NCBI GenBank assembly: GCA_903918755.1
Contig: CAIXFN010000056.1
Coordinates: forward strand, 62,001-126,000
Direction of reading: 5' to 3'
DNA length: 64,000 nucleotides
Origin: an uncultured Pedosphaera sp.
Lineage (GTDB): Bacteria; Verrucomicrobiota; Verrucomicrobiia; Limisphaerales; Pedosphaeraceae
The notes under the pieces: model-generated
The model's input: the letters and a program-made list of their open reading frames with translations, nothing else
Told to the model about the DNA's origin: nothing
The model's database searches: none
Shown here: piece after piece, positions 1-64,000 of the stretch
How positions within the stretch are numbered: the first letter of the stretch is position 1
How the letters are laid out: each line of letters begins with the position of its first letter
Program-made: the position numbers and the translations under genes

Positions 1-2305
1 GCCAGGGAATCGACAAGGGCACCAATTCATCCAGCCAGCCGCGTTGCTCCGGGGCCAGGTGTTTGAAAAAATCCTCCCGCACGTGAGTCGCCTGGGCTTC
101 CTTCACCAGCGTCAACCCCTGGAAAGCGCGTGCGAGACAGGCGGTGATGGCGGGCGGATCGAAGGGAGGAAAATCAAGTTCGGGCAGCACGGCCGCCACG
201 AGATTCACCCGTGCCATGAACTGTTTTACTTCGTGCGTGACGAGCGGCAGTTCGAACCAGCCTTTTTGATACGCCTCCGCCAGGCAGCGACCCGCCGCGA
301 CCGGCTCCACATCGCGCTGGTGTTCATGGTGAATCACGAGATCGCCAAAGCGCAACAAGCGCACCGCCGCCACCCGCTTGTGGGTGCGGTCAAACAAATG
401 CTCGATCTGCGTGCGGACCAGTTGCGGGAAGGTTTCCTCGATCCACTCGCGTTTCACGGCGCTTGCCAATCCCAGCAAGGTAAGGTTGCCAGAACCACGG
501 GAAGGGACCTCCCGGATCGAGGCCGCCACGAACAGCGGGGAATTCTGGACCACGCTCTCCCGGACCAACGTCGCAGTGCGGCCCTCCGTTAGTTCACATT
601 CCAGACTTCCGGCGTCCCGTCGCTTGCACAACTGATCAATAAAGCCCGCCATCAAGCAACGCAGCAGCGCGGTGTCATCGGCTTTTTCGTCGGCGCGCAA
701 CAGTTTTTGCTGTTCCGCAATCTGGACGATCTGCCCAAAGGTTTGCTCCACCTGACGAGCCGCCTGGGCCTGGATGCCATACCGGCGGCAGGATTCCACA
801 TTAAACCCGCCATTCCGGGCGTACTGATAGGCCCGCATCAGCGTGAAGAAATCAGATTCCTGGCTGGCTTCAAATAATTCCCGCGCCTCGGCGATGTGAC
901 CATCCTCGCGACGAAGGCGTTGGAGGAGATCGCGACCGCTGACCAGCGCCGCGCACAAGGCCGCCGCACGCACGCAACCGCGTCCGGCCGCTTCCACGAG
1001 CATCCGGGAATACCGCGGGTGCATGGGCAAGCGCCGCATTTGGTGGCCGATGGGAGTGAGTTCACCGGCCGCGTCCAGAGCCCCCAACAAGCCCAGGAGT
1101 TTCTCGGCCCGCTCGACGGCCACCGCATCGGGCTTGTCCAGCCAGTCAAATTTCGCCGCGTGCTTGATGTGGAGGGAGTGCAGGAGCAGGACGACCTCGG
1201 CCAGGTCGCTGCGCTGGATTTCCGGCGTGTTCCGCTCCGGCCGGTCGAGGTGACCGCTCTGCGTCCACAACCGGTAACACACGCCCGGGGCGGTGCGCCC
1301 GGCGCGGCCGCGCCGCTGATCCGCAGAGGCCCGGCTGATGTCCTCGATAAACAGCGTGCCAATGCCTCGCTCAGAATCATACCGCGCCACGCGGGCCTGC
1401 CCGCCATCCACCACATGGCGGATGCCGTCGATGGTCACGGAAGTCTCGGCCACGTTGGTGGCGATGACCACTTTGCGGAGGGCATTGGGCGCGAAGGCGC
1501 GGTCCTGTTCCTCCGGTTGCAATTCCCCATGCAGGGGAATGATGGCGAGACGTTCGGAGGTGTGGGCCGCCCGGCAGGCGTTCAGGGTGGAATTAATCTC
1601 CCCCACCCCGGGCATGAACACCAGGATGTCCCCCTCCGCCCCGGAGTTCACGATGCGTTCCACTGTATCGGCCGCCTGGTCCGAGACCGGCCGTTCATCA
1701 TGACTGTCCAGATACCGCACTTCCACCGGATAACTCTGCCCCTCGGAAATCAGGATGGGACAAGGCAGCACCGTGTCCCCGGCGGGGGTCCCCAGATATT
1801 TGGCCACGGGTTCGGCGTCCAAGGTGGCGGACATCACGACCAGCTTCAATTCCGGCCGCCGTTTTTCCTGCAGGTGCTTGACCAGCGCGAGCGCCACGTC
1901 GCTCAACAGGCTCCGCTCATGAAATTCATCGAACAGAATGACCCCGACGTCCGCCAGTTGGGCATCATCCTGCAACCAGCGGAGCAGGATTCCCTCGGTG
2001 ACAAAACAGATCCGAGTGCCCAGGCTGGTGTGATCATCGAAGCGAATCTGGTAACCCACCTCAGCCCCCAAGCGCACCTGCCGTTCCCAGGCCACCCGCG
2101 CCGCCACGGTCCGGGCCGCGACGCGGCGCGGTTGCAGGACGACAATGCGCTGGTCCGTCAGTCCCGCATCCAGGACCATTTGCGGCACCTGGGTGGTTTT
2201 ACCGGAGCCGGTAGGGGCGACCAAGACCAGCCGGTTCCCGGAGCGCAAGGCACCGAGGATCGGCTCGTGGATCTGCCAGATGGGGAGTGAACGGGGGGCA
2301 GGCAT
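1..2305 (-). CDS. hrpB: ATP-dependent helicase HrpB, 3' end cut by window edge
   Basis: DEAH-box family 2 helicase; the cellular role of HrpB is poorly defined. I translated the minus strand from the ATG at 2305, and about 768 residues are visible of a family usually a little over 800. Walker A (PTGSGKT) lies near residues 31-37, the DEFH box near 126-129, then MSATLDAEP, a helicase-C segment with ATNVAETSVTI, and QRRGRAGR (motif VI). After these come a HA2-like region and an HrpB-type C-terminal region that runs off the window start. The start is supported by the typical HrpB opening (LPIWQIHEPILGALR) a few residues after the Met. No stop is seen within the window. Long plus-strand frames over this stretch are shadows. 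The identification is firm. Confidence 0.95.
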   Translation of the reverse strand, partial: MPAPRSLPIWQIHEPILGALRSGNRLVLVAPTGSGKTTQVPQMVLDAGLTDQRIVVLQPRRVAARTVAARVAWERQVRLGAEVGYQIRFDDHTSLGTRICFVTEGILLRWLQDDAQLADVGVILFDEFHERSLLSDVALALVKHLQEKRRPELKLVVMSATLDAEPVAKYLGTPAGDTVLPCPILISEGQSYPVEVRYLDSHDERPVSDQAADTVERIVNSGAEGDILVFMPGVGEINSTLNACRAAHTSERLAIIPLHGELQPEEQDRAFAPNALRKVVIATNVAETSVTIDGIRHVVDGGQARVARYDSERGIGTLFIEDISRASADQRRGRAGRTAPGVCYRLWTQSGHLDRPERNTPEIQRSDLAEVVLLLHSLHIKHAAKFDWLDKPDAVAVERAEKLLGLLGALDAAGELTPIGHQMRRLPMHPRYSRMLVEAAGRGCVRAAALCAALVSGRDLLQRLRREDGHIAEARELFEASQESDFFTLMRAYQYARNGGFNVESCRRYGIQAQAARQVEQTFGQIVQIAEQQKLLRADEKADDTALLRCLMAGFIDQLCKRRDAGSLECELTEGRTATLVRESVVQNSPLFVAASIREVPSRGSGNLTLLGLASAVKREWIEETFPQLVRTQIEHLFDRTHKRVAAVRLLRFGDLVIHHEHQRDVEPVAAGRCLAEAYQKGWFELPLVTHEVKQFMARVNLVAAVLPELDFPPFDPPAITACLARAFQGLTLVKEAQATHVREDFFKHLAPEQRGWLDELVPLSIPW

Positions 2306-2391
2306 GCGAAGTCAAGTCACCGGCCGAGCAGCGGACGATCTGCGGCTGCGCGCAAAATCGTTCGCCCAGGGCGTACCGAGCTTTGAACGGG

Positions 2392-2691
2392 TCAAAGTTT
2401 GACGTTCATCAAGGCGAGAGCCACCAGGGTCAGCACCAGCATCATTCCCGCGGGCATGAATTTTTTGGTCTTGGCCAAGCGGATCGCGAAGACCACGAGC
2501 AGCGCGACGAGCAGAATAGTCGCCACAAAGACCCGCTGGTTGATGATCCCCGTAGCGCAGAGTATCAGGGCCCCGGCAAAGGAGCAGGACATGATCAAGG
2601 AAACCTGGCTTTTCGCCTTCAGAAAGCCAATCAACCCCCCAATGACGAGGAGGACGATGTAAACCCACAAAACCAAAATCGCATTTTGCAT
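2392..2691 (-). CDS. TMEM14/UPF0136-like small membrane protein
   Basis: Small integral membrane protein of 99 residues with four predicted hydrophobic helices (about 4-22, 30-48, 53-69 and 78-95). Two family signatures are visible: GGLIGFLKAKSQVSL after helix 1 and AKTKKFMPAGMM before helix 4, both typical of the TMEM14/UPF0136 family. The bacterial function is unknown. The ATG at 2691 gives the normal family N terminus. A TTG at 2724 that overlaps the stop of the upstream gene (TTGA) would add 11 polar residues and is less likely. It probably shares a transcript with the CPXCG and sufT genes upstream. Confidence 0.8.
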   Translation of the reverse strand: MQNAILVLWVYIVLLVIGGLIGFLKAKSQVSLIMSCSFAGALILCATGIINQRVFVATILLVALLVVFAIRLAKTKKFMPAGMMLVLTLVALALMNVKL

Positions 2692-2720
2692 AATAAAAAA
2701 ATTCCGCGGGAGACCTTCGT

Positions 2721-2900
2721 TCAATTTCCCAGCACATCCAAGCTCAGAATTTCGCCTGGTTCGCTCTCCACCACCACCTCGAACGGCCGGCAGCAGACCT
2801 CGCAGTCGGTCGTGAACCGCTGCAGCCCGACACTGGTATCGATCACCAGGCCAAACTCCTGACCGCAGTAAGGACAGGAAATGCTCTCTTCGACTTGCAT
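2721..2900 (-). CDS. CPXCG motif-containing cysteine-rich protein
   Basis: A 59-residue protein beginning MQVEESISCPYCG. It has one CPYCG knuckle near residues 9-13 and a second pair (DCEVCCRPF) near 32-40, followed by an acidic strand; together they probably bind one zinc ion as a zinc ribbon. This matches the CPXCG family of short bacterial proteins of unknown function. The ATG at 2900 was chosen because upstream codons in frame give non-family sequence. The gene lies 31 bp downstream of sufT and 29 bp upstream of the TMEM14-like gene on the same strand, so co-transcription is likely. Confidence 0.8.
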   Translation of the reverse strand: MQVEESISCPYCGQEFGLVIDTSVGLQRFTTDCEVCCRPFEVVVESEPGEILSLDVLGN

Positions 2901-2931
2901 GGCGATGGTGTGGTTTGGCGGTGGGTCGGGA

Positions 2932-3483
2932 TTACTCCAACCCCAAAATCTTCCGGCCATTCTCGGTGATCATCGATTGGTGCCAGGGCGGGTCCCAGAC
3001 AATTTCCACCACCGCCTCCTCTACACCCGGGAGATAGAGAATTTTTTGCTGGGCATCGCCGGCAATCGTCGCCCCCATGCCGCAACCAGGAGCGGTCAGG
3101 GTCATTTTGACCGAGACCAGCGTATTCCCGCTGGGCAACGGTTCCAGGTGCAAATCATATACCAAACCCAAATCGACAATGTTGACAGGTATCTCCGGAT
3201 CGAAACAGGACTTGAGCGTTTCCCAAACCAATTTTTCATCCACCGGTCCTTCGGCGACTCCCGCCGACACCGGTGCGACCACGGCTTCCGGCGGCAAGCC
3301 CAGCGCATCGGCATTCGCCGGGGTGACCCGAAACAACCCGCCGTAACCCCGGATGGTGTGGCTGCCACCCAAACTTTGGGTAATGTCCACGTATGTCCCG
3401 GCGGGAATCGTCACCAATTCGCCGCTCGGGATTTGCACGACCTCGCAATCGCGCGTCAGGTTTACCGATCTTACGTTATGCAC
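2932..3483 (-). CDS. sufT: SufT-type iron-sulfur cluster assembly protein (DUF59/MIP18)
   Basis: Predicted cytoplasmic Fe-S maturation factor of 183 residues. An N-terminal SufT-specific section (LTRDCEVVQIPSGE, near residues 8-21) is followed by a DUF59/MIP18 domain with DPEIPVNIVDLGLVYDL and the cysteine motif TAPGCGMG, then GVEEAVVEIVWDPPW. The GTG at 3483 (residues VHNVRS) is the start that fits other SufT proteins; a longer frame to 3618 is open but adds atypical sequence. No suf operon is adjacent, so it acts as a stand-alone maturation gene here. It is divergent from the lipid kinase gene, with about 125 bp between them that must hold both promoters. Confidence 0.88.
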   Translation of the reverse strand: MHNVRSVNLTRDCEVVQIPSGELVTIPAGTYVDITQSLGGSHTIRGYGGLFRVTPANADALGLPPEAVVAPVSAGVAEGPVDEKLVWETLKSCFDPEIPVNIVDLGLVYDLHLEPLPSGNTLVSVKMTLTAPGCGMGATIAGDAQQKILYLPGVEEAVVEIVWDPPWHQSMITENGRKILGLE

Positions 3484-3608
3484 AGACCGTAAATTAGCGG
3501 GTTCAACCGCCAAAGTCCAATCCCATGCGGCGCAGGGTCGGAATCCGGGTGGATTGTCCCGCCCGCTTTTCCCTCGACTACCCCCGCCGGTCATCCAAAA
3601 ATGGGCCG

Positions 3609-4502
3609 GTGCGAACATGTGTGATTTTCAACCCGACGGCGAAGGGCGACAAAGCCCGCTATTTCCGGCGGCACCTCGATACGATTGGGGCGGAATGCGC
3701 GTTGAAGCAAACCGCCGCCGCCGGCGGCGCCCGTCCGCTGGCCGCGGAAGCCGTCCGGGAAGGATTTCAAATGGTGGTGGCGGCGGGTGGGGATGGCACG
3801 CTTAATGAGGTGCTCAATGGCATCGGCGACGAACCGGGCGGCTTTGACCGAATCTGCCTCGGGGTGCTGCCGTTGGGCACGGTGAACGTCTTCGCGAAGG
3901 AACTGCGCATCCCCTCCCGGTTGCCCGGGGCCTGGGAAGTGATCCGCTCCGGCACCGAGTCCCGGATCGACTTATTGCAGGTGGAATACGTCCGCCAAGG
4001 GGCCCCGGCCCGCCATTACTTCGCGCAACTGGCCGGGGCCGGCCTGGACGCCCGCGCCATCGAATTGGTCAATTGGGAATTGAAGAAAAAAGTCGGGCCG
4101 CTGGCATACATCTGGGCCGGCTTCGCGGCCCTGCGGGGACCGCTCCCCCGCATCACCGCCACGGCGGCGAAGCATTCCGCCACGGGTGAACTGGTGCTGA
4201 TCGGCAATGGACGATATTACGGCGGCCGCTACCCGGTTTTTCCCCGGGCCGACCTCCGCAATGGCAAAATGGAAGTCTGCGTTTTCCCGCGCACCAATTG
4301 GCTGACCTTGTTGCGCTGCGCCCGCATGTTCGCCTTCGGAGCCGACCTGCCGGCCTCCGCTGCCAAAACTTTTGCGACCGAACGCCTCACGCTGACCAGC
4401 CCGACCGAGGCCCCGCTGGAAGTAGATGGCGAACTTATCGGCCATCTTCCCGCCAGCTTTACCATTGAACGCCAGAAGCTGCGGGTCATTGTGCCCGGGT
4501 GA
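3609..4502 (+). CDS. Diacylglycerol kinase-family lipid kinase
   Basis: Member of the DAGK_cat family (YegS/BmrU-like), which phosphorylates diacylglycerol or related lipids with ATP at the membrane. The catalytic domain opens with a CVIFNPTAKG strand and carries the nucleotide-binding loop AAGGDGTLNEVLNG near residues 57-70, then LPLGTVNVFAKELRIP. The C-terminal half has the usual lipid-kinase beta sandwich ending in LEVDGELIGHLPASF. The GTG at 3609 puts the first strand at the N terminus as in relatives; the frame is open upstream to 3525, and no clear ribosome-binding site decides the start. Substrate specificity cannot be read from the sequence. Confidence 0.88.
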   Translation: MRTCVIFNPTAKGDKARYFRRHLDTIGAECALKQTAAAGGARPLAAEAVREGFQMVVAAGGDGTLNEVLNGIGDEPGGFDRICLGVLPLGTVNVFAKELRIPSRLPGAWEVIRSGTESRIDLLQVEYVRQGAPARHYFAQLAGAGLDARAIELVNWELKKKVGPLAYIWAGFAALRGPLPRITATAAKHSATGELVLIGNGRYYGGRYPVFPRADLRNGKMEVCVFPRTNWLTLLRCARMFAFGADLPASAAKTFATERLTLTSPTEAPLEVDGELIGHLPASFTIERQKLRVIVPG

Positions 4503-4517
4503 TAGTTGGCGGGGGCC

Positions 4518-4538
4518 GGCGGGCTTTCCTTGCCCGCC
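4518..4538. terminator. Hairpin between convergent genes
   Basis: GGCGGGC and GCCCGCC arms (7 bp) enclose a TTTCCTT loop between the stop codons of the lipid kinase and the convergent DUF6797 gene. No T-run follows on either strand, so it may be a factor-assisted or bidirectional terminator. Confidence 0.45.
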
Positions 4539-4553
4539 CACACCACACCCCAT

Positions 4554-7232
4554 TCACTCCGCCGGCAAGGCCAGGATGGTATTGTGAATTGTCCGCGTAA
4601 ACGCTTCCCCGTTCTTTCCCTTGAGCGAGCACTTGATTTCCATCCCTTGCGTCGGCGCCAGCCCGGGCAGGGTCAACCGTACGGTCTTTCCATCTGCCTC
4701 CAGCTTGGCCGCCGTTACGGTCAGGGCGTGTTCACCGACGTGCGGCGAACCATAGTTGGCCGTCCGATGTAAATTCCACGCCCGGACGGAATAATTCGCC
4801 GGGAGTTCGGCGGCCGTCGCGGCTAATTCGTCGGTGAAGGTTACCGCAAATGAGTCGTGGCCGGCGTGCAGTCCCACGGGCAGATAAGCGGGCTTGCCCG
4901 TGTAGCGCACCCGGTAGAACCCGCCGTCCTGATGCTGGTTGGACGCCCAGCCCACCATCCCGCACACGTAGAGCTGGCCATTGCCGGGATGAAACCGGCC
5001 ACGCATAATTCCGGTCGGAAAATCGGGGATAGGCAATTGGATTACCCCGCCCTGGAGTTGACCGCGCACGGTCTCCATCGGGGCCAAAAAGATCCGGCCC
5101 ATGCCGTAAGAAATGTTCACGATCTGGCCCTGCAACGGCCCCCAACCCGTCCCCGTCACACGCACGATTTCCGCCGGAGACCGGTCCATGTCGTTGGTGA
5201 TCCAAACCACGGGCGGCTCCATTTGATCATCGGCACCGCTGGCGGGGTGATCGTACGCCCACATGTAGCCATAAAACTTACCCGGCCGCACCAGATCAAT
5301 CCGGTTCTTGGGGGTCCAATGCCCTTCCTGATCGGTGATGAAAAAGGTGCCATCGTCATTCACACAGACGCCATTCGGCGCCCGGAATCCGTGCGCCACG
5401 ATTTCCGATTTGGCGCCGTCCCGGCTGACCTTGATGAGCGTGCCGTGCTGCGGCACCACCGCCGGCAAGGCATGGCGCCCGCCCTTGGCGTAGTAGAAAT
5501 TGCCTGCCTTATCCGTCTGCAAGCCCATGGCGAATTCGTGGAAATGCTCGGTGACCTGCTGGTCATTGTTGAAGCATTCATAAAAGTCGGTTTCACCGTC
5601 GCCGTTCAGATCGTGCAGCCGCACGATTTGATCCCGGCAGGTGACGTAGATGGTTTCGTCCACAATCTTCAAACCGAGCGGCTGGAAGAGCCCGGCGGCA
5701 ATCCGCCGCCACCGGACCTCGCGCAGATCTCCGTCCACCCCGCTCACGAGCCACACGTCACCGTTCCAGGTGCAAACGGCGGCCCGCCGACTATCGCCAA
5801 AGAAATCAAACCCGCCCAGGCGCATCCAGGAATGCCAGGGATTTTCTTCTCCTTCGGGATACGCAATGGTATCCACCTCATAAGCCGCGCCGGCGGCCCC
5901 GAGAGTGCCGTGCGTGACCAGGTCACGATTCCAAGCCGCCTTCCCGCCCTGCCGCAACGGCGTCAAATCCTCCGGATCATCGGAGAGCGCCGCCAAGGCC
6001 AAAACCCGCGCCGGTTCGGCATTCGTGGCGGCGTGGCCCAGCAGCACTTTCACGCGCAGCGGCGCCGTCCCGGCCGGAATCCGGAGACAGTGGAAACCCG
6101 CCTGGGCTTCCAACCGGGCCCGACTCTCCCCCACCAAAGCCACCGGCACATTCGTGGGCGCAAGGCGCAGGCACAAATCCCGTCCCGCCGGCCCGACATT
6201 GAGCGTCCGCGAGAAAGCCTGGTTGTTCCCCGCCCCTTCACTTCCGGGCGATTCGTAAACCTGGGTGTCCCCGACCGTGTAGGCGATCACCACGCGCCGG
6301 CCACTGACGTAAGTCCCTTGGAAGTGGCTCCATTCCCTGGGCAACGGGCCATAAGGCCGATGGTCCACCCCCTGAATCCTGGGGTCAGCGAAACCGCCGG
6401 TGGCGGGATCAGCCCAGCCCGGCCCCACCGGGTTGGTGAAGAAGCGATCCCCGACGATGCTCGTGTGGGTCTGGTGGGAGGCATCAAAAGCAATCCCCTT
6501 CCAATCGACAAATTGGTCCCCCACCCAGGCGGCAGCCATCCGCATGGTGTCGTGATCAAACAGCATCCAGGCATGGCCTTGGGAAACGCCGCCCGAACCC
6601 TCGTCCACCCGGACTGCCACGCCCTTGTAGGCGATATTTCCCGGCTCCACCTGGTAGGTCCAATTCAGCACCGGCCCGAAATCCATCCGCAGGTACTTGG
6701 GACCCTTTTCGAACTCCACCAACTCCGTGCTTTTCCGGGCAACAACCGCGGCGCCGGCTTTCGGCAATCCGGCCAGATAAGCCGGGGTGACCGTAAAATA
6801 ATTCGCGGTATTCTGTGGCTTCACGAATTCCTCTCGAATGAAGTGGATGACATCATAGCGCATTTCGGCGCTCAGCCAGGGCCAGGCCGGCATCTGGCCC
6901 AGGCCGGTGCCGATCGTCCGATAAATGCTGAGGGGATCATTCCCATTCTTGAATGGCTCGCGCCAAAACGCCCGCGAGGCGGGCAGACTCCCCGGTTGAC
7001 CGGGTGTACCATGGCACGGAAGGCAAAGGGTGTGATAGAGCTTCTCCCCCCGCGCCCGGCTCTCCGGCCCCCAGCCGGCGATCAATCGCGCGTGATCGGC
7101 GGTTTCAGTGTCTCCCCCTTCTGCCGGAGCAGCGGGGCCATCGGCCGCCGGCGCCACGGTGCCGGTCAGCAGCCAACCCAAAGTGAGAAACCCGAAGCTG
7201 AGGAGTCGCCATTGCGGGAAGATTTTACTCAT
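4554..7232 (-). CDS. Secreted cytochrome c / DUF6797-type beta-propeller protein
   Basis: An 892-residue exported protein. The signal peptide spans about residues 1-30 (FGFLTLGWLLTGTVAPAA). A class I cytochrome c domain follows, with the heme motif CLPCH at about 70-74 and a candidate axial Met in GLGQMPAW. A middle section of DUF6797 type (MDFGPVLNWT, GSGGVSQGHAWMLFDHDTMR) is followed by a propeller-like region resembling glucose/sorbosone dehydrogenase-type repeats (NGDVWLVSG, GFRAPNGVCVNDDGTFFITDQEG). The ATG at 7232 places the signal peptide first; the frame is open to 7478 but reads as non-coding. DUF6797 proteins are frequent in Verrucomicrobiota and Planctomycetota, with a proposed redox or carbohydrate role. 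The substrate is unknown. Confidence 0.85.
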   Translation of the reverse strand: MSKIFPQWRLLSFGFLTLGWLLTGTVAPAADGPAAPAEGGDTETADHARLIAGWGPESRARGEKLYHTLCLPCHGTPGQPGSLPASRAFWREPFKNGNDPLSIYRTIGTGLGQMPAWPWLSAEMRYDVIHFIREEFVKPQNTANYFTVTPAYLAGLPKAGAAVVARKSTELVEFEKGPKYLRMDFGPVLNWTYQVEPGNIAYKGVAVRVDEGSGGVSQGHAWMLFDHDTMRMAAAWVGDQFVDWKGIAFDASHQTHTSIVGDRFFTNPVGPGWADPATGGFADPRIQGVDHRPYGPLPREWSHFQGTYVSGRRVVIAYTVGDTQVYESPGSEGAGNNQAFSRTLNVGPAGRDLCLRLAPTNVPVALVGESRARLEAQAGFHCLRIPAGTAPLRVKVLLGHAATNAEPARVLALAALSDDPEDLTPLRQGGKAAWNRDLVTHGTLGAAGAAYEVDTIAYPEGEENPWHSWMRLGGFDFFGDSRRAAVCTWNGDVWLVSGVDGDLREVRWRRIAAGLFQPLGLKIVDETIYVTCRDQIVRLHDLNGDGETDFYECFNNDQQVTEHFHEFAMGLQTDKAGNFYYAKGGRHALPAVVPQHGTLIKVSRDGAKSEIVAHGFRAPNGVCVNDDGTFFITDQEGHWTPKNRIDLVRPGKFYGYMWAYDHPASGADDQMEPPVVWITNDMDRSPAEIVRVTGTGWGPLQGQIVNISYGMGRIFLAPMETVRGQLQGGVIQLPIPDFPTGIMRGRFHPGNGQLYVCGMVGWASNQHQDGGFYRVRYTGKPAYLPVGLHAGHDSFAVTFTDELAATAAELPANYSVRAWNLHRTANYGSPHVGEHALTVTAAKLEADGKTVRLTLPGLAPTQGMEIKCSLKGKNGEAFTRTIHNTILALPAE

Positions 7233-7344
7233 GGGTTCATTTTCGTGAAAAACCCAGCCACGTAAATCAACATTTTGGCGGAATTGAGTTTTCCGGCGGG
7301 AAAAACCCGATGCGAGGTCAGGAGAAGGGTGGACGGGCGGTAAC

Positions 7345-7606
7345 GGAAACTGGATTAAGCGTCTGGAACTTGGACTCGGGCGGAAAGGCCGGGAGGGGTT
7401 AACCGCATAAAGCGCAAAAGGGGCAGAACAAGGATTTTTCCGACCGCCGATCACGGCGGGTCCAGTTTCGACCGGCAAGGTTGCCGGGAAACTGGATTAA
7501 GTGTCCGGAGCCTGGACTCGGAGGGGTGAGGACCTCTTCACAGGAGCCGACAGAGGTAACGGAGAGGGAGCGCCGAACCGGGAAACTGGACTAAGTGTCC
7601 GGAAAG
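7345..7606 (+). repeat. Three-copy interspersed repeat, core GGAAACTGGATTAAG
   Basis: The 15-mer GGAAACTGGATTAAG occurs at 7345-7359 and 7487-7501, and with one change (C for T) at 7581-7595. Each copy is followed by a similar GTCYGGA block, so the shared unit is about 24 bp. Copies are 142 and 94 bp apart, with unrelated sequence between. No open frame is maintained across them. They look like a small family of intergenic elements rather than a tandem array. Confidence 0.75.
7461..7496. repeat. Large two-part dyad inside the repeat region
   Basis: Outer arms TCCAGTTTC (7461-7469) and GAAACTGGA (7488-7496) are perfectly complementary. Inside them CCGGCAA (7472-7478) pairs with TTGCCGG (7481-7487), leaving only a GA bulge and a tiny loop. 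The right outer arm is part of the repeated 15-mer. The structure could fold as RNA or extrude as a cruciform. No T-run follows in either direction, so it is not an obvious terminator. Confidence 0.7.
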
Positions 7607-8114
7607 GCGACTTCAGCGGCGCGGGGTCCCCTGCTCCGCCCCCGGTCGGGATCCGAGGGCGGCGGGGATCAATTCAAGTCAAGATGTCAAAGAGCAGTTC
7701 CGCCAGGCGATTGTTCCGGGGCGGACAAAAATTCGGGGGCTAGCGAAGGTTGGATTCGGCGCGACCCTGCGTCGCCAAGGCTTCCGTCTTCGCTAAAAGC
7801 TACGCCGGACAGGATGCAGGGCAGGCGGGCGGAAAGGATGCTCGGCAGGTGCGCGAGGTGGTTGGCGGAGGGCGTTCGACTCGGGCACGGTTCGACAGGC
7901 TCACCGAGCGCGGAGGCGGGGACGTTATGTTTGATCCAGCTCTCACGAGGTAGATTAAAGCACGGGTTGGGGATTGCGATATTCCTATGGGAGGGATTTA
8001 GGGCCGGTTTTTTGAAGTTTTTGGGCGGGCCTTGGCGGGGGTTTGGCACGGGCGGTGCTAACCGGTGACGGAGATTGGCAGCAAATACGGGGATTTTGAA
8101 CAGAATTTGGAATT

Positions 8115-8150
8115 GCGTTTATAGCGCCTGTAGCGTTTATAGCGTTGACA
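8115..8150 (+). promoter_or_regulatory. Direct repeat and -35-like box before the toxin-antitoxin genes
   Basis: GCGTTTATAGCG is repeated at 8115-8126 and 8133-8144 with an 18-bp period. It is followed directly by TTGACA (8145-8150), a perfect -35 hexamer 29 bp upstream of the antitoxin ATG. No good -10 box is visible at the right spacing. The repeat is well placed to be the operator for antitoxin autoregulation; that role is inferred. Confidence 0.45.
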
Positions 8151-8178
8151 GATTTCCTGGTTGGACGAGAATTAAGCC

Positions 8179-8646
8179 ATGAAACTAACGGAAAATCGCG
8201 TTGATGCCTCACTGCTGACCGAGAAGGAGCGCGCCTTGCTGCCACAATTGCTGGCGATGACGCAGCGAGACCAGCATCCCTGCCTCAAAAGTGCGGACGG
8301 CATGGAAATCCGTCTGCCGACGCCAATTTTTCAAATGCTCGTGAAGGTTCTGGAGGATATGCGCAATGGCCGGGCAGTTGTATTGTTGCCAGAGGATGAG
8401 ACCTTTACCACCCAAGCGGCAGCCAATTTTCTGGGGATGTCGCGGCAACACTTCGTGACGCTGCTCGAAACCGGCAAGATTCCATTTCACCGCGTTGGTT
8501 CGCATCGGCGGGTGACGTTCAAGGATTTGCGGGATTTTTCCCAAAAGCGTGACACTGAGCGGCGGGCCCGGCTGGGCGGACTGTTCAAGAAAGTAGAAGC
8601 GGCCGGTCTTTACGACGCCGATTACACCGGGGACAATGCAGGCTGA
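8179..8646 (+). CDS. Excisionase-type helix-turn-helix antitoxin
   Basis: A 155-residue protein with a MerR/excisionase-like winged helix near residues 75-115 (TTQAAANFLGMSRQHFVTLLE, then FHRVGSHRRVTFKDL). This is the DNA-binding class commonly paired with PIN toxins. The N-terminal 65 residues are helical and the C-terminal 30 residues charged; the latter probably contact the toxin. The stop codon overlaps the start of the PIN gene by 11 bp, so translation is coupled. It probably neutralises the PIN RNase and represses its own promoter through the direct repeats just upstream. The role follows from the pairing and the fold. Confidence 0.82.
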   Translation: MKLTENRVDASLLTEKERALLPQLLAMTQRDQHPCLKSADGMEIRLPTPIFQMLVKVLEDMRNGRAVVLLPEDETFTTQAAANFLGMSRQHFVTLLETGKIPFHRVGSHRRVTFKDLRDFSQKRDTERRARLGGLFKKVEAAGLYDADYTGDNAG

Positions 8647-9205
8647 TTTCGCCATCATCCTGGATGCTTGCGTGCTGGCCAATGCAGGCGTGTGCGACCT
8701 TTATCTGCGGCTGGCAGAAGCGCCCCGCCTGTATCTGCCCCGCTGGTCGGCAAAGATTTTGGATGAGGTCAAACGCACGCAAATCACGAAACTGAAGCGG
8801 CCATACCCCGAGGAATTGGCGGATTACTGGCGGGAGGAGGTTACAGCGGCGTTTCCGGAAGCCATCATCGAGGGGTTTGAGCACATACTTCCGGTGTTGA
8901 AGAACAGCGAGAAAGATCGTCATGTGCTCGCCGCGGCGATCCAGGGCGGTGTATCGGTGATTATCACTTTCAATTTGAAAGATTTTCCCGAGGCCACGCT
9001 CCAGCCCTGGAAGGTTGTAGCAGTGCACCCGCAGGATTACTTGCTGACGCTCTATTCGATGAATCCCGGCGTGGTGCTGACCAAGGTGGCCGAGATCGCC
9101 ACTGCCCGGGGTCAAGAAATGCAGGACGTGCTCATCCACTTGGGCAAGAGCTTGCCAACATTCTCCAGGCGTCTGCTACAGGATTCCGGCAGGGAATTCT
9201 CCTAA
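8636..9205 (+). CDS. PIN-domain toxin (putative ribonuclease)
   Basis: A 189-residue PIN-fold protein. The first conserved acidic residue is in AIILDACVLAN (Asp about 10). Later acidic positions are in WSAKILDEVKRT, EKDRHVLAAAI and ITFNLKDFPE, as expected for a metal-dependent RNase active site. The C-terminal 60 residues (GVVLTKVAEIATARG onwards) resemble the extra helical segment of this PIN subgroup. Translation begins at an ATG inside the end of the antitoxin gene. The pair is a probable type II toxin-antitoxin system; the RNA target cannot be read from the sequence. Confidence 0.82.
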   Translation: MQADFAIILDACVLANAGVCDLYLRLAEAPRLYLPRWSAKILDEVKRTQITKLKRPYPEELADYWREEVTAAFPEAIIEGFEHILPVLKNSEKDRHVLAAAIQGGVSVIITFNLKDFPEATLQPWKVVAVHPQDYLLTLYSMNPGVVLTKVAEIATARGQEMQDVLIHLGKSLPTFSRRLLQDSGREFS

Positions 9206-9723
9206 ACTCCGAACCCGCCCACGGAAACCGCCTGGGATGGCCTAGAAACGCTGATCATGGGCGAGTTCGGCGCGGGTTTTGCCGTGGAAAGCGGCTGGAC
9301 GGGGGCAAAGTCAGGCGTTCCGACGGTTGGGCTTCGGAATTTGGGCGCGGCGCGAACGGGGCCGCCGGCGGGCGCGAATTGAGGGCGGAGCGCGAAGCGA
9401 TAACCGGCGGGAGCGAGCGGAGCGGCCGAGGGTCGTTTCCCACCGAGCCGCCAGGCGATAGTTTCCGGAGGGGGATCCAATTAATGGTCGGCGGAGGCCA
9501 CATCCTCGCGAGCCAGATCGCGACAAAGATCAGCTGGGCGTCCGAAACCTGATTTTCGCCCCACCGGGAGCCATGGAGGGGCGGAATGGGGGACGACCAA
9601 GTGTGAAAGGCGCCGAGTTCAGGGGGATGGACCCGGGGAGCCACACCGCCGATCCCAGCCAACCCGCGGCCGTCAGATTAAAGGACGCGCCCCACCGTCC
9701 CTTGCTTGACACCACCAGACACC

Positions 9724-9876
9724 CGGTTGCCACGGCACTGGCAACCGCAAAGGAAACCAGCAAGCGGGAGTTTCAGCGCAAACGCGGATGGAATTTAGAT
9801 GAAAAGGGGCAAATCGGGCCTCAAACGGGGCCGAAATTCACCAACTAGCCTCCAAAGCGGTTGCCAGCGGTTGCCA
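9724..9876. repeat. Four copies of CGGTTGCCA, one inverted
   Basis: CGGTTGCCA is found at 9724-9732, 9858-9866 and 9868-9876 on the plus strand, and inverted at 9739-9747. The first and inverted copies form a perfect 9-bp hairpin with a 6-nt loop; the last two are tandem with a 10-bp period (one turn of DNA). This arrangement resembles protein-binding iterons or operators. The function is unknown. Confidence 0.6.
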
Positions 9877-9944
9877 CTAAACACCCTTTTTGACCGTATT
9901 CGCTCCCTTTCCTTCGCATTGCTGGGAGGAAGGGGAAAACGCAC

Positions 9945-9973
9945 AAAACCCTTGATTTTATTGGGTTTTTTTT
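9945..9973 (+). terminator. Rho-independent terminator-like hairpin
   Basis: AAAACCC (9945-9951) pairs with GGGTTTT (9963-9969) around an 11-nt loop, and the right arm runs into a total of eight T residues (9966-9973). On the other strand it lies 12 bp past the 3' end of tRNA-Lys and also ends in T residues, so it may serve both directions. Confidence 0.5.
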
Positions 9974-9984
9974 GATGAATCAAG

Positions 9985-10060
9985 TGGTGGGTTGGCAGGG
10001 ACTCGAACCCTGGACCAATGCCTTAAAAGGGCACTGCTCTACCAACTGAGCTACCAACCC
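9985..10060 (-). tRNA. tRNA-Lys (anticodon UUU)
   Basis: Read on the minus strand, it starts with the acceptor arm GGGTTGG and a normal D arm (AGCTCAGTTGGTAGAGCA). The anticodon arm has the 7-nt loop CTTTTAA, giving anticodon UUU (lysine). The T arm contains GGTTCGAGTCCC. The acceptor closes with CCAACCC, discriminator A and an encoded CCA (9985-9987). All stems pair well. It is a single tRNA with no neighbouring tRNA genes. Confidence 0.96.
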
Positions 10061-10350
10061 ATCACGACTTGGGCCGCGAAAAGTAGCCGTGAATCGCGGG
10101 CGGTGCAAGGTCAATTTTTGGGTTTTTGCAATGCCGTGTGCCAGCGGGGAGCCTTTCCGGCCCCAGCAGGACTCCGGATCTCCGACCCGGGATTTGCGGA
10201 AACCGCGTTCTCAACTCCTCAAGTCAGCTGCTACAAGGGGAGAGAGTCGGAAAGGCAATGTCAGAGCCTCATTACTTCGGCTGCTACAATTACAAGGGCC
10301 TCCCCCATGGTTCGGATTGACCCTCGGGAAATTTTGGCCAACCTTAACCC

Positions 10351-13125
10351 ATGCGCACGACCAGCAAAGCGGAAACCAAAATTAAACTGCCCTCGGCTCA
10401 CGATTGGCGCACCACGGATGCGGACGAAATCAATAAGCGCCGGCAACGGGCCCGGGAGGAATCGTTCGCAATTCGCAATCTCACGCCGGAACACCCGCTC
10501 TTTTCCAATTTCACGGTCAAATCCGGCAGCGGCATCACCTATCGAATTGAAATCCGCGATTTGCATACCGGTCCGGCGGCCTGCGATTGCGTGGACTTTC
10601 GCACAAATGGCCTGGGGCTCTGCAAACACATCGAGGCCGTACGCATATATCTTCAGGCCCGGCACAAGAAATTGTTTAAGGCGGCACCCGCCAGCGGTTC
10701 GGTCCGGATCGAAATCACCGTGGATTCCGCCGCCAATACTTTGCAGTTGTCCCGCGGCTCCCAGCGCTTGCCCCGGGCGCTGGCGGAATGGTTTGGTCCC
10801 GACGGGAAGTTACTGGCCGATTCGCCGGAGGCCGCGCTTGCCGCGTTGGAACGGCTGCGCGACACCGAGTGCCCGCAGATCCGGTTGTCCCAGGAAATCG
10901 CCCCGTGGCTGGAAAATCGGCGGCGGGTGGCGGAGAGTCGCCAACTCCGGCACGAATATGAACTCAAGGTGCAGAGGGGGGAATGGCCGCCGCACGAAAC
11001 CACCGTTCCCCTGTTCCCCTATCAACGCGAGGGCATGTTACACCTGGCCTTCACGGAACGGGCCCTGCTGGCGGATGAAATGGGGCTCGGCAAAACCATC
11101 CAGGCCATCAGCGCCTGCGCCCTACTGCACCGACTGGGGCAGGCGCGCCGGGCGTTGATCGTCACCCCGGCCTCGCTCAAGACGGAATGGGAGGAACAGA
11201 TCCGGCGGTTTACCACGTTGAATTACCAACTGGTTTTCGGGCCCAAAGCCAAACGTCTCAAAGCCTACCAACAAACTCCGGCCACGCCCTTCTTCACGAT
11301 TGTCAATTACGAGCAAATGGTGGGCGACGCCCTCGATGTCAATGCGCGGCTGGCGCCGGACATTGTGGTGCTGGACGAGGCCCAGCGCATCAAGAACTGG
11401 AGCACCAAAACCGCCCAGGCCGTCAAACGGCTGCGCAGCCGGTATGCCTTTGTCCTCACGGGAACCCCCATTGAGAACCGGATCGACGAATTGCATTCAC
11501 TGATGGACTTCCTCAACCCGGCGGTGCTGGGACCGCTGTTCCGGTTCAACCGGGACTTTTACGAATTGGACGAGCGGGGTCGCCCGGTGGGTTGCCGCAA
11601 CCTGGATGTGCTGCACGAACGCATTCGTCCTTTCCTGCTCCGCCGTCGCAAGGCGGACGTGGAAACCGAACTACCGGAGCGCACGGACCACAATCTGTTC
11701 GTCCCGCTCAGTCCGCCCCAAAAGCGGGAGTATGCCGAGCACGAAGCCCAGGTCAGCCGGCTGGCCAACGCCGCCCGGCGCCGTCCGCTCACCAAACAGG
11801 AGCAGGAAAAACTCCAGCGGGAACTCGCCATGATGCGGATGATTTGCGATACCAATTTCATTCTGGATCCCGACGACCGGACCTGCCCGAAACTGGCGGA
11901 ACTGGAAAAGCTGCTGGAGGAATGCGCTGCCAACGACGCCAAGGTGATCATCTTTTCCGAGTGGGAACGCATGCTCGTGCTGGTGCGCGAACTCTGCCAG
12001 AAGCTGGGGCTGGGCTACGGCTGGCACACGGGCAGCATGCCGCAACTGCGGCGGCGCGCCGAGATCAATGCCTTCAAGAACGATCCGGCCTGCCGGGTCT
12101 TCCTCAGCACGGACTGCGGCGCCACCGGCCTCAATCTGCAAAATGCGAGCGTGGTCATCAATTGTGATCTGCCCTGGAATCCCGCCAAGTTGGAGCAGCG
12201 GATCGCCCGCGCCTGGCGCAAAAACCAGACCAAACCGGTGACGGTCTTCAATCTCATCTCCGAAAACTGCCTCGAACACCGCATGCTCGAAACCCTGGCC
12301 TTGAAACAAAGCATGGCGCAGAGCGTGCTGGACCTGGCGGGGAAGGTGAAGGAGATCAAAATCCGCAGCGGGCGGCAGGCGTTTGTCGAACGGCTTAATC
12401 AGCTCATAACCCCCACCCCACCAGCGGCCGGTACGGCGGCCGCCCCCGATCCCGGCAAAAAGCGCCTACTTCCGTCTGATCCAGCCGAAGCCTTTGCGGT
12501 GCAGGCGGCGGAACGCATGAATGCCGCGCTGGTGCGCTGCGAGGAACGCTACCCCGAAGGGCAGCCTCATTCCGTTCTGTTCGTGATCGTGGAGCGCGAC
12601 GCGCAGCAGTGGCGCGAGACCCTAAAAACTCTTCATACCGAAACCTGCGGCCCAGGCAAAAGCGATCCCCTCGCCCCGGTGCAACTGGAAGTCATCGACC
12701 GCGCCACGGATGAGGCGATCCAGCGCCTGATCGCCGCCGGGTTGATCCACCGAACCACCCGGGCTACCCGGCCGCTGTTCCCTGCCGAACCGGTCGTGGC
12801 GGTCGCCCCGCTCACTGCGACGGAATTGGAGCAGTTGAAAGCGCAGCGCGAGCGCGCAGCGCGACAACTCAAACTTGCGCGCGTTCTCGGCGAAAGCGGC
12901 TTCGGCGACGAGGCACGCACGCCATTGCTGGCGGCAGTGCACGTGCTGGGGGTTGCGTTGGCGCTGGAACACCGTTTGCCTGCGCCGGGGGACGCGGCAG
13001 CGGCCCTGCAAGCGCCGCTAGGCCAGTGGTGGGCCGCCGGCCTTCCCGTGTTGAAGGCGTATCAGCAGGATCCGGCGGCGGATTGGAAGCCAGCGTTGGA
13101 GGTGTTGGCCAGACAGGTTGGGTGA
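10351..13125 (+). CDS. Snf2-family DNA translocase with SWIM-like zinc motif
   Basis: A 924-residue Snf2/SWI2 ATPase. A SWIM-like C-x-C...C-x-H motif lies at about residues 78-93 (CDC...LCKH), followed by a linker. The DEXX ATPase core has LLADEMGLGKTIQAI, a DEAQ box (VVLDEAQRIKNW) and LTGTPIENR. The helicase-C domain has VIIFSEWERM, FLSTDCGATGLNLQ and QRIARAWRKNQ. About 250 residues follow that are Ala/Arg-rich and helical, and the last part might be a HEPN-like bundle. Bacterial members with SWIM motifs are thought to remodel protein-nucleic acid complexes; the target is unknown. The start is the ATG at 10351; no operon partner is adjacent. Confidence 0.9.
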   Translation: MRTTSKAETKIKLPSAHDWRTTDADEINKRRQRAREESFAIRNLTPEHPLFSNFTVKSGSGITYRIEIRDLHTGPAACDCVDFRTNGLGLCKHIEAVRIYLQARHKKLFKAAPASGSVRIEITVDSAANTLQLSRGSQRLPRALAEWFGPDGKLLADSPEAALAALERLRDTECPQIRLSQEIAPWLENRRRVAESRQLRHEYELKVQRGEWPPHETTVPLFPYQREGMLHLAFTERALLADEMGLGKTIQAISACALLHRLGQARRALIVTPASLKTEWEEQIRRFTTLNYQLVFGPKAKRLKAYQQTPATPFFTIVNYEQMVGDALDVNARLAPDIVVLDEAQRIKNWSTKTAQAVKRLRSRYAFVLTGTPIENRIDELHSLMDFLNPAVLGPLFRFNRDFYELDERGRPVGCRNLDVLHERIRPFLLRRRKADVETELPERTDHNLFVPLSPPQKREYAEHEAQVSRLANAARRRPLTKQEQEKLQRELAMMRMICDTNFILDPDDRTCPKLAELEKLLEECAANDAKVIIFSEWERMLVLVRELCQKLGLGYGWHTGSMPQLRRRAEINAFKNDPACRVFLSTDCGATGLNLQNASVVINCDLPWNPAKLEQRIARAWRKNQTKPVTVFNLISENCLEHRMLETLALKQSMAQSVLDLAGKVKEIKIRSGRQAFVERLNQLITPTPPAAGTAAAPDPGKKRLLPSDPAEAFAVQAAERMNAALVRCEERYPEGQPHSVLFVIVERDAQQWRETLKTLHTETCGPGKSDPLAPVQLEVIDRATDEAIQRLIAAGLIHRTTRATRPLFPAEPVVAVAPLTATELEQLKAQRERAARQLKLARVLGESGFGDEARTPLLAAVHVLGVALALEHRLPAPGDAAAALQAPLGQWWAAGLPVLKAYQQDPAADWKPALEVLARQVG

Positions 13126-13171
13126 GGGTTGGGGGGGCGGGAGGATGGATGGATTTGAGAGGGAAACCTGA

Positions 13172-13185
13172 CCGCATGAATGCGG
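13172..13185. terminator. Short hairpin between convergent genes
   Basis: CCGCAT and ATGCGG arms (6 bp) with a GA loop lie between the Snf2 gene and the convergent DUF4337 gene. There is no T-run. This is only a weak candidate terminator. Confidence 0.25.
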
Positions 13186-13223
13186 AACTCCGAGCCGGGG
13201 AGGAACGACCTTCCAACGGTCGG

Positions 13224-13865
13224 TCAGAAGAGCCAGGCGGGCCAGTCCATGGCCACCTGGATCATTTTGAAGGTGGCCAGGCCGGCCAGGCCCATGGACA
13301 AATACCAGAGCCATTTCTTTTTGGTGACCAGGCAGATCGAGCCCATCGCGATGGAGATCTGGAAGATGGAAACCGCCAGGCCCATGCCGCCACCGCGCCG
13401 GCTCGATTGGTCGGCGGTTTCCCGGGCCTCATCGCGCAGGGCTTCCAAGGCAGTGGCTTCCTTGCGGGTGTCTTCCTTGGTATCGGTGTATTTCTTGATC
13501 TTGGCCTTGAATTTTTCCTCGCGCTCGGCGACTTGAGCGGGGGTGCCGTTGCCTTCCTTGACCACCACATCGTGCATGGTTTCGTAAAGGTTTTGCTTGA
13601 TGGAATTGGCCTGGAATTGGCTCCATTTGTCCGAGGCTTTCGCCTGATTGAAGGTGGATTTATTGAGTTCCACCAACGTGGTGCTGGAGTATTTGCCGCC
13701 GCGTTGGGTGGCGATGGCCGCGAGGACGGCGATCACCACGATCGACATGGAGGTGTATTTGGTCCAGGCCTCGCGCTTTTCCTTGTCCTTGGCGGCGGCG
13801 CGGTCGGCTTTCAACTCCGCGATGAACTCCTTCAGTTCAACGATTTCCTTCGAAAGATCTTCCAT
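13224..13865 (-). CDS. DUF4337 domain membrane protein
   Basis: A 213-residue protein of DUF4337 type. A charged N-terminal helix (EDLSKEIVELKEFIAELKADR) is followed by one membrane helix near residues 40-55, a long charged coiled region (about 60-155), and two closely spaced membrane helices near the C terminus (VSIFQISIAMGSICLV and WLWYLSMGLAGLATF). The function of DUF4337 is unknown; the layout suggests a scaffold or stator-like membrane protein. It is the first gene of a minus-strand run, with 68 bp to the rhodanese gene downstream of trxB in transcription order, so it may be independently terminated. Confidence 0.82.
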   Translation of the reverse strand: MEDLSKEIVELKEFIAELKADRAAAKDKEKREAWTKYTSMSIVVIAVLAAIATQRGGKYSSTTLVELNKSTFNQAKASDKWSQFQANSIKQNLYETMHDVVVKEGNGTPAQVAEREEKFKAKIKKYTDTKEDTRKEATALEALRDEARETADQSSRRGGGMGLAVSIFQISIAMGSICLVTKKKWLWYLSMGLAGLATFKMIQVAMDWPAWLF

Positions 13866-13933
13866 AGGGGGGAGAGAGTGTTCAGGTTGATTTCAGGGGC
13901 GACCAGGCAGATCAGCGGGGTGGCCCGGCCGGA

Positions 13934-14263
13934 TCAGTAACGTCGCCGGGAGGGGTCCACTTCGACGGACCAGGCATCGATGCCCCCAGTGAGGTTGCAG
14001 AGGCGGGTAAATCCAAGGGTCCGTAAAATCGCGATGGCGCGCTGGCTGCGCATGCCATGGTGGCAATAAACGACAATCTGCGCATCCTTCCACTCCGCGA
14101 GTTCGGCCGTAGCGCGGTCGGGGAGTTCGTTGAGCGGCAGCAACCGCGAATCCGGGAGGGCGACGAATTCGTGCTCCTCGGGCTGCCGGACATCCAGCAG
14201 CAGCGGGGGCGCGGGTTCGAGCAGGCGGCGGGCCAGATCAGGGGCGGAAATGGAGGATTCCAT
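13934..14263 (-). CDS. Rhodanese-like domain protein
   Basis: A single-domain rhodanese of 109 residues. It has the family opening PPLLLDVRQPEEHEF (near residues 19-33) and the active-site loop VVYCHHGMRSQRA with the catalytic Cys near 68. It ends in NLTGGIDAWSVEVDP, the standard C-terminal signature. Such proteins carry persulfide sulfur or sense thiols in the cytoplasm. It starts 12 bp after the trxB stop on the same strand and so is probably in one operon with thioredoxin reductase, consistent with thiol chemistry. Confidence 0.9.
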   Translation of the reverse strand: MESSISAPDLARRLLEPAPPLLLDVRQPEEHEFVALPDSRLLPLNELPDRATAELAEWKDAQIVVYCHHGMRSQRAIAILRTLGFTRLCNLTGGIDAWSVEVDPSRRRY

Positions 14264-14275
14264 GGGGGAGTCCGG

Positions 14276-15205
14276 CTATTCCAGGCGCGCTGCCAGGTAC
14301 CGTTCGGCGTCAATGGCCGCCGCACATCCCTGGCCGGCGGCGGTGATGGCCTGCCGGTAGACGTGGTCCGAGCAATCCCCGGCCACAAAGACGCCGGAAA
14401 TGTTGGTTTCCGTGCCGCGCACGGGAATGATGTAGCCGTTTTCGTCCATGTTGATCACGCCTTTGAAAATGGCGGTATTCGGTACGTGACCGATGGCGAC
14501 AAACAGGCCGGCGCAATCCAGGACGGATTCCTCATTGGTGAGGAGGTTTTTCACCTTCACGCCGGTGACCTTGTCCAAGGCGGGATCCAGCACCTCGGTG
14601 ACGGCGGAGTTCCAAATGGGCTTGATCTTCGGGTTGGCCAAAGTGCGCTCGGCCATGATGCGGGAGGCCCGGAGGGAATCCCGGCGATGGATGAGATAGA
14701 CCACGGAGGCAAAGCGCGTCAGATAGGTGGCTTCCTCACAAGCGGAATCCCCGCCGCCCACCACGACCAGCGGCTGGTTGCGGAACATGGGCAGCGCGCC
14801 GTCGCAGGTCGCGCAATAGGTGACGCCTTTCTTCTCCAAAAGCGCTTCGCTCGGAAGGCCCAGGTGACGGTGACCGGCGCCGCTCGCGATGATCAACGTC
14901 TCGGTCTCCAACCGTTCCCCATCCACGGTGAGGACAAGCGGTTGGCCCCCGAGGGCCACGGAGTCCACCGTACCAAATTGAACGCGGGCACCAAACCGCT
15001 CGGCCTGTTTTTGCAGGCGCATCATCAATTCGTAGCCATCGATGCCCTCGGGAAAACCGGGATAGTTTTCCACGATGCTGGTGGTGGTCAGGAGACCGCC
15101 CGGCTGCAAACCGGTGAGCACCAGCGGTTGCAGATTCGCGCGGGCGGTATAAAGGGCGGCGGTCAAACCTGCACAACCCGAGCCGATGATGACAACTTTT
15201 TCCAT
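14276..15205 (-). CDS. trxB: Thioredoxin-disulfide reductase
   Basis: FAD- and NADPH-dependent reductase of thioredoxin, 309 residues. The FAD-binding motif GSGCAGLTAALYTAR is at the N terminus. The redox-active dithiol CATC sits in VTYCATCDGALP near the middle, just before the NADPH-binding GGGDSACEEA. The C-terminal FAD motif VFVAGDCSDHVYRQAITAAGQGC is complete. The ATG at 15205 (MEKVVIIG) gives the normal N terminus. The upstream frame is open to 15286 but reads as unrelated sequence. The downstream rhodanese gene probably shares its transcript. Confidence 0.95.
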   Translation of the reverse strand: MEKVVIIGSGCAGLTAALYTARANLQPLVLTGLQPGGLLTTTSIVENYPGFPEGIDGYELMMRLQKQAERFGARVQFGTVDSVALGGQPLVLTVDGERLETETLIIASGAGHRHLGLPSEALLEKKGVTYCATCDGALPMFRNQPLVVVGGGDSACEEATYLTRFASVVYLIHRRDSLRASRIMAERTLANPKIKPIWNSAVTEVLDPALDKVTGVKVKNLLTNEESVLDCAGLFVAIGHVPNTAIFKGVINMDENGYIIPVRGTETNISGVFVAGDCSDHVYRQAITAAGQGCAAAIDAERYLAARLE

Positions 15206-15261
15206 TGAGGTCGGCAACATAGATTCAAGTGGCCGCGATGGCAAGTCCCGATGCGCACCGC

Positions 15262-16770
15262 TCAGGAGTAACCGAACACGCGGCAATACGGTTCCAAAAC
15301 CGGCAAAATCGGCGCCAGATGCCGCTCATAAGCGTGCCAACGGGCCACGGACCGGGAATATACGGGACGGGTGACATCCTGATAAGTGGGGGAATAGTTC
15401 TGTTTGCGGACGCTCGACTCATGGAACCGGGCCTGTTCGGCCTGCCAGGTCAACCCCAGGAACTCCGTCACCCGCCGGCCTTCCCGGGGCAAATCCGCCA
15501 CCAGGTCTTCATAGCGCGTCTCCAGCCACTGAAAGCCCTCCCACTCGCGGACGGCCAGCCAGATGTCCATGAGGTCGGCATAGTGTTTGGCCACGCGTTC
15601 CAGACTGAGGAAGTTCACATTGTCCGTGTTGAGCGGAATGTTCTGGAAGTAGCAACTGAGGGCCACATCCCGGGGATCGCGCAAGGCGATGAGCACCCGC
15701 AACTCCGGGAACAAACGCAGCCAGATGGGCAACCGGGCGGTGGGGGACGGGTTCTTGTCCACCAGCAGGCGGCCCGCCGCAGCCGGACCGGCCTCGTGGA
15801 GGAGCGCCGCGATATAGCCGGCGCGCAGTTGATTGACGCGCTCGCTGGAAAGCTTGGGGGATTGGTAGAAGGCCGGTTGCAGGATGTCCACAAAGGCGGT
15901 TGGTTCATCCAGGGCCGCCACCTGCGGGTGGGCATCCAGCACCCGTTCCAGGAGGGTGGTACCGCTGCGGGGATGACCGCCCAAAAAGACCAGCGGCGGG
16001 ATGGGCCGACGCTTTCGGGCCGGGAAAAACCGGTCCCAAGTCCGCAGGATGTCCCGGGGCAGCGACCGGGTGAACTGGCGCGCGGATTCCGCACCGTGAT
16101 CATACCCCCGGAGCAGAAAGTCCGTGTCGGTCAAATCGCGCACCAGTTGCTTGGCTTCCGCCAAGAGCACCATGGCCTCTTCAAACCGGCCGGTCTGGTC
16201 CAGCAACTGGGCCAGTTCATAGCGGCAGGAGTAACGAACGAAGGGATGGGCAGGGTCGGCGGCAAGCAAATCCCGGAGTTGACGCTCCGCCGATTCCAGG
16301 GCCCCCTCCCGGCGGTCGAGGACCGCGAGCAAATAAAGGGCCTGTTCCTCCCGGGGATCAATGGCCAGGCACTCCGCCACGGCCGCGCGGGCCTCGGCCA
16401 GGAGGTGATTGCGCTCCAGCACCACCGCGAGGCTCACCCGGGGATTGATGGCCCGGGGATCCGCCAGGGCCGCCCGCCCAAAACAGGCCCGGGCCTTGAC
16501 CGGTTGCCGCAGCGCCTGATAGCGATGCCCGATCATGGTGATCAACTCGGTGTTACGTGATTCCAGGCTCATGGCCTGTTCCCAGGCCCGATCCACCAGT
16601 TCGAACTGGCGCAGGCCGGCCGCGGCGGCACCATATTCAAACCATACGGCACCGGCGGCGGGGAATTCCCGCGTCAGTTTTTCATAAAGCAGGAGGGCGC
16701 CGGCAAAATCATTGGCTGCCAGCATTTCCCGAGCAGCCGTCAGCCGGGGGGGAAGATTGAGGGAACTCAT
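15262..16770 (-). CDS. TPR-repeat sulfotransferase
   Basis: A 502-residue protein. The N-terminal 230 residues are TPR-like helical repeats (ANDFAGALLLYEKLTREFP, ALADPRAINPRVSLAVVLE). A sulfotransferase domain (Sulfotransfer_3 type) follows, with the PAPS 5'-phosphosulfate loop GGHPRSGTTLLERVL near residues 265-280 and the 3'-phosphate motif RDPRDVALSCY near residue 375. Related proteins sulfate proteins or surface glycans using PAPS; the substrate is not evident. The ATG at 16770 starts the TPR region directly. A strong terminator for the upstream LamG gene lies 17-49 bp before the start, so it is separately transcribed. Confidence 0.85.
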   Translation of the reverse strand: MSSLNLPPRLTAAREMLAANDFAGALLLYEKLTREFPAAGAVWFEYGAAAAGLRQFELVDRAWEQAMSLESRNTELITMIGHRYQALRQPVKARACFGRAALADPRAINPRVSLAVVLERNHLLAEARAAVAECLAIDPREEQALYLLAVLDRREGALESAERQLRDLLAADPAHPFVRYSCRYELAQLLDQTGRFEEAMVLLAEAKQLVRDLTDTDFLLRGYDHGAESARQFTRSLPRDILRTWDRFFPARKRRPIPPLVFLGGHPRSGTTLLERVLDAHPQVAALDEPTAFVDILQPAFYQSPKLSSERVNQLRAGYIAALLHEAGPAAAGRLLVDKNPSPTARLPIWLRLFPELRVLIALRDPRDVALSCYFQNIPLNTDNVNFLSLERVAKHYADLMDIWLAVREWEGFQWLETRYEDLVADLPREGRRVTEFLGLTWQAEQARFHESSVRKQNYSPTYQDVTRPVYSRSVARWHAYERHLAPILPVLEPYCRVFGYS

Positions 16771-16786
16771 GAGGGCGATAATTCCG

Positions 16787-16819
16787 AAAAAAGGGCGCGT
16801 CCCCTGATGGAACGCGCCC
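16787..16819 (-). terminator. Rho-independent terminator of the LamG protein gene
   Basis: On the minus strand GGGCGCGT (from 16819) pairs with ACGCGCCC after an 11-nt loop, then TTTTTT (16792-16787). A classic intrinsic terminator 57 bp after the stop of the 671-residue gene. Confidence 0.8.
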
Positions 16820-16876
16820 CAAGTCATGGGCCGATGGCCTCCCGCACTCCGCCGCGGTCAGGCAATTCCGGGCAAC

Positions 16877-18892
16877 TTACATGTCGTAAGGATTTGCAAG
16901 GATCGTCGCGGTCGTATGCGTAAACCGGAAGTATTGCTGCTGGCCAGCCGGCAGAACCCGGTAGGGCGGAAGGGCGTTCGGCACCGGGGTGAAAGGGCCG
17001 TTGATGGACGGGGCGGATTGCAGCAGATCGGTGCTGATCTGCCAATTAAGGGTCAAGCCGGCCACGGGCGCAGAGCCGAAGTCGAGACGGAGCACCAAGG
17101 TGCTCGCATCCACTACGGCACCTTTGGTCAGCGAGAGGTTCTCGGCGTCGTTGAGGATGCGGGTGTAGAAGCGGATATCATCCAGCTGACCATCCAGCGG
17201 TTGGATGGAGGTATCATGGGAGCGGCCCAACTCGATGGGTTGACCGACGGGCCAGTTCCACGCCTTCGCGTTGGCGGGATAGGATCCGGAATCCGCATTG
17301 CCATCGATATACAGGGCCACCAAACCAGCCTGATCATTGTTGGGATCATTGTCAAAAGCCACCGTGACAAGGTGCCAATTGTTGTCGGAGATGGTCGCGT
17401 TCGACAGGAAGTCGATGGAACTGGGCTGGGTTTTCACGTGGACCTGGCCGATGGCATTCACTTGAATGGCGAGGCCACCGTCGCCGGTCCGGCGATCAAA
17501 CAAGGTGGCTTCCTGATTGCCCGTGAGATTGCTGGCGGAAGTGCGCACCCAGAAACTAATCGTGCCCTCGGCACTATCGAAGTTGGTGGAGGCGCCCGAA
17601 ACCACGATCTGATCGGGATCGGCCGCAGTGAAACTGGCCACCCCGAGGCGGTTGGTGCCATTGGCATCCAGGCTGGAGGCCACAATTTTAGCCCCCAACA
17701 GCTCAACAGCGTTGGGCGGGACCGAAGGATTGGTGTCCACCGCGAAATCCTTCGAAGAAGCGATGCTCAGGGTGTCCACGGTCACGGCGGCCACTTTGCT
17801 GGTCGCCGAGCCATAGGCATTCACCGCCACCAGGTCATAGTTTCCGGAGACCGTGGCACTGGGAATGTTGTAGCTCAGGTTCGTGGCGCCCGCGATGGGC
17901 ACCCCGCCCACGCGCCATTGATAGGAGACCGGGGGCACGGCGGCAACCAGGGCCCGGAGAGTGATGTTGTCGCCCGGACCGGCCAGAACCGGTTGGGGGG
18001 ACATGGAAACGACCGGCTTGTCCGTGATGATAAAACCGCTGATCGTGCTGGCGTTGTCGTAACCATTAGGGGTGGCATCCGTGCCATGCTGGGCGCGGTT
18101 GCCGATGATCTTCAAATGATCCGTGGTCAAGGCCCCGCTGACGGTGCTTAAACCACCCCCCTGCCCGCGGAACCAGGGGGCGCCGCCGTTGTTGCCCGCG
18201 GGAAACAGCGCGTTTTGGTAGGTGACCGAATAATTGGTCGTGCCGGCCGCGGCATCAATGATGAAGGCATTGGTCAGGGTCTGCATGGAATCGCTCGCGG
18301 CGATCAACTGCACGACATAAGGGGTGTTCGTGAAAACACTGCTCAGGCCGGTGATATCCACCACGTAGCCCGGCTGATTGTTATCGGCGCCACCGGTGCC
18401 CATGGCATCCTGGGGGCCGAAATTCACCCCGTCGCGAAGAAACCCGGCATAAACTTGCATTTCGCCCGTCGCATCCGCGTTGAGCGGTCCGCCGAAGAGA
18501 TAGCCCGGAGCTTTGCCGGCATAGGCGGCAAAGCCGCTGTAATTGGCGCTGTTGGCACCCCAACTCACATTGAGAGACCCGTTCGGCAGGGGGTTCAAGC
18601 CATTCCCGGCGGTGGTGGTATCAATGATCTGACTCAAGTTATAATAGTTGGCGGGGGTGCAACTGCCGTAACCGGTCGTCATCGGCGTGAGACTCTGCCA
18701 ACCAGCCGGACCAATGCCAAAGGCGGGCAAAGTCACGGGATAGCCCGAGTAAGCGGGGGCGCCGCAATAATTGACCTGAAAATGCAGACCGACGGTGGCG
18801 GCGTGGCTGACGCCCAGCATTAGGGCGGCGGCGGAGACCGTGCCGGCGGCGCGGCGCGGAAAGGGGGAGGATTTCAAACGAGTTTTTTTCAT
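16877..18892 (-). CDS. Secreted LamG/Ig-like domain surface protein
   Basis: A 671-residue exported protein. The signal peptide spans about residues 1-31 (basic MKKTRLK, then SAAALMLGVSHA). The first 290 residues are Gly/Asn/Tyr-rich without a recognised fold. One Ig-like domain lies near 295-370 (ISYQWRVGGVPI-type strand pattern). A laminin-G-like jelly roll is near 425-600 (GTISFWVRTSASN, WHLVTVAFDND, LDGQLDDIRFYTRIL). A C-terminal strand region resembles the tail of many verrucomicrobial surface proteins. It probably binds carbohydrate or other surfaces outside the cell. It is divergent from the glycosidase lipoprotein gene. Confidence 0.82.
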   Translation of the reverse strand: MKKTRLKSSPFPRRAAGTVSAAALMLGVSHAATVGLHFQVNYCGAPAYSGYPVTLPAFGIGPAGWQSLTPMTTGYGSCTPANYYNLSQIIDTTTAGNGLNPLPNGSLNVSWGANSANYSGFAAYAGKAPGYLFGGPLNADATGEMQVYAGFLRDGVNFGPQDAMGTGGADNNQPGYVVDITGLSSVFTNTPYVVQLIAASDSMQTLTNAFIIDAAAGTTNYSVTYQNALFPAGNNGGAPWFRGQGGGLSTVSGALTTDHLKIIGNRAQHGTDATPNGYDNASTISGFIITDKPVVSMSPQPVLAGPGDNITLRALVAAVPPVSYQWRVGGVPIAGATNLSYNIPSATVSGNYDLVAVNAYGSATSKVAAVTVDTLSIASSKDFAVDTNPSVPPNAVELLGAKIVASSLDANGTNRLGVASFTAADPDQIVVSGASTNFDSAEGTISFWVRTSASNLTGNQEATLFDRRTGDGGLAIQVNAIGQVHVKTQPSSIDFLSNATISDNNWHLVTVAFDNDPNNDQAGLVALYIDGNADSGSYPANAKAWNWPVGQPIELGRSHDTSIQPLDGQLDDIRFYTRILNDAENLSLTKGAVVDASTLVLRLDFGSAPVAGLTLNWQISTDLLQSAPSINGPFTPVPNALPPYRVLPAGQQQYFRFTHTTATILANPYDM

Positions 18893-19044
18893 GGGAATGG
18901 ACCGCCTGCTAATTTATTGGTTAATAACGGCTCCAACATGGCGCAATACTGCCAGAGTGGCAACACAAATCCGGACACTTCCGCGGTTCAGCGCGGGGAT
19001 TTTCGGGTTGTTGACGACCGATGAAATCGGGTAAACTTCGGGGC

Positions 19045-19932
19045 ATGTGGAACTCCAATCCAGGGCGGTGGCGAAAGGCCTTGACGACACTTCCTTTGCT
19101 GCTGCTCGGGCTGCTGCCCGCCTGTTCCACCACGCTCGAACTGCCGACGGGGACGAATGGTCCGATTACTTACCAGCACTTTACCCGGCATAACCCGAAC
19201 CAAGCCATTTATGTGGCGCGCGTGAATCTGGCCGACCCGCGGGTGGCGGTGCGGGTTTCCCCCGGCGGCCCCGATCCGGACGGGGCCGGGCCCTGGGTCA
19301 CCACCCTGCTCCCCACGAGTGAGATTGCCGAACGGGACCACTTTGATCTGGCCGTGAATGGCGATTTCTTTGAAGCGGAGAATACGAAAGACATTGAAGG
19401 AAAGAAGACGGGTTATATCCGGGGTAAGGCGGCGGCACCGGTCGGACCAGCCATGACGGAGGGGAAACTCTGGCATAGTTCCCGCACCCTGCGTCCGGTC
19501 CTGGAAATCACGGCCATGAAGGTGGCGAAGTTGGTGGAAATCGGCCCGAACGGACCGGTGGATGCCGGCGCGATGGAAATTATCGGGGGCGGCCAGATCA
19601 TCCTGCGCCTCGGTGAACCGGTCCTTTCGAAAGCCAAGTTTACGAATCAACGCCATCCCCGGACCGCGGTGGGATTGGACAAGACCGGCACCCTGCTTAC
19701 CCTGGTGGTAGTAGATGGCCGGCAGCCCAAACACGCCGTGGGCATGACCCTGCCGGAACTCACCGCGGTGATGCGGGAACTGGGCTGCGACAGCGCGCTC
19801 AATCTGGACGGCGGCGGTTCCAGCACCATGGTCTATCGGAATTCCCGGACCGGGCGCCTGAAAATCATGAACTCCCCCTCGGACACCAAGGAGCGCGCCG
19901 TGGCGGACGTCCTGGGAGTGACCGTAAAATAA
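19045..19932 (+). CDS. Phosphodiester glycosidase (NAGPA) domain lipoprotein
   Basis: Predicted outer or periplasmic lipoprotein of 295 residues. The signal peptide ends in the lipobox LLPACS with Cys near residue 27. The NAGPA (phosphodiester alpha-N-acetylglucosaminidase-like) domain follows, with DLAVNGDFFEA, the central HPRTAVGLDK and LNLDGGGSSTMVY near the C terminus; the last motif is the hallmark. Such enzymes remove sugars linked through phosphodiesters, or act on cell-wall glycans. The ATG at 19045 was chosen, though an in-frame ATG at 19021 adds 8 residues. TTGACG and TAAACT 15 bp apart lie at 19011-19037, which would favour the later start. Confidence 0.85.
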   Translation: MWNSNPGRWRKALTTLPLLLLGLLPACSTTLELPTGTNGPITYQHFTRHNPNQAIYVARVNLADPRVAVRVSPGGPDPDGAGPWVTTLLPTSEIAERDHFDLAVNGDFFEAENTKDIEGKKTGYIRGKAAAPVGPAMTEGKLWHSSRTLRPVLEITAMKVAKLVEIGPNGPVDAGAMEIIGGGQIILRLGEPVLSKAKFTNQRHPRTAVGLDKTGTLLTLVVVDGRQPKHAVGMTLPELTAVMRELGCDSALNLDGGGSSTMVYRNSRTGRLKIMNSPSDTKERAVADVLGVTVK

Positions 19933-19936
19933 AAAG

Positions 19937-19964
19937 ATCCGGCGGGGCGTCAGCCCCACCGGAT
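19937..19964. terminator. Bidirectional terminator between convergent genes
   Basis: ATCCGG-C-GGGGC pairs with GCCCC-A-CCGGAT around a GTCA loop, with one mismatch. On the minus strand CTTTTTATTT follows, and on the plus strand a short TT. It serves the glycosidase gene and the convergent small basic protein gene. Confidence 0.7.
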
Positions 19965-19999
19965 TTGTAATCAAAAACAGGAAATTTGCCGAAGACCGG

Positions 20000-20194
20000 T
20001 CAGGCCCGGGAGGCGTTCACCGCGAGGCGGACAGTCGGACCCCGGCGCTTGGAAACCACCCGCCGGTAATTCCGGCGACGGCGACGGCGATCCCGGTTTT
20101 CCGCCGAAAGAACGCGCTTGCCCAGCAACTCCCAAACTCCGAAGCCGGCCATGGCAACCACTCCGCAAACCAAGAGAAATTGTGTCGTCAACAT
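20000..20194 (-). CDS. Small membrane protein with an Arg-rich tail
   Basis: A 64-residue protein I do not recognise. One membrane helix spans about residues 5-23 (QFLLVCGVVAMAGFGVWEL), followed by a very basic tail containing NRDRRRRRRNYRR. The ATG at 20194 is preceded by a good ribosome-binding site (GAGGTAA, 6 nt before). It has its own convergent terminator. The basic tail could bind nucleic acid or acidic phospholipid from the inner face of the membrane. It is divergent from addB. Real-gene status is supported by the ribosome-binding site and composition; function is unknown. Confidence 0.6.
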   Translation of the reverse strand: MLTTQFLLVCGVVAMAGFGVWELLGKRVLSAENRDRRRRRRNYRRVVSKRRGPTVRLAVNASRA

Positions 20195-20221
20195 AAGATT
20201 ACCTCGAACGAAAAGATCATA

Positions 20222-20253
20222 GCATCCCCCCTTGCAAGGGCAAGGGGGGATGC
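20222..20253. promoter_or_regulatory. Perfect 14-bp inverted repeat in the divergent region
   Basis: GCATCCCCCCTTGC (20222-20235) and GCAAGGGGGGATGC (20240-20253) are perfectly complementary with an AAGG loop. It lies 27 bp upstream of the small membrane protein and 145 bp upstream of addB. No gene ends here, so it is not a simple terminator. It may be an operator or a structured leader. Confidence 0.6.
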
Positions 20254-20269
20254 GTGATTTTTGCAGAAT

Positions 20270-20319
20270 TTTCCGCTTGCTTTTGGGCCAGCAAAAGGGC
20301 GCGCGTGGGCAAGCGGAAA
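20270..20319 (+). promoter_or_regulatory. Nested dyad in the addB leader region
   Basis: TTTCCGCTTGC (20270-20280) pairs with GCAAGCGGAAA (20309-20319), 11 bp perfect. Inside, CTTTTG (20280-20285) pairs with CAAAAG (20292-20297). It ends 78 bp before the addB start codon. It could be an mRNA leader structure or a protein-binding site. Confidence 0.5.
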
Positions 20320-20397
20320 GCGGCCGTGCGAGCCCGAGCAGGACCCCCGCCAAACAACCCCTTTGCCACTCCGGCCGGTTCGGGTTACTAAAGGGAC

Positions 20398-23300
20398 GTG
20401 TTGGCGCAATTCATTCTCGGCCCGGCGGGCAGCGGTAAGACCTTCCGCTGCCTCACGGAAATCCGCCAAGCGCTCGCGGCGGCCGCCGACGGGCCACCCC
20501 TGATCCTGATTGCGCCCAAACAAACCACCTATCAATTGGAGCGCCAATTGCTGGCTTCCAGTGCGGTGGCGGGCTACACCCGGCTCCACATCCTGTCGTT
20601 TGAACGACTCGCTTTTTTCCTGTTTGACCGGTTGGAGAAAACTCCGCCGCCCATGCTCGACGAGGAGGGGCGGCTCATGGTGTTGCGCAGTCTGCTTGCC
20701 CGCAAGCGGGATGACCTGAAGCTGTTTCGGGCCAGCGCGCGTCTCACGGGTTTCGCCCAGCATCTCAGCGAGGCGTTGCGGGAATTGCAAGCGCAACAAT
20801 TGACGCCCGCCGCGCTGCTGGAGTTGGCGGAGCGGGCGCAGGGCGTGGCCGGACTGCGTTTCAAACTGCAGGACCTGGCGACGCTGCTCCGGGAATATCT
20901 GGACTGGCTGGAGTCCCACGCGCTGCAGGACGCGGAGCAATTGCTGGGGCACGCCGCCCGAGCCCTGCAGCAGGCGGCCCACCCCCTCGCACTGGGCCGG
21001 ATCTGGGTGGATGGTTTCACCGATTTGACTCCGGCGGAGCTGGCTTTGCTGCGGTTTTTACTGCCCCACACCACCGGCGTCACCTTCACTTTCTGCCTCG
21101 ATCATCCACCCGAGGCGCACACCACCTGGCTTTCCCATTGGTCAGTCGCCCGGCAGGCCTACGGGAAATGCCGGCAAATGACGAATGCCGTGCTGGAATG
21201 CGAATGGAGCCGGGAGATGTTGCCGCGGCGCCGCGATCAAGGCCGGTTTAAGGGCAACCCGGTGCTCCGCCACCTGGAGCAGCATTGGTCCCTCCCGGTG
21301 CCGTTTTCCCCGCGGGAGGAGGACGCGCCGTCCCTCGCCGAATCCCTGCGCGTGGCCAGTTGTGTGAATCCGGAGGCCGAAGCGGTATTGGCGGCCCGGG
21401 AAATCCGGCGTTTTGTGCGGGCAGGCGGACGCTACCGGGAAGTCACGGTGCTGACGCGCGATCTGGCGGCCTATCACGATGCCCTAGGCAACACCTTGAC
21501 GCGGTATGACATCCCCTTTTTCCTCGACCGGCGCGAATCGGTGGCCCACCACCCCCTGGCGGAACTGACCCGCAATGCCCTGCGCACGGTGGCCTACGGC
21601 TGGCAGGGCGATGATTGGTTCGCAGCGCTCAAAACCGGAATGGTGCCCGCCCGGGAAGAGGATATTGATCACCTGGAAAACGAGGCGCTGGCCCGGGGCT
21701 GGCGGGGCGATATTTGGGAGCAGGCCATCACAATTCCCGAGCAACCCGCCGCGGCGGAGGCTTTGGAAAAGGTCCGCCGCCAGGTCATCCCGCCGTTTGC
21801 CCGCCTGGCAGAGGCGTTAAAACAGGCCGGGAACCGCCCCAACGGCACCCAATTGGCGCAACTGCTGCGACAACTCTGGGCGGATCTGGGGGTGGCCGAC
21901 ACGCTGGAGCGCTGGAGCCGCCAGGACACCAGCCCGCAACCGATCCACCTCACCGTCTGGCAACAAATGGGGGCCTGGCTGGATAATGTGGAAATGGCTT
22001 TCCCCACCGAACCATTGGGATTGCGCGAATGGCTGCCGATCCTGGATGCCGGGCTGGCCACCCTCACCGTGGGCGTGATCCCGCCGGCGCTGGACCAGGT
22101 GTTGATCGGAGCGATCGACCGCAGTCGGAATCCGGAAATCAAACTGGCGCTGGTGATGGGCCTGAACGAATCCGTTTTCCCGGCTCCCCCCAAAGCCTCC
22201 GCCCTGTTGACGGAGCATGATCGCGCGGAGTTGGAGCGGCAGGAGATTCAACTGGCAGGCCGGAACCGCAACCAATTATCCCGCGAACGGCATTTCGGTT
22301 ACCTGGCATTGACCCGGGCCCGGGAGCGCCTCGTCCTGATGTATAGCCAGATGGACGCCACCGGGAAGGCCCTGAATCCCTCACCTTTCCTGGCCGCAGT
22401 ACGCCAGCTTTTTCCCAACCTCGATATTGAAACCGTCCCGCGACAGTTGGAATGGCAGGAGGCCGAGCATCCCACCGAACTGATCGCCCCCCTGCTGCGA
22501 ACGCAACTGGCCGCCGAACCGACGGTGGCGCAGACGCAGACGGGCGCCCGGCTGGCGCGACTCCCCGCGCTGACCGGGCTGCGGGGACAATTGGCCCATT
22601 TCCACCCCCCCGGGGAAAGCGAAACCCTGGCCCCCGCCCTGGCGGAGCGACTCTATGGCCGGGACTTGCGGACCTCCGTGAGCCGCATGGAACAATTCGC
22701 GGCGTGCCCGTTCCGATTTTTCGTCCACTCCGGGCTGCGCGCCGAGGAACGGGAATTATTTGAACTGAACATCCGGGAACAGGGCAATTTTCAGCATGAT
22801 GTCCTGGCCAAGTTTCACGAGCAACTGGGAAGCGAGGGGAAGCGCTGGCGGGACCTGACCCCGGCGGAAGCCCGGGAAAGAATCCGGGTGCTGGCGGAAG
22901 CCGCCGCGCTGGACTTTGGCGAAGGTTTGTTCCAAAGCGGCGCCCAAAGCCGTTTCACCGCCCGGGTACTCATCGAATCCCTCCAAGATTTCGTGGAAAC
23001 ACTGGTGGGTTGGATGCGTCAACAATATGCCTTCGATCCGGCGGCGGTGGAGTTGCCTTTTGGCGACGAGGCGGGCGGATTCCCCCCCTGGGAACTGGCG
23101 CTCGGGGGCGGCCACCGCTTATTATTGCAAGGGCGCATCGACCGGGTGGATCTCCACCGGGGGGAAGCGGGCGAAAGTGACGCGGCCCGCTGCGTGGTGG
23201 TGGATTACAAATCCAGCGCCAAGCGACTCGATCCGGTCCTGCTGGAGCATGGGCTGCAATTGCAATTGCCTGCCTACCTGAACGTCCTGCGTCACTGGCC

Positions 23301-23802
23301 GGATCCGCGGCCGGGCTTCGGCGTGGGCCGTTTACTCCCCGCCGGGGTTTTCTACGTCAACTTACGGGGCAAATACGGGCATGAGACCAACCGCAACGAA
23401 GCGCTCGCGGATCTGCCGCTGGCGCGCCGGCTCGCGTATCAACACAGCGGCCGGTTCGATGCCAGCATGCTGGAACTGCTGGACTGCCGTCCCGGGGCGG
23501 AGTCGGGTGACCAATTCGCCTATCGCCGCAAGAAGGACGGCACCCTGAGCGCCACCTCGCGGGAGTCCATGGACCGGGACGCGTTTGGCGCGTTGCTGGA
23601 TCACGTGGAAACCGCGTTGCAAAAGATGGGAGGGGCGGTTTACGCCGGGGTGGTCGCCGTGGATCCCTATCGCAAGGGCACCACCACCGCGTGTGATTTG
23701 TGTGATTACCGCCCGGTGTGCCGGATCGATCCGTGGACCCACCAGTACCGCGTGCTCCGGAAGTCCGCCAATGCCGAACCCGAGGGCGAAACCACGCCAT
23801 GA
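20398..23802 (+). CDS. addB: AddB-type helicase/nuclease subunit
   Basis: Subunit of the AddAB double-strand-break resection complex, 1134 residues. The N-terminal P-loop is LGPAGSGKTFRC. Degenerate helicase motifs follow (LALTRARERLVLMYSQMD). The C-terminal PD-(D/E)XK nuclease domain has VVVDYKSSAKRLD. Cysteines for the 4Fe-4S cluster are present: one in FAACPFRFF, and a C-x2-C-x5-C set (CDLCDYRPVC) near the end. The start is GTG at 20398 with AAGGG just upstream. The stop overlaps the addA ATG (ATGA). The complex unwinds and degrades broken ends to load RecA. Confidence 0.9.
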   Translation: MLAQFILGPAGSGKTFRCLTEIRQALAAAADGPPLILIAPKQTTYQLERQLLASSAVAGYTRLHILSFERLAFFLFDRLEKTPPPMLDEEGRLMVLRSLLARKRDDLKLFRASARLTGFAQHLSEALRELQAQQLTPAALLELAERAQGVAGLRFKLQDLATLLREYLDWLESHALQDAEQLLGHAARALQQAAHPLALGRIWVDGFTDLTPAELALLRFLLPHTTGVTFTFCLDHPPEAHTTWLSHWSVARQAYGKCRQMTNAVLECEWSREMLPRRRDQGRFKGNPVLRHLEQHWSLPVPFSPREEDAPSLAESLRVASCVNPEAEAVLAAREIRRFVRAGGRYREVTVLTRDLAAYHDALGNTLTRYDIPFFLDRRESVAHHPLAELTRNALRTVAYGWQGDDWFAALKTGMVPAREEDIDHLENEALARGWRGDIWEQAITIPEQPAAAEALEKVRRQVIPPFARLAEALKQAGNRPNGTQLAQLLRQLWADLGVADTLERWSRQDTSPQPIHLTVWQQMGAWLDNVEMAFPTEPLGLREWLPILDAGLATLTVGVIPPALDQVLIGAIDRSRNPEIKLALVMGLNESVFPAPPKASALLTEHDRAELERQEIQLAGRNRNQLSRERHFGYLALTRARERLVLMYSQMDATGKALNPSPFLAAVRQLFPNLDIETVPRQLEWQEAEHPTELIAPLLRTQLAAEPTVAQTQTGARLARLPALTGLRGQLAHFHPPGESETLAPALAERLYGRDLRTSVSRMEQFAACPFRFFVHSGLRAEERELFELNIREQGNFQHDVLAKFHEQLGSEGKRWRDLTPAEARERIRVLAEAAALDFGEGLFQSGAQSRFTARVLIESLQDFVETLVGWMRQQYAFDPAAVELPFGDEAGGFPPWELALGGGHRLLLQGRIDRVDLHRGEAGESDAARCVVVDYKSSAKRLDPVLLEHGLQLQLPAYLNVLRHWPDPRPGFGVGRLLPAGVFYVNLRGKYGHETNRNEALADLPLARRLAYQHSGRFDASMLELLDCRPGAESGDQFAYRRKKDGTLSATSRESMDRDAFGALLDHVETALQKMGGAVYAGVVAVDPYRKGTTTACDLCDYRPVCRIDPWTHQYRVLRKSANAEPEGETTP

Positions 23803-26800
23803 GCCTCACCCCCACCCAACAAGCGGCCGTAAGCGCCCGCGGCAATGTACTGCTGATGGCCGGCGCGGGCACCGGCAAAACCAGCACCCTGGTGGCGCGT
23901 TGTCTGCACTGTCTCCTGGAGGAAGACCCGCCCGCCACGTTGGATCAATTGCTGTTGGTGACTTTCACGGACGCCGCCGCCGGGGATATGCGGCGGCGCA
24001 TTCGGGCCGAGTTTGAGCAGCAACTCCAAAAACTGCGCTCCCTAGATCCCGCGCCGGCATCGGATGCCGGCGACCAAATCAGTTACGGTGGGCAAAAGAA
24101 GCAGCGGGAAATCCGGCTCCAGGAGCAATTGGACACATTTGACACGGCCAATATCGGCACGCTGCACAGCTTTTGCCTGAGCCTAGTGCGCCAGCATTTT
24201 TACGAGTTGGAATTGGATCCGCAACTTTCGGTGCTCCCCGCCGAGGAGGGCCGGTTGCTGGCGGAGGAAACGCTGGAGACCATCCTGGAAGCGCATTACG
24301 CAGGCGATTCGGCCGTCGCCGCAGCGGTTCAGCAGTTGATTCAGACCCAGGCACGCGGCTGGGACAAACCCGTCCGCGCGCTCATCCTAAAGCTGCACCA
24401 TTACACCCAAACCCTGCGCGATCCGGCGGGGTGGTTTGACGAACAACTGGCCCACCTCGCCAATGCGGAGCCCGTCGCCTGGCGCCAATGGCTGACGATG
24501 GGCGTGATCGATTGGCGGGACCGATGGCGGGAAGTGCTGCGCGCGCAAACCCCAGACAACGCCAAAGCCCGGGAATTGGCCGGCCTGTTGGAACAATTGC
24601 CAACGGAACCAGAGCCGGCGGCCTGCCGGGCCACTCTGGCCGACGTTCAAGCCGCCGATGGCGAATGGCCGCGCGGGAAGAAAACGCTGTGGCGCAAACC
24701 GATTGAAGGCTTGTTCAAGGAGGCGTCATTCTTGTCGTCATTAGTAACAGCGGGAGCCACGAACGATCCGCTGGCCCAGGATTGGAACTGGATGCGCGGA
24801 CAAATGAGCGCACTGCTCGGTCTGGCGCGGGAATTTGCCGGGGCATTCAGCGAGGCTAAGCGCCAACTGGGGATGGTGGATTTCCACGACCTGGAGCAGC
24901 ATGCCCTGCGGGTGTTGTGGGATCCCGTCACGAATGAACCCACGGCCAGCGCGCGCCAGTGGCGGCAGCAACTGCGGTTCGTGTTCGTGGACGAATATCA
25001 GGACATCAACGAGGCGCAGGATGCGATCCTGCAGGCGTTGAGCCGCACGGGAGCAGAAGCCAATCGCTTCCTCGTAGGGGACGTCAAGCAGAGCATCTAC
25101 CGATTCCGCCTGGCGGACCCGCGCATTTTCCAGAACTACGTGCGCGATTGGTCCACGGGAGCCGGGCGGGTGATTCCACTGGTGGAGAATTTTCGCAGTC
25201 GCGAAGCCATCCTGGCTTTTGTAAACGCCCTCTTTACCACCGTGATGCGCACGGAAATCGGGCGGGTGGACTATGACACCATGGCCCAATTGCGCTTTGG
25301 CGATCCCGCCGGCCGCCAACCGCTCGCCCGGGCGACGGAAGAGGAACCCCGCGTGGAATTGCGCCTGCGTTTTGCCACTGCCGCCGACGCCGTCCCGGAC
25401 GAAACCGAGGCCGCGGACGCCCCCGCCAATCTCGAGGACGCGGAGAAGGAGGCCCGGATGGTGGCCCGTCGTTTGCAGGAATTGAGGACCGCCGGCCACC
25501 TGATCTGGTCGGAGAAGGACAAGGTCCTGCGCCCCGTGGACTGGCGGGATATGGCGGTACTCCTGCGTTCCCCCGCCCGCAAGGCGGAAGGATTTGCGCG
25601 GGAATTTGCGCGGCAAGGCGTGCCACTGGCCGTGGCGCGCGGCGGGTTTTATGAAAGCCTCGAGATCACCGATCTGTTGAGCCTGCTGCAATTGCTCGAT
25701 AACCCGCGGCAGGATGTTCCGCTGTTCGCCATCTTGCGCTCCCCGCTCGTTGGCCTCACGCTCGACGAACTGGCCGCCGTCCGTCTGGCCTCCCCCCGCG
25801 GTCCAGGCTGGCTCGCCCTGCAGAGCTTTCACCACAACCGTTCCGAGCAGCCGGGCTGGCCCAAGATCGACCGGTTCCTGCAACGCTACGCGGCCTGGCG
25901 GCGGCTGGCTCGCCAGGTGTCGCTATCGCACTGCCTGGAAACCGTCCTAACTGAGACGCACTACGCCGACTGGCTCCTGGCCCAATCCCGGGGTGAGGAG
26001 CGCCACGCCAATGTCCGCCGCCTGCTGGCGCTGGCCCGGCAATTCGATCGGTTTCAACGCCAGGGGCTGTTCCGCTTCCTGCGGTTTATCGCCGCCCAGC
26101 AGGAAACCGAGACGGAGCCGGACACCGATGTCATCGCCGCGGAAAATTCCGTTTCCCTGATGAGCATCCATCAAAGCAAAGGCTTGGAGTTCCCGGTGGT
26201 GGTGGTGGCGGATCTGGGCAAGGAATTCAATCTGTCCGACCTCCGGGCGGAAATCATCCTGGATGAATCCTTCGGGCTCTGCCCGCAAATCAAGCCGCCG
26301 GGGTCCGGGACCCGCTACCCCAGTCTGCCCTATTGGCTGGCGCAGCGCCGGCAACGGGAAGAAAACCTGGGGGAAGAACTGCGCCTGCTCTATGTCGCGA
26401 TGACCCGGGCCCGCGACACCCTGATCCTGACCGGCACCCTGACGGCAGCAGCGTTTGAACGGCAATGGACCGAACCGCGTCCGGTGAACGCCCCGGCCCT
26501 GCTCGCCGCAAAAAGCTATCTGGATTGGCTCGCCCTGTGGACAGTGCAAGCGAACACCACCCGGGTGCAACTCCCCGCCGGGGCCAATGACCTCTGGCGT
26601 TGGCAAATTGACGTGGACGATTCGCACCTAACCCGGGCAACGCCGCCGGCGGGATCAGTTACCGGAGGGGAAGACGAAACCGTCACCCCCGCGGTTTGGA
26701 AGGAACTCCAAAAGCGCCTGGCGTGGCAATATCCCCACCCGGAGGCCACACAAATTCCGGCCAAATCCTCGGCCACGGCCCTAAGTCGCCAACTGGGGCA

Positions 26801-27422
26801 ACCGGTCGACGAGGAAGCCCCGCAAGCCCGTCATTTCCGACCCCGGGGCGCTCGTTTCAAAACGTCGGCCGGCAACGGTCTCTCGGCCAGCGAGATCGGC
26901 ACGGCCCATCATTTATTCCTCCAGCGGGTCAGCTTGAGCCAGGTGGGCAACCGCAACGACCTCGCGGCGGAAGCCCGCCGGCTGGTCGAACAGTCGGTCC
27001 TGACTCCGGCACAAGCGGCGGCTCTGAATCTGCCGGCGATCGCCGCCTTCTGGCAGTCCGTGGCGGGGCGGAAAATTCGTTCCCACCCGGACGCGGTGCG
27101 CCGGGAGCTCGCGTTCACCGCCCGATTTCTGCCGGCGGAAATCACCGGGACCGTGCCGCCGCCCCCCGAACTGTTCGAAGAGGAATTTGTCGTCGTGCAA
27201 GGGGTCGCGGACCTGGTGGTGATCCTCCCGGAAGAAATCTGGCTGGTGGATTTCAAAACGGACGCCCTGGATCACGACGAGCTGCCCGCGAAGGTCAGTT
27301 ACTACGAGCCGCAACTACGGCTTTACGCCGCCGCCCTCACGCGCATTTATCACCGGCCAGTCACTTCGGCCCAATTGTATTTTCTGGCCACCGGGCAAGG
27401 CGTCGAAGTGCGCAGCAAATGA
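23799..27422 (+). CDS. addA: AddA-type UvrD-like helicase/nuclease subunit
   Basis: A 1207-residue partner of AddB. Superfamily 1A helicase motifs are complete: LLMAGAGTGKTSTLVAR (motif I), FVFVDEYQDINEAQ (II), GDVKQSIYRFRLADP, SLMSIHQSKGLEFPVVVVADL (V) and LLYVAMTRARDTLIL (VI). The C-terminal nuclease has GVADLVVILPEEIWLVDFKTD and YEPQLRLYAAAL. Start ATG 23799 overlaps the addB stop, giving translational coupling. AddA supplies the 3'-5' helicase motor and one nuclease site. No third subunit is adjacent. Confidence 0.93.
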   Translation: MSLTPTQQAAVSARGNVLLMAGAGTGKTSTLVARCLHCLLEEDPPATLDQLLLVTFTDAAAGDMRRRIRAEFEQQLQKLRSLDPAPASDAGDQISYGGQKKQREIRLQEQLDTFDTANIGTLHSFCLSLVRQHFYELELDPQLSVLPAEEGRLLAEETLETILEAHYAGDSAVAAAVQQLIQTQARGWDKPVRALILKLHHYTQTLRDPAGWFDEQLAHLANAEPVAWRQWLTMGVIDWRDRWREVLRAQTPDNAKARELAGLLEQLPTEPEPAACRATLADVQAADGEWPRGKKTLWRKPIEGLFKEASFLSSLVTAGATNDPLAQDWNWMRGQMSALLGLAREFAGAFSEAKRQLGMVDFHDLEQHALRVLWDPVTNEPTASARQWRQQLRFVFVDEYQDINEAQDAILQALSRTGAEANRFLVGDVKQSIYRFRLADPRIFQNYVRDWSTGAGRVIPLVENFRSREAILAFVNALFTTVMRTEIGRVDYDTMAQLRFGDPAGRQPLARATEEEPRVELRLRFATAADAVPDETEAADAPANLEDAEKEARMVARRLQELRTAGHLIWSEKDKVLRPVDWRDMAVLLRSPARKAEGFAREFARQGVPLAVARGGFYESLEITDLLSLLQLLDNPRQDVPLFAILRSPLVGLTLDELAAVRLASPRGPGWLALQSFHHNRSEQPGWPKIDRFLQRYAAWRRLARQVSLSHCLETVLTETHYADWLLAQSRGEERHANVRRLLALARQFDRFQRQGLFRFLRFIAAQQETETEPDTDVIAAENSVSLMSIHQSKGLEFPVVVVADLGKEFNLSDLRAEIILDESFGLCPQIKPPGSGTRYPSLPYWLAQRRQREENLGEELRLLYVAMTRARDTLILTGTLTAAAFERQWTEPRPVNAPALLAAKSYLDWLALWTVQANTTRVQLPAGANDLWRWQIDVDDSHLTRATPPAGSVTGGEDETVTPAVWKELQKRLAWQYPHPEATQIPAKSSATALSRQLGQPVDEEAPQARHFRPRGARFKTSAGNGLSASEIGTAHHLFLQRVSLSQVGNRNDLAAEARRLVEQSVLTPAQAAALNLPAIAAFWQSVAGRKIRSHPDAVRRELAFTARFLPAEITGTVPPPPELFEEEFVVVQGVADLVVILPEEIWLVDFKTDALDHDELPAKVSYYEPQLRLYAAALTRIYHRPVTSAQLYFLATGQGVEVRSK

Positions 27423-27440
27423 AGGGCCTAACCGGCAGCC

Positions 27441-27465
27441 GGGACGGCCGGGACGGCCGGGACGG
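27441..27465. repeat. Three tandem copies of a 9-bp unit
   Basis: GGGACGGCC is repeated at 27441-27449 and 27450-27458, with a partial third copy at 27459-27465, in the convergent gap between addA and the GrpE-like gene. It is a short tandem repeat that may vary in copy number. Confidence 0.6.
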
Positions 27466-27539
27466 AGGTTGCGGGATCGGCGGGCAAATTGCCGAAATCG
27501 GCCGCCCGGGATTGCCGCACCCACCGGCGACGCGGTGGA

Positions 27540-28394
27540 TTATAGCAACCGCGGTTCCGCCGACTCGGGAGGGATTGGTTCGCCCGGATCACCGCCAGCC
27601 AGGGCGAACTCTTCGGCGGTCCGCAATTCCACCAGGGCGGGACGGAGCAGTTGACTCTGAAAGGTGTAGCCGGGGCCCAGGATTTCGAAGACCCGGGCAT
27701 TGGCGGAGGGTGGCACCTGCCCCTCGCGCAGTTGATGTCGCTGCGCGTCGAAGGGATCCCCGACTTGCGGCAGGAGCGGCACCAACCCCACGCGCCGGGC
27801 GATATCACGGCAGGCGATCTGAAAATTGCCCAGCTGCTCAATCAGGCCGGGTTTGCCCGACCGAATGGCCGCCTGATGAAGAATAAAAGTGTGATCCAAC
27901 AACCGCACAATGACCTGCAACCATTCCCCTTCCCCGCGTTTGAGCTTCTCCACTTCCAAGCGCAGTCGCGCCTTTTCGCCGTCATCCAGCTTCTGCATGA
28001 ACTGCGTGAAGGAAGCGGTCTCGGCCGCCATGCGCTCGGCGATTTCCCGGGCCGCGGCCACCGTTTGGCCGGAATGATCCTGCACCCCCTGCCACAGGGA
28101 CGTGGTGCGGGCGATCTGGGCGGCGAGTTCCTCGGCCTTCTGCCACTGGACCGCCGCAGTGACGAGATCCGCCGATTCCGCCAACCGCACCCGGCCGCGG
28201 AATTCCAGAATCCAAGGGAGCACGAGCAAGTACGCCCCCAAGGCCAGGGCGACAAAGAAAATCACCAATAATTCCCAATGGGTCAGCAGGTTAACGCGAT
28301 AAATCAGCGCAATCGCACCCGCCGCACCGACCAGCAGGAGGTCGCCCAGAATAAAGGGCCATTTGACGAGTCGGGCTTCGGTCACATTTGTCAT
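27540..28394 (-). CDS. Membrane-anchored GrpE-like protein
   Basis: A 284-residue protein. Two membrane helices lie near residues 14-33 (FILGDLLLVGAAGAIALIYRV) and 40-63 (WELLVIFFVALALGAYLL). A long charged helix follows, about 70-160, rich in Glu, Ala and Lys. A C-terminal domain resembles the GrpE nucleotide exchange factor: AIRSGKPGLIEQLGNFQIACRDI-type helix, DPFDAQRHQLREGQVP, then FEILGPGYTFQSQLLRPALVELR. Soluble GrpE releases ADP from DnaK; here the domain would be tethered to the membrane. No dnaK or dnaJ is adjacent. Start ATG 28394 removes 13 atypical residues. The GrpE relation is by pattern only. Confidence 0.7.
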   Translation of the reverse strand: MTNVTEARLVKWPFILGDLLLVGAAGAIALIYRVNLLTHWELLVIFFVALALGAYLLVLPWILEFRGRVRLAESADLVTAAVQWQKAEELAAQIARTTSLWQGVQDHSGQTVAAAREIAERMAAETASFTQFMQKLDDGEKARLRLEVEKLKRGEGEWLQVIVRLLDHTFILHQAAIRSGKPGLIEQLGNFQIACRDIARRVGLVPLLPQVGDPFDAQRHQLREGQVPPSANARVFEILGPGYTFQSQLLRPALVELRTAEEFALAGGDPGEPIPPESAEPRLL

Positions 28395-28570
28395 GTTGGG
28401 GCATGGTGTAGGCGAAACCAGGACCGGATTCAAGACAACCCTTGGCGTTCAGCACCGGGCCGGACAGGTGAATTGGCGGCCAAAACCGCCATTTTCCAAC
28501 GCCCGGAAAGGCGGATTTGCGAAAACAGGCCATAATCGGCCTAAAACCCATTACTTGTGCCTGTCAAGCT

Positions 28571-28598
28571 GAGAAACCACTGTATGTTGTGGTTTTTC
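28571..28598 (+). promoter_or_regulatory. Terminator-like hairpin in the smc leader
   Basis: GAGAAACCAC and GTGGTTTTTC form a 10-bp stem with one mismatch and an 8-nt loop, with five T residues within the right arm. It ends 42 bp before the smc ATG. No plus-strand gene ends just upstream, so an attenuator or leader structure is more likely than a gene terminator. Confidence 0.4.
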
Positions 28599-28640
28599 GC
28601 TTTACTCCAGCCGTCGAATTGTGCTCTTTTTGGCGCCGCA

Positions 28641-31600
28641 ATGTATCTGAAGAATTTAACGGTGCTGGGCTTTAAATCGTTCGCCAACAAGACGGCGTTG
28701 AACTTCCAACCGGGAGTCACCGCGATTGTGGGGCCGAACGGTTGCGGGAAGTCCAACGTGTCCGACGCCATTCGCTGGGTCCTGGGCGAGCAGTCCGCCA
28801 AGGCGATGCGTGGCGGCGAGATGGCGGACGTTATTTTCAACGGCACGGACGGACGCAAGCCCCTGGGGATGGCGGAAGTTTCGCTGACGATCGGCGGGGT
28901 GGATGAAGATCATTTGCTGGCGGCCGGGGTCGAGGTCTCCTACAACGAGGTGACCGTCACGCGCCGGGTTTTCCGGGATGGGGGCAGCGAATATTTCATC
29001 AACAAAACCGCCTGCCGCCTGAAGGACGTGCAGCAATTGTTCATGGGCACCGGGGTGGGCCGGACCAGCTACAGCATCATGGCCCAGGGTAATATCACCC
29101 AAATCCTCTCCAGCAAGCCCGAGGAACGCCGGATGATTTTCGAGGAAGCGGCCGGCATCACCAAGTTTCGGGCACAGAAAAAGGAATCGCTGCGCAAGCT
29201 GGAATACACGGACCAGAATCTGTTGCGGGTCGCCGACTTGATCCGGGAAGTGAAACGGCAGATCGGCTCCCTGCAGCGGCAGGCCGGCAAGGCCCGCCGG
29301 TACAAGCAATTGATGCTGGAAATCCAGCATCTCGAAACCCAGCTGGCCCGGCATCAATTTGACGTGCTGCAGGGTGAAATCAATGAGCGCCAGGAATTGG
29401 CGGACAAGTTGCGGATCGAGATCGAGGTCGTTTCCGAGGACGTGCTGCGGCGCGAAGACGAGATGCTGCAATTGCGAGAGCAACTGGCCCTGCTGGACCA
29501 CGAAATCGGCGAACGGCAGAAACGCGGCCTGGAATTGAAGGGCCAGGTGGAGCGCGAGGAAAGCCGCATCCAATATAATCAAGAGCGGCTGCGCGAATTG
29601 GGCGCGCAGAACGCCAAGGCCCTGGCCGACATTGCCCAGTCCGAGGAACGGCTCGTGGCGGCCCAGCAGGAATCGGTCGCCCTGACCGAACGGATGGCGG
29701 TGGCCCAGGCTTCGCTGGAACACCATCGAGAGGCACTGCAAGCCCGCCAGCAGGCGCTCCAGGTCGTGGAACAGGAATTGCGGCGTCTGCAGGAAGCCCA
29801 GCGGCAGGCCCAAAGCGAAGCGTTTGCGCAGGCCCAGCGCCTGGCGCGCGCCCGCAATGAAATGGCGGCGTTGGACCTCCAAAAGCAGGCCAACGCGACC
29901 CGCATCGCGAAATTGGCGGCGGAAAAAGTCCAACTCGAGGAAGAGCGCGCCCAACTCGAAGTGCGGATCATGGAATATGCCGCCAACGTGGAGACGCAAA
30001 AGCTCAACGTAGTGCAACAGCGCGGCACGGTGGAGGAGCGCCAACGGCGGCTGCGGGAAATCCAGCAGGAATTGACGCAGGTCACCCAGGTGCTCGACGG
30101 GCATCTGCAGCAGCAGGCGGCCAAACGCTCGCGCCTGAGTGTGCTCGCGCAATTGCAGTCCGAGCATGAAGGGTTCAGCGCCGGCACCCTGGCGGCACTG
30201 AAAAGCGCGCAGAATGTGTTGGGCTCGCTGGCGGATAAAATCCGCGTGCCGGACCAGCATATCACCGCCGTGGAAACCGCCCTCGGCATGCACCTCCAAT
30301 TGGTGCTCACCGCCAACCCGGAATCCGCCCGGCAGATTCTGGCGGATTTGAGCGCGAATAAGAAGGGTCGCGCCAGCGTTGCCCCGCTTTCGCTCGGTGG
30401 GGCGGGGGCGGCACCGGCCGCGGGGGATGGGCTGCCGTTCCCGCTGCTGCTCGGGGTCATTGAGGCCGACGAAAGCATCGCTCCCCTGCTCCGCAGCCTG
30501 TTGAGCCAGACTTTACTGGCACCCGATTTGACGGCGGCCACGGCGGCTTGGGAGAGCAACCCCGGCGCGTTTGATTTTGTAACCCCGGCCGGGGAAATTC
30601 TGAGCCGGCATGGCGTTTATACCGGTGGTTCGGCCCAGGGTTCCGGCAAGGCCCCCAGTTCGATTTTGGGCCGGAAAAACCAGATTGCGGAATTGGAGAC
30701 CCAACTCGCGCAAGCCCAGGAACAGGTCAACGAAGCCAGCCGCCGCAAAGGGAGCCTGCTCAGCGAACAGACTTCCCTGCAGGCCAGCCTGCAACAGGCC
30801 CAGTCCGAATTGCGCACGCAGGAAGTCGCCATCGCCACGCACCAGGGCGAGTATCGCGCACTGGAAAACTCCCAGCGTCTGCTGGTCCAAAAGCTGGGAA
30901 CGGTGAGCTATGAAATCGACACGCTGACCGCACAGGAACGCGAGGGCGGGGAAAAGCGCGCGGCCCTGGCGATCCAAGCCGCGGAATTGGAAGCCCGCGA
31001 ACGCGATCTGCAGCAACATTCGGCCGATACCACGGCCGCGCTCGAAAGCCTCCGACAAAACCGCGACCGCGCCACCGCGGAACTGACCGAGACCAAGGTG
31101 GCGCTGGCTTCCGAGGAGCAAATTTGCACCTCGCTGCGTCATCAACTGGGCTCCATCCAGCAACGCATCCGAGAGACCGGGCAATTGGCGGAACAACGGC
31201 GCGCCGAAACCGGGGCGGTGCTGCAACGCCGGTCCCAATCGGAACAGGAAATCGAGGAATCCGGTCGCCGGATCGCCGCCTTGCAACTCGACCGCGAGGG
31301 CGTGAACCAGCAAGCCGCGGAATTATTGGGGCGCAAGGAAACCCAGGCGGTGGATATCGCCAAACGCGAGGAGGACCTGCGCGAACAACGACGCCGCCTC
31401 ACCGATTGTCAGCAGCGCCGGGGCGGACTCGAAGTGGAACTGGCGCAGAAGCACATGTCGGTGCAAAACCTGCGCGAACGCATCCAACAGAAATATCACC
31501 TGGCCCTCGAGGACATCCGCAGCGAGTGCATCACCATCACCATCGCCGATGAAGGCCCGGCCAAGGTTCAGACCCTGACGCCCGAGGATATGGCGGTGAG

Positions 31601-32393
31601 CGGCGCCGCCACCGATTGGAAGGCCGTAGCGGAACAAGTGGCGGCCATCCAGAAGCGGATTGATGAGATGGGACCGGTCAACCTGGTCGCGATCGAAGAA
31701 TACGAAGAAACCGAGCAACGGCACACGTTCCTCACCGCGCAGTCCGATGACCTGGTCAAGGCCAAGGCCCAATTGCTGGAAGTGATCAACCGGATCAACC
31801 TGCAGACCCGGCAGATGTTCACGGAAACCTTCGAGAAGATCCGGGACAATTTTCGCGCCATGTTTACCGAGGTGTTCGGCGGCGGCAAGGCGGACCTCAT
31901 CCTGGTGGGCGAAGGCGACGCGCTGGAAAGCGGCATCGACATCGTAGCCCGCCCGCCCGGCAAGCAATTGCAGACCATTTCCCTGCTTTCGGGCGGCGAG
32001 CAAACCATGACCGCCGTGGCGCTGCTGTTTTCGATCTACCAGGTCAAGCCCAGCCCCTTCTGCGTGCTGGACGAGTTGGACGCGCCGCTGGATGAATCGA
32101 ACATCAATCGCTTCATCCGCGTCCTGCAGCGGTTTCTGGCCCATTCCCAGTTCATCATCATCACGCATAACAAGCGCACCATCGGGATGGCGGATGTGCT
32201 TTATGGCGTGACCATGGAAGAGCACGGGATCAGCAAGATCGTGAGTGTCAAATTCCACAAGTCGGGCGAAGAGGTGAGCGGACCGCCCGGCACGCTGCTC
32301 GTGCCCGCCGCGCCCGGCGCCGCGCAAGTGACCGCCATGGAAGACACCGCGCAAAAGCCCGGTGAGACCATGGACATTGTGCTGACGCAATAA
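28641..32393 (+). CDS. smc: Chromosome segregation protein SMC
   Basis: A 1250-residue SMC ATPase that condenses and segregates chromosomes with ScpA/ScpB. The N-terminal head has Walker A GPNGCGKSN near residues 31-39 and a Q-loop region (MAQGNITQILSSKPEERR). Two long coiled coils flank a hinge near 510-690 (HEGFSAGTLAALKSAQNVLG). The C-terminal head has signature LLSGGEQTMTAVALLF, Walker B FCVLDELDAPLDES and ITHNKRTI. The ATG at 28641 (MYLKNLTVLGFKSF) is the standard SMC N terminus. No strong ribosome-binding site is visible. A low-complexity tail of about 60 residues follows the head. It is divergent from the GrpE-like gene. Confidence 0.96.
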   Translation: MYLKNLTVLGFKSFANKTALNFQPGVTAIVGPNGCGKSNVSDAIRWVLGEQSAKAMRGGEMADVIFNGTDGRKPLGMAEVSLTIGGVDEDHLLAAGVEVSYNEVTVTRRVFRDGGSEYFINKTACRLKDVQQLFMGTGVGRTSYSIMAQGNITQILSSKPEERRMIFEEAAGITKFRAQKKESLRKLEYTDQNLLRVADLIREVKRQIGSLQRQAGKARRYKQLMLEIQHLETQLARHQFDVLQGEINERQELADKLRIEIEVVSEDVLRREDEMLQLREQLALLDHEIGERQKRGLELKGQVEREESRIQYNQERLRELGAQNAKALADIAQSEERLVAAQQESVALTERMAVAQASLEHHREALQARQQALQVVEQELRRLQEAQRQAQSEAFAQAQRLARARNEMAALDLQKQANATRIAKLAAEKVQLEEERAQLEVRIMEYAANVETQKLNVVQQRGTVEERQRRLREIQQELTQVTQVLDGHLQQQAAKRSRLSVLAQLQSEHEGFSAGTLAALKSAQNVLGSLADKIRVPDQHITAVETALGMHLQLVLTANPESARQILADLSANKKGRASVAPLSLGGAGAAPAAGDGLPFPLLLGVIEADESIAPLLRSLLSQTLLAPDLTAATAAWESNPGAFDFVTPAGEILSRHGVYTGGSAQGSGKAPSSILGRKNQIAELETQLAQAQEQVNEASRRKGSLLSEQTSLQASLQQAQSELRTQEVAIATHQGEYRALENSQRLLVQKLGTVSYEIDTLTAQEREGGEKRAALAIQAAELEARERDLQQHSADTTAALESLRQNRDRATAELTETKVALASEEQICTSLRHQLGSIQQRIRETGQLAEQRRAETGAVLQRRSQSEQEIEESGRRIAALQLDREGVNQQAAELLGRKETQAVDIAKREEDLREQRRRLTDCQQRRGGLEVELAQKHMSVQNLRERIQQKYHLALEDIRSECITITIADEGPAKVQTLTPEDMAVSGAATDWKAVAEQVAAIQKRIDEMGPVNLVAIEEYEETEQRHTFLTAQSDDLVKAKAQLLEVINRINLQTRQMFTETFEKIRDNFRAMFTEVFGGGKADLILVGEGDALESGIDIVARPPGKQLQTISLLSGGEQTMTAVALLFSIYQVKPSPFCVLDELDAPLDESNINRFIRVLQRFLAHSQFIIITHNKRTIGMADVLYGVTMEEHGISKIVSVKFHKSGEEVSGPPGTLLVPAAPGAAQVTAMEDTAQKPGETMDIVLTQ

Positions 32394-32598
32394 ACCTCCG
32401 GCCCGGGCGCCAACCCGGGGGGGGGGACGACGGATTGGTTGGAGCGTGCTTACGCGGAGGGAGGCAGGGCCGATTCGCCAACTGATCCCGGGAAACGGCC
32501 AAAAGCCAACTGGCTCCCGGTTCCCCCCCACGCGACTGCCGCGATTCTGATTGGCAACCGGTGAATTTTTGTGCACTTTCAGCCATCAAATAATCCGT

Positions 32599-33636
32599 AT
32601 GAAACGAACCTTCATTCCCCTCCTGCTGGCTGGCTTATTGCTCGCCGGCAACGCGCCCGCGGCGGATACCGTCGTCTATCAACCCAAGCCCGGTCCCGGC
32701 GCGGGTAAGCACATCGTCTTCCTCACGGGTGACGAGGAATACCGTTCGGAAGAGGGCCTGCCCCAGTTGGCCAAGATTTTATCCCAACGCCACGGTTTCA
32801 AATGCACGGTGCTCTTTTCCGTCAATCAAGAAGGCACGATTGATCCCGGCGCCACGGGGAGCCTGACGGGCGCGGAGGCCCTGGATTCAGCGGATGTCAT
32901 CGTCATGCTGCTGCGCTTTCGCGCCTGGCCGGATGATGTCATGAAGCATTTCGTGGACGCCTACCTGGCGGGCAAGCCGATCATCGCCCTGCGCACGAGC
33001 ACCCACGCTTTTAACTACCCCGGCGGGTCCAAGAGCCCGTATGCCAAATTCAGTTACGGCGGCAACCGGAGTTGGCCGGGCGGCTTCGGCAAGCAAGTTT
33101 TGGGCGAGACCTGGGTGAACCACTGGGCCCGTCATAAAGTCGAAGCCACCAAGGGTATCGTCGAAAAAGGCTCCGAAAACGACCCCCTCCTGCGCGGGGT
33201 CCGGGAGGTGTTCGGCAATACGGATGTTTATGAAGCCTACCCCCCGGCCGACGCCAAAATCCTGTTCCGCGGCCAGGCCCTGCAAACCATGAAGGAAGAC
33301 GGTCAGCCGGCCAGCTATATGAAGAAACGCCAGGACGGTCAGGAACAGGGAATCAATGATCCCATGATGCCCGTCGCCTGGACCCGAAGCTACAAAAACG
33401 AAGCCGGGAATACCAACAAGGTCATGTGCACCACCCTCGGGGCTGCCACCGATCTTCTCAACGAGGATCTGCGTCGGTTCCTAGTGAACTCCTGCTATTG
33501 GGGAGCCGGTCTGGGAGTTCCTTCCTATGCCAACGTGGAACTCGTCGGCGAGTATCATCCCAGCATGTATGGATTCGGCGGCTTCGTCAAAGGCGTCAAG
33601 CCCGACGACCTGGCCCTGCCGGCCAAGTCCAAGTAA
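32599..33636 (+). CDS. Secreted ThuA domain protein
   Basis: A 345-residue exported protein. The signal peptide is near residues 1-22 (MKRTFIPLLLAGLLLAGNAPAA). A ThuA/trehalose-utilisation-like flavodoxin-fold domain follows (HIVFLTGDEEYRSEEGLPQLA, DVIVMLLRFRAWPDDVMKHF, KPIIALRTSTHAF). ThuA-type proteins are common in Verrucomicrobiota and Planctomycetota, often next to dehydrogenases; the exported forms have no settled function. The ATG at 32599 gives the signal peptide. Two strong hairpins follow the stop. Confidence 0.86.
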   Translation: MKRTFIPLLLAGLLLAGNAPAADTVVYQPKPGPGAGKHIVFLTGDEEYRSEEGLPQLAKILSQRHGFKCTVLFSVNQEGTIDPGATGSLTGAEALDSADVIVMLLRFRAWPDDVMKHFVDAYLAGKPIIALRTSTHAFNYPGGSKSPYAKFSYGGNRSWPGGFGKQVLGETWVNHWARHKVEATKGIVEKGSENDPLLRGVREVFGNTDVYEAYPPADAKILFRGQALQTMKEDGQPASYMKKRQDGQEQGINDPMMPVAWTRSYKNEAGNTNKVMCTTLGAATDLLNEDLRRFLVNSCYWGAGLGVPSYANVELVGEYHPSMYGFGGFVKGVKPDDLALPAKSK

Positions 33637-33639
33637 GAA

Positions 33640-33661
33640 GTCGGGAATCCCGACGTAATTT
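33640..33661 (+). terminator. Hairpin after the ThuA gene
   Basis: GTCGGG and CCCGAC pair around AAT (33640-33654), followed by GTAATTTT. It lies immediately after the stop codon and is consistent with a weak intrinsic terminator. Confidence 0.5.
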
Positions 33662-33668
33662 TCACCAA

Positions 33669-33698
33669 CCGGACAGCTCCGGTCGAGGAGCTGTCCGG
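33669..33698. terminator. Perfect 12-bp stem between convergent genes
   Basis: CCGGACAGCTCC (33669-33680) and GGAGCTGTCCGG (33687-33698) pair perfectly with a 6-nt loop in the gap between ThuA and the convergent cold-shock gene. There is no T-run; probably a second, bidirectional stop. Confidence 0.45.
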
Positions 33699-33802
33699 CG
33701 GAAAAGGAAAGGTTCACTACTCTGCTCAGGGAACCGATTGGGAATCGTTTCCGAAGCGGGGTCAGCCCCGGCCCTGAGCGAATGGTGAAGCTTCCGGAAT
33801 GA

Positions 33803-34006
33803 TCACTGCACCCGCTTGACGTTTTGGGCTTTGGGGCCCTTCTCGCTGGTGATGACTTCGAAGTTCACTTCCTCGCCCTCGTTCAGCGTCTTGAAGCCGC
33901 CGCCGAGAATGGAGGTGTGATGAACGAAGACATCGGCTCCCACTTCCTGGGCGATGAATCCGAATCCTTTTTTGTTATCGAACCATTTGACTTTGCCACT
34001 CGCCAT
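33803..34006 (-). CDS. csp: Cold-shock domain protein
   Basis: A 67-residue single-domain RNA chaperone of the CspA family that melts mRNA structure in the cytoplasm. RNP1 (KGFGFI) is near residues 12-17 and RNP2 (VFVHHTSI) near 25-32. It opens with [14 protein letters not shown] and ends in [10 protein letters not shown]. The ATG at 34006 is preceded by AGGAG. The 280-bp gap upstream allows a long 5' leader, as is common for csp genes. A TTGACT at 34157-34152 could be its -35 box, but no clear -10 was found. Confidence 0.95.
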
Positions 34007-34289
34007 ATTTGTCTCCTGAGATGCCCGAGCCTCACCGGCGCACAAAAGCAAAAGGACACAAGCTGTGCTTGCAGCTAGTGCCCTTCAAATAAACTTCATG
34101 TCGCCAACATACGACTCAGATTTAGCCACTAGGCTGACAGGAATCGGACAAAAGTCAAGAATTAGTTAAGCTGAAGTCCACTGAGCGGATAAATCATGCA
34201 AGTTGCCCGAACCGCGAGTCGGCAACCGCTGTCTGCAAGTCGTTCGTCTGGTGCGGCTTACCGACCGGCAACCGGCGAATGGCCGAGCC

Positions 34290-34664
34290 TTAATCCAATT
34301 GCAGAGCCTGTTCGAGAAACTGCTCCAAATGGGTCAGAATCGCCACCTCGTTGACCACCAGAGTGGCTCCCGCCTCCCGGGCCGCAGCGACCAGCGGGGG
34401 GCTTTTGTCGTCCGAGTAGGCAATCACCGGTAGATGGCTGGTGGCGGGGTTGTGCCGCAAATCCGCAATCGCCTGGGTGGCCTTGGCATGATTCGCCACC
34501 AGGTCGATGAGCACCACCATCGGCTTTTCCTGATGCGCCGCCGCCGCCAGCGCCGAACCACCGGGGGAGGTGAGCACGCGGTAGCCCAGATCCTGGAGCC
34601 GGTTCACCAGTTGGGTGCCGGGCAGCAATCTTTCGTAGGATACCAGCGCGAGCGGTTGCGTCAT
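34290..34664 (-). CDS. Single-domain receiver-like protein, degenerate
   Basis: A 124-residue protein with the pattern of a CheY-like receiver: alternating strands and helices, a candidate phospho-acceptor Asp in MVVLIDLVA (near residue 54), LPVIAYSDD in the fourth strand, and [10 protein letters not shown] near the end. The acidic pair normally present at the end of strand 1 is missing ([10 protein letters not shown]), and the conserved Lys is not obvious. It may therefore bind a partner without phosphorylation. There is no output domain and no histidine kinase nearby. Start ATG 34664 was chosen at the first strand. It is divergent from ilvD. Confidence 0.65.
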
Positions 34665-34753
34665 GGGGTCAGCTTGAGACACCCGGCCAAAAATTGCAAA
34701 ACGGTTTTTTGTCCGGATTTCCCCGCCCACCGGGCTTTCGGGAATCCAGGGAC

Positions 34754-34784
34754 TTGTCAGCCCCGGTTTTCCGTGTTGTATAAT
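34754..34784 (+). promoter_or_regulatory. ilvD promoter candidate
   Basis: TTGTCA (34754-34759) and a perfect TATAAT (34779-34784) are separated by 19 bp, a little long. The predicted transcript start, near 34791, is only about 3 nt before the ilvD ATG, which implies a leaderless or nearly leaderless mRNA. Confidence 0.55.
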
Positions 34785-34793
34785 TCTCCCCAC

Positions 34794-36530
<1,737 letters not shown>

Positions 36531-36541
36531 TGCGTTACTCG

Positions 36542-36583
36542 ACCACCCGCTCCGGCGAGAAAACGGCGGAGCGGGTGGTGTTT
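36542..36583 (+). terminator. Terminator of ilvD
   Basis: ACCACCCGCTCCG (36542-36554) and CGGAGCGGGTGGT (36567-36579) form a perfect 13-bp stem with a 12-nt A-rich loop, followed by GTTT. It starts 12 bp after the stop. Confidence 0.7.
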
Positions 36584-36722
36584 CTGCTCCGGGCAGCGTC
36601 CAAACCGTGATTGGGCGAGCTGCCATCCAACCTGTTGCTTTTTCGGGGTCCCTTCAGTTCTCGGCTTCCACGATCTCTTTCGGCTTCCTTTCTTGTTACC
36701 TTTCGCCAACGGTGCCGATAAC

Positions 36723-38576
36723 ATGGATGTGACAAGCCAAAACGAACTCCTGCGGATGTTCCAGACCGACCGTTCCGAAGCGGCCTTTGCCGGCCTCGTT
36801 CGGCAATACTCCGGTCTGGTGTATTCCGTCGCCCGCCGCCGCTTACCCAACGCCACCCTGGCCGAGGATATCACGCAGATCGTTTTCATCAGACTGGCAC
36901 AATCACCACCTCGGGTCGGGACCGCCGCCGAACTGGCGGCCTGGCTGCATCGCACCACGCTGCATGTCGCCATCGATACCTGGCGCGCGGAAACCCGGCG
37001 CCATAGTCGCGAACAACGGGCCGCGGTTTTGGAAAACGAATCTGTTCCTGCGGAGGGCTCCCTCTGGGAGGAAATCTCGCCCCAACTCGACGCGGCTCTG
37101 GATCAATTGGACGACGACGATCGGCAGGCCCTTTTGCTGCGCTTCTTCAGTTCGAAACCGATGCGGGAAATCGGGGCTTCGTTTGGCATCAGCGAGGACG
37201 CCGCCAAAATGCGAGTCCGCAGGGCGCTGGACCGGCTACGCGACAAATTGGGAATTCCGGCCGCCGGGGCGGTTGGAGTCCTGGCCGCGACCCTCGAAAG
37301 TCGTGCCCTTGAGCTGGTACCAGCGACTTTGACCAGCCAGCTACGGCTGATTAAGCTGCCGACCGCCATTGCCGCGACCACTCTTGGTTTGGGTAGTTGG
37401 CTGACATCCCTGTTCAGTTCAAACCGCGGCCAACTGGCCACGGGCGCCGTTGTTTTAGTCTTACTGGCCGCATTTTTGCTGCATCACTTCAAAAAGGGCG
37501 CAAACCCTGCAAAGCCCTCCCAGGGAGTCGCGGCGGCCCGATCACCGGCAATTTTCGATTCCAAACTCAACCGTCGCCGTCTGGCCGATGGCAGCGGCGC
37601 TGACCGTCCCACCCATATGATATTGCAAGTGGTGGACGCGGATACCGGGCAGGGTTTGCCCGGAGCCCGGGTCCAAGTCAGCAGGGAGTTTTTCCGGGAG
37701 CCCCTGCTCTTCACCGACCAGGATGGCAGGGTGGCCATCCCCGAGCCGCATGCGACCAACCGCTCTCCCTTGCTCAACATCAGCGCGGAAGCGCAAGGCT
37801 ACGTAGCCAAAATCGCCGGCTTTCTGGTCGAAATCCCCCCTGATTTCAACGGAGTCATTATGGAGGAGAACCTCATTCAGGGGAATCCAAGTTCTTACAC
37901 CCTGCGTCTGGCCCGCGGAAAAACGCTCTCGGGAGTCGTGCTCAATGAATCCGGGCAACCGTTGGACAAAGTGCGGCTCCGAATTGCCGATTCAATACTC
38001 TTCCCCGATCGCGGGCCCGAACGTTCCTTCCTCGCGGAAAGTATCGTTACGAACCGGGCCGACGGAAGTTGGTCGGTGAACGGCTATCCAACCTTTATGC
38101 CCAACGAAATCCATTTTGTTCTCAATCGGAGCGGTTATGGTGTGAACTATGCAACGGTCTCCGCGACGAATGTGGATTTGAATCACTTAGTCTTTATCCT
38201 CCATAACGGGTTCACCATCGCCGGCCGGATCGTCGATGCCAACGGGGAGCCGATCACCAATGCATTTGTCCAAACCTTTCCACCGCAACCCTTGATCCGA
38301 CGTGAATTAGGCCGGCAATCCAGCGTAGATGAGCAAGGGAATTTTACCATGAGAGGTGTCAATATCCCGCCCGGTTCGCCAACCCCATTCTCCCCGACTG
38401 CATTGGACGGTGTAGCCAGGGCTGGCTCGGTCACCGGCGAACAAAGCACCAAGGTTCCAAAGCAACTACGCTTGCAAATTACGGCCGAAGGATTTGCAAC
38501 GAATTTCGTCAACGTGCCTCTCGCCGAACCGACGAATCGAATCACCGTCGTGCTCGCCGCCAATCCAGACAAATAA
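36723..38576 (+). CDS. ECF-type sigma factor fused to membrane helix and carboxypeptidase-regulatory-like region
   Basis: A 617-residue fusion. Residues 1-180 are a sigma-70 region 2/4 pair: FAGLVRQYSGLVYSVARRRL, AEDITQIVFIRLAQ (region 2) and DDRQALLLRFFSSKPMREIGASFGISEDAAKMRVRRALDRLR (region 4, here quoted as two parts of one helix-turn-helix). A membrane helix lies near 239-257 (GAVVLVLLAAFLLHHF). The outer 340 residues contain at least two carboxypeptidase-regulatory-like beta domains (QVVDADTGQGLPGARVQV, GRIVDANGEPITNAFVQ). No anti-sigma gene is adjacent. The sigma part would remain at the membrane unless released by proteolysis. Start ATG 36723 was preferred to 36693. Confidence 0.83.
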   Translation: MDVTSQNELLRMFQTDRSEAAFAGLVRQYSGLVYSVARRRLPNATLAEDITQIVFIRLAQSPPRVGTAAELAAWLHRTTLHVAIDTWRAETRRHSREQRAAVLENESVPAEGSLWEEISPQLDAALDQLDDDDRQALLLRFFSSKPMREIGASFGISEDAAKMRVRRALDRLRDKLGIPAAGAVGVLAATLESRALELVPATLTSQLRLIKLPTAIAATTLGLGSWLTSLFSSNRGQLATGAVVLVLLAAFLLHHFKKGANPAKPSQGVAAARSPAIFDSKLNRRRLADGSGADRPTHMILQVVDADTGQGLPGARVQVSREFFREPLLFTDQDGRVAIPEPHATNRSPLLNISAEAQGYVAKIAGFLVEIPPDFNGVIMEENLIQGNPSSYTLRLARGKTLSGVVLNESGQPLDKVRLRIADSILFPDRGPERSFLAESIVTNRADGSWSVNGYPTFMPNEIHFVLNRSGYGVNYATVSATNVDLNHLVFILHNGFTIAGRIVDANGEPITNAFVQTFPPQPLIRRELGRQSSVDEQGNFTMRGVNIPPGSPTPFSPTALDGVARAGSVTGEQSTKVPKQLRLQITAEGFATNFVNVPLAEPTNRITVVLAANPDK

Positions 38577-38692
38577 GCTTCACCGGTCCTCGTGAGCTGG
38601 AGAGTCACGCCGCGACCGGCGCGCCGCCAGTCCAGATTAGCCACAGGCCCTCCTTGCTAATCCGGCATGCAAGGGTAGGATCACTACCAGCT

Positions 38693-41600
38693 ATGCACCG
38701 CACCTTCATTGCCGCGTCCGCGCCGCCGGCGCGCCGTCCTGAAGGCTGCCTAATTCCCCGGTTGCTCTCCCGCAGTCTCCTTCTCCTGGCGTTAATCACC
38801 GGGTTGCCCAGCGCCTGTGTGGCCGAGGGCCCCGACTTCGCCACTGACATTCGGCCCATTTTTGCCCGCAGTTGTCTCCCCTGTCATGGTCCAGACAAGC
38901 AGAAAAGCGCTTATCGTCTGGATGTCCGCGACACCGCGATCCGGGGCGGCGAGAGCGGCAAGGCGGCCATTACGCCGCATAACTCCGCGGCCAGCCACTT
39001 GATCCGTCTGGTCAGCGGCGCCGATCCCGACTTGTTCATGCCACCACCCAAGAGCAGCCAGCCGGCACTGAGCGAAAAGGAGGTGGCCACCTTGCGCGCT
39101 TGGATCGATGCCGGTCCAAGCTGGCCGGATGAGTTGGCGGGTCCGTCGGTTCCTACGCCACCGCACTGGTCACTCCAGCCGTTGGTCCGCCCCACTGTGC
39201 CCAACCCGTCCGGCAATCCCATCGACGCCTTCATCCACGCGGGACTGGCAGCCAAACAGCTCACGCTTTCCCCGCCCGCCGACCGGTCCGCGCTGCTGCG
39301 TCGTGTCACCTATGATCTCACCGGGCTGCCCCCGACGCCCGCCGAACTGGCCGCCCTGGTGGCCGATCCGGATCCCCAAGCGTATGAAAAGGTGGTGGAC
39401 CGGCTCCTGGCTTCCCCCCGCTACGGCGAGCGATGGGCGCGGCACTGGCTGGACACCATCCATTTCGCGGATTCGCACGGTTACGAGCATGATCTCGGCC
39501 GCGACAACGCCTGGCGCTTCCGGGATTACGTCATCGCCGCGCTGAACCACGACACCCCCTGGTCCCGCTTCATCCACGAGCAACTCGCCGCCGACGTCTG
39601 CTACCCGGAGGAACCGCAACTCACGCCAGCGCTCGGTTTTCTCGGCGCCGGCACCTTTGATCTCAGCACTTACACCACCGGACCGGTCACCTTCAGCTAT
39701 CTGGATCGCGATGACCTCGTGACCCAGACCATGGCGGCGTTTACGAGCACCACGGCGAATTGCGCGCGCTGCCACGACCACAAGTTTGACCCCATCCCGC
39801 AGGCGGATTACTACGCGCTGCAGGCGGTGTTTGCGGGCGTTTTGAAGGGTGATGTGGCCTATGACGAAGATCCGACGGTGGTCCGCCAGCGCCGCCAATG
39901 GCAGGCCGTCCTCGCGGCCACGGATAAAAAGGACGCAACCTTGCTCCTGGCGTCCACCAACCAACCGCTCGTGGATGCCTGGCTGGCCGCCCAGGGACAG
40001 CCCGTTCCGTGGACGGAACTGACGGTCGCCACTTTTCTCTCCGCGGAAGGCGCCACCCTCACCCGCTCGCCGGACGGAGCGTTTCACTCGGGCGGAACCC
40101 GTCCGGACAAGGACACCTACACCATCACCGGCACCACCAGCCTGACGAATATCACCGCCCTCCGGCTGGACCTGCTCGCCGATGACGCGCTGCCTATGCA
40201 CGGTCCCGGGCGTAACGAAAACGGGAACCTTCACCTCTCGGAAATCGAATTGCGCCTTTTCTCGCGGGGAGCCACCAATTCGGCGCCGCTCAAGTTCCGC
40301 CGCGCCACGGCGGATTTCAACCAAACCGATTGGGGCGTGGAACGGGCACTGGACGGAGACCCGAAAACCGCCTGGGGGATTTATCCGCAAGTCGGTCAAT
40401 CCCATCAGGCTGTTTTTGAACTGGCGGAACCGCTCGCCAATCCGCCCGGATCACAATTCGCGATCGTGCTCAAACAACTGCACGGCGGTGGCCACATCAT
40501 CGGCGCTTTCCGGCTTTCAGTGACGGCCGCCGAGCCCGGCCGGGCCACGGTGCTGCCGTTCGAAGTCGCCGCCGCACTGGCAGTGGCTCCGGCGGAACGC
40601 ACTGCCACCCAGCAGGTCGTGCTGGCGGCGCATGCCTTGCGCCTCGCCGCCCGGTCGGCGTTGGAGAAGCTGCCGACCCAGTCCCTGGTTTACGCCGCCG
40701 CGCCGTCGGTGAAAATTGTCGGAGGCGAAATCAACACCCTGGCCAAACCCAAAGTGGTGAACGTCCTGCACCGGGGTGATATCGAACAACCCGGGCCGGT
40801 GGCGGAACCCGGCGCGCTCTCGGCCCTCACCCATTCGCCCGCCCGGTTTGTGCTGAACGATCCGCAAAACGAAGGCTCCCGCCGGGCCGCCCTCGCGGAT
40901 TGGCTCGCCCATCCAGATAATGTTCTTACCTGGCGCAGCGTGGTGAATCGCGTCTGGCATTACCATTTCGGTCGCGGACTTTGCGACACCCCGGGCGACC
41001 TCGGCCGGATGGGCGGCACCCCATCGCATCCCGAGTTACTCGACTGGCTCGCCGTCTGGTTTCGCGACAACGCCCACGGGTCACTGAAGAAATTGCACCG
41101 GCTGATCGTCACCAGCGCCACCTACCGCCAAACCTCCGAATTCCGGGAAGACGCGGCCCAGGTGGACGCGGACAATCGTCTGCTGTGGCGGCAAAACCGC
41201 CAGCGGCTGGATGCCGATGGTTTTCGCGACTTCACGCTTGCCACGGCAGGGGTGCTAAACCTGAAAATGGGCGGACCGGGAGTGAAACATTTCCGCCAGA
41301 GTCCGGGTCCACAAAACACGCCGGCGCTGGATTATCCCGCCTATGATTGGTCCGCACCGGAGGCGGGGCGGCGCAGCATCTACCGCTACGTGTGGCGCGG
41401 CATTGCGGATCCATTCATGGAGGCGCTGGACTTCCCGGATCTCGGTCTGCTGGCACCGGTCCGCGGACTTTCGAGTTCCTCCCTGCAGGCGCTCACGCTT
41501 TATAACAATGATTTCGTGCTCCACCACAGCGGCGTCTTCGCCCACCGGCTTGAAAGCGAGTCACCCACATTGGAGGGGCAAGTCACCCGGGCGGTGGCCC

Positions 41601-41725
41601 TGGTCTGGCTGCGGGAACCGCGGGAAGACGAACGCCGCGACCTGACCGCGTTCGCACGGACGCAGGGACTGCCCGCATTGTGCCGGCTCCTCCTGAACAG
41701 CAACGAATTCCTCTTCCTCGAATGA
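38693..41725 (+). CDS. Planctomycete-type cytochrome c protein (PSCyt1-DUF1549-DUF1553)
   Basis: A 1010-residue exported protein. The N-terminal signal region spans about 25-45. A cytochrome domain has CLPCH at about residues 61-65. DUF1549 (PSCyt2) contains DLTGLPPTPAELAAL and ERWARHWLDTIHFADS, and a second heme-like motif CARCH is in TTANCARCHDHKFDP. A middle discoidin-like section (HLSEIELRLF) precedes DUF1553 with HPDNVLTWRSVVNRVWHYHFGRG. These proteins are abundant in Planctomycetota and Verrucomicrobiota and are thought to handle electrons in polysaccharide-related metabolism. The stop overlaps the DUF1501 start (ATGA). The ATG at 38693 was chosen. Confidence 0.92.
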   Translation: MHRTFIAASAPPARRPEGCLIPRLLSRSLLLLALITGLPSACVAEGPDFATDIRPIFARSCLPCHGPDKQKSAYRLDVRDTAIRGGESGKAAITPHNSAASHLIRLVSGADPDLFMPPPKSSQPALSEKEVATLRAWIDAGPSWPDELAGPSVPTPPHWSLQPLVRPTVPNPSGNPIDAFIHAGLAAKQLTLSPPADRSALLRRVTYDLTGLPPTPAELAALVADPDPQAYEKVVDRLLASPRYGERWARHWLDTIHFADSHGYEHDLGRDNAWRFRDYVIAALNHDTPWSRFIHEQLAADVCYPEEPQLTPALGFLGAGTFDLSTYTTGPVTFSYLDRDDLVTQTMAAFTSTTANCARCHDHKFDPIPQADYYALQAVFAGVLKGDVAYDEDPTVVRQRRQWQAVLAATDKKDATLLLASTNQPLVDAWLAAQGQPVPWTELTVATFLSAEGATLTRSPDGAFHSGGTRPDKDTYTITGTTSLTNITALRLDLLADDALPMHGPGRNENGNLHLSEIELRLFSRGATNSAPLKFRRATADFNQTDWGVERALDGDPKTAWGIYPQVGQSHQAVFELAEPLANPPGSQFAIVLKQLHGGGHIIGAFRLSVTAAEPGRATVLPFEVAAALAVAPAERTATQQVVLAAHALRLAARSALEKLPTQSLVYAAAPSVKIVGGEINTLAKPKVVNVLHRGDIEQPGPVAEPGALSALTHSPARFVLNDPQNEGSRRAALADWLAHPDNVLTWRSVVNRVWHYHFGRGLCDTPGDLGRMGGTPSHPELLDWLAVWFRDNAHGSLKKLHRLIVTSATYRQTSEFREDAAQVDADNRLLWRQNRQRLDADGFRDFTLATAGVLNLKMGGPGVKHFRQSPGPQNTPALDYPAYDWSAPEAGRRSIYRYVWRGIADPFMEALDFPDLGLLAPVRGLSSSSLQALTLYNNDFVLHHSGVFAHRLESESPTLEGQVTRAVALVWLREPREDERRDLTAFARTQGLPALCRLLLNSNEFLFLE

Positions 41726-43125
41726 ATCCGCCATCCGCCTTCTCCCGTCGGCAATTTCTCGGCACCCTCGGCGCCGGTTTCGGCAGTCTGGCCTTCTCTC
41801 ACCTGTGGGCGGCCGACGCGCTAGGCGCCGGGATCACCCACCACCCGGCGAAAGTCCGGCGCGTCATCCAGCTGTTCATGACCGGCGGGGCCAGCCCGAT
41901 GGATACCTTTGATTACAAACCCGCGCTGGAGAAGTTGCACGGCCAAATGCTGGGTCCCAAGGAGAAGCCTGAAGGGTTCACCGCCGAGGTGGGGGCGATC
42001 ATGAAAAGTCCGTTCGAGTTCGCCCGGCACGGCGAATCCGGTCGCTGGGTGAGCAGCGTGTTCCCCGAACAGGCCAAACTGGTGGACGAAATGGCGTTTC
42101 TCATGGCCATGCAATCCAAGTCCAATGTGCATGGACCCGGCACGTACATGATGAATAGCGGGTTCCTCCTCCCGGGCTTCCCGTGCCTGGGCGCCTGGAT
42201 TTCCTACGCCCTGGGCAATCTCACTGACAACCTGCCCACGTTCGTAGTATTACCGGATGCCAAGGGCCTGCCGTACAACCAGCGCGGCTGTTTCTCGGCA
42301 GGATTCCTCCCCGCCGTCCATCAGGGCACCGTCATCAACGCCTCCAGCCCGCGTCCCGTCCCTGATTTGTTCGCCGCGGACAAATACGCCTTTGCGCAGA
42401 GAACGAACGATACCGCCAGCCTGGCGTTGCTGGACCGACTGAATCGCGCCCATGCCGCGGCCCATCCGGGCGACTCCCGCCTCGAAGCCCGGATCGCCAG
42501 CTATGAATTGGCCGCCAAGATGCAATTGTCCGCGCCCGACGCCTTCGACCTAACGCGCGAGTCCGCCGCCACGCGCACCGGCTATGGACTGGACAACCCG
42601 GTCACGGAGGATTTTGGCCGCCGCTGCCTCCTTGCGGCGCGCCTCGTGGAACGCGGGGTACGTTTTGTCCAGGTGTGGAGCGGACCCCAGGGGGCCACCG
42701 GCAACTGGGACAATCACGCCAACATCCAAAAGGAGCTCCCGCCCATGGCCGCCAGCGTGGACCGCCCCATCGCCGCCCTGCTGCGCGATTTGAAGGCGCG
42801 CGGTCTCGCGGACGACACGTTGGTCATCTGGACGACCGAATTCGGCCGCACGCCCTTCGCGCAAGGCGGCACCGGCCGCGACCACAACCGCGGGACGTTC
42901 GTCACCTGGCTCTGGGGCGCGGGGGTGAAAGCGGGCGTGGCGCATGGTCAAAGCGATGATTGGGGCTACCAGGCCGCCGAGAACAAAACCTACTGCTACG
43001 ACCTCCACGCCACTGTCCTGCACTTGCTGGGCCTCAACCACGAAAAACTGACCGTCCGCCAAAACGGCCTCGACCGCCGGCTCACGGATGTCCACGGCCA
43101 GGTGATTCGCGAAATTTTGAGTTAA
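41722..43125 (+). CDS. Tat-exported DUF1501 protein
   Basis: A 467-residue protein. The twin-arginine signal SRRQFLGTLGAGFGSLAF is at residues 8-25, so it is exported folded. The DUF1501 (sulfatase/phosphatase-superfamily-like) body has FMTGGASPMDTFDYKP, MNSGFLLPGFPCLGAWISY, NWDNHANIQK and VIWTTEFGRTPFAQGG, with conserved Asp and His residues likely to bind metal. It is the usual partner of DUF1549/DUF1553 proteins, here translationally coupled by ATGA. The substrate is unknown. Confidence 0.93.
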   Translation: MNPPSAFSRRQFLGTLGAGFGSLAFSHLWAADALGAGITHHPAKVRRVIQLFMTGGASPMDTFDYKPALEKLHGQMLGPKEKPEGFTAEVGAIMKSPFEFARHGESGRWVSSVFPEQAKLVDEMAFLMAMQSKSNVHGPGTYMMNSGFLLPGFPCLGAWISYALGNLTDNLPTFVVLPDAKGLPYNQRGCFSAGFLPAVHQGTVINASSPRPVPDLFAADKYAFAQRTNDTASLALLDRLNRAHAAAHPGDSRLEARIASYELAAKMQLSAPDAFDLTRESAATRTGYGLDNPVTEDFGRRCLLAARLVERGVRFVQVWSGPQGATGNWDNHANIQKELPPMAASVDRPIAALLRDLKARGLADDTLVIWTTEFGRTPFAQGGTGRDHNRGTFVTWLWGAGVKAGVAHGQSDDWGYQAAENKTYCYDLHATVLHLLGLNHEKLTVRQNGLDRRLTDVHGQVIREILS

Positions 43126-43254
43126 CCGCTTCGCCCGATTGGGGCGCGCAACCGGTCTAATTCATCACCCGGAACTGAGGCTGGCGCAGGACTACAGATG
43201 CCATGGTTAGAATTCTGGAGGTTGGGGAAGAATGCTGGCACCTCCTCTCCCCGG

Positions 43255-43285
43255 CCCTCTCCTCCGTTCTGAATGGTGGAGAGGG
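43255..43285. repeat. Palindromic intergenic element
   Basis: CCCTCTCC (43255-43262) pairs with GGAGAGGG (43278-43285) around a 15-nt loop, in a CT/GA-rich context of the kind often dispersed between genes. It lies in the 230-bp gap between two convergent genes. Confidence 0.45.
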
Positions 43286-43355
43286 AGAAGAAAGCTGGTT
43301 AGCCGTCGTCGCGGGCCAGGCAAGCTCCATGGGGGCAGAAGGCCCGAGGCTGGCT

Positions 43356-46127
43356 TCACGCTGCGGCTTTCTGGCGCACCACGAAATAGGGCTGGTTCGC
43401 GCGGTCGCGATCGAATCCCGGAAACAGATCCACGCGTCCGTCGCCGCCCCAGACTTCAAAGTAGTATTGCAAGGGAAACGGCGAATCGGTGTATTCCGCG
43501 GGGATGGTAGCCTGCTGGCGATTCGGCCCGGATTCCATTTCCAGGGTCTGCCAGGCTTCCGCCTGGTTGACACGCCGGTAATGTAGCCGCCAGGAGGTGG
43601 CGCCCCGGTCTACGCCAATGACGACCTTGGCCCCGCGCTGGAATTGACTGGGGGGGACGTGCGCCAGTTTCAGTCCGGCGCGGGCCGGGGGAGCCAGCAC
43701 GGCACTAATTGCCCGGGCGATGACGCCGGCTGCGGGCCGGGCACCATTAGAGTCCAAGCCCGCGGCCGGCAGCGCGGCCAGCCGCCGTTCCAAATCCGCG
43801 ATGTCTTCGTCGATGGCGGGCAGGCGGTCTGACCACGTGCCGCGCAATTGCGATTCCCGGCCGAAGGTCAGGTCGGTAACGTAATGGCCCGCGGCGGCTT
43901 CGGCGGCGGCGGCCCAGGCGGCGCGCGCCAGGCGATATTGCTGGATTGACGCCGACAAGGGCTCCGGGGCCCGGCTCTTTTCGTGCAGGGCAAACAACAC
44001 ACCGGCCCGGAATTTGTGGGCGAAGAACCGGCCCACCGCGGCTTGGATCGCCACGTCCACGCCGAGGCGTTGGAATTCCATGCCAGGCGGCCCGGCCTGA
44101 CGGGCGAGCGCAGTTTTCCATTCGGCCAACGCGGTGTCCGCCAATTCGATCAACCAGACTGCCACCTCCGCCGGCGAGTATTTGGCGGAGGGCTTTTCCG
44201 CGAGCAGGGCGGACGCGAAATCGTCCATGCGCGAAAACATTTCCGGATCCAGCGGGCTGACGGCACCGAACCGTTTAGGCGTGTTGGTGTCGCCGTAGGG
44301 ATGCGGTTTGCGCGGGTCGGGAATCGACATGTTGGTGTAGATTTCCGGCCAGTAGTTGTTGTTGGCCGCCGAAGGACAATGCGCCGTGGTGAAGAGCGGG
44401 AGGATGCGACTGGCGATGGCCAGGGCGTCGGCGGCGGCGCGGGCGAAGGGGCCCAAATGACGGCGCCAATGGCGTTGCCAAATGGCGGGGTCCGCGTCGG
44501 GCCGGTAGGCCAGCCGGCCCCATAACCGATAGGTATAGGCGTATTTTTCCCAACCGCCCCCGGGCGATTGCCAGGCGGGATCCAAATAGCCATCCCGCGA
44601 GCCGGGTAGTCCCCCGCCCTTGCGCCCCTTGAACGAAAGCGGTTCGCACCACTCCACGCCGGCACTGCCGCAGAAGGCGAAATTGCGTCCATACGCCGCG
44701 GCGGTCACCGGATCGCCCCAGAGCAGGAGCCGTTGGGTACCGGGCCAGACGCGGTGGAGAACGCCATATTTCCGATCCTCTGCCAGCAAATCGCCGTAGC
44801 CATAGCGGAGGAATTTCCGGGAACCATTGCTCCGGGCAAAGAACCCGTTGTCCCGGGTGTCGGGCGCCGGCATTTCCAGCGGTCGAATCGCGGACTGCAT
44901 GTAGGGCAACCCGCAGTGCTCCGCCCAGAACTTGGGCGATATGTTTACCGGCATGCCGGTCGCGAGCGCGGCGGCAATGGTGGTCTGATCGATCCCTTTG
45001 GCGTGCAGGTCAAGTTCCACGCGGCGACCACATTGCGCAGCGCCCTGGAACAGGGTTTTCCAGAATTCATCGCTGCCTTCCGCCACGCCGCTTTCACCGT
45101 GGACGGGCAGCGTCACCCCGGAAATCGCCGGGCATTCCTGCAACAGGGTGCGCAGCGAATCCCGGCAGTATGCCGCGTGGGTCTCGGGCGTCAACCCGGC
45201 GATGGTGTAATTGGCGTCCGGGCTGTCGGTCCAGCGGTAGGCGTGGGTCCACAAGCCCAGTTGAAAATGCAAGCCGCGACGGACCGCCTCGGCGCCGATG
45301 AATTGCAGCATCGCGAGGTTGGCATCACGCTCGGCATCGGGCAGACCGACGGCCCGGACCTCATAACCCGGAGTGCGCAGCAGGAACGGGTAGGCGAAGT
45401 GGAAATAACAATCGCGAATCTGGTTGGTGAAATCATAACCGATACCCAGAGTCAGGCTGAACCGGTTGAACCGCTGGCCCGCGAGCATGGTGAGGTAACT
45501 CCGCCAGAACTCCCGGTCTTTGAACCAGCTTTTGTCCTCCACGTCGCTGACGAAGAACCGCGCCACACTGCGGATGCGATTGGCGGGCTGTTCGGTGGTG
45601 GTTTTGACGGCCGCCAGAATCAGACGCGGATTGGGTTCCCCCGTCAACTGGTCAACGAGTTCGAGTAGGGCATATACCAATCCCAGTCTATCCGACCCGC
45701 AGACCAGCAGAACATCCCGATCCGCCAGACTGCCCCGCACCAGGCCCAACGCCTCCGGCACATCGGGCACCACCTTTTGGGTCGCGCCCAGCACCTGACG
45801 CGCCGATGCGGATGCCCGCCCGGCCACGACCAGGCAATCCGCCCCCGCCGGCGCGGAGCGAATTTCCGCAAATTCCCGGACCACCAGGCCCCGGGAACGG
45901 AGCACCGTGCTCAATTCATCCAATGCCCACCGAACCGACTCTTGTCGCAGGAGTTCCTCACTTGGATCCAGCACCAACGCCACGGCCACGCGCCGCTCCT
46001 GCCCCCAGGCGGCCGGCGGTGCCAGCAAGGGCGCACTGGCGACCACGGCCGTGGCGGTCACCGATTGCTTCAAAAAGTGCCGACGCGTTTGCCGGGCGCC
46101 GTTTCCGGGCTGGTCTTGGTGGTTCAT
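43356..46127 (-). CDS. Tat-exported glycoside-hydrolase-like protein, uncharacterised
   Basis: A 923-residue protein. The Tat signal is near residues 13-40 (TRRHFLKQSVTATAVVASAP). An N-terminal alpha/beta section (DCLVVAGRASASARQ, LVCGSDRLGLVYALLELVDQL) looks like the GH20/GH67 N-terminal domain. A TIM-barrel-like region follows, with MLAGQRFNRFSLTLGIGYDF, FQLGLWTHAY and TLPVHGESG. The rest is helical, with a beta-sandwich C terminus (SWRLHYRRVNQAEAWQTLEM). The N-terminal arrangement suggests an exo-glycosidase related to alpha-glucuronidases, but I could not identify catalytic residues with certainty. ATG 46127 was chosen at the Tat signal. It is divergent from the glycosyltransferase. Confidence 0.65.
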   Translation of the reverse strand: MNHQDQPGNGARQTRRHFLKQSVTATAVVASAPLLAPPAAWGQERRVAVALVLDPSEELLRQESVRWALDELSTVLRSRGLVVREFAEIRSAPAGADCLVVAGRASASARQVLGATQKVVPDVPEALGLVRGSLADRDVLLVCGSDRLGLVYALLELVDQLTGEPNPRLILAAVKTTTEQPANRIRSVARFFVSDVEDKSWFKDREFWRSYLTMLAGQRFNRFSLTLGIGYDFTNQIRDCYFHFAYPFLLRTPGYEVRAVGLPDAERDANLAMLQFIGAEAVRRGLHFQLGLWTHAYRWTDSPDANYTIAGLTPETHAAYCRDSLRTLLQECPAISGVTLPVHGESGVAEGSDEFWKTLFQGAAQCGRRVELDLHAKGIDQTTIAAALATGMPVNISPKFWAEHCGLPYMQSAIRPLEMPAPDTRDNGFFARSNGSRKFLRYGYGDLLAEDRKYGVLHRVWPGTQRLLLWGDPVTAAAYGRNFAFCGSAGVEWCEPLSFKGRKGGGLPGSRDGYLDPAWQSPGGGWEKYAYTYRLWGRLAYRPDADPAIWQRHWRRHLGPFARAAADALAIASRILPLFTTAHCPSAANNNYWPEIYTNMSIPDPRKPHPYGDTNTPKRFGAVSPLDPEMFSRMDDFASALLAEKPSAKYSPAEVAVWLIELADTALAEWKTALARQAGPPGMEFQRLGVDVAIQAAVGRFFAHKFRAGVLFALHEKSRAPEPLSASIQQYRLARAAWAAAAEAAAGHYVTDLTFGRESQLRGTWSDRLPAIDEDIADLERRLAALPAAGLDSNGARPAAGVIARAISAVLAPPARAGLKLAHVPPSQFQRGAKVVIGVDRGATSWRLHYRRVNQAEAWQTLEMESGPNRQQATIPAEYTDSPFPLQYYFEVWGGDGRVDLFPGFDRDRANQPYFVVRQKAAA

Positions 46128-46247
46128 AGGATCCCAAAGTGACAAAGGATTCGCGACATGGGTTGCCGAACTATAGTGCGGCCACGACCGGCGGGAAGCC
46201 AAAATTTCCGCTTTGAACTTGTCCCCCCGCCCCCTAGCCTGTTTCGG

Positions 46248-47231
46248 ATGACGCAAGCGCTGCCGACTGTGACCGTATTGATCGCCGCCCGCCCCCAGCA
46301 GGTGGAGGTCCTGGCCGTCAATGCCGCCCGGCGGCTGGATTATCCGGCGGACCGCCTGGAAATCATCGTGGCCCGCGGCAAGCAACCCTCGGTCCAGCGC
46401 AACACGGCGTTAAGGGCCGCCAAGGGCGACCTAATTTACTTCCTGGACGATGACTCCGAACCGCCCAAGGACGCCTTGCGTCGCGCCGTAACGACCTTTG
46501 CCGATCCCAGGGTGCAAATGCTGGGGGGACCGAATCTTTGTCCAGCAAGCGCCCCGGCCCTGGAACAGGTGTTCGCGGTGGTCCACGCCAGTTGGCTGGC
46601 TTTCGGTCCGAGCCGGGCGCGGTATGCGGCGGTGGGAAAAATCCGCCCCACCAGTGAGAAGGAACTCATCCTCTGCAACCTGATCGCGCGCCGGGCGGAA
46701 ATGCTGGCACTCGGCGGCTTTGATGAAGCGCTGTATCCGAACGAAGAAAACGCCCTGATGGACGAAATCCAAAAGCGGGACGGCCAACTGATCTACGACC
46801 CAGACTTGTATGTCCACCGGCGCCCCCGGCACAGCCTCGGGGCGTTTTGCAAAATGCTGCGGAATTACGGGCGGGGCCGGGCCGAGCAATTCCGTCTGCA
46901 CAGCACCTGGGGATCCGCGCCCAATTTTGTGCCGCCGTTGTTCTGCGTTTACCTCCTGGTCTTCCCGGTGGTGGGTCTGCTGGGCCTACAGCACTGGTAT
47001 CTCCTGCTCGCCCCGCTGAGCGCGTATTTTCTGGCCTTGTTGTTACAAACCGCGTTCCTGATCCCGGGGTATGGCTTGGTCAACAGCGTGGCCGCCCTGC
47101 CCTTGATGGCCTTGACGCACATCCTGTACGGCATCGGCTTTTGGAACGGCTTGTTCTTCACGTCCCTGAAGCCCGCGGGCGCCCGCCCCAAGGTGGAGGT
47201 GGTGCTGGAGCGCCTCAATGCGCTCGCATAA
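46248..47231 (+). CDS. GT2-family glycosyltransferase, membrane
   Basis: A 327-residue processive-type glycosyltransferase. The N-terminal GT-A fold has TVTVLIAARPQQVEVLAV, the metal-binding DxD-type motif in LIYFLDDDSEPP near residues 62-73, and an acceptor loop with GGFDEALYPNEENALMDE. The last 110 residues hold three to four membrane helices (FCVYLLVFPVVGLLGL, LLLAPLSAYFLALLLQ, NSVAALPLMALTHILYG). It probably builds an envelope polysaccharide or glycolipid at the inner membrane. The ATG at 46248 begins the first strand; the frame is open to 46158. Confidence 0.85.
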   Translation: MTQALPTVTVLIAARPQQVEVLAVNAARRLDYPADRLEIIVARGKQPSVQRNTALRAAKGDLIYFLDDDSEPPKDALRRAVTTFADPRVQMLGGPNLCPASAPALEQVFAVVHASWLAFGPSRARYAAVGKIRPTSEKELILCNLIARRAEMLALGGFDEALYPNEENALMDEIQKRDGQLIYDPDLYVHRRPRHSLGAFCKMLRNYGRGRAEQFRLHSTWGSAPNFVPPLFCVYLLVFPVVGLLGLQHWYLLLAPLSAYFLALLLQTAFLIPGYGLVNSVAALPLMALTHILYGIGFWNGLFFTSLKPAGARPKVEVVLERLNALA

Positions 47232-47437
47232 GGGCAATATTCTCACCCGCCGCAGATCCACCGCGCCCAGCCAACATCAACCGGTGCCGTAGCGCCGCCC
47301 ATCGGAAATTGCCGCACGCAGGGCAATTATGGTTGATTGACAGTAGAGTAACACATGGAGCAGGTTCAGAAGTACAGAAATGTGTTGTGCAAGCTGATCG
47401 CAAATCATTGAAGTCAGTTGCCTATGGCAAGCCCGGG

Positions 47438-47911
47438 ATGGCCCCACCTGGACTTGCCCAGGTGGTAGTTGGCTGGTTGGTGCTTGCGCTTTATCTGGGG
47501 TTTGGCATGCCCATCGGTTTATGCGCCGCATTGGTCGCTGGCTCCTTGGATTCAGCTCACCAAATTTACCTCAACCCCGGTCCCTACGGAGTGGAGTTGG
47601 TGCTGCATCACGACGAGCGGCTGGTGGATCACGAGCACAGCCTGATCGCCCAAACCTTGACAGTTTTTGCGCTGCCACCGACCAAAGAGAGCCCGGATCA
47701 CGTCATCCACTTTGGAACAACAGAGACGCTTTCATCGCGGTTACAAATATCCCCACCGCGGAGCAACCTGGCGGAGCGGGTTGTCACCGCTTGGCCGGGC
47801 CTCGGCAAGGCCACTTCCTTTGGCGAATTTAGCTTTACCGACTTTGCCGGACCGCCGGACAACCAACGTGCGCAGCAACTGCGCCAGCGTTCGACCGTCA
47901 TCCTGATTTGA
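47438..47911 (+). CDS. Hypothetical membrane-anchored protein
   Basis: A 157-residue protein I do not recognise. One or two hydrophobic segments lie near residues 7-35 (VVVGWLVLALYLGFGMPIGLCAALVAG). A soluble part with mixed strands follows (YLNPGPYGVELVLHHDERLVDHEH), ending in a basic tail. The same frame continues upstream through the glycosyltransferase gene as a shadow; from about 47400 the composition looks coding. The start is uncertain: the ATG at 47438 is used, though TTG or GTG codons lie upstream. Base composition is less GC-rich than its neighbours. Confidence 0.45.
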   Translation: MAPPGLAQVVVGWLVLALYLGFGMPIGLCAALVAGSLDSAHQIYLNPGPYGVELVLHHDERLVDHEHSLIAQTLTVFALPPTKESPDHVIHFGTTETLSSRLQISPPRSNLAERVVTAWPGLGKATSFGEFSFTDFAGPPDNQRAQQLRQRSTVILI

Positions 47912-48039
47912 TCCCGCCAGCCCGGCGAGCCGCCGGGCGATAACGATCCCCAACTCACGACCTTGACGTGAACGGGAGCGCCTTGCCATTGCCGAACAAA
48001 GCCCCCTCATTCCCAAAAACAATTAACCAGCAAAACAAC

Positions 48040-49827
48040 ATGAAAAAATCAATCAAATCCCATAAAATCAAAAATCCCTTGCGAATGTCGAACGTCCCCG
48101 CAGCCCTGACCAGCTTACTGGCGATTGGCGCATTGGCGCTGGCGAGCGGCAGCGCCAGTGCCAGCGTCGCCTATGGCAGCATCAACAACTTCGACACCGT
48201 CAACGACACGGGAGTTCCCTGTCATGGCTTTGAAATCGAGTTGGATGACACCCGCAGCTCGGACATCACATACACCTACGACTACAACCACTATGGCACA
48301 CCGAAATTCACTGAAATCACCACCTTTACGGCCGGGGCGTACCATACCAATTTGCTGGTGCGGTATGAAGCGATCTATACCAATACCGGTTGGTCCGCCT
48401 ACACCGCCGTGCCCACCAATAACATCCCACCGACCCAAGGCCATGCCTTCACCAATCCATCCCTAAATTTTGGCGGGGAACACTTCGGCGTGGGGTATCG
48501 CAATCAGCCGAGCAAGGTCTATTATCATTGGCTGGTGGACAGTGGTTCGCATAGTTTGTCACTTGGGCCCCAAGTCAATGTCTCCACCCCGGTATTCACG
48601 TACAGCCCGCCGGTGGTGGCGGGTCCGCCGGCGCAAGTGGTGGCGGTCATCCCGGCACCGATTTTACCACCCAAAAATGAGTTCAGCGATGCGACCTGGG
48701 TGAAAGAAATCAGGACGACGTCGCACACGAATAGCGAAGTGAAACTCCGGCAGTTGGTGACCGCTGACACCAACAATCCGACGGGCAAGGACTGGCGCAA
48801 CGGCGAGCCAGATGAAGTGGAAGTCGAATGGCAACTGTTGCAGATCGACTTTATGTCGTCGGACTACAATCCGACGAACGGGGTGGGCGGGATGAACGGC
48901 AAGCTGGCCGGAGCGGGGCAGAATCTCGGCCATAGCGATGATGTCGTCACGCGGCGTTACGAATATTACGCTTACGTCGGCCCCTACGATGACGCTTCGG
49001 AACCGCCCACGCACGAGGCCTTGGTGGAAACCGTGGCGAAAGATGGCATTCACGGGACGGGCAGCAATTCGAACAAGGTGGTAGTGGGCAAATTCCTGGG
49101 CGCGCAAATGTCGGCCATGGCCGCCGCCGCGCCGATCGGATTGATTGATCACCTGGGGGATGGCGAAGTCGGGCTGGCGTATCCCACGCGCAGCGTCGTC
49201 ATCGCGGGCGGCACCAATTTCACCACCACGAGTTCCGGCGCCTTGCCCGCCGGGATGGCCTTCGATCCCATCTCCGGCCAGGTCTACGGAACGCCTTACG
49301 AATCCGGAGTGTTCATTTTCAAAGTGAGTGCCACCTCCAGCAATAACCCGGTAGTCACCAAAACCTATCCCTTCATGGTGGGAGCGGGGGCCATTCTGAC
49401 ACCGCACAGCGCCGTGGATACGGCGGTCTCGCCCCCGGGCGCCGGCACCACGTCCGGTGATGGCGTTTACACCAATGGCACCACCGCAACCGTCATGGCC
49501 ACCCCGAATCCGGGCTTTGGTTTCGCGAATTGGACAGACAACGGCGCCGTGGTCAGCACCTCACCCAGTTATCGGTTCACGAATACGGTCAACCGCTCAC
49601 TGGTGGCCAATTTCGGCCCGCTGCTCGGCCTGCCGACGGTGCAGGCCCACACGCTCACGCTCGCCTGGCTGACCAATTTCAGCGGCTACGTGTTGCAGCA
49701 AAAATCGGATTTGCGAACAACCAACTGGGTGAGCGTGACCAATCCGGTTTCGGTGGTGGGCACAAATTGGCAGGTCAACCTTCCGACCACGAACAAAATC
49801 GGGATCTTCCGGTTGCGGCATCCCTGA
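48040..49827 (+). CDS. Secreted protein with Ig-like and InlB-like repeats
   Basis: A 595-residue exported protein. A Lys-rich start (MKKSIKSHKIKN) leads into the signal helix ALTSLLAIGALALASGSASA. The N-terminal 340 residues are Tyr/Thr/Asn-rich and probably beta-rich, with no recognised family. A putative Ig (He_PIG-like) domain lies near 395-450 (LPAGMAFDPISGQVYGTPYESG). An InlB-B-repeat-like segment with VMATPNPGFGFANWTDNGA is near 485-530. The C-terminal WLTNFSGYVLQQKSDL tail is common in this phylum's surface proteins. It probably acts as an extracellular or surface adhesin or structural protein. Confidence 0.8.
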   Translation: MKKSIKSHKIKNPLRMSNVPAALTSLLAIGALALASGSASASVAYGSINNFDTVNDTGVPCHGFEIELDDTRSSDITYTYDYNHYGTPKFTEITTFTAGAYHTNLLVRYEAIYTNTGWSAYTAVPTNNIPPTQGHAFTNPSLNFGGEHFGVGYRNQPSKVYYHWLVDSGSHSLSLGPQVNVSTPVFTYSPPVVAGPPAQVVAVIPAPILPPKNEFSDATWVKEIRTTSHTNSEVKLRQLVTADTNNPTGKDWRNGEPDEVEVEWQLLQIDFMSSDYNPTNGVGGMNGKLAGAGQNLGHSDDVVTRRYEYYAYVGPYDDASEPPTHEALVETVAKDGIHGTGSNSNKVVVGKFLGAQMSAMAAAAPIGLIDHLGDGEVGLAYPTRSVVIAGGTNFTTTSSGALPAGMAFDPISGQVYGTPYESGVFIFKVSATSSNNPVVTKTYPFMVGAGAILTPHSAVDTAVSPPGAGTTSGDGVYTNGTTATVMATPNPGFGFANWTDNGAVVSTSPSYRFTNTVNRSLVANFGPLLGLPTVQAHTLTLAWLTNFSGYVLQQKSDLRTTNWVSVTNPVSVVGTNWQVNLPTTNKIGIFRLRHP

Positions 49828-50128
49828 GCGGGGCGTGTTGCTGCGGGAGTGGTTGCGAAGGACGCGAGGTGCGCGCGCGCGCGGGCGGGCGGGACGGAAG
49901 TCCGGCGCGGCGCGGCCGCGCGGATCGGATAACGCGATTTGCCCCATGGGGGCGTACCCCCCATAGCGCAAACCGCAAGGAACGTGGTAAATGGGCCCTT
50001 CCCACTGGGGGATTCCGGCCAGGGGTCGGGGCAATGAACAATCCACGTTGGAAAATTCGCCAGTCGCGGGACTTGGTGGGGCGAATTTTGATGAGGTTGG
50101 GCACGGTAATATCCAGAAAGAGATTCCA
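49828..50128. other. Gene-free stretch with alternating GC run and hairpin
   Basis: No gene was found. It holds an alternating GC tract at 49871-49883, a 7-bp perfect stem ATGGGGG/CCCCCAT at 49946-49964 and generally GC-rich sequence, then turns less GC-rich toward the monooxygenase start. A promoter for the plus-strand cluster is expected here, but no convincing hexamers were seen. Confidence 0.5.
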
Positions 50129-51412
50129 ATGAAACGACATGAGCAAACTGAAGTATTGGTGGTGGGAGCGGGCCCGGTGGGAATGTTCACGGCCCTGCGT
50201 CTGGCGGAAAACGGTATCGGTGTGCAATTGATCGACCAGGAAGCCGGTACCGCCAGTCGCAGTTTCGCCTGCGCCCTGCATTCGCGCACGCTGCAGCTGT
50301 TGAATGAGGTGGGCCTGGCAAATGAGGTGATCCAATTGGGCAATCGCATTGATAAACTGGCTTTCTATGACGGGTCCCGAAGGCAGGCTGAGATTGACCT
50401 GTCGCAACTGCCGCTGGAGTTTCCTTACATCCTGGTTCTGGAGCAAAATGTGCTCGAAAACCTGCTGGAGAAAAAACTCCAAGAGCGAGCCGGACTGCGG
50501 GTGCTCTGGAATCACCGATTTTCCGACCTGGCCATGAAAGCGGAAGGAGTCAGCGCTGCAATCGATGAACTAGCCATGTCCGGCAAAGGTTACGGCGTGG
50601 CGGATTTTGACATGATGGTCAAAAAGACGGCCACGCTCGGGGTTGAATTCCTGGTGGGCGCCGATGGACCCGGATCGGTGGTCCGACAACGCCTCGGCAT
50701 CGAATCCGAGCGTAGCGGAACCGCCCAGATGTTTGTGGTTTACGAATTTGAAACGGAGTCCAAACTCGCGCAGGAAGTGAGCATTGTGCTGGAGGAAGAT
50801 AAAGTGTGCGTGCTGTGGCCGTTTGGTGAAAACCGGGGCCGTTGGAGTTTCCAGTGGCAGCCGGCGGACGGGCCCGCTGATTTTCCGCCGAAGGACCGCA
50901 ATCACTTAAGGAGCACGGGAAATTTTGACACCGATCCGATCCGGGAAAACCTGCGGCAACGGCTCCAGGAGCACGCGCCCTGGTTTCAGAGCGGCATCAA
51001 GGAGATTACGTGGGCCACCACCATCCAGTTTGAACATCGACGGGCCAAGCAATTTGGCCGGGATCGCGCCTGGCTGGTGGGGGATGCCGCGCACCAGACG
51101 GGGCCGATAGGCGTTCAGAGCATGAACGTGGGGTTTCGCGAAGGCGCTGATCTCACGGACAAACTCACCCAGATCCTCGGGGAAATGGGCTCCCACGAAT
51201 TGCTGGCGACCTACAATCGCGAACACCGGAGGGAATGGGAGCAAATGCTTGATGGCGCAAACGGCGCCCCGGCGGCCGCCGGGATGGGTGAATGGGCCAA
51301 CGCGCAAAGCGCGCGAATCCGGGAATGCGTGCCCGCCTCCGGACGGGAACTCACTTTGCTCCTGCACCAACTGGGATGCGAATTCGCACCTACGGAAACG
51401 CCGTCACTTTGA
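50129..51412 (+). CDS. FAD-dependent aromatic-ring-type monooxygenase
   Basis: A 427-residue class A flavin monooxygenase related to PheA/TfdB phenol hydroxylases. The FAD-binding loop is VVGAGPVGMFTALRLAENG near residues 9-27. The DG motif is GADGPGSVVRQRLGI, and the second FAD motif is WLVGDAAHQTGPIGVQSMNVGF near 315-336. There is no C-terminal thioredoxin-like domain. The substrate is unknown; hydroxylation of an aromatic or polyketide-like compound is typical. It is the first gene of a plus-strand run with 47 bp to the next gene. ATG 50129 starts before the first strand; the frame is open to 49991. Confidence 0.87.
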   Translation: MKRHEQTEVLVVGAGPVGMFTALRLAENGIGVQLIDQEAGTASRSFACALHSRTLQLLNEVGLANEVIQLGNRIDKLAFYDGSRRQAEIDLSQLPLEFPYILVLEQNVLENLLEKKLQERAGLRVLWNHRFSDLAMKAEGVSAAIDELAMSGKGYGVADFDMMVKKTATLGVEFLVGADGPGSVVRQRLGIESERSGTAQMFVVYEFETESKLAQEVSIVLEEDKVCVLWPFGENRGRWSFQWQPADGPADFPPKDRNHLRSTGNFDTDPIRENLRQRLQEHAPWFQSGIKEITWATTIQFEHRRAKQFGRDRAWLVGDAAHQTGPIGVQSMNVGFREGADLTDKLTQILGEMGSHELLATYNREHRREWEQMLDGANGAPAAAGMGEWANAQSARIRECVPASGRELTLLLHQLGCEFAPTETPSL

Positions 51413-51459
51413 TGGCATCACCAGAATTGAGACAAATCAAGAACCAATAATAGAAAGCC

Positions 51460-51942
51460 ATGAACCTAACACATCTCCATCTCCTAATGAACCACGCCCC
51501 GGTCCTGGGGACTATCTTTGGCCTGGGCCTCCTCCTCTTCAGCTTTTGGCGGAAGAGCGAGGAATTGAAAAACACCGCCTTGGGGGTATTTGTCATCTGC
51601 GCCATCCTGGCCGTGCCGGTTTACATTACGGGCGAACCCGCGGAGGGTCTGGTCAAAGGGTTGCCGGGTGTTTCCGCGGCCCTGATGGAACAACATGAAG
51701 AAGCGGCGGGGGTCGCGTTGACGAGCGTGATCGTGCTGGGCGTGGCGGCAATCGCCCGATTCCTCCTGTTCCGTCGCGGCAAAATGGTGCCGGGCTGGTT
51801 CGGGGCCCTCATGCTCGTTGGCGCATTGACGGTTTGCGGAATGATGGCGTGGACGGCGAATCTGGGGGGCCAAATCCGGCACTCGGAAATTCGCTCCAAT
51901 ACCGGCCAACCGACCTTGACGGGTAGCCAAGACAAAGATTAG
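51460..51942 (+). CDS. Four-helix membrane protein, uncharacterised
   Basis: A 160-residue integral membrane protein with helices near residues 10-30, 38-57, 82-104 and 112-132. It opens with a His-rich [15 protein letters not shown] and has [15 protein letters not shown] between helices 2 and 3 and [14 protein letters not shown] after helix 4. The His and conserved polar residues suggest heme or metal binding, as seen in some DUF2231-like proteins, but the family assignment is uncertain. It sits between the monooxygenase and the heavy-metal ATPase on the same strand. Confidence 0.6.
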
Positions 51943-52079
51943 TTGAGCACTATGAGGAACTCCGTTCACCAAGACTGCGCAGAACCGGGGGCAGCAGTGG
52001 CAATTACCCCGCCGCCATTAGTCGAGCACGAGGATTTTGCCCGCGGCGGCAGTCCTGCCCATCCACGCGAAACCGAACT

Positions 52080-54029
52080 ATGAACACCACCTTGGAAAGA
52101 CCGCCCGTCAGCCCGCCGAAAAATTCGGCGAAACCGCAGGAAACCGCGGAACCGCCGGTGGCGCAGGCGTGGTATTCCCCGAGTCGGCTCTGGCAGCGCA
52201 AGACGACCATCATCGCGGCGCTTTCCCTGCTGGCCATTCTCCTGCACCTAGTGCTCCGCTTTGGCTTCCGGTCCACAGCAGCCGTTTCCAATCTGCCCTT
52301 GCTGGCCATCCTGGCCAGCGGAGGCTTGCCCCTGCTCTACGAACTGGGGCGCAAGGTGTGGAAGCGGGAATTCGGATCGGATTTGTTGGGCGGCATTTCG
52401 ATCATCACCTCGGTCTTGCTGGGCGAATACCTGGCTGGTTCCATCATTGTGCTGATGCTCTCCGGGGGCGAAGCCTTGGAGAGCTACGCCCTGCGCAGCG
52501 CCTCGTCGGTGCTGGCGGCGCTGGCCAAACGCATGCCTTCCATCGCGCACCGGAAGCAGGAAGCGGAAATCGTGGACGTGGCACTGAGTGAGGTGGCGGT
52601 GGGCGACACCCTGGTGATTTACCCGCATGATATCTGCCCGGTGGACGGCGTTGTCATCGAAGGCCATGGCATGATGGACGAGTCGTATCTGACCGGCGAG
52701 CCCTTCAAAATCACCAAGACCACCGGTTCGACGGTCATTTCCGGGGCGATCAACGGGGAAACCGTCTTGACCATCCACGCAACGCAGTGCGCGGCCGATT
52801 CACGCTACGCGAAGATCATGGAAGTCATGCGGGAATCCGAGGCCAAGCGGCCACAATTGCGGCGGTTGGGGGATCAATTGGGCGCCATTTACACGCCCGT
52901 GGCGCTGACGGTCGCCATTCTCGCCTGGATTTTTAGCGGAGAATCCATCCGGTTTCTGGCGGTGTTGGTCATCGCGACCCCCTGCCCGCTCCTGCTCGCG
53001 ATACCGATCGCCATTATTGGCTCGATTTCCCTGTGCGCCCGCCGGGCGATCATTGTGAAGAGCCCGGTGGTGCTGGAACAGATCGCCGAATGTCGCACCG
53101 CCATTTTCGACAAGACCGGGACACTGACCTACGGCGAGCCAAAGTTAACGGAGCAACTGCCCGCTCCCGGTTTCGATCAAAAGGAGGTCCTGACCTTGGT
53201 GGCGAGTCTGGAGCGTTATTCCAAGCATCCGCTGGCCCGCGCAATTCTCGGCGCAGCGAAGGAAGCCAAGATTCAACTGCCCGAGGCCACCGAAGTGGGT
53301 GAACAACCGGGCCAGGGCTTGCGCGGAGTCGTTGCCGGCCACGCCGTCATGATTACGAGTCGCAATAAATGGCTGGCGCAGAAAGGCGCGGACGGCTCCC
53401 TCCTACCCCCGATCGCCGGCGGGTTGGAGTGCGTAGTGGTCATTGATCAGCGTTACGCGGCGGCTTTGCGTTTTCGCGATGCGCCGCGCGCGGAGAGCCG
53501 CTCGTTCGTGAAGCATCTGGGTCCGAAACATCGATTCGAGCGCGTCATGATTGTCTCGGGAGATCGGGAGTCCGAGGTCCATTACCTCGCGGAACAAGTC
53601 GGCATCACAGAAATCCACGCGCAGCAGACTCCCGAGCAAAAGCTCGCCCTCGTCCGGGCTGAGACCGCGAAAGCGAAGACGCTTTATGTGGGCGACGGCA
53701 TCAATGATGCCCCCGCCATGATGGCGGCGACCGTCGGGATGGCCATCGGTCAAAACAGCGATGTGACGGCGGAAGCGGCGGGGGTTGTGATCATGGATAA
53801 CTCGCTGTTGAAGGTGGACGAGTTCATGCACATCAGCCGGCGCATGCGAATCATCGCGCTCCAGAGCGCGGTGGGCGGTATGGCGTTGAGCGTCATCGGC
53901 ATGGTTTTCGCGGCCACCGGACACCTGAACCCGGTCGCCGGCGCCATCACCCAGGAGATCATCGACGTGCTGGCGGTACTGAATGCCTTGCGGGCCGCGT
54001 TTCCACCCCGGGTGATGCATGATGCCTAA
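52080..54029 (+). CDS. Heavy-metal-type P-type ATPase without HMA domain
   Basis: A 649-residue P1B-type pump. Membrane helices are near residues 45-70, 75-90, 100-130, 270-295 and 300-325, with two at the C terminus. The ion motif is [10 protein letters not shown] (CPL rather than the usual CPC). Catalytic motifs are [12 protein letters not shown] (phospho-Asp), the P1B-specific HP pair in [12 protein letters not shown], and [14 protein letters not shown]. The actuator TGE is in YLTGEPFK. There is no N-terminal metal-binding domain; the first 40 residues are Pro-rich. The exported ion cannot be read from this variant motif. It lies 36 bp upstream of the next ATPase. Confidence 0.88.
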
Positions 54030-54065
54030 CCAGACCAGAGGCATGCGGAAGGATACAACCCCGGC

Positions 54066-57053
54066 ATGACCAGCCTGCTCGCCAGGTGCGGAAAGTTTCT
54101 GCGGCAACCGAAACTGCGGACGCCCCGCAAGGTGGTGATTGGCGTGGTGGGCGGCACGGTGTTACTGGCGGGAATTGCGATGATGGTGCTGCCCGGCCCC
54201 GCTTTCCTGGTGATTCCGCTGGGGCTGGCGATTCTCGCCACGGAATTTGTTTGGGCCCGGCGCTGGTTGAAAAAAGTGCGCGCGCTGATTCCCAAGAGCG
54301 TGACCAAAGCAACCTCTTCTATTTCATCGACCGTCGGAACCGAGTGTCATCAATTGCCGGCTGAGGAGGTCGTGCGACTGCTCGAGACGCACAGGGATTC
54401 GGGTCTTTCGGAAGCGAAAGTGCTCCACCGCCGGGGCGAATTCGGACCCAATCGCGTCGCGACGCGGCGGGGAACGCCGGTCTGGCTGAAGTTCCTCAAA
54501 CAGTTCCACCAACCGCTGGTTTACATCCTACTGGTCGCGGTCGCGGTTACCGCCTCCCTCGGGGAATGGGTGGATTCGACCGTCATCCTGGGCGTCGTGT
54601 TCGTCAATGCCATCGTAGGATTCCTCCAGGAAACCAAGGCGGAGAAGGCGATCGAAGCCCTCGCCAAAATGGTGACCACGGAAGCGACGGTGCGGCGTGA
54701 CGGTAAAAACATCCGCCTCGCTTCGGAACAACTCGTGCCGGGTGATATCGTGCTGCTAACCGCGGGCGACCGTGTCCCGGCGGATCTGCGACTGCTCCAC
54801 GTCCGCAGTCTGCAGGCAGACGAATCCGCCTTGACCGGCGAGTCGCTCCCGGTGACCAAACGCGCCGGGGTACTGGCGCTGGACACGATTCTGGCCGAGC
54901 GGACCAATCTTGCCTACACGGGCACGCTGATCACCGCCGGTCAGGCCGAAGGGGTGGTGTGGGCCATCGGGGACCAGACGGAGACGGGGCGCATTTCGCA
55001 CCTCATCGCCAGCGCGGTCGAGCTGTCCACGCCGCTGGCCAAAAAGATCGCGGAGTTCAGCCAACTAGTGCTTTGGGTCATCGTTGGGCTGGCGGCGGCC
55101 ACGTTTGCACTTGGCGTGGCGCGGGGCGAAAAGCCGGGCCAGATGTTCCTGGCGGCCGTGGCGCTGGCGGTCGGCGCAATTCCCGAAGGCCTGCCCGCCG
55201 CCGTTACCATTGTGCTCGCCATCGGGGTGTCGCGTATGGCGAAACGCCAGGCCATCATCCGCAAGCTGCCGGCAGTCGAAACACTCGGCAGCACGACGGT
55301 GATTTGTTCGGACAAAACCGGCACACTGACCGAGAACCAAATGACGGTGCAGGAGATTCTGGCCGGAGGGATACTTTACGAGGTGACCGGTGGCGGCTAC
55401 GAACCCAAGGGCGAACTGCGCCAGGAAGGCAAACTGATCCGGGTGCCGGAGCATCCCGCGCTGGCTGAATGTTTGCTCGCCGGAACGCTCTGCAACGAGG
55501 CGGAGTTGGTGTGCCAAGACGGAAGGCTCAAGGTGCAGGGCGACCCCACCGAAGCCGCGTTGCTGGTGGCCGCCGAAAAGGGAGGGCTGGTGCGCGCGGA
55601 AGCGCGGCGCGCCGCACCGCAGCTGGATATGATTCCATTCGCGTCCGAGCACATGTTCCGGGCCACCCTGCACGGGACGAAGGACGGACGCGTCATTTAC
55701 CAAGTCGGCGCGCTCGAACGGGTGCTTGCAAGTTGCACCGATGCGCTTGCCGGTAACATTACCCAGGCGCCACTGGATCGGGAGGCAATTCTAAGAGCGT
55801 CCGAAGCAATGGCCGCACGCGGGCTGCGCGTGCTGGCCATGGCCCGGCGGGTCGGAGCCGCACAACAGGCCACTCTCGAACCGGCCAACTGCGCCACGGG
55901 ATTCAGCTTTCTCGGATTCCAAGGCATGATGGATCCGCCCCGCCCGGCCGCCATCGCTTCGGTGCGGCAATGCCAGCGCGCCGGCATTGCGGTAAAAATG
56001 ATCACCGGCGACCATCTCGCCACCGCCCGCGCCATCGCCGCCCAGATCGGCTTGCAGGGCCGGGAGCTAGACGGACAACTCGTGGCACTTTCCGGCCGTG
56101 AATTGGAAAAAGTTTCCGACCAGGTTTTGCCGGAAGTGGCGGAACGCACGGCCGTCTTCGCCCGGGTCGCCCCCGAACAAAAGCTCCGACTGGTAAAAGC
56201 GCTCCAGGCGCGCGGTCACGTGGTCGCCATGACGGGGGACGGCGTGAACGACGCGCCCGCGCTCAAGCAGGCGGACATCGGCGTGGCGATGGGCATCAGC
56301 GGCACCGACGTGGCCAAGGGCGCGGCGGCGATGATTCTGACCGACGACAACTTCGCCAGCATCGAAGCCGCGGTGGAGGAAGGCCGGGGCGTGTTCGACA
56401 ACCTGACCAAATTCATCATCTGGATCATTCCGACCAATCTCGGGGAAGCACTGACCCTGTTGACCGCCATTGTGCTTGGGCTGCCCTTGCCGCTCCTGCC
56501 GCTGCAGCTCCTGTGGATCAATCTGACCGACACGCTGCTCGGACTGGCGCTCGCCTTCGAACCGAAGGAACGCGAGGTCATGAGCCGCCCGCCGCGCGCG
56601 CCGAAGCAGCCTTTGCTGACCCTGCCACTGATCCAGCGAACCGCCTTGGTTTCGATCATGATGCTGGCCGGTGCGCTCGGACTGTTTTTATGGGAACTGC
56701 GCGGCGAACAGGCGGGAATCACAGCCGCGCGCACCGTCGCCGTGAACACCATTGTCCTGGTCCAGACGATCTATCTATTCAACTGCCGCTCCCTCCATCA
56801 TTCCATTTTCACCATCGGCTGGTTCACCAACCGCTGGGCCATCGCGGGCGCGCTGGTCATGTTGACGGCGCAGCTTCTGTTCACGTACTTGCCAATAATG
56901 AACCTGCTTTTTCATTCGGCCCCCATCGATGCCATGGCCTGGCTGCGCATACTCGCCGTGTCGGGAGTCACCTTTGGGGTGGTCGAAGCGGAAAAGTGGG
57001 TGCGGTTTCGCTTTGGCGCCCCCTTAAAAGGGACCGGGCGGAACAGCGTTTGA
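54066..57053 (+). CDS. PGPGW-domain-P-type ATPase fusion (type II cation pump)
   Basis: A 995-residue protein. Residues about 20-75 resemble a PGPGW-type membrane domain, with KVVIGVVGGTVLLAGIAMMVLPGPAFLVIPLGLAI and a basic WARRWLKKVR tail. A full type II P-type ATPase follows: the cation_ATPase_N region (LSEAKVLHRRGEFGPN), the actuator motif LTGESLPVTK, the ion-site motif AVGAIPEGLPAAVTIV, DKTGTLTENQMTVQE, and GDGVNDAPALKQADIGVAMG with six C-terminal helices. This pattern fits Ca2+/Mn2+- or Na+-type pumps. The PGPGW addition is unusual for the family. Confidence 0.88.
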   Translation: MTSLLARCGKFLRQPKLRTPRKVVIGVVGGTVLLAGIAMMVLPGPAFLVIPLGLAILATEFVWARRWLKKVRALIPKSVTKATSSISSTVGTECHQLPAEEVVRLLETHRDSGLSEAKVLHRRGEFGPNRVATRRGTPVWLKFLKQFHQPLVYILLVAVAVTASLGEWVDSTVILGVVFVNAIVGFLQETKAEKAIEALAKMVTTEATVRRDGKNIRLASEQLVPGDIVLLTAGDRVPADLRLLHVRSLQADESALTGESLPVTKRAGVLALDTILAERTNLAYTGTLITAGQAEGVVWAIGDQTETGRISHLIASAVELSTPLAKKIAEFSQLVLWVIVGLAAATFALGVARGEKPGQMFLAAVALAVGAIPEGLPAAVTIVLAIGVSRMAKRQAIIRKLPAVETLGSTTVICSDKTGTLTENQMTVQEILAGGILYEVTGGGYEPKGELRQEGKLIRVPEHPALAECLLAGTLCNEAELVCQDGRLKVQGDPTEAALLVAAEKGGLVRAEARRAAPQLDMIPFASEHMFRATLHGTKDGRVIYQVGALERVLASCTDALAGNITQAPLDREAILRASEAMAARGLRVLAMARRVGAAQQATLEPANCATGFSFLGFQGMMDPPRPAAIASVRQCQRAGIAVKMITGDHLATARAIAAQIGLQGRELDGQLVALSGRELEKVSDQVLPEVAERTAVFARVAPEQKLRLVKALQARGHVVAMTGDGVNDAPALKQADIGVAMGISGTDVAKGAAAMILTDDNFASIEAAVEEGRGVFDNLTKFIIWIIPTNLGEALTLLTAIVLGLPLPLLPLQLLWINLTDTLLGLALAFEPKEREVMSRPPRAPKQPLLTLPLIQRTALVSIMMLAGALGLFLWELRGEQAGITAARTVAVNTIVLVQTIYLFNCRSLHHSIFTIGWFTNRWAIAGALVMLTAQLLFTYLPIMNLLFHSAPIDAMAWLRILAVSGVTFGVVEAEKWVRFRFGAPLKGTGRNSV

Positions 57054-57206
57054 CAGCATTCCCAAAGTGTTTGAGAGTTTAGAAAAGATGCGGCAACCGA
57101 CCAGACGACCAAAGAAACAGTGGACAAGGTGCACTTGGACGCGCTTTCCCGATGTCCAGACATCCGACACGAGCGGCCAGCAAGCTTCGCTGAACCCACC
57201 CAGTGC

Positions 57207-57608
57207 ATGAAAGTTTCGGCGACCATCGTAAGCCGAGGTGATCCAAAAGCGAAGGTTTCTGTTACCGTGGATGCGACTGCGGCTAGTGATTACTTATTTG
57301 TTAACACAGCGATGCGGCACATTCGCAATAAAAATCAGCCCGTTTCATCAAAGCATCCATTGTTAACTTTCAATGCCATCGAGGCTGCCCACCTTTCCGG
57401 CGCCTTTTATGCCAAACATAGAATCGGAGCAAAAGCCCTGAATGTGGAGTTGCTATCGTTTCACGCCGAAGGCTCCGTTGAAAATGCGATTCCGTTTGCC
57501 GTTGCAACCACGGTAGCGATTTATGATGCGGTTTCGGGGATAAGGGATTACACGGAAGCGGAATTAGCGGGGTGGGAGGTTTTCCAAGTGAAGCGGGAAA
57601 TACGTTAA
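57207..57608 (+). CDS. Hypothetical protein
   Basis: A 133-residue protein (from ATG 57207; an in-frame ATG at 57120 adds 29 residues) that I do not recognise. It has a predicted alpha/beta make-up with SVTVDATAASDYLFVNTA and a helix-rich middle (LTFNAIEAAHLSGAFYAKHRIG), ending in GWEVFQVKREIR. There are no membrane helices or signal. Base composition is clearly less GC-rich than the ATPase genes upstream and cysS downstream, which may mean recent transfer. It stands alone, with a 589-bp gene-free gap after it. Confidence 0.55.
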   Translation: MKVSATIVSRGDPKAKVSVTVDATAASDYLFVNTAMRHIRNKNQPVSSKHPLLTFNAIEAAHLSGAFYAKHRIGAKALNVELLSFHAEGSVENAIPFAVATTVAIYDAVSGIRDYTEAELAGWEVFQVKREIR

Positions 57609-58197
57609 TTCTCACGCCCAATTCAAATGCGCCAATCTATGTATGAGATTGCGCATGGATCCCCCCCAATGTGTGATCAATAATTCATAAAATGGCCGCA
57701 AGGTGTCAACGGAACGAGAATTACCCACACGTGAGGGTTACAGCTACTGGCCAGGCCCTGCGTCGGCTCCCGCAGGTCGCCTCCGGTTTCGGAAATCGGC
57801 GAGGATGTTGGCATACATAATTTGGAGACTGGGACAGGTTGGCTACAACCCACTTCGGGGCTGGGGAATTTATTGAATGCGACCCGGGGTTGCGCTTGTG
57901 CCTCGCGCCAACCCCGGGCTGGAGGGCGTAACACCTTTGGTGTTCGGGATAGGGGCGGGGCTTTGGGGGCAATGCGATTGGGGAAAGTGGCTGCCCAGCC
58001 GGGTCGATGGTGTTTTTTTGGAGGGGGAGATCGATGGGCGAGGCGGGAGCGGGGCGGTTGGCGTAGGCGCCTGCCACCTGAAGGTGGAACTCCGTACCTT
58101 TCGCGGGCTTTATGGTTTGCGGCGGGTGGATTGGAGGTGGCGGGAAATGGTTGTCGTTCGGAGCCGGGGGCATTACCTTGACGGCACATTTTGTCAC
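57609..58197. other. Gene-free stretch before cysS, rich in palindromes
   Basis: No convincing gene was found. The frame of cysS is open upstream to 57877, but that part is not CysRS-like. Several palindromes cluster at 57883-58087. It presumably also holds the cysS promoter; no strong hexamers were found. Confidence 0.55.
57883..58087. repeat. Cluster of palindromes (REP-like)
   Basis: CCCGGGGTT-GCGC (57883-57895) pairs with GCGC-CAACCCCGGG (57905-57918) with one bulge. AACACC-TTT-GGTGTT lies at 57930-57944, the perfect palindrome AGGCGCCT at 58065-58072, and CCACCT-GA-AGGTGG at 58074-58087. The density and style resemble REP-type mobile palindromes, but no transposase is adjacent. Confidence 0.55.
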
Positions 58198-59616
58198 ATG
58201 GCATTGAGATTATTTAATACTTTGTCGCGCTCCGTGGAGGAGTTCGCGCCGTTGGATCCCGCCGGGAAACAGGTCGGGATGTACTGCTGCGGGCCGACGA
58301 TTCATGACTCGGCGCACATCGGCAATTTCCGCACTTTTGTTTTTGCGGATTTGACGCGGCGTTACCTGGAATTCAAGGGTTTTGCGGTGCGTCACGTGAT
58401 GAACATCACGGACGTGGAGGACAAGATCATCGCGCGGGTGCGGGCCGCCGGGGTGAGTCTCAAGGAATACACAGGCAAATATGAAGCCGCGTTTTTTGCT
58501 GATTTGCAGGCATTGGGGTGCCGTCCGCCGCACGATTCGCCGCATGCCACGGAATACATTCCCGAAATTGTCGCGTTGATTGAAACGCTCGTGGCGCGGG
58601 GTCTGGCGTACCAGGCAGCGGATGGGTCGGTCTATTTCAGCATCGAGAAATACCGCGGCTGCGGCTGTGTGTACGGGCAACTGCTCAAGCTCAACCTGGA
58701 CGAACTGCGCGTGGGGGAACGGGTGCGGAGCGACGAGTATGCCAAGGAATCGGTGAGCGATTTCGCGTTGTGGAAGGCGCGGGTGCCGGAAGACGGCGAG
58801 GTGTTCTGGCCCAGTCCGTGGGGCGAGGGTCGGCCGGGCTGGCATATTGAATGCAGCGCCATGAGCATGAAACTGCTCGGACCGAGCTTTGATCTGCACC
58901 TGGGAGGCGAGGACCTGGTGTTTCCGCATCATGAGGACGAGATCGCCCAAAGCGAGGGCGCCGGATTGCAGGGACCGGGGCACCGGTTCGTGAAGCATTG
59001 GATGCACGGGGCTCATTTGCTGGTGGAGGGGAAAAAGATGAGCAAATCCCTCGGCAATTTCTTCGTGCTGAAGGATTTGACCGGCCAGGGATTCACGGGG
59101 CGCGAGATTCGTTACCTGCTGTTGACGGCCCATTATCGCGAGACTTTTAATTTCACGCTGGAAGGGCTCCGCGGCGCGCGGACGGCGCTGGCGCGGCTGG
59201 ATGAATGCCTGGCCAAATTGCGCGACACAGCGGCGGGTCAGTCGGCGGCCGCGCCGGAGCCGGGATTGATCGGTGCCGTGGCGGCGGCCCTTGATGAGGA
59301 TCTGAATGTGGCCGGGGCGTGGGGCGCCATTTTTGAATGGGTGCGCCAAGTGAACCGGCAGATCGCGGAGAAGAGCCTGTCTCCCGCCCAGGCGGCGGCG
59401 GCATTGGCGGCGTGGGAGGTGCTGGACAAAGTGCTGGGCGTGGGGGCGGCACCCGAGACTGAGGCACCACCCGAGTTGCTCGCCCTGCTGGAAAAGCGGG
59501 TGGCAGCGCGCAAGGCGAAGGATTTCGCCGGCGCGGACGCGATCCGTAATGAATTGAAAGCCAAGGGCTGGATCATCGAGGACACGCCGAAGGGCGCGCG
59601 CCTGAAACGCCTGTGA
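58198..59616 (+). CDS. cysS: Cysteine-tRNA ligase
   Basis: Class Ia aminoacyl-tRNA synthetase of 472 residues that charges tRNA-Cys in the cytoplasm. MYCCGPTIHDSAHIGNFRTF holds the zinc ligand Cys and the HIGN form of the HIGH motif. HIECSAMSMKLLG, LGGEDLVFPHHEDEIAQ (zinc ligands) and KKMSKSLGNFF (KMSKS) follow. The DALR-type anticodon domain is shorter but present. The ATG at 58198 (MALRLFNTLSR) is the family N terminus. Its stop overlaps the GTG start of the next gene (GTGA). Confidence 0.96.
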   Translation: MALRLFNTLSRSVEEFAPLDPAGKQVGMYCCGPTIHDSAHIGNFRTFVFADLTRRYLEFKGFAVRHVMNITDVEDKIIARVRAAGVSLKEYTGKYEAAFFADLQALGCRPPHDSPHATEYIPEIVALIETLVARGLAYQAADGSVYFSIEKYRGCGCVYGQLLKLNLDELRVGERVRSDEYAKESVSDFALWKARVPEDGEVFWPSPWGEGRPGWHIECSAMSMKLLGPSFDLHLGGEDLVFPHHEDEIAQSEGAGLQGPGHRFVKHWMHGAHLLVEGKKMSKSLGNFFVLKDLTGQGFTGREIRYLLLTAHYRETFNFTLEGLRGARTALARLDECLAKLRDTAAGQSAAAPEPGLIGAVAAALDEDLNVAGAWGAIFEWVRQVNRQIAEKSLSPAQAAAALAAWEVLDKVLGVGAAPETEAPPELLALLEKRVAARKAKDFAGADAIRNELKAKGWIIEDTPKGARLKRL

Positions 59617-60446
59617 AGCGCGCGGCAGCCGATCTTATGAAGTCCGGACCCGGAATCCTGGCCTGGCTAATGGTGTTGAGCCTGGCGCTGAGCGGGGTAA
59701 AGACCAGCGCCGCCGGGCCGCTCGTGTGGGATGCCGTGGAGAAATCTCAAACCGCGAAAGCGGGTGACCTGGTCGCGCGGTTCGTGTTTACGGCCACCAA
59801 CATTTCATCGGCCGAAGTGACCGTGGACGAAGTCAAACCTGGCTGCGGTTGCACCGTGGCGCGACTACCCAGCCATCCCTGGCGGCTGGCCCCCGGCGCG
59901 AGCAGCAGCATGGAATTGGCGGTGGACCTGCGCGGAGTGAGCGGCACTTTGTCGCGCGGCATCGCGGTGACGGTCGGCACGTCCACGGAGAATCTGGGGA
60001 TCAACGTCGTCTTTCCGGCCGGCATCACCAACACCCGCGGTAATGACCTGGACACGCGCCTCTGGAACCAGGAAGTGTCGCGGGCCGATCATCAGGCCGT
60101 ATTCAAGGACACCTGCGTGCGTTGCCATCTGGTGCCGGCCTTCGGCAAACTTGGGGAGCGACTGTACCGGATTTCGTGCGGGATCTGTCATGAGGCGAAG
60201 GACCGCGCACCCATGGTACCCGACCTGCAACATCCGGAAAAAGCGCGCGATGCGGCGGAGTGGCGCAAATGGATCTCCGAAGGCAAGGAAGGGACATTGA
60301 TGCCAGGGTTCGCGGCGCGCGAGGGAGGGCCGCTGGATGTGGCGCAAATCGAATCGCTGGTTAATTTCCTGCAGGTGAAGTTCCCCGGACCCGGGGGCAC
60401 GAACGTCCCACCCGCAGTGACCCCAAAGCCTCCCGGGGCGCACTAA
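59613..60446 (+). CDS. DUF1573-diheme cytochrome fusion, exported
   Basis: A 277-residue exported protein. The signal peptide is near residues 12-34 (ILAWLMVLSLALSGVKTSAA). A DUF1573 beta domain follows with the hallmark PGCGCTVA near 77-83. A C-terminal cytochrome c part has two heme motifs, CVRCH (168-172) and CGICH (189-193), and candidate Met ligands in MPGFAAREGG. DUF1573 proteins are exported and of unknown role; joining one to a cytochrome suggests electron transfer in the periplasm. The GTG start overlaps the cysS stop; ATG at 59637 is an alternative. It lies just upstream of tmk. Confidence 0.82.
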   Translation: MKRAAADLMKSGPGILAWLMVLSLALSGVKTSAAGPLVWDAVEKSQTAKAGDLVARFVFTATNISSAEVTVDEVKPGCGCTVARLPSHPWRLAPGASSSMELAVDLRGVSGTLSRGIAVTVGTSTENLGINVVFPAGITNTRGNDLDTRLWNQEVSRADHQAVFKDTCVRCHLVPAFGKLGERLYRISCGICHEAKDRAPMVPDLQHPEKARDAAEWRKWISEGKEGTLMPGFAAREGGPLDVAQIESLVNFLQVKFPGPGGTNVPPAVTPKPPGAH

Positions 60447-60465
60447 CCACCCCACCCACCCCAGC

Positions 60466-61113
60466 GTGAAAGGCTTGTTGATTTCATTTGAAGGCACCGA
60501 AGGCGGCGGCAAATCCACCCAGGTGGCGCGGCTGGCCGAACGGCTGCGGGCGGAGGGCCGGCGCGTGCGGCTGGTGCGCGAACCGGGGGGGACGCCCATC
60601 GGGGAGGAAATCCGGTTCACCCTCAAGCATAGTCCGCACAACGGGGCCATGACAGCAGAGGCGGAATTGTTGCTGATGAACGCGAGCCGCGCACAGCTGG
60701 TGCGCGAAGTGATCCGCCCGGCGCTGGCGGCGGGAGAAGTGGTGATTTGCGACCGGTTTTACGATTCCACGGTAGCCTACCAGGGCTACGGCCGGGGACT
60801 GGATCTGGGGCACGTAAACGCAGTGATCGACTTTGCAGTGGGGGAAACCCGGCCGCAGTTGACGCTGATCCTGCAGGTGCCACCGGCGGTCAGCCAGGCG
60901 CGGTTGGCCGCCCGGCAGGCCAGCCTGCCGGTGATGCGGGATCGCATCGAGGAGGCGGACCGGAGCTTTTTCGAACGGGTGGAAAAAGGTTACGCCGCCC
61001 TGGCGGAAGCCGAACCGGAGCGCATCAAAGTCATCGCGGCCGAGGCGCCGGAAGCAGCGGTGGCAGCCGCCATCTGGAGCGCGGTAGCCCCGTGGTTGCC
61101 CCGCACGGCCTGA
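60466..61113 (+). CDS. tmk: Thymidylate kinase
   Basis: A 215-residue kinase that phosphorylates dTMP to dTDP for DNA synthesis. The P-loop is FEGTEGGGKSTQ near residues 8-19. The DRF motif is in CDRFYDSTVAYQGYGRGLD near 93-111, and the LID-like region is in ARQASLPVMRDRIEEADRSFFERV. GTG start at 60466. It is 19 bp after the DUF1573-cytochrome gene, probably co-transcribed from cysS. The DUF4404 gene follows 86 bp later. Confidence 0.95.
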   Translation: MKGLLISFEGTEGGGKSTQVARLAERLRAEGRRVRLVREPGGTPIGEEIRFTLKHSPHNGAMTAEAELLLMNASRAQLVREVIRPALAAGEVVICDRFYDSTVAYQGYGRGLDLGHVNAVIDFAVGETRPQLTLILQVPPAVSQARLAARQASLPVMRDRIEEADRSFFERVEKGYAALAEAEPERIKVIAAEAPEAAVAAAIWSAVAPWLPRTA

Positions 61114-61199
61114 CCGGCCCGCGGGCAAAGGTGGGTCTTTCCTTTTGGCCCGGGCCGGATAAACTGGCCCCATGGCGGCAGCCCCGCCCAAGACCAAAC

Positions 61200-61532
61200 A
61201 TGATCGCAGATACCATCGCGAAGATCGAAGCCCGGCTCCAGAGCGGGGAAGCAGTGCCGGCGGAGAAGCGCCGGGAGTTGCTGGAGTTACTGGCCACACT
61301 CAAGGCGGAAGTCGCCGCGCTGTCCGAGACGCACGCCGAACAGGCCGAGAGCATTGCGGGATTCACCGAAGTTTCCGCCCGGGAAGCGACGCGCGAAACG
61401 CAGAATCCCCACGCCCTCAAATTGGCGCTGGGCGGCCTGGCTTCCTCAGTGGAAGAGTTTGAGACATCCCATCCCAAACTGGTCCAGATCGTCAACGCGA
61501 TCAGCCACACGCTTTCCAATCTCGGGATTTAA
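61200..61532 (+). CDS. DUF4404 family small protein
   Basis: A 110-residue helical protein of DUF4404 type. It has charged heptad-like helices (IAKIEARLQSG, AEKRRELLELLATLKAEVAAL) and the family's typical ending (VEEFETSHPKLVQIVNAISHTLSNLGI, quoted here as its key feature: HPKL...LGI). Function unknown; there are no membrane or signal segments. ATG 61200 gives the usual length. It is convergent with plsC, 34 bp away. Confidence 0.8.
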   Translation: MIADTIAKIEARLQSGEAVPAEKRRELLELLATLKAEVAALSETHAEQAESIAGFTEVSAREATRETQNPHALKLALGGLASSVEEFETSHPKLVQIVNAISHTLSNLGI

Positions 61533-61566
61533 GCCGCAGAGACCCCGCGACCCGGAGAGTGCCAGG

Positions 61567-62220
61567 TCAGGGGAAGGATTCTTTGTCCGTGTAGGGCTCC
61601 AACCGACCGATGGCGGCCATGATTTGATCCGCCACTTCCTGGTAAATTTCCTTGAGGCGGGCTTTGGAGCAGGTGCGGGCTTCGGCCCGTAATTGGCGGA
61701 ATTCGAGCAACGGACCGAATTTAACCGCCAGGGGGTAACGCCGCGGCCAAAGCTTTTGGTAACCCAGGGCTTCATGGGTGCCCCAAACCCGGATCGGCAC
61801 CACCGGGGAGTCGGACTTGATCACAATCAAACCAATCCCTGACCGGGCGGGTTGCAATCGACCATCGCGGGTGCGGGTTCCTTCGGGAAAGAGGACGATA
61901 CCCCCGCCTTCATTCAACCGGTCCAAAATCACGCGCAAACCAGCGCCGCCGCCACCGTCGCGGTCCACCGGCACGGCGTTGACCTGGCGGAGCAGCCACC
62001 CCACCCCGGGCAGGCTGAACAGCGACTTCCGGCCCAGGTAATTAATGGGCCGGGGCAAACTGGAGCCCACCAGGGGCGGATCGAAAAAACTGGCGTGATT
62101 GCAGGCGAGAATAACCGGGCCGCGGGACGGAACGCGCTCCGCATTGTGGATGCGCCGGTTAAAAAAACCCGCGAACAGGCACCGGTAAAAGGACCAACCG
62201 ATCAAATAGAAAAAATTCAT
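61567..62220 (-). CDS. plsC: 1-acyl-sn-glycerol-3-phosphate acyltransferase
   Basis: A 217-residue PlsC-type enzyme that acylates lysophosphatidic acid at the membrane in phospholipid synthesis. The catalytic NHASFFDPP (NHxxxxD) is near residues 38-46, and the acceptor-binding FPEGTRTRDGRLQ is near 111-123. An N-terminal hydrophobic segment (FFYLIGWSFYRCLFAGFF) anchors it. The ATG at 62220 was chosen; the frame is open to 62313 with atypical sequence. A hairpin ends the upstream nitroreductase gene, so plsC has its own promoter in the 171-bp gap. Confidence 0.93.
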   Translation of the reverse strand: MNFFYLIGWSFYRCLFAGFFNRRIHNAERVPSRGPVILACNHASFFDPPLVGSSLPRPINYLGRKSLFSLPGVGWLLRQVNAVPVDRDGGGGAGLRVILDRLNEGGGIVLFPEGTRTRDGRLQPARSGIGLIVIKSDSPVVPIRVWGTHEALGYQKLWPRRYPLAVKFGPLLEFRQLRAEARTCSKARLKEIYQEVADQIMAAIGRLEPYTDKESFP

Positions 62221-62341
62221 TACGACGACAACGGGGCAACCCGGACGTTCAGCGGGCAGGCCAGCTCGTTTTCGGAGCGAATCCCATCCGATTCCGCGTC
62301 CCGAGGCAAGCATTTCCCGAAGTTCAGCCAGGGAAATGGCA

Positions 62342-62369
62342 ATGGCCGGCGGGAAATCCCACCGGCCAT
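62342..62369 (-). terminator. Hairpin after the nitroreductase gene
   Basis: ATGGCCGG and CCGGCCAT (with inner GGGA/TCCC and one mismatch) form a stem 23 bp after the nitroreductase stop. The T-run on the minus strand is weak. Confidence 0.5.
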
Positions 62370-62391
62370 CGGGAAACGCGAAAGGTGCGGC

Positions 62392-63042
62392 TCAGACCGT
62401 CGCGATGACGTCCGCTTTCGGGAAGCGCACTTTGGGCAGGCCGGCATACTTGTCCGTGGCAGCGCGGTAACCGGCGGTGGCGACCATAACGGCGTTCAGA
62501 CCCTGGGCGGGCAAACCGAGAACTTCGTCATATTTGGCCGGATCGATGCCTTCCATGGGGCAGGCGTCGATGCCGAGGAGGGCGGCGCTGGCCAGGAAAT
62601 TACCCAGCGCAATGTAAACCTGGCGGGTAGCCCAAGCCTTCCGGGCGGCCGCATCGCGACCCTGCACGAGGCTCCCGACCATCATGCCGCGGTAACCGGC
62701 CAGCGCCTCCACGGAACCGCCGCGCAAGGCCACGGTGCGGGCCAGCAACGCATCAATCTCGGCTTCACCCAGGTTGCTCTTCACGGCAAAGACCACGAGG
62801 TGCGAGGCGTCCACAATCTGGCGCTGGCCCCAGGAGAAGGGCAGCAGCTTTTCCCGGGTGGCCGGGTCATTCACGATGATAAACTTCCAGGGTTGCAAGC
62901 CGAAGGAGGAAGCGGAGAGGACCAGGGCGTCCTCCAAGGTGGTCCAGTCGGCGGCGCTGATTTTGCGCTGGGGATCGAATTGCTTGGTGGCGTAGCGCCA
63001 GTTGAGTTGGGTGAGGAGTTGGTTACCGGTGATGGTGCTCAT
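62392..63042 (-). CDS. NAD(P)H-dependent nitroreductase
   Basis: A 216-residue FMN flavoprotein of the nitroreductase family, which reduces nitro compounds or quinones in the cytoplasm. It has the FMN-binding RYATKQFDPQRKI near residues 16-28, the helix-strand pair SASSFGLQPWKFIIV, and GIDACPMEGIDPAKYDEVLGL near the C terminus, in the style of NfsB-type enzymes. It lies downstream of the TetR gene on the same strand, and a sequence almost identical to the TetR gene's upstream operator lies 44-59 bp before its start. Confidence 0.92.
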   Translation of the reverse strand: MSTITGNQLLTQLNWRYATKQFDPQRKISAADWTTLEDALVLSASSFGLQPWKFIIVNDPATREKLLPFSWGQRQIVDASHLVVFAVKSNLGEAEIDALLARTVALRGGSVEALAGYRGMMVGSLVQGRDAAARKAWATRQVYIALGNFLASAALLGIDACPMEGIDPAKYDEVLGLPAQGLNAVMVATAGYRAATDKYAGLPKVRFPKADVIATV

Positions 63043-63085
63043 GTGGTGGATTTATTTTGATTTTAGTGGGGAACGGTTTTGGTAG

Positions 63086-63101
63086 TTATCTGTTTAGTCA
63101 A
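63086..63101 (-). promoter_or_regulatory. TetR-type operator before the nitroreductase
   Basis: On the minus strand TTGACTAAACAGATAA, which shares 12 of 16 positions with the palindromic sequence before the tetR gene at 63816-63831. Placed 44-59 bp before the start codon, it could overlap the promoter and block transcription. Confidence 0.6.
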
Positions 63102-63135
63102 GTATTGGAACAAATTGTAACCCGCGTTGGGCGGT

Positions 63136-63750
63136 TTAAACCGGCGAGACGGGGGGAACGGACACCCCGAGCAGGGCGAACATCCCGGTTTGGGCCTCGG
63201 TCAGGACGCCCAAATCGTTTTGAATACGGGCCTGGGTGAGCAGGCCTTCGAAGTAGGCGAAGAGACACCGGGATTTGGCCGCGGCATCCGGGGCGATGAC
63301 CGCGCCTTGGGCATGCGCGTCGCGGATGGCGGATTCGAGGTATTTGCGGCGATGTTCGAGCATTTCCATCACCTTCTGCTGGAGTTGATCCTCCCGGGTG
63401 CTCACTTCGGAGCCCAGACAAAATTGGGGACAACCCAGGACCCGGCCAAATTTGGCTTTCATGGCCGCCTGAGCCTGGGCGGAATATTCGCAGAACCGGC
63501 GCAAACGTTCCAACGGCGGGGTGGTGGGCGAAAAAAGGGCATCCAATTCGACCCGGCGGATTTGCCAGTCCGCATCAATGGCGGCGACGGCGAGGTCCGA
63601 CTTGCACTTGAAAAAGTAATAAAAACTGCCCTTCTTCACACCCGCCTTATCGCAAATTTGGTCGATGGTGGTGCTGCCATAGGACCCGGTCCAAATCAAT
63701 TCCCGGACGGCGTCCATCAGACGCTCTTTGCCATCGCTAACACGACCCAT
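63136..63750 (-). CDS. TetR/AcrR-family transcriptional regulator
   Basis: A 204-residue repressor. The N-terminal DNA-binding helix-turn-helix has YGSTTIDQICDKAGVKKGSFYYFFKCKSD near residues 24-52, the typical TetR signature. The C-terminal helical domain binds an unknown ligand; it contains a Cys pair (LGCPQFCLG) near residue 106-112 that could sense redox or thiol-reactive compounds. It lies upstream of the nitroreductase on the same strand. Matching operator-like sequences in front of both genes support autoregulation and control of the nitroreductase. Confidence 0.92.
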   Translation of the reverse strand: MGRVSDGKERLMDAVRELIWTGSYGSTTIDQICDKAGVKKGSFYYFFKCKSDLAVAAIDADWQIRRVELDALFSPTTPPLERLRRFCEYSAQAQAAMKAKFGRVLGCPQFCLGSEVSTREDQLQQKVMEMLEHRRKYLESAIRDAHAQGAVIAPDAAAKSRCLFAYFEGLLTQARIQNDLGVLTEAQTGMFALLGVSVPPVSPV

Positions 63751-63815
63751 AGATTGCTGTCATTTCTTGTTCAAACGCGGCATCCTCGCCGGATTATGCG
63801 GCCAACGTAAGCGAC

Positions 63816-63831
63816 CCGACTAAACAGTCAA
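63816..63831. promoter_or_regulatory. TetR-type operator before tetR
   Basis: CCGACTAAACAGTCAA contains the dyad GACT-AAAC-AGTC and lies 66-81 bp before the tetR start. On the minus strand a TTGACT -35-like box sits inside it. It is nearly identical to the site before the nitroreductase. Confidence 0.6.
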
Positions 63832-63865
63832 CTATTATTTTCTGACCGTTGGACGGAGGCCTGGT

Positions 63866-64000
63866 TTACTGGAATTCAATCCCCACCGGGCAATGGTCGG
63901 AGCCCAGGATTTGGGGCTGAATGAAAGCCCGCTGGAGGCGGGGACGCAGGGCGGCGGAAATCAGCACATAGTCAATGCGCCAGCCCACGTTCCGGGAGCG
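63866..64000 (-). CDS. xthA: Exodeoxyribonuclease III-like protein, 3' end only
   Basis: The last 44 residues of a protein that enters from beyond the window edge. The sequence NVGWRIDYVLISAALRP and then LGSDHCPVGIEF is the C-terminal signature of the endonuclease/exonuclease/phosphatase superfamily of exonuclease III type, including the catalytic His of SDHCP. The stop TAA is at 63866-63868. XthA repairs abasic sites and blocked 3' ends. The symbol is given because the ending is characteristic, but a related AP endonuclease cannot be excluded from this piece. Confidence 0.82.
   Translation of the reverse strand, partial: RSRNVGWRIDYVLISAALRPRLQRAFIQPQILGSDHCPVGIEFQ

Follow-up and report, generated by a model that had tools for sequence, protein, structure and literature searches.

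A modular family of membrane-tethered ECF sigma factors in Verrucomicrobia with predicted self-promoters read through two region 4 residues

What might a sigma factor gain from being built into the same chain as a membrane helix and a long outer part, and what would it transcribe? The question is raised by P0001, a gene on the forward strand of the window (the whole 64,000-nucleotide stretch of uncultured Pedosphaera DNA analysed here). An earlier note had described its product as a single polypeptide with a complete ECF-type region 2/4 pair, one membrane helix and an outer carboxypeptidase-regulatory-like part of about 340 residues, sensing directly with no separate anti-sigma factor. The parts of the gene are as follows.

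36723..38576, + strand: P0001, membrane-tethered ECF sigma factor (open frame, 617 aa as called)
36795..37001, + strand: sigma region 2, residues 25-93 (Pfam Sigma70_r2, 4.4e-14, whole profile)
37095..37241, + strand: sigma region 4, residues 125-173 (Pfam Sigma70_r4, 1.3e-11, profile positions 1-49 of 50)
37206..37211, + strand: K162-M163, recognition-helix specificity residues (top three APC-corrected protein-promoter pairs)
37248..37427, + strand: conserved linker, predicted helices 183-195 and about 201-209 (G180/L187/P200 columns)
37434..37490, + strand: membrane helix, residues 238-256 (hydropathy, AlphaFold and family rows)
37494..38573, + strand: outer part, beta-sandwich repeats (strands 298-610 in the model; Foldseek matches)
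38214..38363, + strand: CarboxypepD_reg domain, residues 498-547 (Pfam PF13620, 2.1e-12)

The open frame was confirmed at 617 aa and holds a one-polypeptide sigma factor as described, both regions of the pair matching nearly the whole of their Pfam profiles; the outer part measures 360 residues rather than about 340. Sigma70_r2, Sigma70_r4 and CarboxypepD_reg all score above the Pfam cut-offs, and P0001 exceeds those of PF04542, PF04545, PF08281 and TIGR02937, the pattern of a sigma factor with regions 2 and 4 only. It scores 88.9 bits against the NCBIfam superfamily model TIGR02937 (cut-off, 42.9) and falls below cut-off for 24 other NCBIfam models among the 77 matches listed; the named ECF subfamilies TIGR02989 (39.7 against 124.55) and TIGR02984 (48.5 against 183.75) are not reached. 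In fold, the sigma part resembles sigmaE, SigW and AlgU (Foldseek and structure comparison).

P0001 is part of a large modular family in which the sigma half, linker and helix are shared and the outer halves vary. Our family alignment holds 73 distinct-looking rows (more than 85 bits and more than 240 residues; shorter, weaker and duplicate rows removed), among which L052 and L098 are the same gene counted twice. P0001's own genome (7.19 Mb, 97% complete) encodes eight more relatives of the sigma half at E <= 5e-30, in frames of 338 to 1252 residues. The earlier remark that similar fusions occur in the group proved well founded: they are common in the order, with a family match at E <= 1e-20 in 42 of 78 genomes, P0001's own included, and relatives numbering up to at least 16 per genome. 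Alignment A2, run against the GTDB collection, returned 42 loci, which by title comprise 20 from Verrucomicrobia, 7 from Phycisphaerae or Tepidisphaeraceae, 4 assigned to bacteria only and 11 others of low similarity; the family thus ranges over P0001's order, with relatives in Phycisphaerae. Among the closest known sigma factors, the planctomycete ECF01-type ones with long C-terminal extensions are described as membrane-anchored, with varied C-terminal domains.

Among 27 aligned members, 11 have a CarboxypepD_reg outer part, 4 an AhpC-TSA match and 3 a HEAT_2 match. In the own genome, L056 also carries CarboxypepD_reg, L057 has a sub-threshold Secretin match, and further outer parts are coiled-coil-like with weak matches or match no family. 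The carboxypeptidase-regulatory-like part of the earlier note is therefore present in P0001 as PF13620, but it is one of several outer parts and does not define the family. Four members (L097, L099, L101 and L103) have a thioredoxin-like C-terminal region with no CxxC and are probably the four AhpC-TSA matches. Redox sensing through such parts (4 of 27) was considered and dropped, because seven proteins checked have no CxxC and the cysteine count of P0001 is zero.

Several loci depart from this plan. The frame of the close P0001 relative L052 (6394-8341; also L098) breaks after residue 373, the next frame holding more outer repeats, and this break may be either real or an assembly error. The relative L050 extends about one repeat beyond the end of P0001; by eye, no remnant of a further outer part was seen in other frames past the P0001 stop. 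At L081 (7945-11502; G049:C75), a family sigma gene with its helix continues in frame into dihydroxy-acid dehydratase, giving 1185 residues, by either a true fusion or a lost stop. A link to ilvD, which precedes P0001, was entertained and rejected, as the two arrangements differ and no other examined locus has one.

The single membrane helix proposed earlier reappears in prediction: one hydropathy segment of P0001 reaches 1.6 (residues 238-256, value 2.14), and two AlphaFold models place a helix at 236/238-257, followed by a beta-rich outer part from residue 298. A 19-residue segment at or above 1.6 lies in the helix region in 65 of the 73 rows; random outer stretches average 0.52, and 1 of 20 reaches 1.6 in 4 of 71 rows. 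Seven of the nine own-genome members reach 1.6 in the helix region, the exceptions being L054 (1.35) and L059 (1.59). The family mean net charge, +1.6 before the helix and +0.7 after it, fits an N-in/C-out orientation; the flanks of P0001 itself, with one K/R in the 15 residues before and three after, do not favour C-out. We predict for P0001 an N-in/C-out topology with the outer part outside. A weaker hydrophobic stretch (residues 176-206) reaches 1.6 in 18 of 73 rows, and for this reason there may be two membrane spans with the C terminus turned inwards, which would count against the explanation favoured below. In the model, the outer part consists of beta-sandwich repeats with some loose loops; its best Foldseek matches, at low TM-scores, are pilin, S-layer and surface proteins, which would fit an outside location. 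One family member, L119 (7989-8828), stops directly past the membrane helix at 279 residues; the tether can thus occur without an outer part.

Between the sigma part and the helix stand three conserved linker columns, G180, L187 and P200, each of them retained in 66 of 73 rows; at the first of these, P0001 has A180. An anti-sigma-like fold was sought; the fold-comparison rows for P0001 span residues 1-180, and the linker model is of low confidence (pLDDT below 50 at residues 211-224; pTM 0.48). A signal-peptidase-like A-x-A before the conserved proline (linker residues 195-200) is seen in 54 of 73 rows and is absent in P0001.

The earlier note had suggested looking upstream of 36723 for a promoter that the sigma factor itself might recognise. 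A candidate does lie there, pointed to both by a family motif and by the residue-base rule described below.

36693..36722, + strand: family promoter motif, 30-mer (PWM score 22.1; directly 5' of the first ATG)
36694..36700, + strand: -35 element TGTTACC, the form paired with K162-M163 (residue-base rule)
36716..36721, + strand: -10-like element CGATAA, 15 nt past GTTACC (putative -10 assignment)

The 30-mer (36693-36722), to which the called ATG adjoins, reads TTGTTACCTTTCGCCAACGGTGCCGATAAC and contains the bipartite site TGTTACC-N15-CGATAA (36694-36721) directly before the start codon. A bipartite site just 5' of the start codon recurs across the upstream regions of 71 family rows. Scored with a 30-column matrix, 59 of these 71 exceed the 99th percentile of the upstreams of 529 other genes from the same loci, a figure that is optimistic because the matrix was trained on the same family upstreams (the held-out tests below are not affected); 6 of the 529 controls lie above threshold. 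Counting against the motif, 12 of the 71 fall below threshold, and the best control (20.2) exceeds the family median (17.6). Over 1.10 Mb of loci, both strands, the matrix found 114 sites above threshold, of which 61 belong to family genes and 49 lie elsewhere; the other 4 precede sigma genes that are not part of the set, one such gene being counted twice. The median distance from the end of the 30-mer to the first in-frame start is 8 nt (n = 62), with 15 nt or less in 54 of 62, from which the transcripts should be leaderless or nearly so. Since the motif abuts the called ATG of P0001, translation may really begin at the better-placed GTG, position 36729. The locus L088 (1763-10085; G069:C113) carries a tandem of five family sigma genes, each with an above-threshold family promoter site.

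Residues of the recognition helix vary together with promoter bases. The strongest APC-corrected residue-promoter pairs, among the pairs examined, join residue 162 to promoter position 7, 163 to position 5 and 162 to position 8; residues 162 and 163 presumably correspond to sigmaE R171 and S172. The fourth covarying pair joins linker residue 182 to position 5, for which a contact is a difficult explanation and which implies that shared descent contributes to the signal. A residue-base rule was built on the 62 rows with a site, L052/L098 again counting twice. KM goes with TGTTAC in 18 of 19 rows (one TTCC; 17 of 18 when counted as genes), QK with TGTC[CG]G in 19 of 19 (17 of 19 if C[CG]GA is treated more strictly, as a class of its own) and RK with the same form in 7 of 7. 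KK goes with TGTCCC (6 of 6), RM with TGT[GT]CG (6 of 7) and KQ with TCAC (2 of 2); KR and KV, with one row each, have TCCC and TTAC.

Two observations indicate that the code is not merely descent. A 61-tip tree from which the recognition helix was left out shows 19 changes of promoter class and 16 of the residue pair, against at least 30 in each of 200 shuffles; and among 30 disjoint nearest pairs, different residues accompany a different promoter class in 9 of 9 and equal residues the same class in 19 of 21. We also applied the rule to sixty further loci, masking the four variable positions when sites were chosen. Nine of the sixty, among them L200, which duplicates the gene of L113, have no site above threshold, and this counts against the self-promoter reading; five have residue pairs for which there is no rule (KT twice with AACC, HK, RV and TV). 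The rule was right in 39 of 46, against a mean of 14.4 and a maximum of 25 in 10,000 permutations of the labels; the tested genes share ancestry with one another and with the training genes (L211 and L212 have an identical 30-mer), and those of L187, L233 and L235 have sites already known from the 78-genome pattern scan. The seven misses, which also count against that reading, are one KM with TCCC and six QK (CCGC, CCGG twice, CGGC and CTCC twice). The KT pairs of L207 and L219 go with TGTAACC, a combination absent from the training set that extends the code. Because residues 162 and 163 predict the -35 bases in most of these held-out genes, each family protein very probably reads its own promoter.

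Does P0001 serve any other promoter? In the own genome, the tight pattern TGTTACCNTTN{7,9}GSKGN{3,4}TWA has three matches, the promoters of P0001, L056 and L055, and none when reversed; a looser KM-class pattern finds the same three sites (reversed control, 5). A fixed P0001-type pattern with up to two mismatches finds P0001 only (reversed, 4), and the RK/QK pattern has three matches, each before a family sigma gene (reversed, 0). Looser own-genome patterns also match elsewhere, at about the control level: GTTACCTTN{12,16}CGWT finds P0001 and two places not before a gene start (reversed, 7), and TGTYACCTTN{8,14}GGYG finds 11 distinct places, including two family promoters (reversed, 7). Three of the nine non-family places were examined; two lie inside genes and one, L147, upstream of a gene. 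The L147 site (G000:C111:9216-9241), TGTTACCTT, stands about 110 nt before a soluble own-genome ECF gene and is either a chance match or a real target.

Across 78 genomes, the QK-class pattern TGTCSGATTTN{7,11}GSSGN{2,5}TWA has 34 distinct sites (reversed, 5). Thirty were examined: 24 precede family sigma genes (21 from direct examination of 27 sites, plus the held-out genes L187, L233 and L235), one is L161, a short frame that begins like a family gene and then breaks, and five do not precede such genes. Fifteen of the 21 lie outside the training set, and of these 14 carry QK and one RK. Four of the five non-sigma sites are in genomes without a family match at E <= 1e-20; two of the five, L164 and L172, both in such genomes, are placed directly in front of long open frames of another kind. 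With the strict P0001-type pattern, the 78 genomes give two sites, one at P0001 and one at its closest relative in G006 (reversed, 2). Other KM-class targets were sought with a loose pattern in 9 genomes and rejected. Of its 10 sites (reversed, 33 in total), 3 belong to the sigma genes of the own genome and three fall within called genes; L251 is 88 nt before a gene, L246 has no start nearby, and L247 and L250 are 49 nt before called starts in sequence resembling a conserved coding start. No regulon is visible with the tight patterns in the own genome or the 78 genomes, a scope that looser targets would escape, and so the sequence evidence for the absence of a regulon beyond genes of the same kind is suggestive.

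The genes next downstream bear on the same question.

38762..41725, + strand: PSCyt1/PSCyt2/PSD1 protein, the next gene (possible read-through from the sigma promoter)
41722..43125, + strand: DUF1501 protein, overlapping the preceding PSCyt/PSD1 gene (Pfam)

The gap from P0001 to the PSCyt/PSD1 gene is 186 nt with the called start and 78 nt with the longest frame, and no terminator-like site was found between them. One or both of these gene types also occur at loci L063, L102, L109 and L113. We nevertheless judged an operon link between P0001 and the pair to be near chance, given 31 PSD1 matches in the own genome and the lack of the pair in the closest relatives, L050 and L052. The 31 PSD1 (DUF1553) matches, in about 30 genes, amount to a large expansion of planctomycete-cytochrome type.

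An anti-sigma factor is the other thing that a neighbour might supply. The earlier claim that there is no separate one agrees with what we found: no anti-sigma family was recognised among the six window neighbours of P0001 (two of which match no family) or among nine neighbours of its own-genome paralogues. Because three of those nine match no family, an unrecognised anti-sigma factor may yet lie next to family genes, which would count against the explanation that we favour. Within P0001 itself, no C-terminal anti-sigma domain had a Pfam match up to E 0.01.

On balance, we think it fairly probable that P0001 is a positively autoregulated, membrane-anchored ECF sigma factor with its sensor on the same chain. 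The outer part would bind a ligand or an envelope structure, and at rest the membrane anchor would stop the sigma part from working freely. Upon a signal, the outer part might be trimmed, after which an S2P protease, for example the organism's own RseP-like protein, would free the sigma part; this could then bind TGTTACC-N15-CGATAA and amplify its own gene, with possible read-through into the PSCyt-DUF1501 pair. By analogy, release by intramembrane proteolysis is the most likely step. Like 14 of 14 control genomes, the own genome encodes an RseP-like M50 protease, which makes the route possible.

The nearest known case is IutY of Pseudomonas putida, which the available text of PMC5411451 and PMC8999054 describes as a sigma/anti-sigma fusion of group ECF243 freed by Prc and RseP. 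As described there, IutY too is one chain with a cytosolic ECF sigma domain, a membrane helix and a periplasmic part, but it includes an anti-sigma factor, and its response to aerobactin passes through a receptor. P0001 differs in its outer fold, its self-promoter and its lack of an anti-sigma domain match; for this last reason we propose a possible likeness to IutY in its working and do not identify it as an IutY. The ECF48, ECF52 (SCO4117) and ECF53 proteins of Actinobacteria are also alike in their C-terminal fusion, membrane helices and long extensions, and release by proteolysis is expected of them in the available part of PMC8999054; as described, they have a zinc-finger anti-sigma region, whereas P0001 has no such match and no cysteine.

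Early hallmarks of ECF sigma factors, in the accessible part of PMC8103513, were autoregulation, an AAC/CGT promoter and a co-transcribed anti-sigma factor, the last two of which have since been dropped as requirements. P0001 shows the first as far as sequence can, in its self-promoter and the residue-base rule. Its predicted -35 and -10, TGTTACC and CGATAA, are not AAC and CGT, and no anti-sigma factor was recognised among 15 neighbours, five of them without a family match. The same text puts autoregulation at around 55% of ECF sigma factors and reports that Todor et al. (2020) used self-promoters to link sigma residues to -35 and -10 bases. Compared with that code as cited there, the link at P0001 lies within one membrane-tethered family and, by the tight patterns, extends to no further target.

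A second reading, which we hold to be possible but doubtful, is that transcription by the sigma half is devoted almost wholly to its own gene, the outer half being the product that matters. The sigma part would then give an envelope protein its private positive-feedback switch instead of heading a regulon; this can be combined with release by proteolysis. The reading draws on the tight own-genome patterns, which match only promoters of family sigma genes, on the 24 of 30 examined QK-class sites before such genes (reversed control, 5), and on the P0001-type pattern, which in 78 genomes occurs at P0001, at the gene most closely related to it and nowhere else (reversed control, 2). In addition, of the 65 family genes whose downstream neighbour is visible, 50 lack a co-directional gene in the next 150 nt, compared with 292 of 527 other genes, and the outer halves vary. 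However, the patterns derive from the sigma genes' own promoters, so that looser target promoters would escape them; the looser own-genome patterns match two (control, 7) and nine (control, 7) places besides family promoters, with L147 before a soluble ECF gene; and the L164 and L172 sites stand directly before other open frames. The genes that follow P0001 are co-directional with it, and further targets are normal for ECF sigma factors.

We consider it unlikely that intact P0001 would act as a sigma factor at the membrane, uncleaved and on its own locus. The anchor is kept in 65 of 73 rows, the target recognised is the protein's own gene, and coupled transcription, translation and insertion could bring that gene to the membrane; yet IutY variants that retained periplasmic residues needed RseP for activation, according to the available text of PMC5411451. 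Improbable to a greater degree is a first cut in the linker by signal peptidase rather than by an S2P cascade, after the A-x-A before the conserved proline. The form [AVSTGIL]x[AGS] with its last residue at position 198, together with P200, occurs in 54 of 73 rows, and site 1 of the anti-sigma factor RsiP is cut by signal peptidase (PMC8844934, in the part available), but P0001 itself lacks the fit, and hydrophobicity along the stretch is no more than moderate (median 1.36). That P0001 is an outer-part protein with a decayed sigma domain, no longer acting in transcription, is hardly credible: the unusual architecture speaks for it and nothing more, while regions 2 and 4 each align over almost the full Pfam profile, and promoter bases can still be predicted from the recognition residues.

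Membrane-bound and C-terminally extended ECF sigma factors, their autoregulation and a residue-to-promoter code are already known (PMC8999054 and PMC8103513, in the parts available). As far as our literature search shows, what is new is a family-wide self-promoter of membrane-tethered sigma factors in a near-leaderless position, together with a two-residue code within one family and a tight promoter form absent elsewhere in the genome. The search recognised no literature on these Verrucomicrobia fusions, which may be covered in part by Todor et al. (2020), the 2021 ECF reclassification and the Planctomycetes papers of 2012 and 2020. The findings raise the questions of how a membrane-fixed sigma factor transcribes and why its tight promoter stands only before its own kind of gene.

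If the reading that we favour is true, P0001 is a one-gene sensing and switching unit that does without a separate anti-sigma factor, and one molecule could sense, switch and amplify itself. The own genome has nine family sigma genes with four residue codes (KM, QK, RK and KK), and relatives have at least 16 genes. Speculatively, the PVC group may hold a widespread class of self-transcribing membrane proteins, each with a dedicated sigma factor whose sole promoter is that of its own gene or of same-code paralogues; the sigma half would be a private bistable switch, and at least nine copies with at least four -35 codes would coexist in one genome through two residues that change with the promoter. 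These natural sigma-promoter pairs form a readable region 4 code (residues 162 and 163 against the -35 element) that is directly testable and could help to build orthogonal switches.
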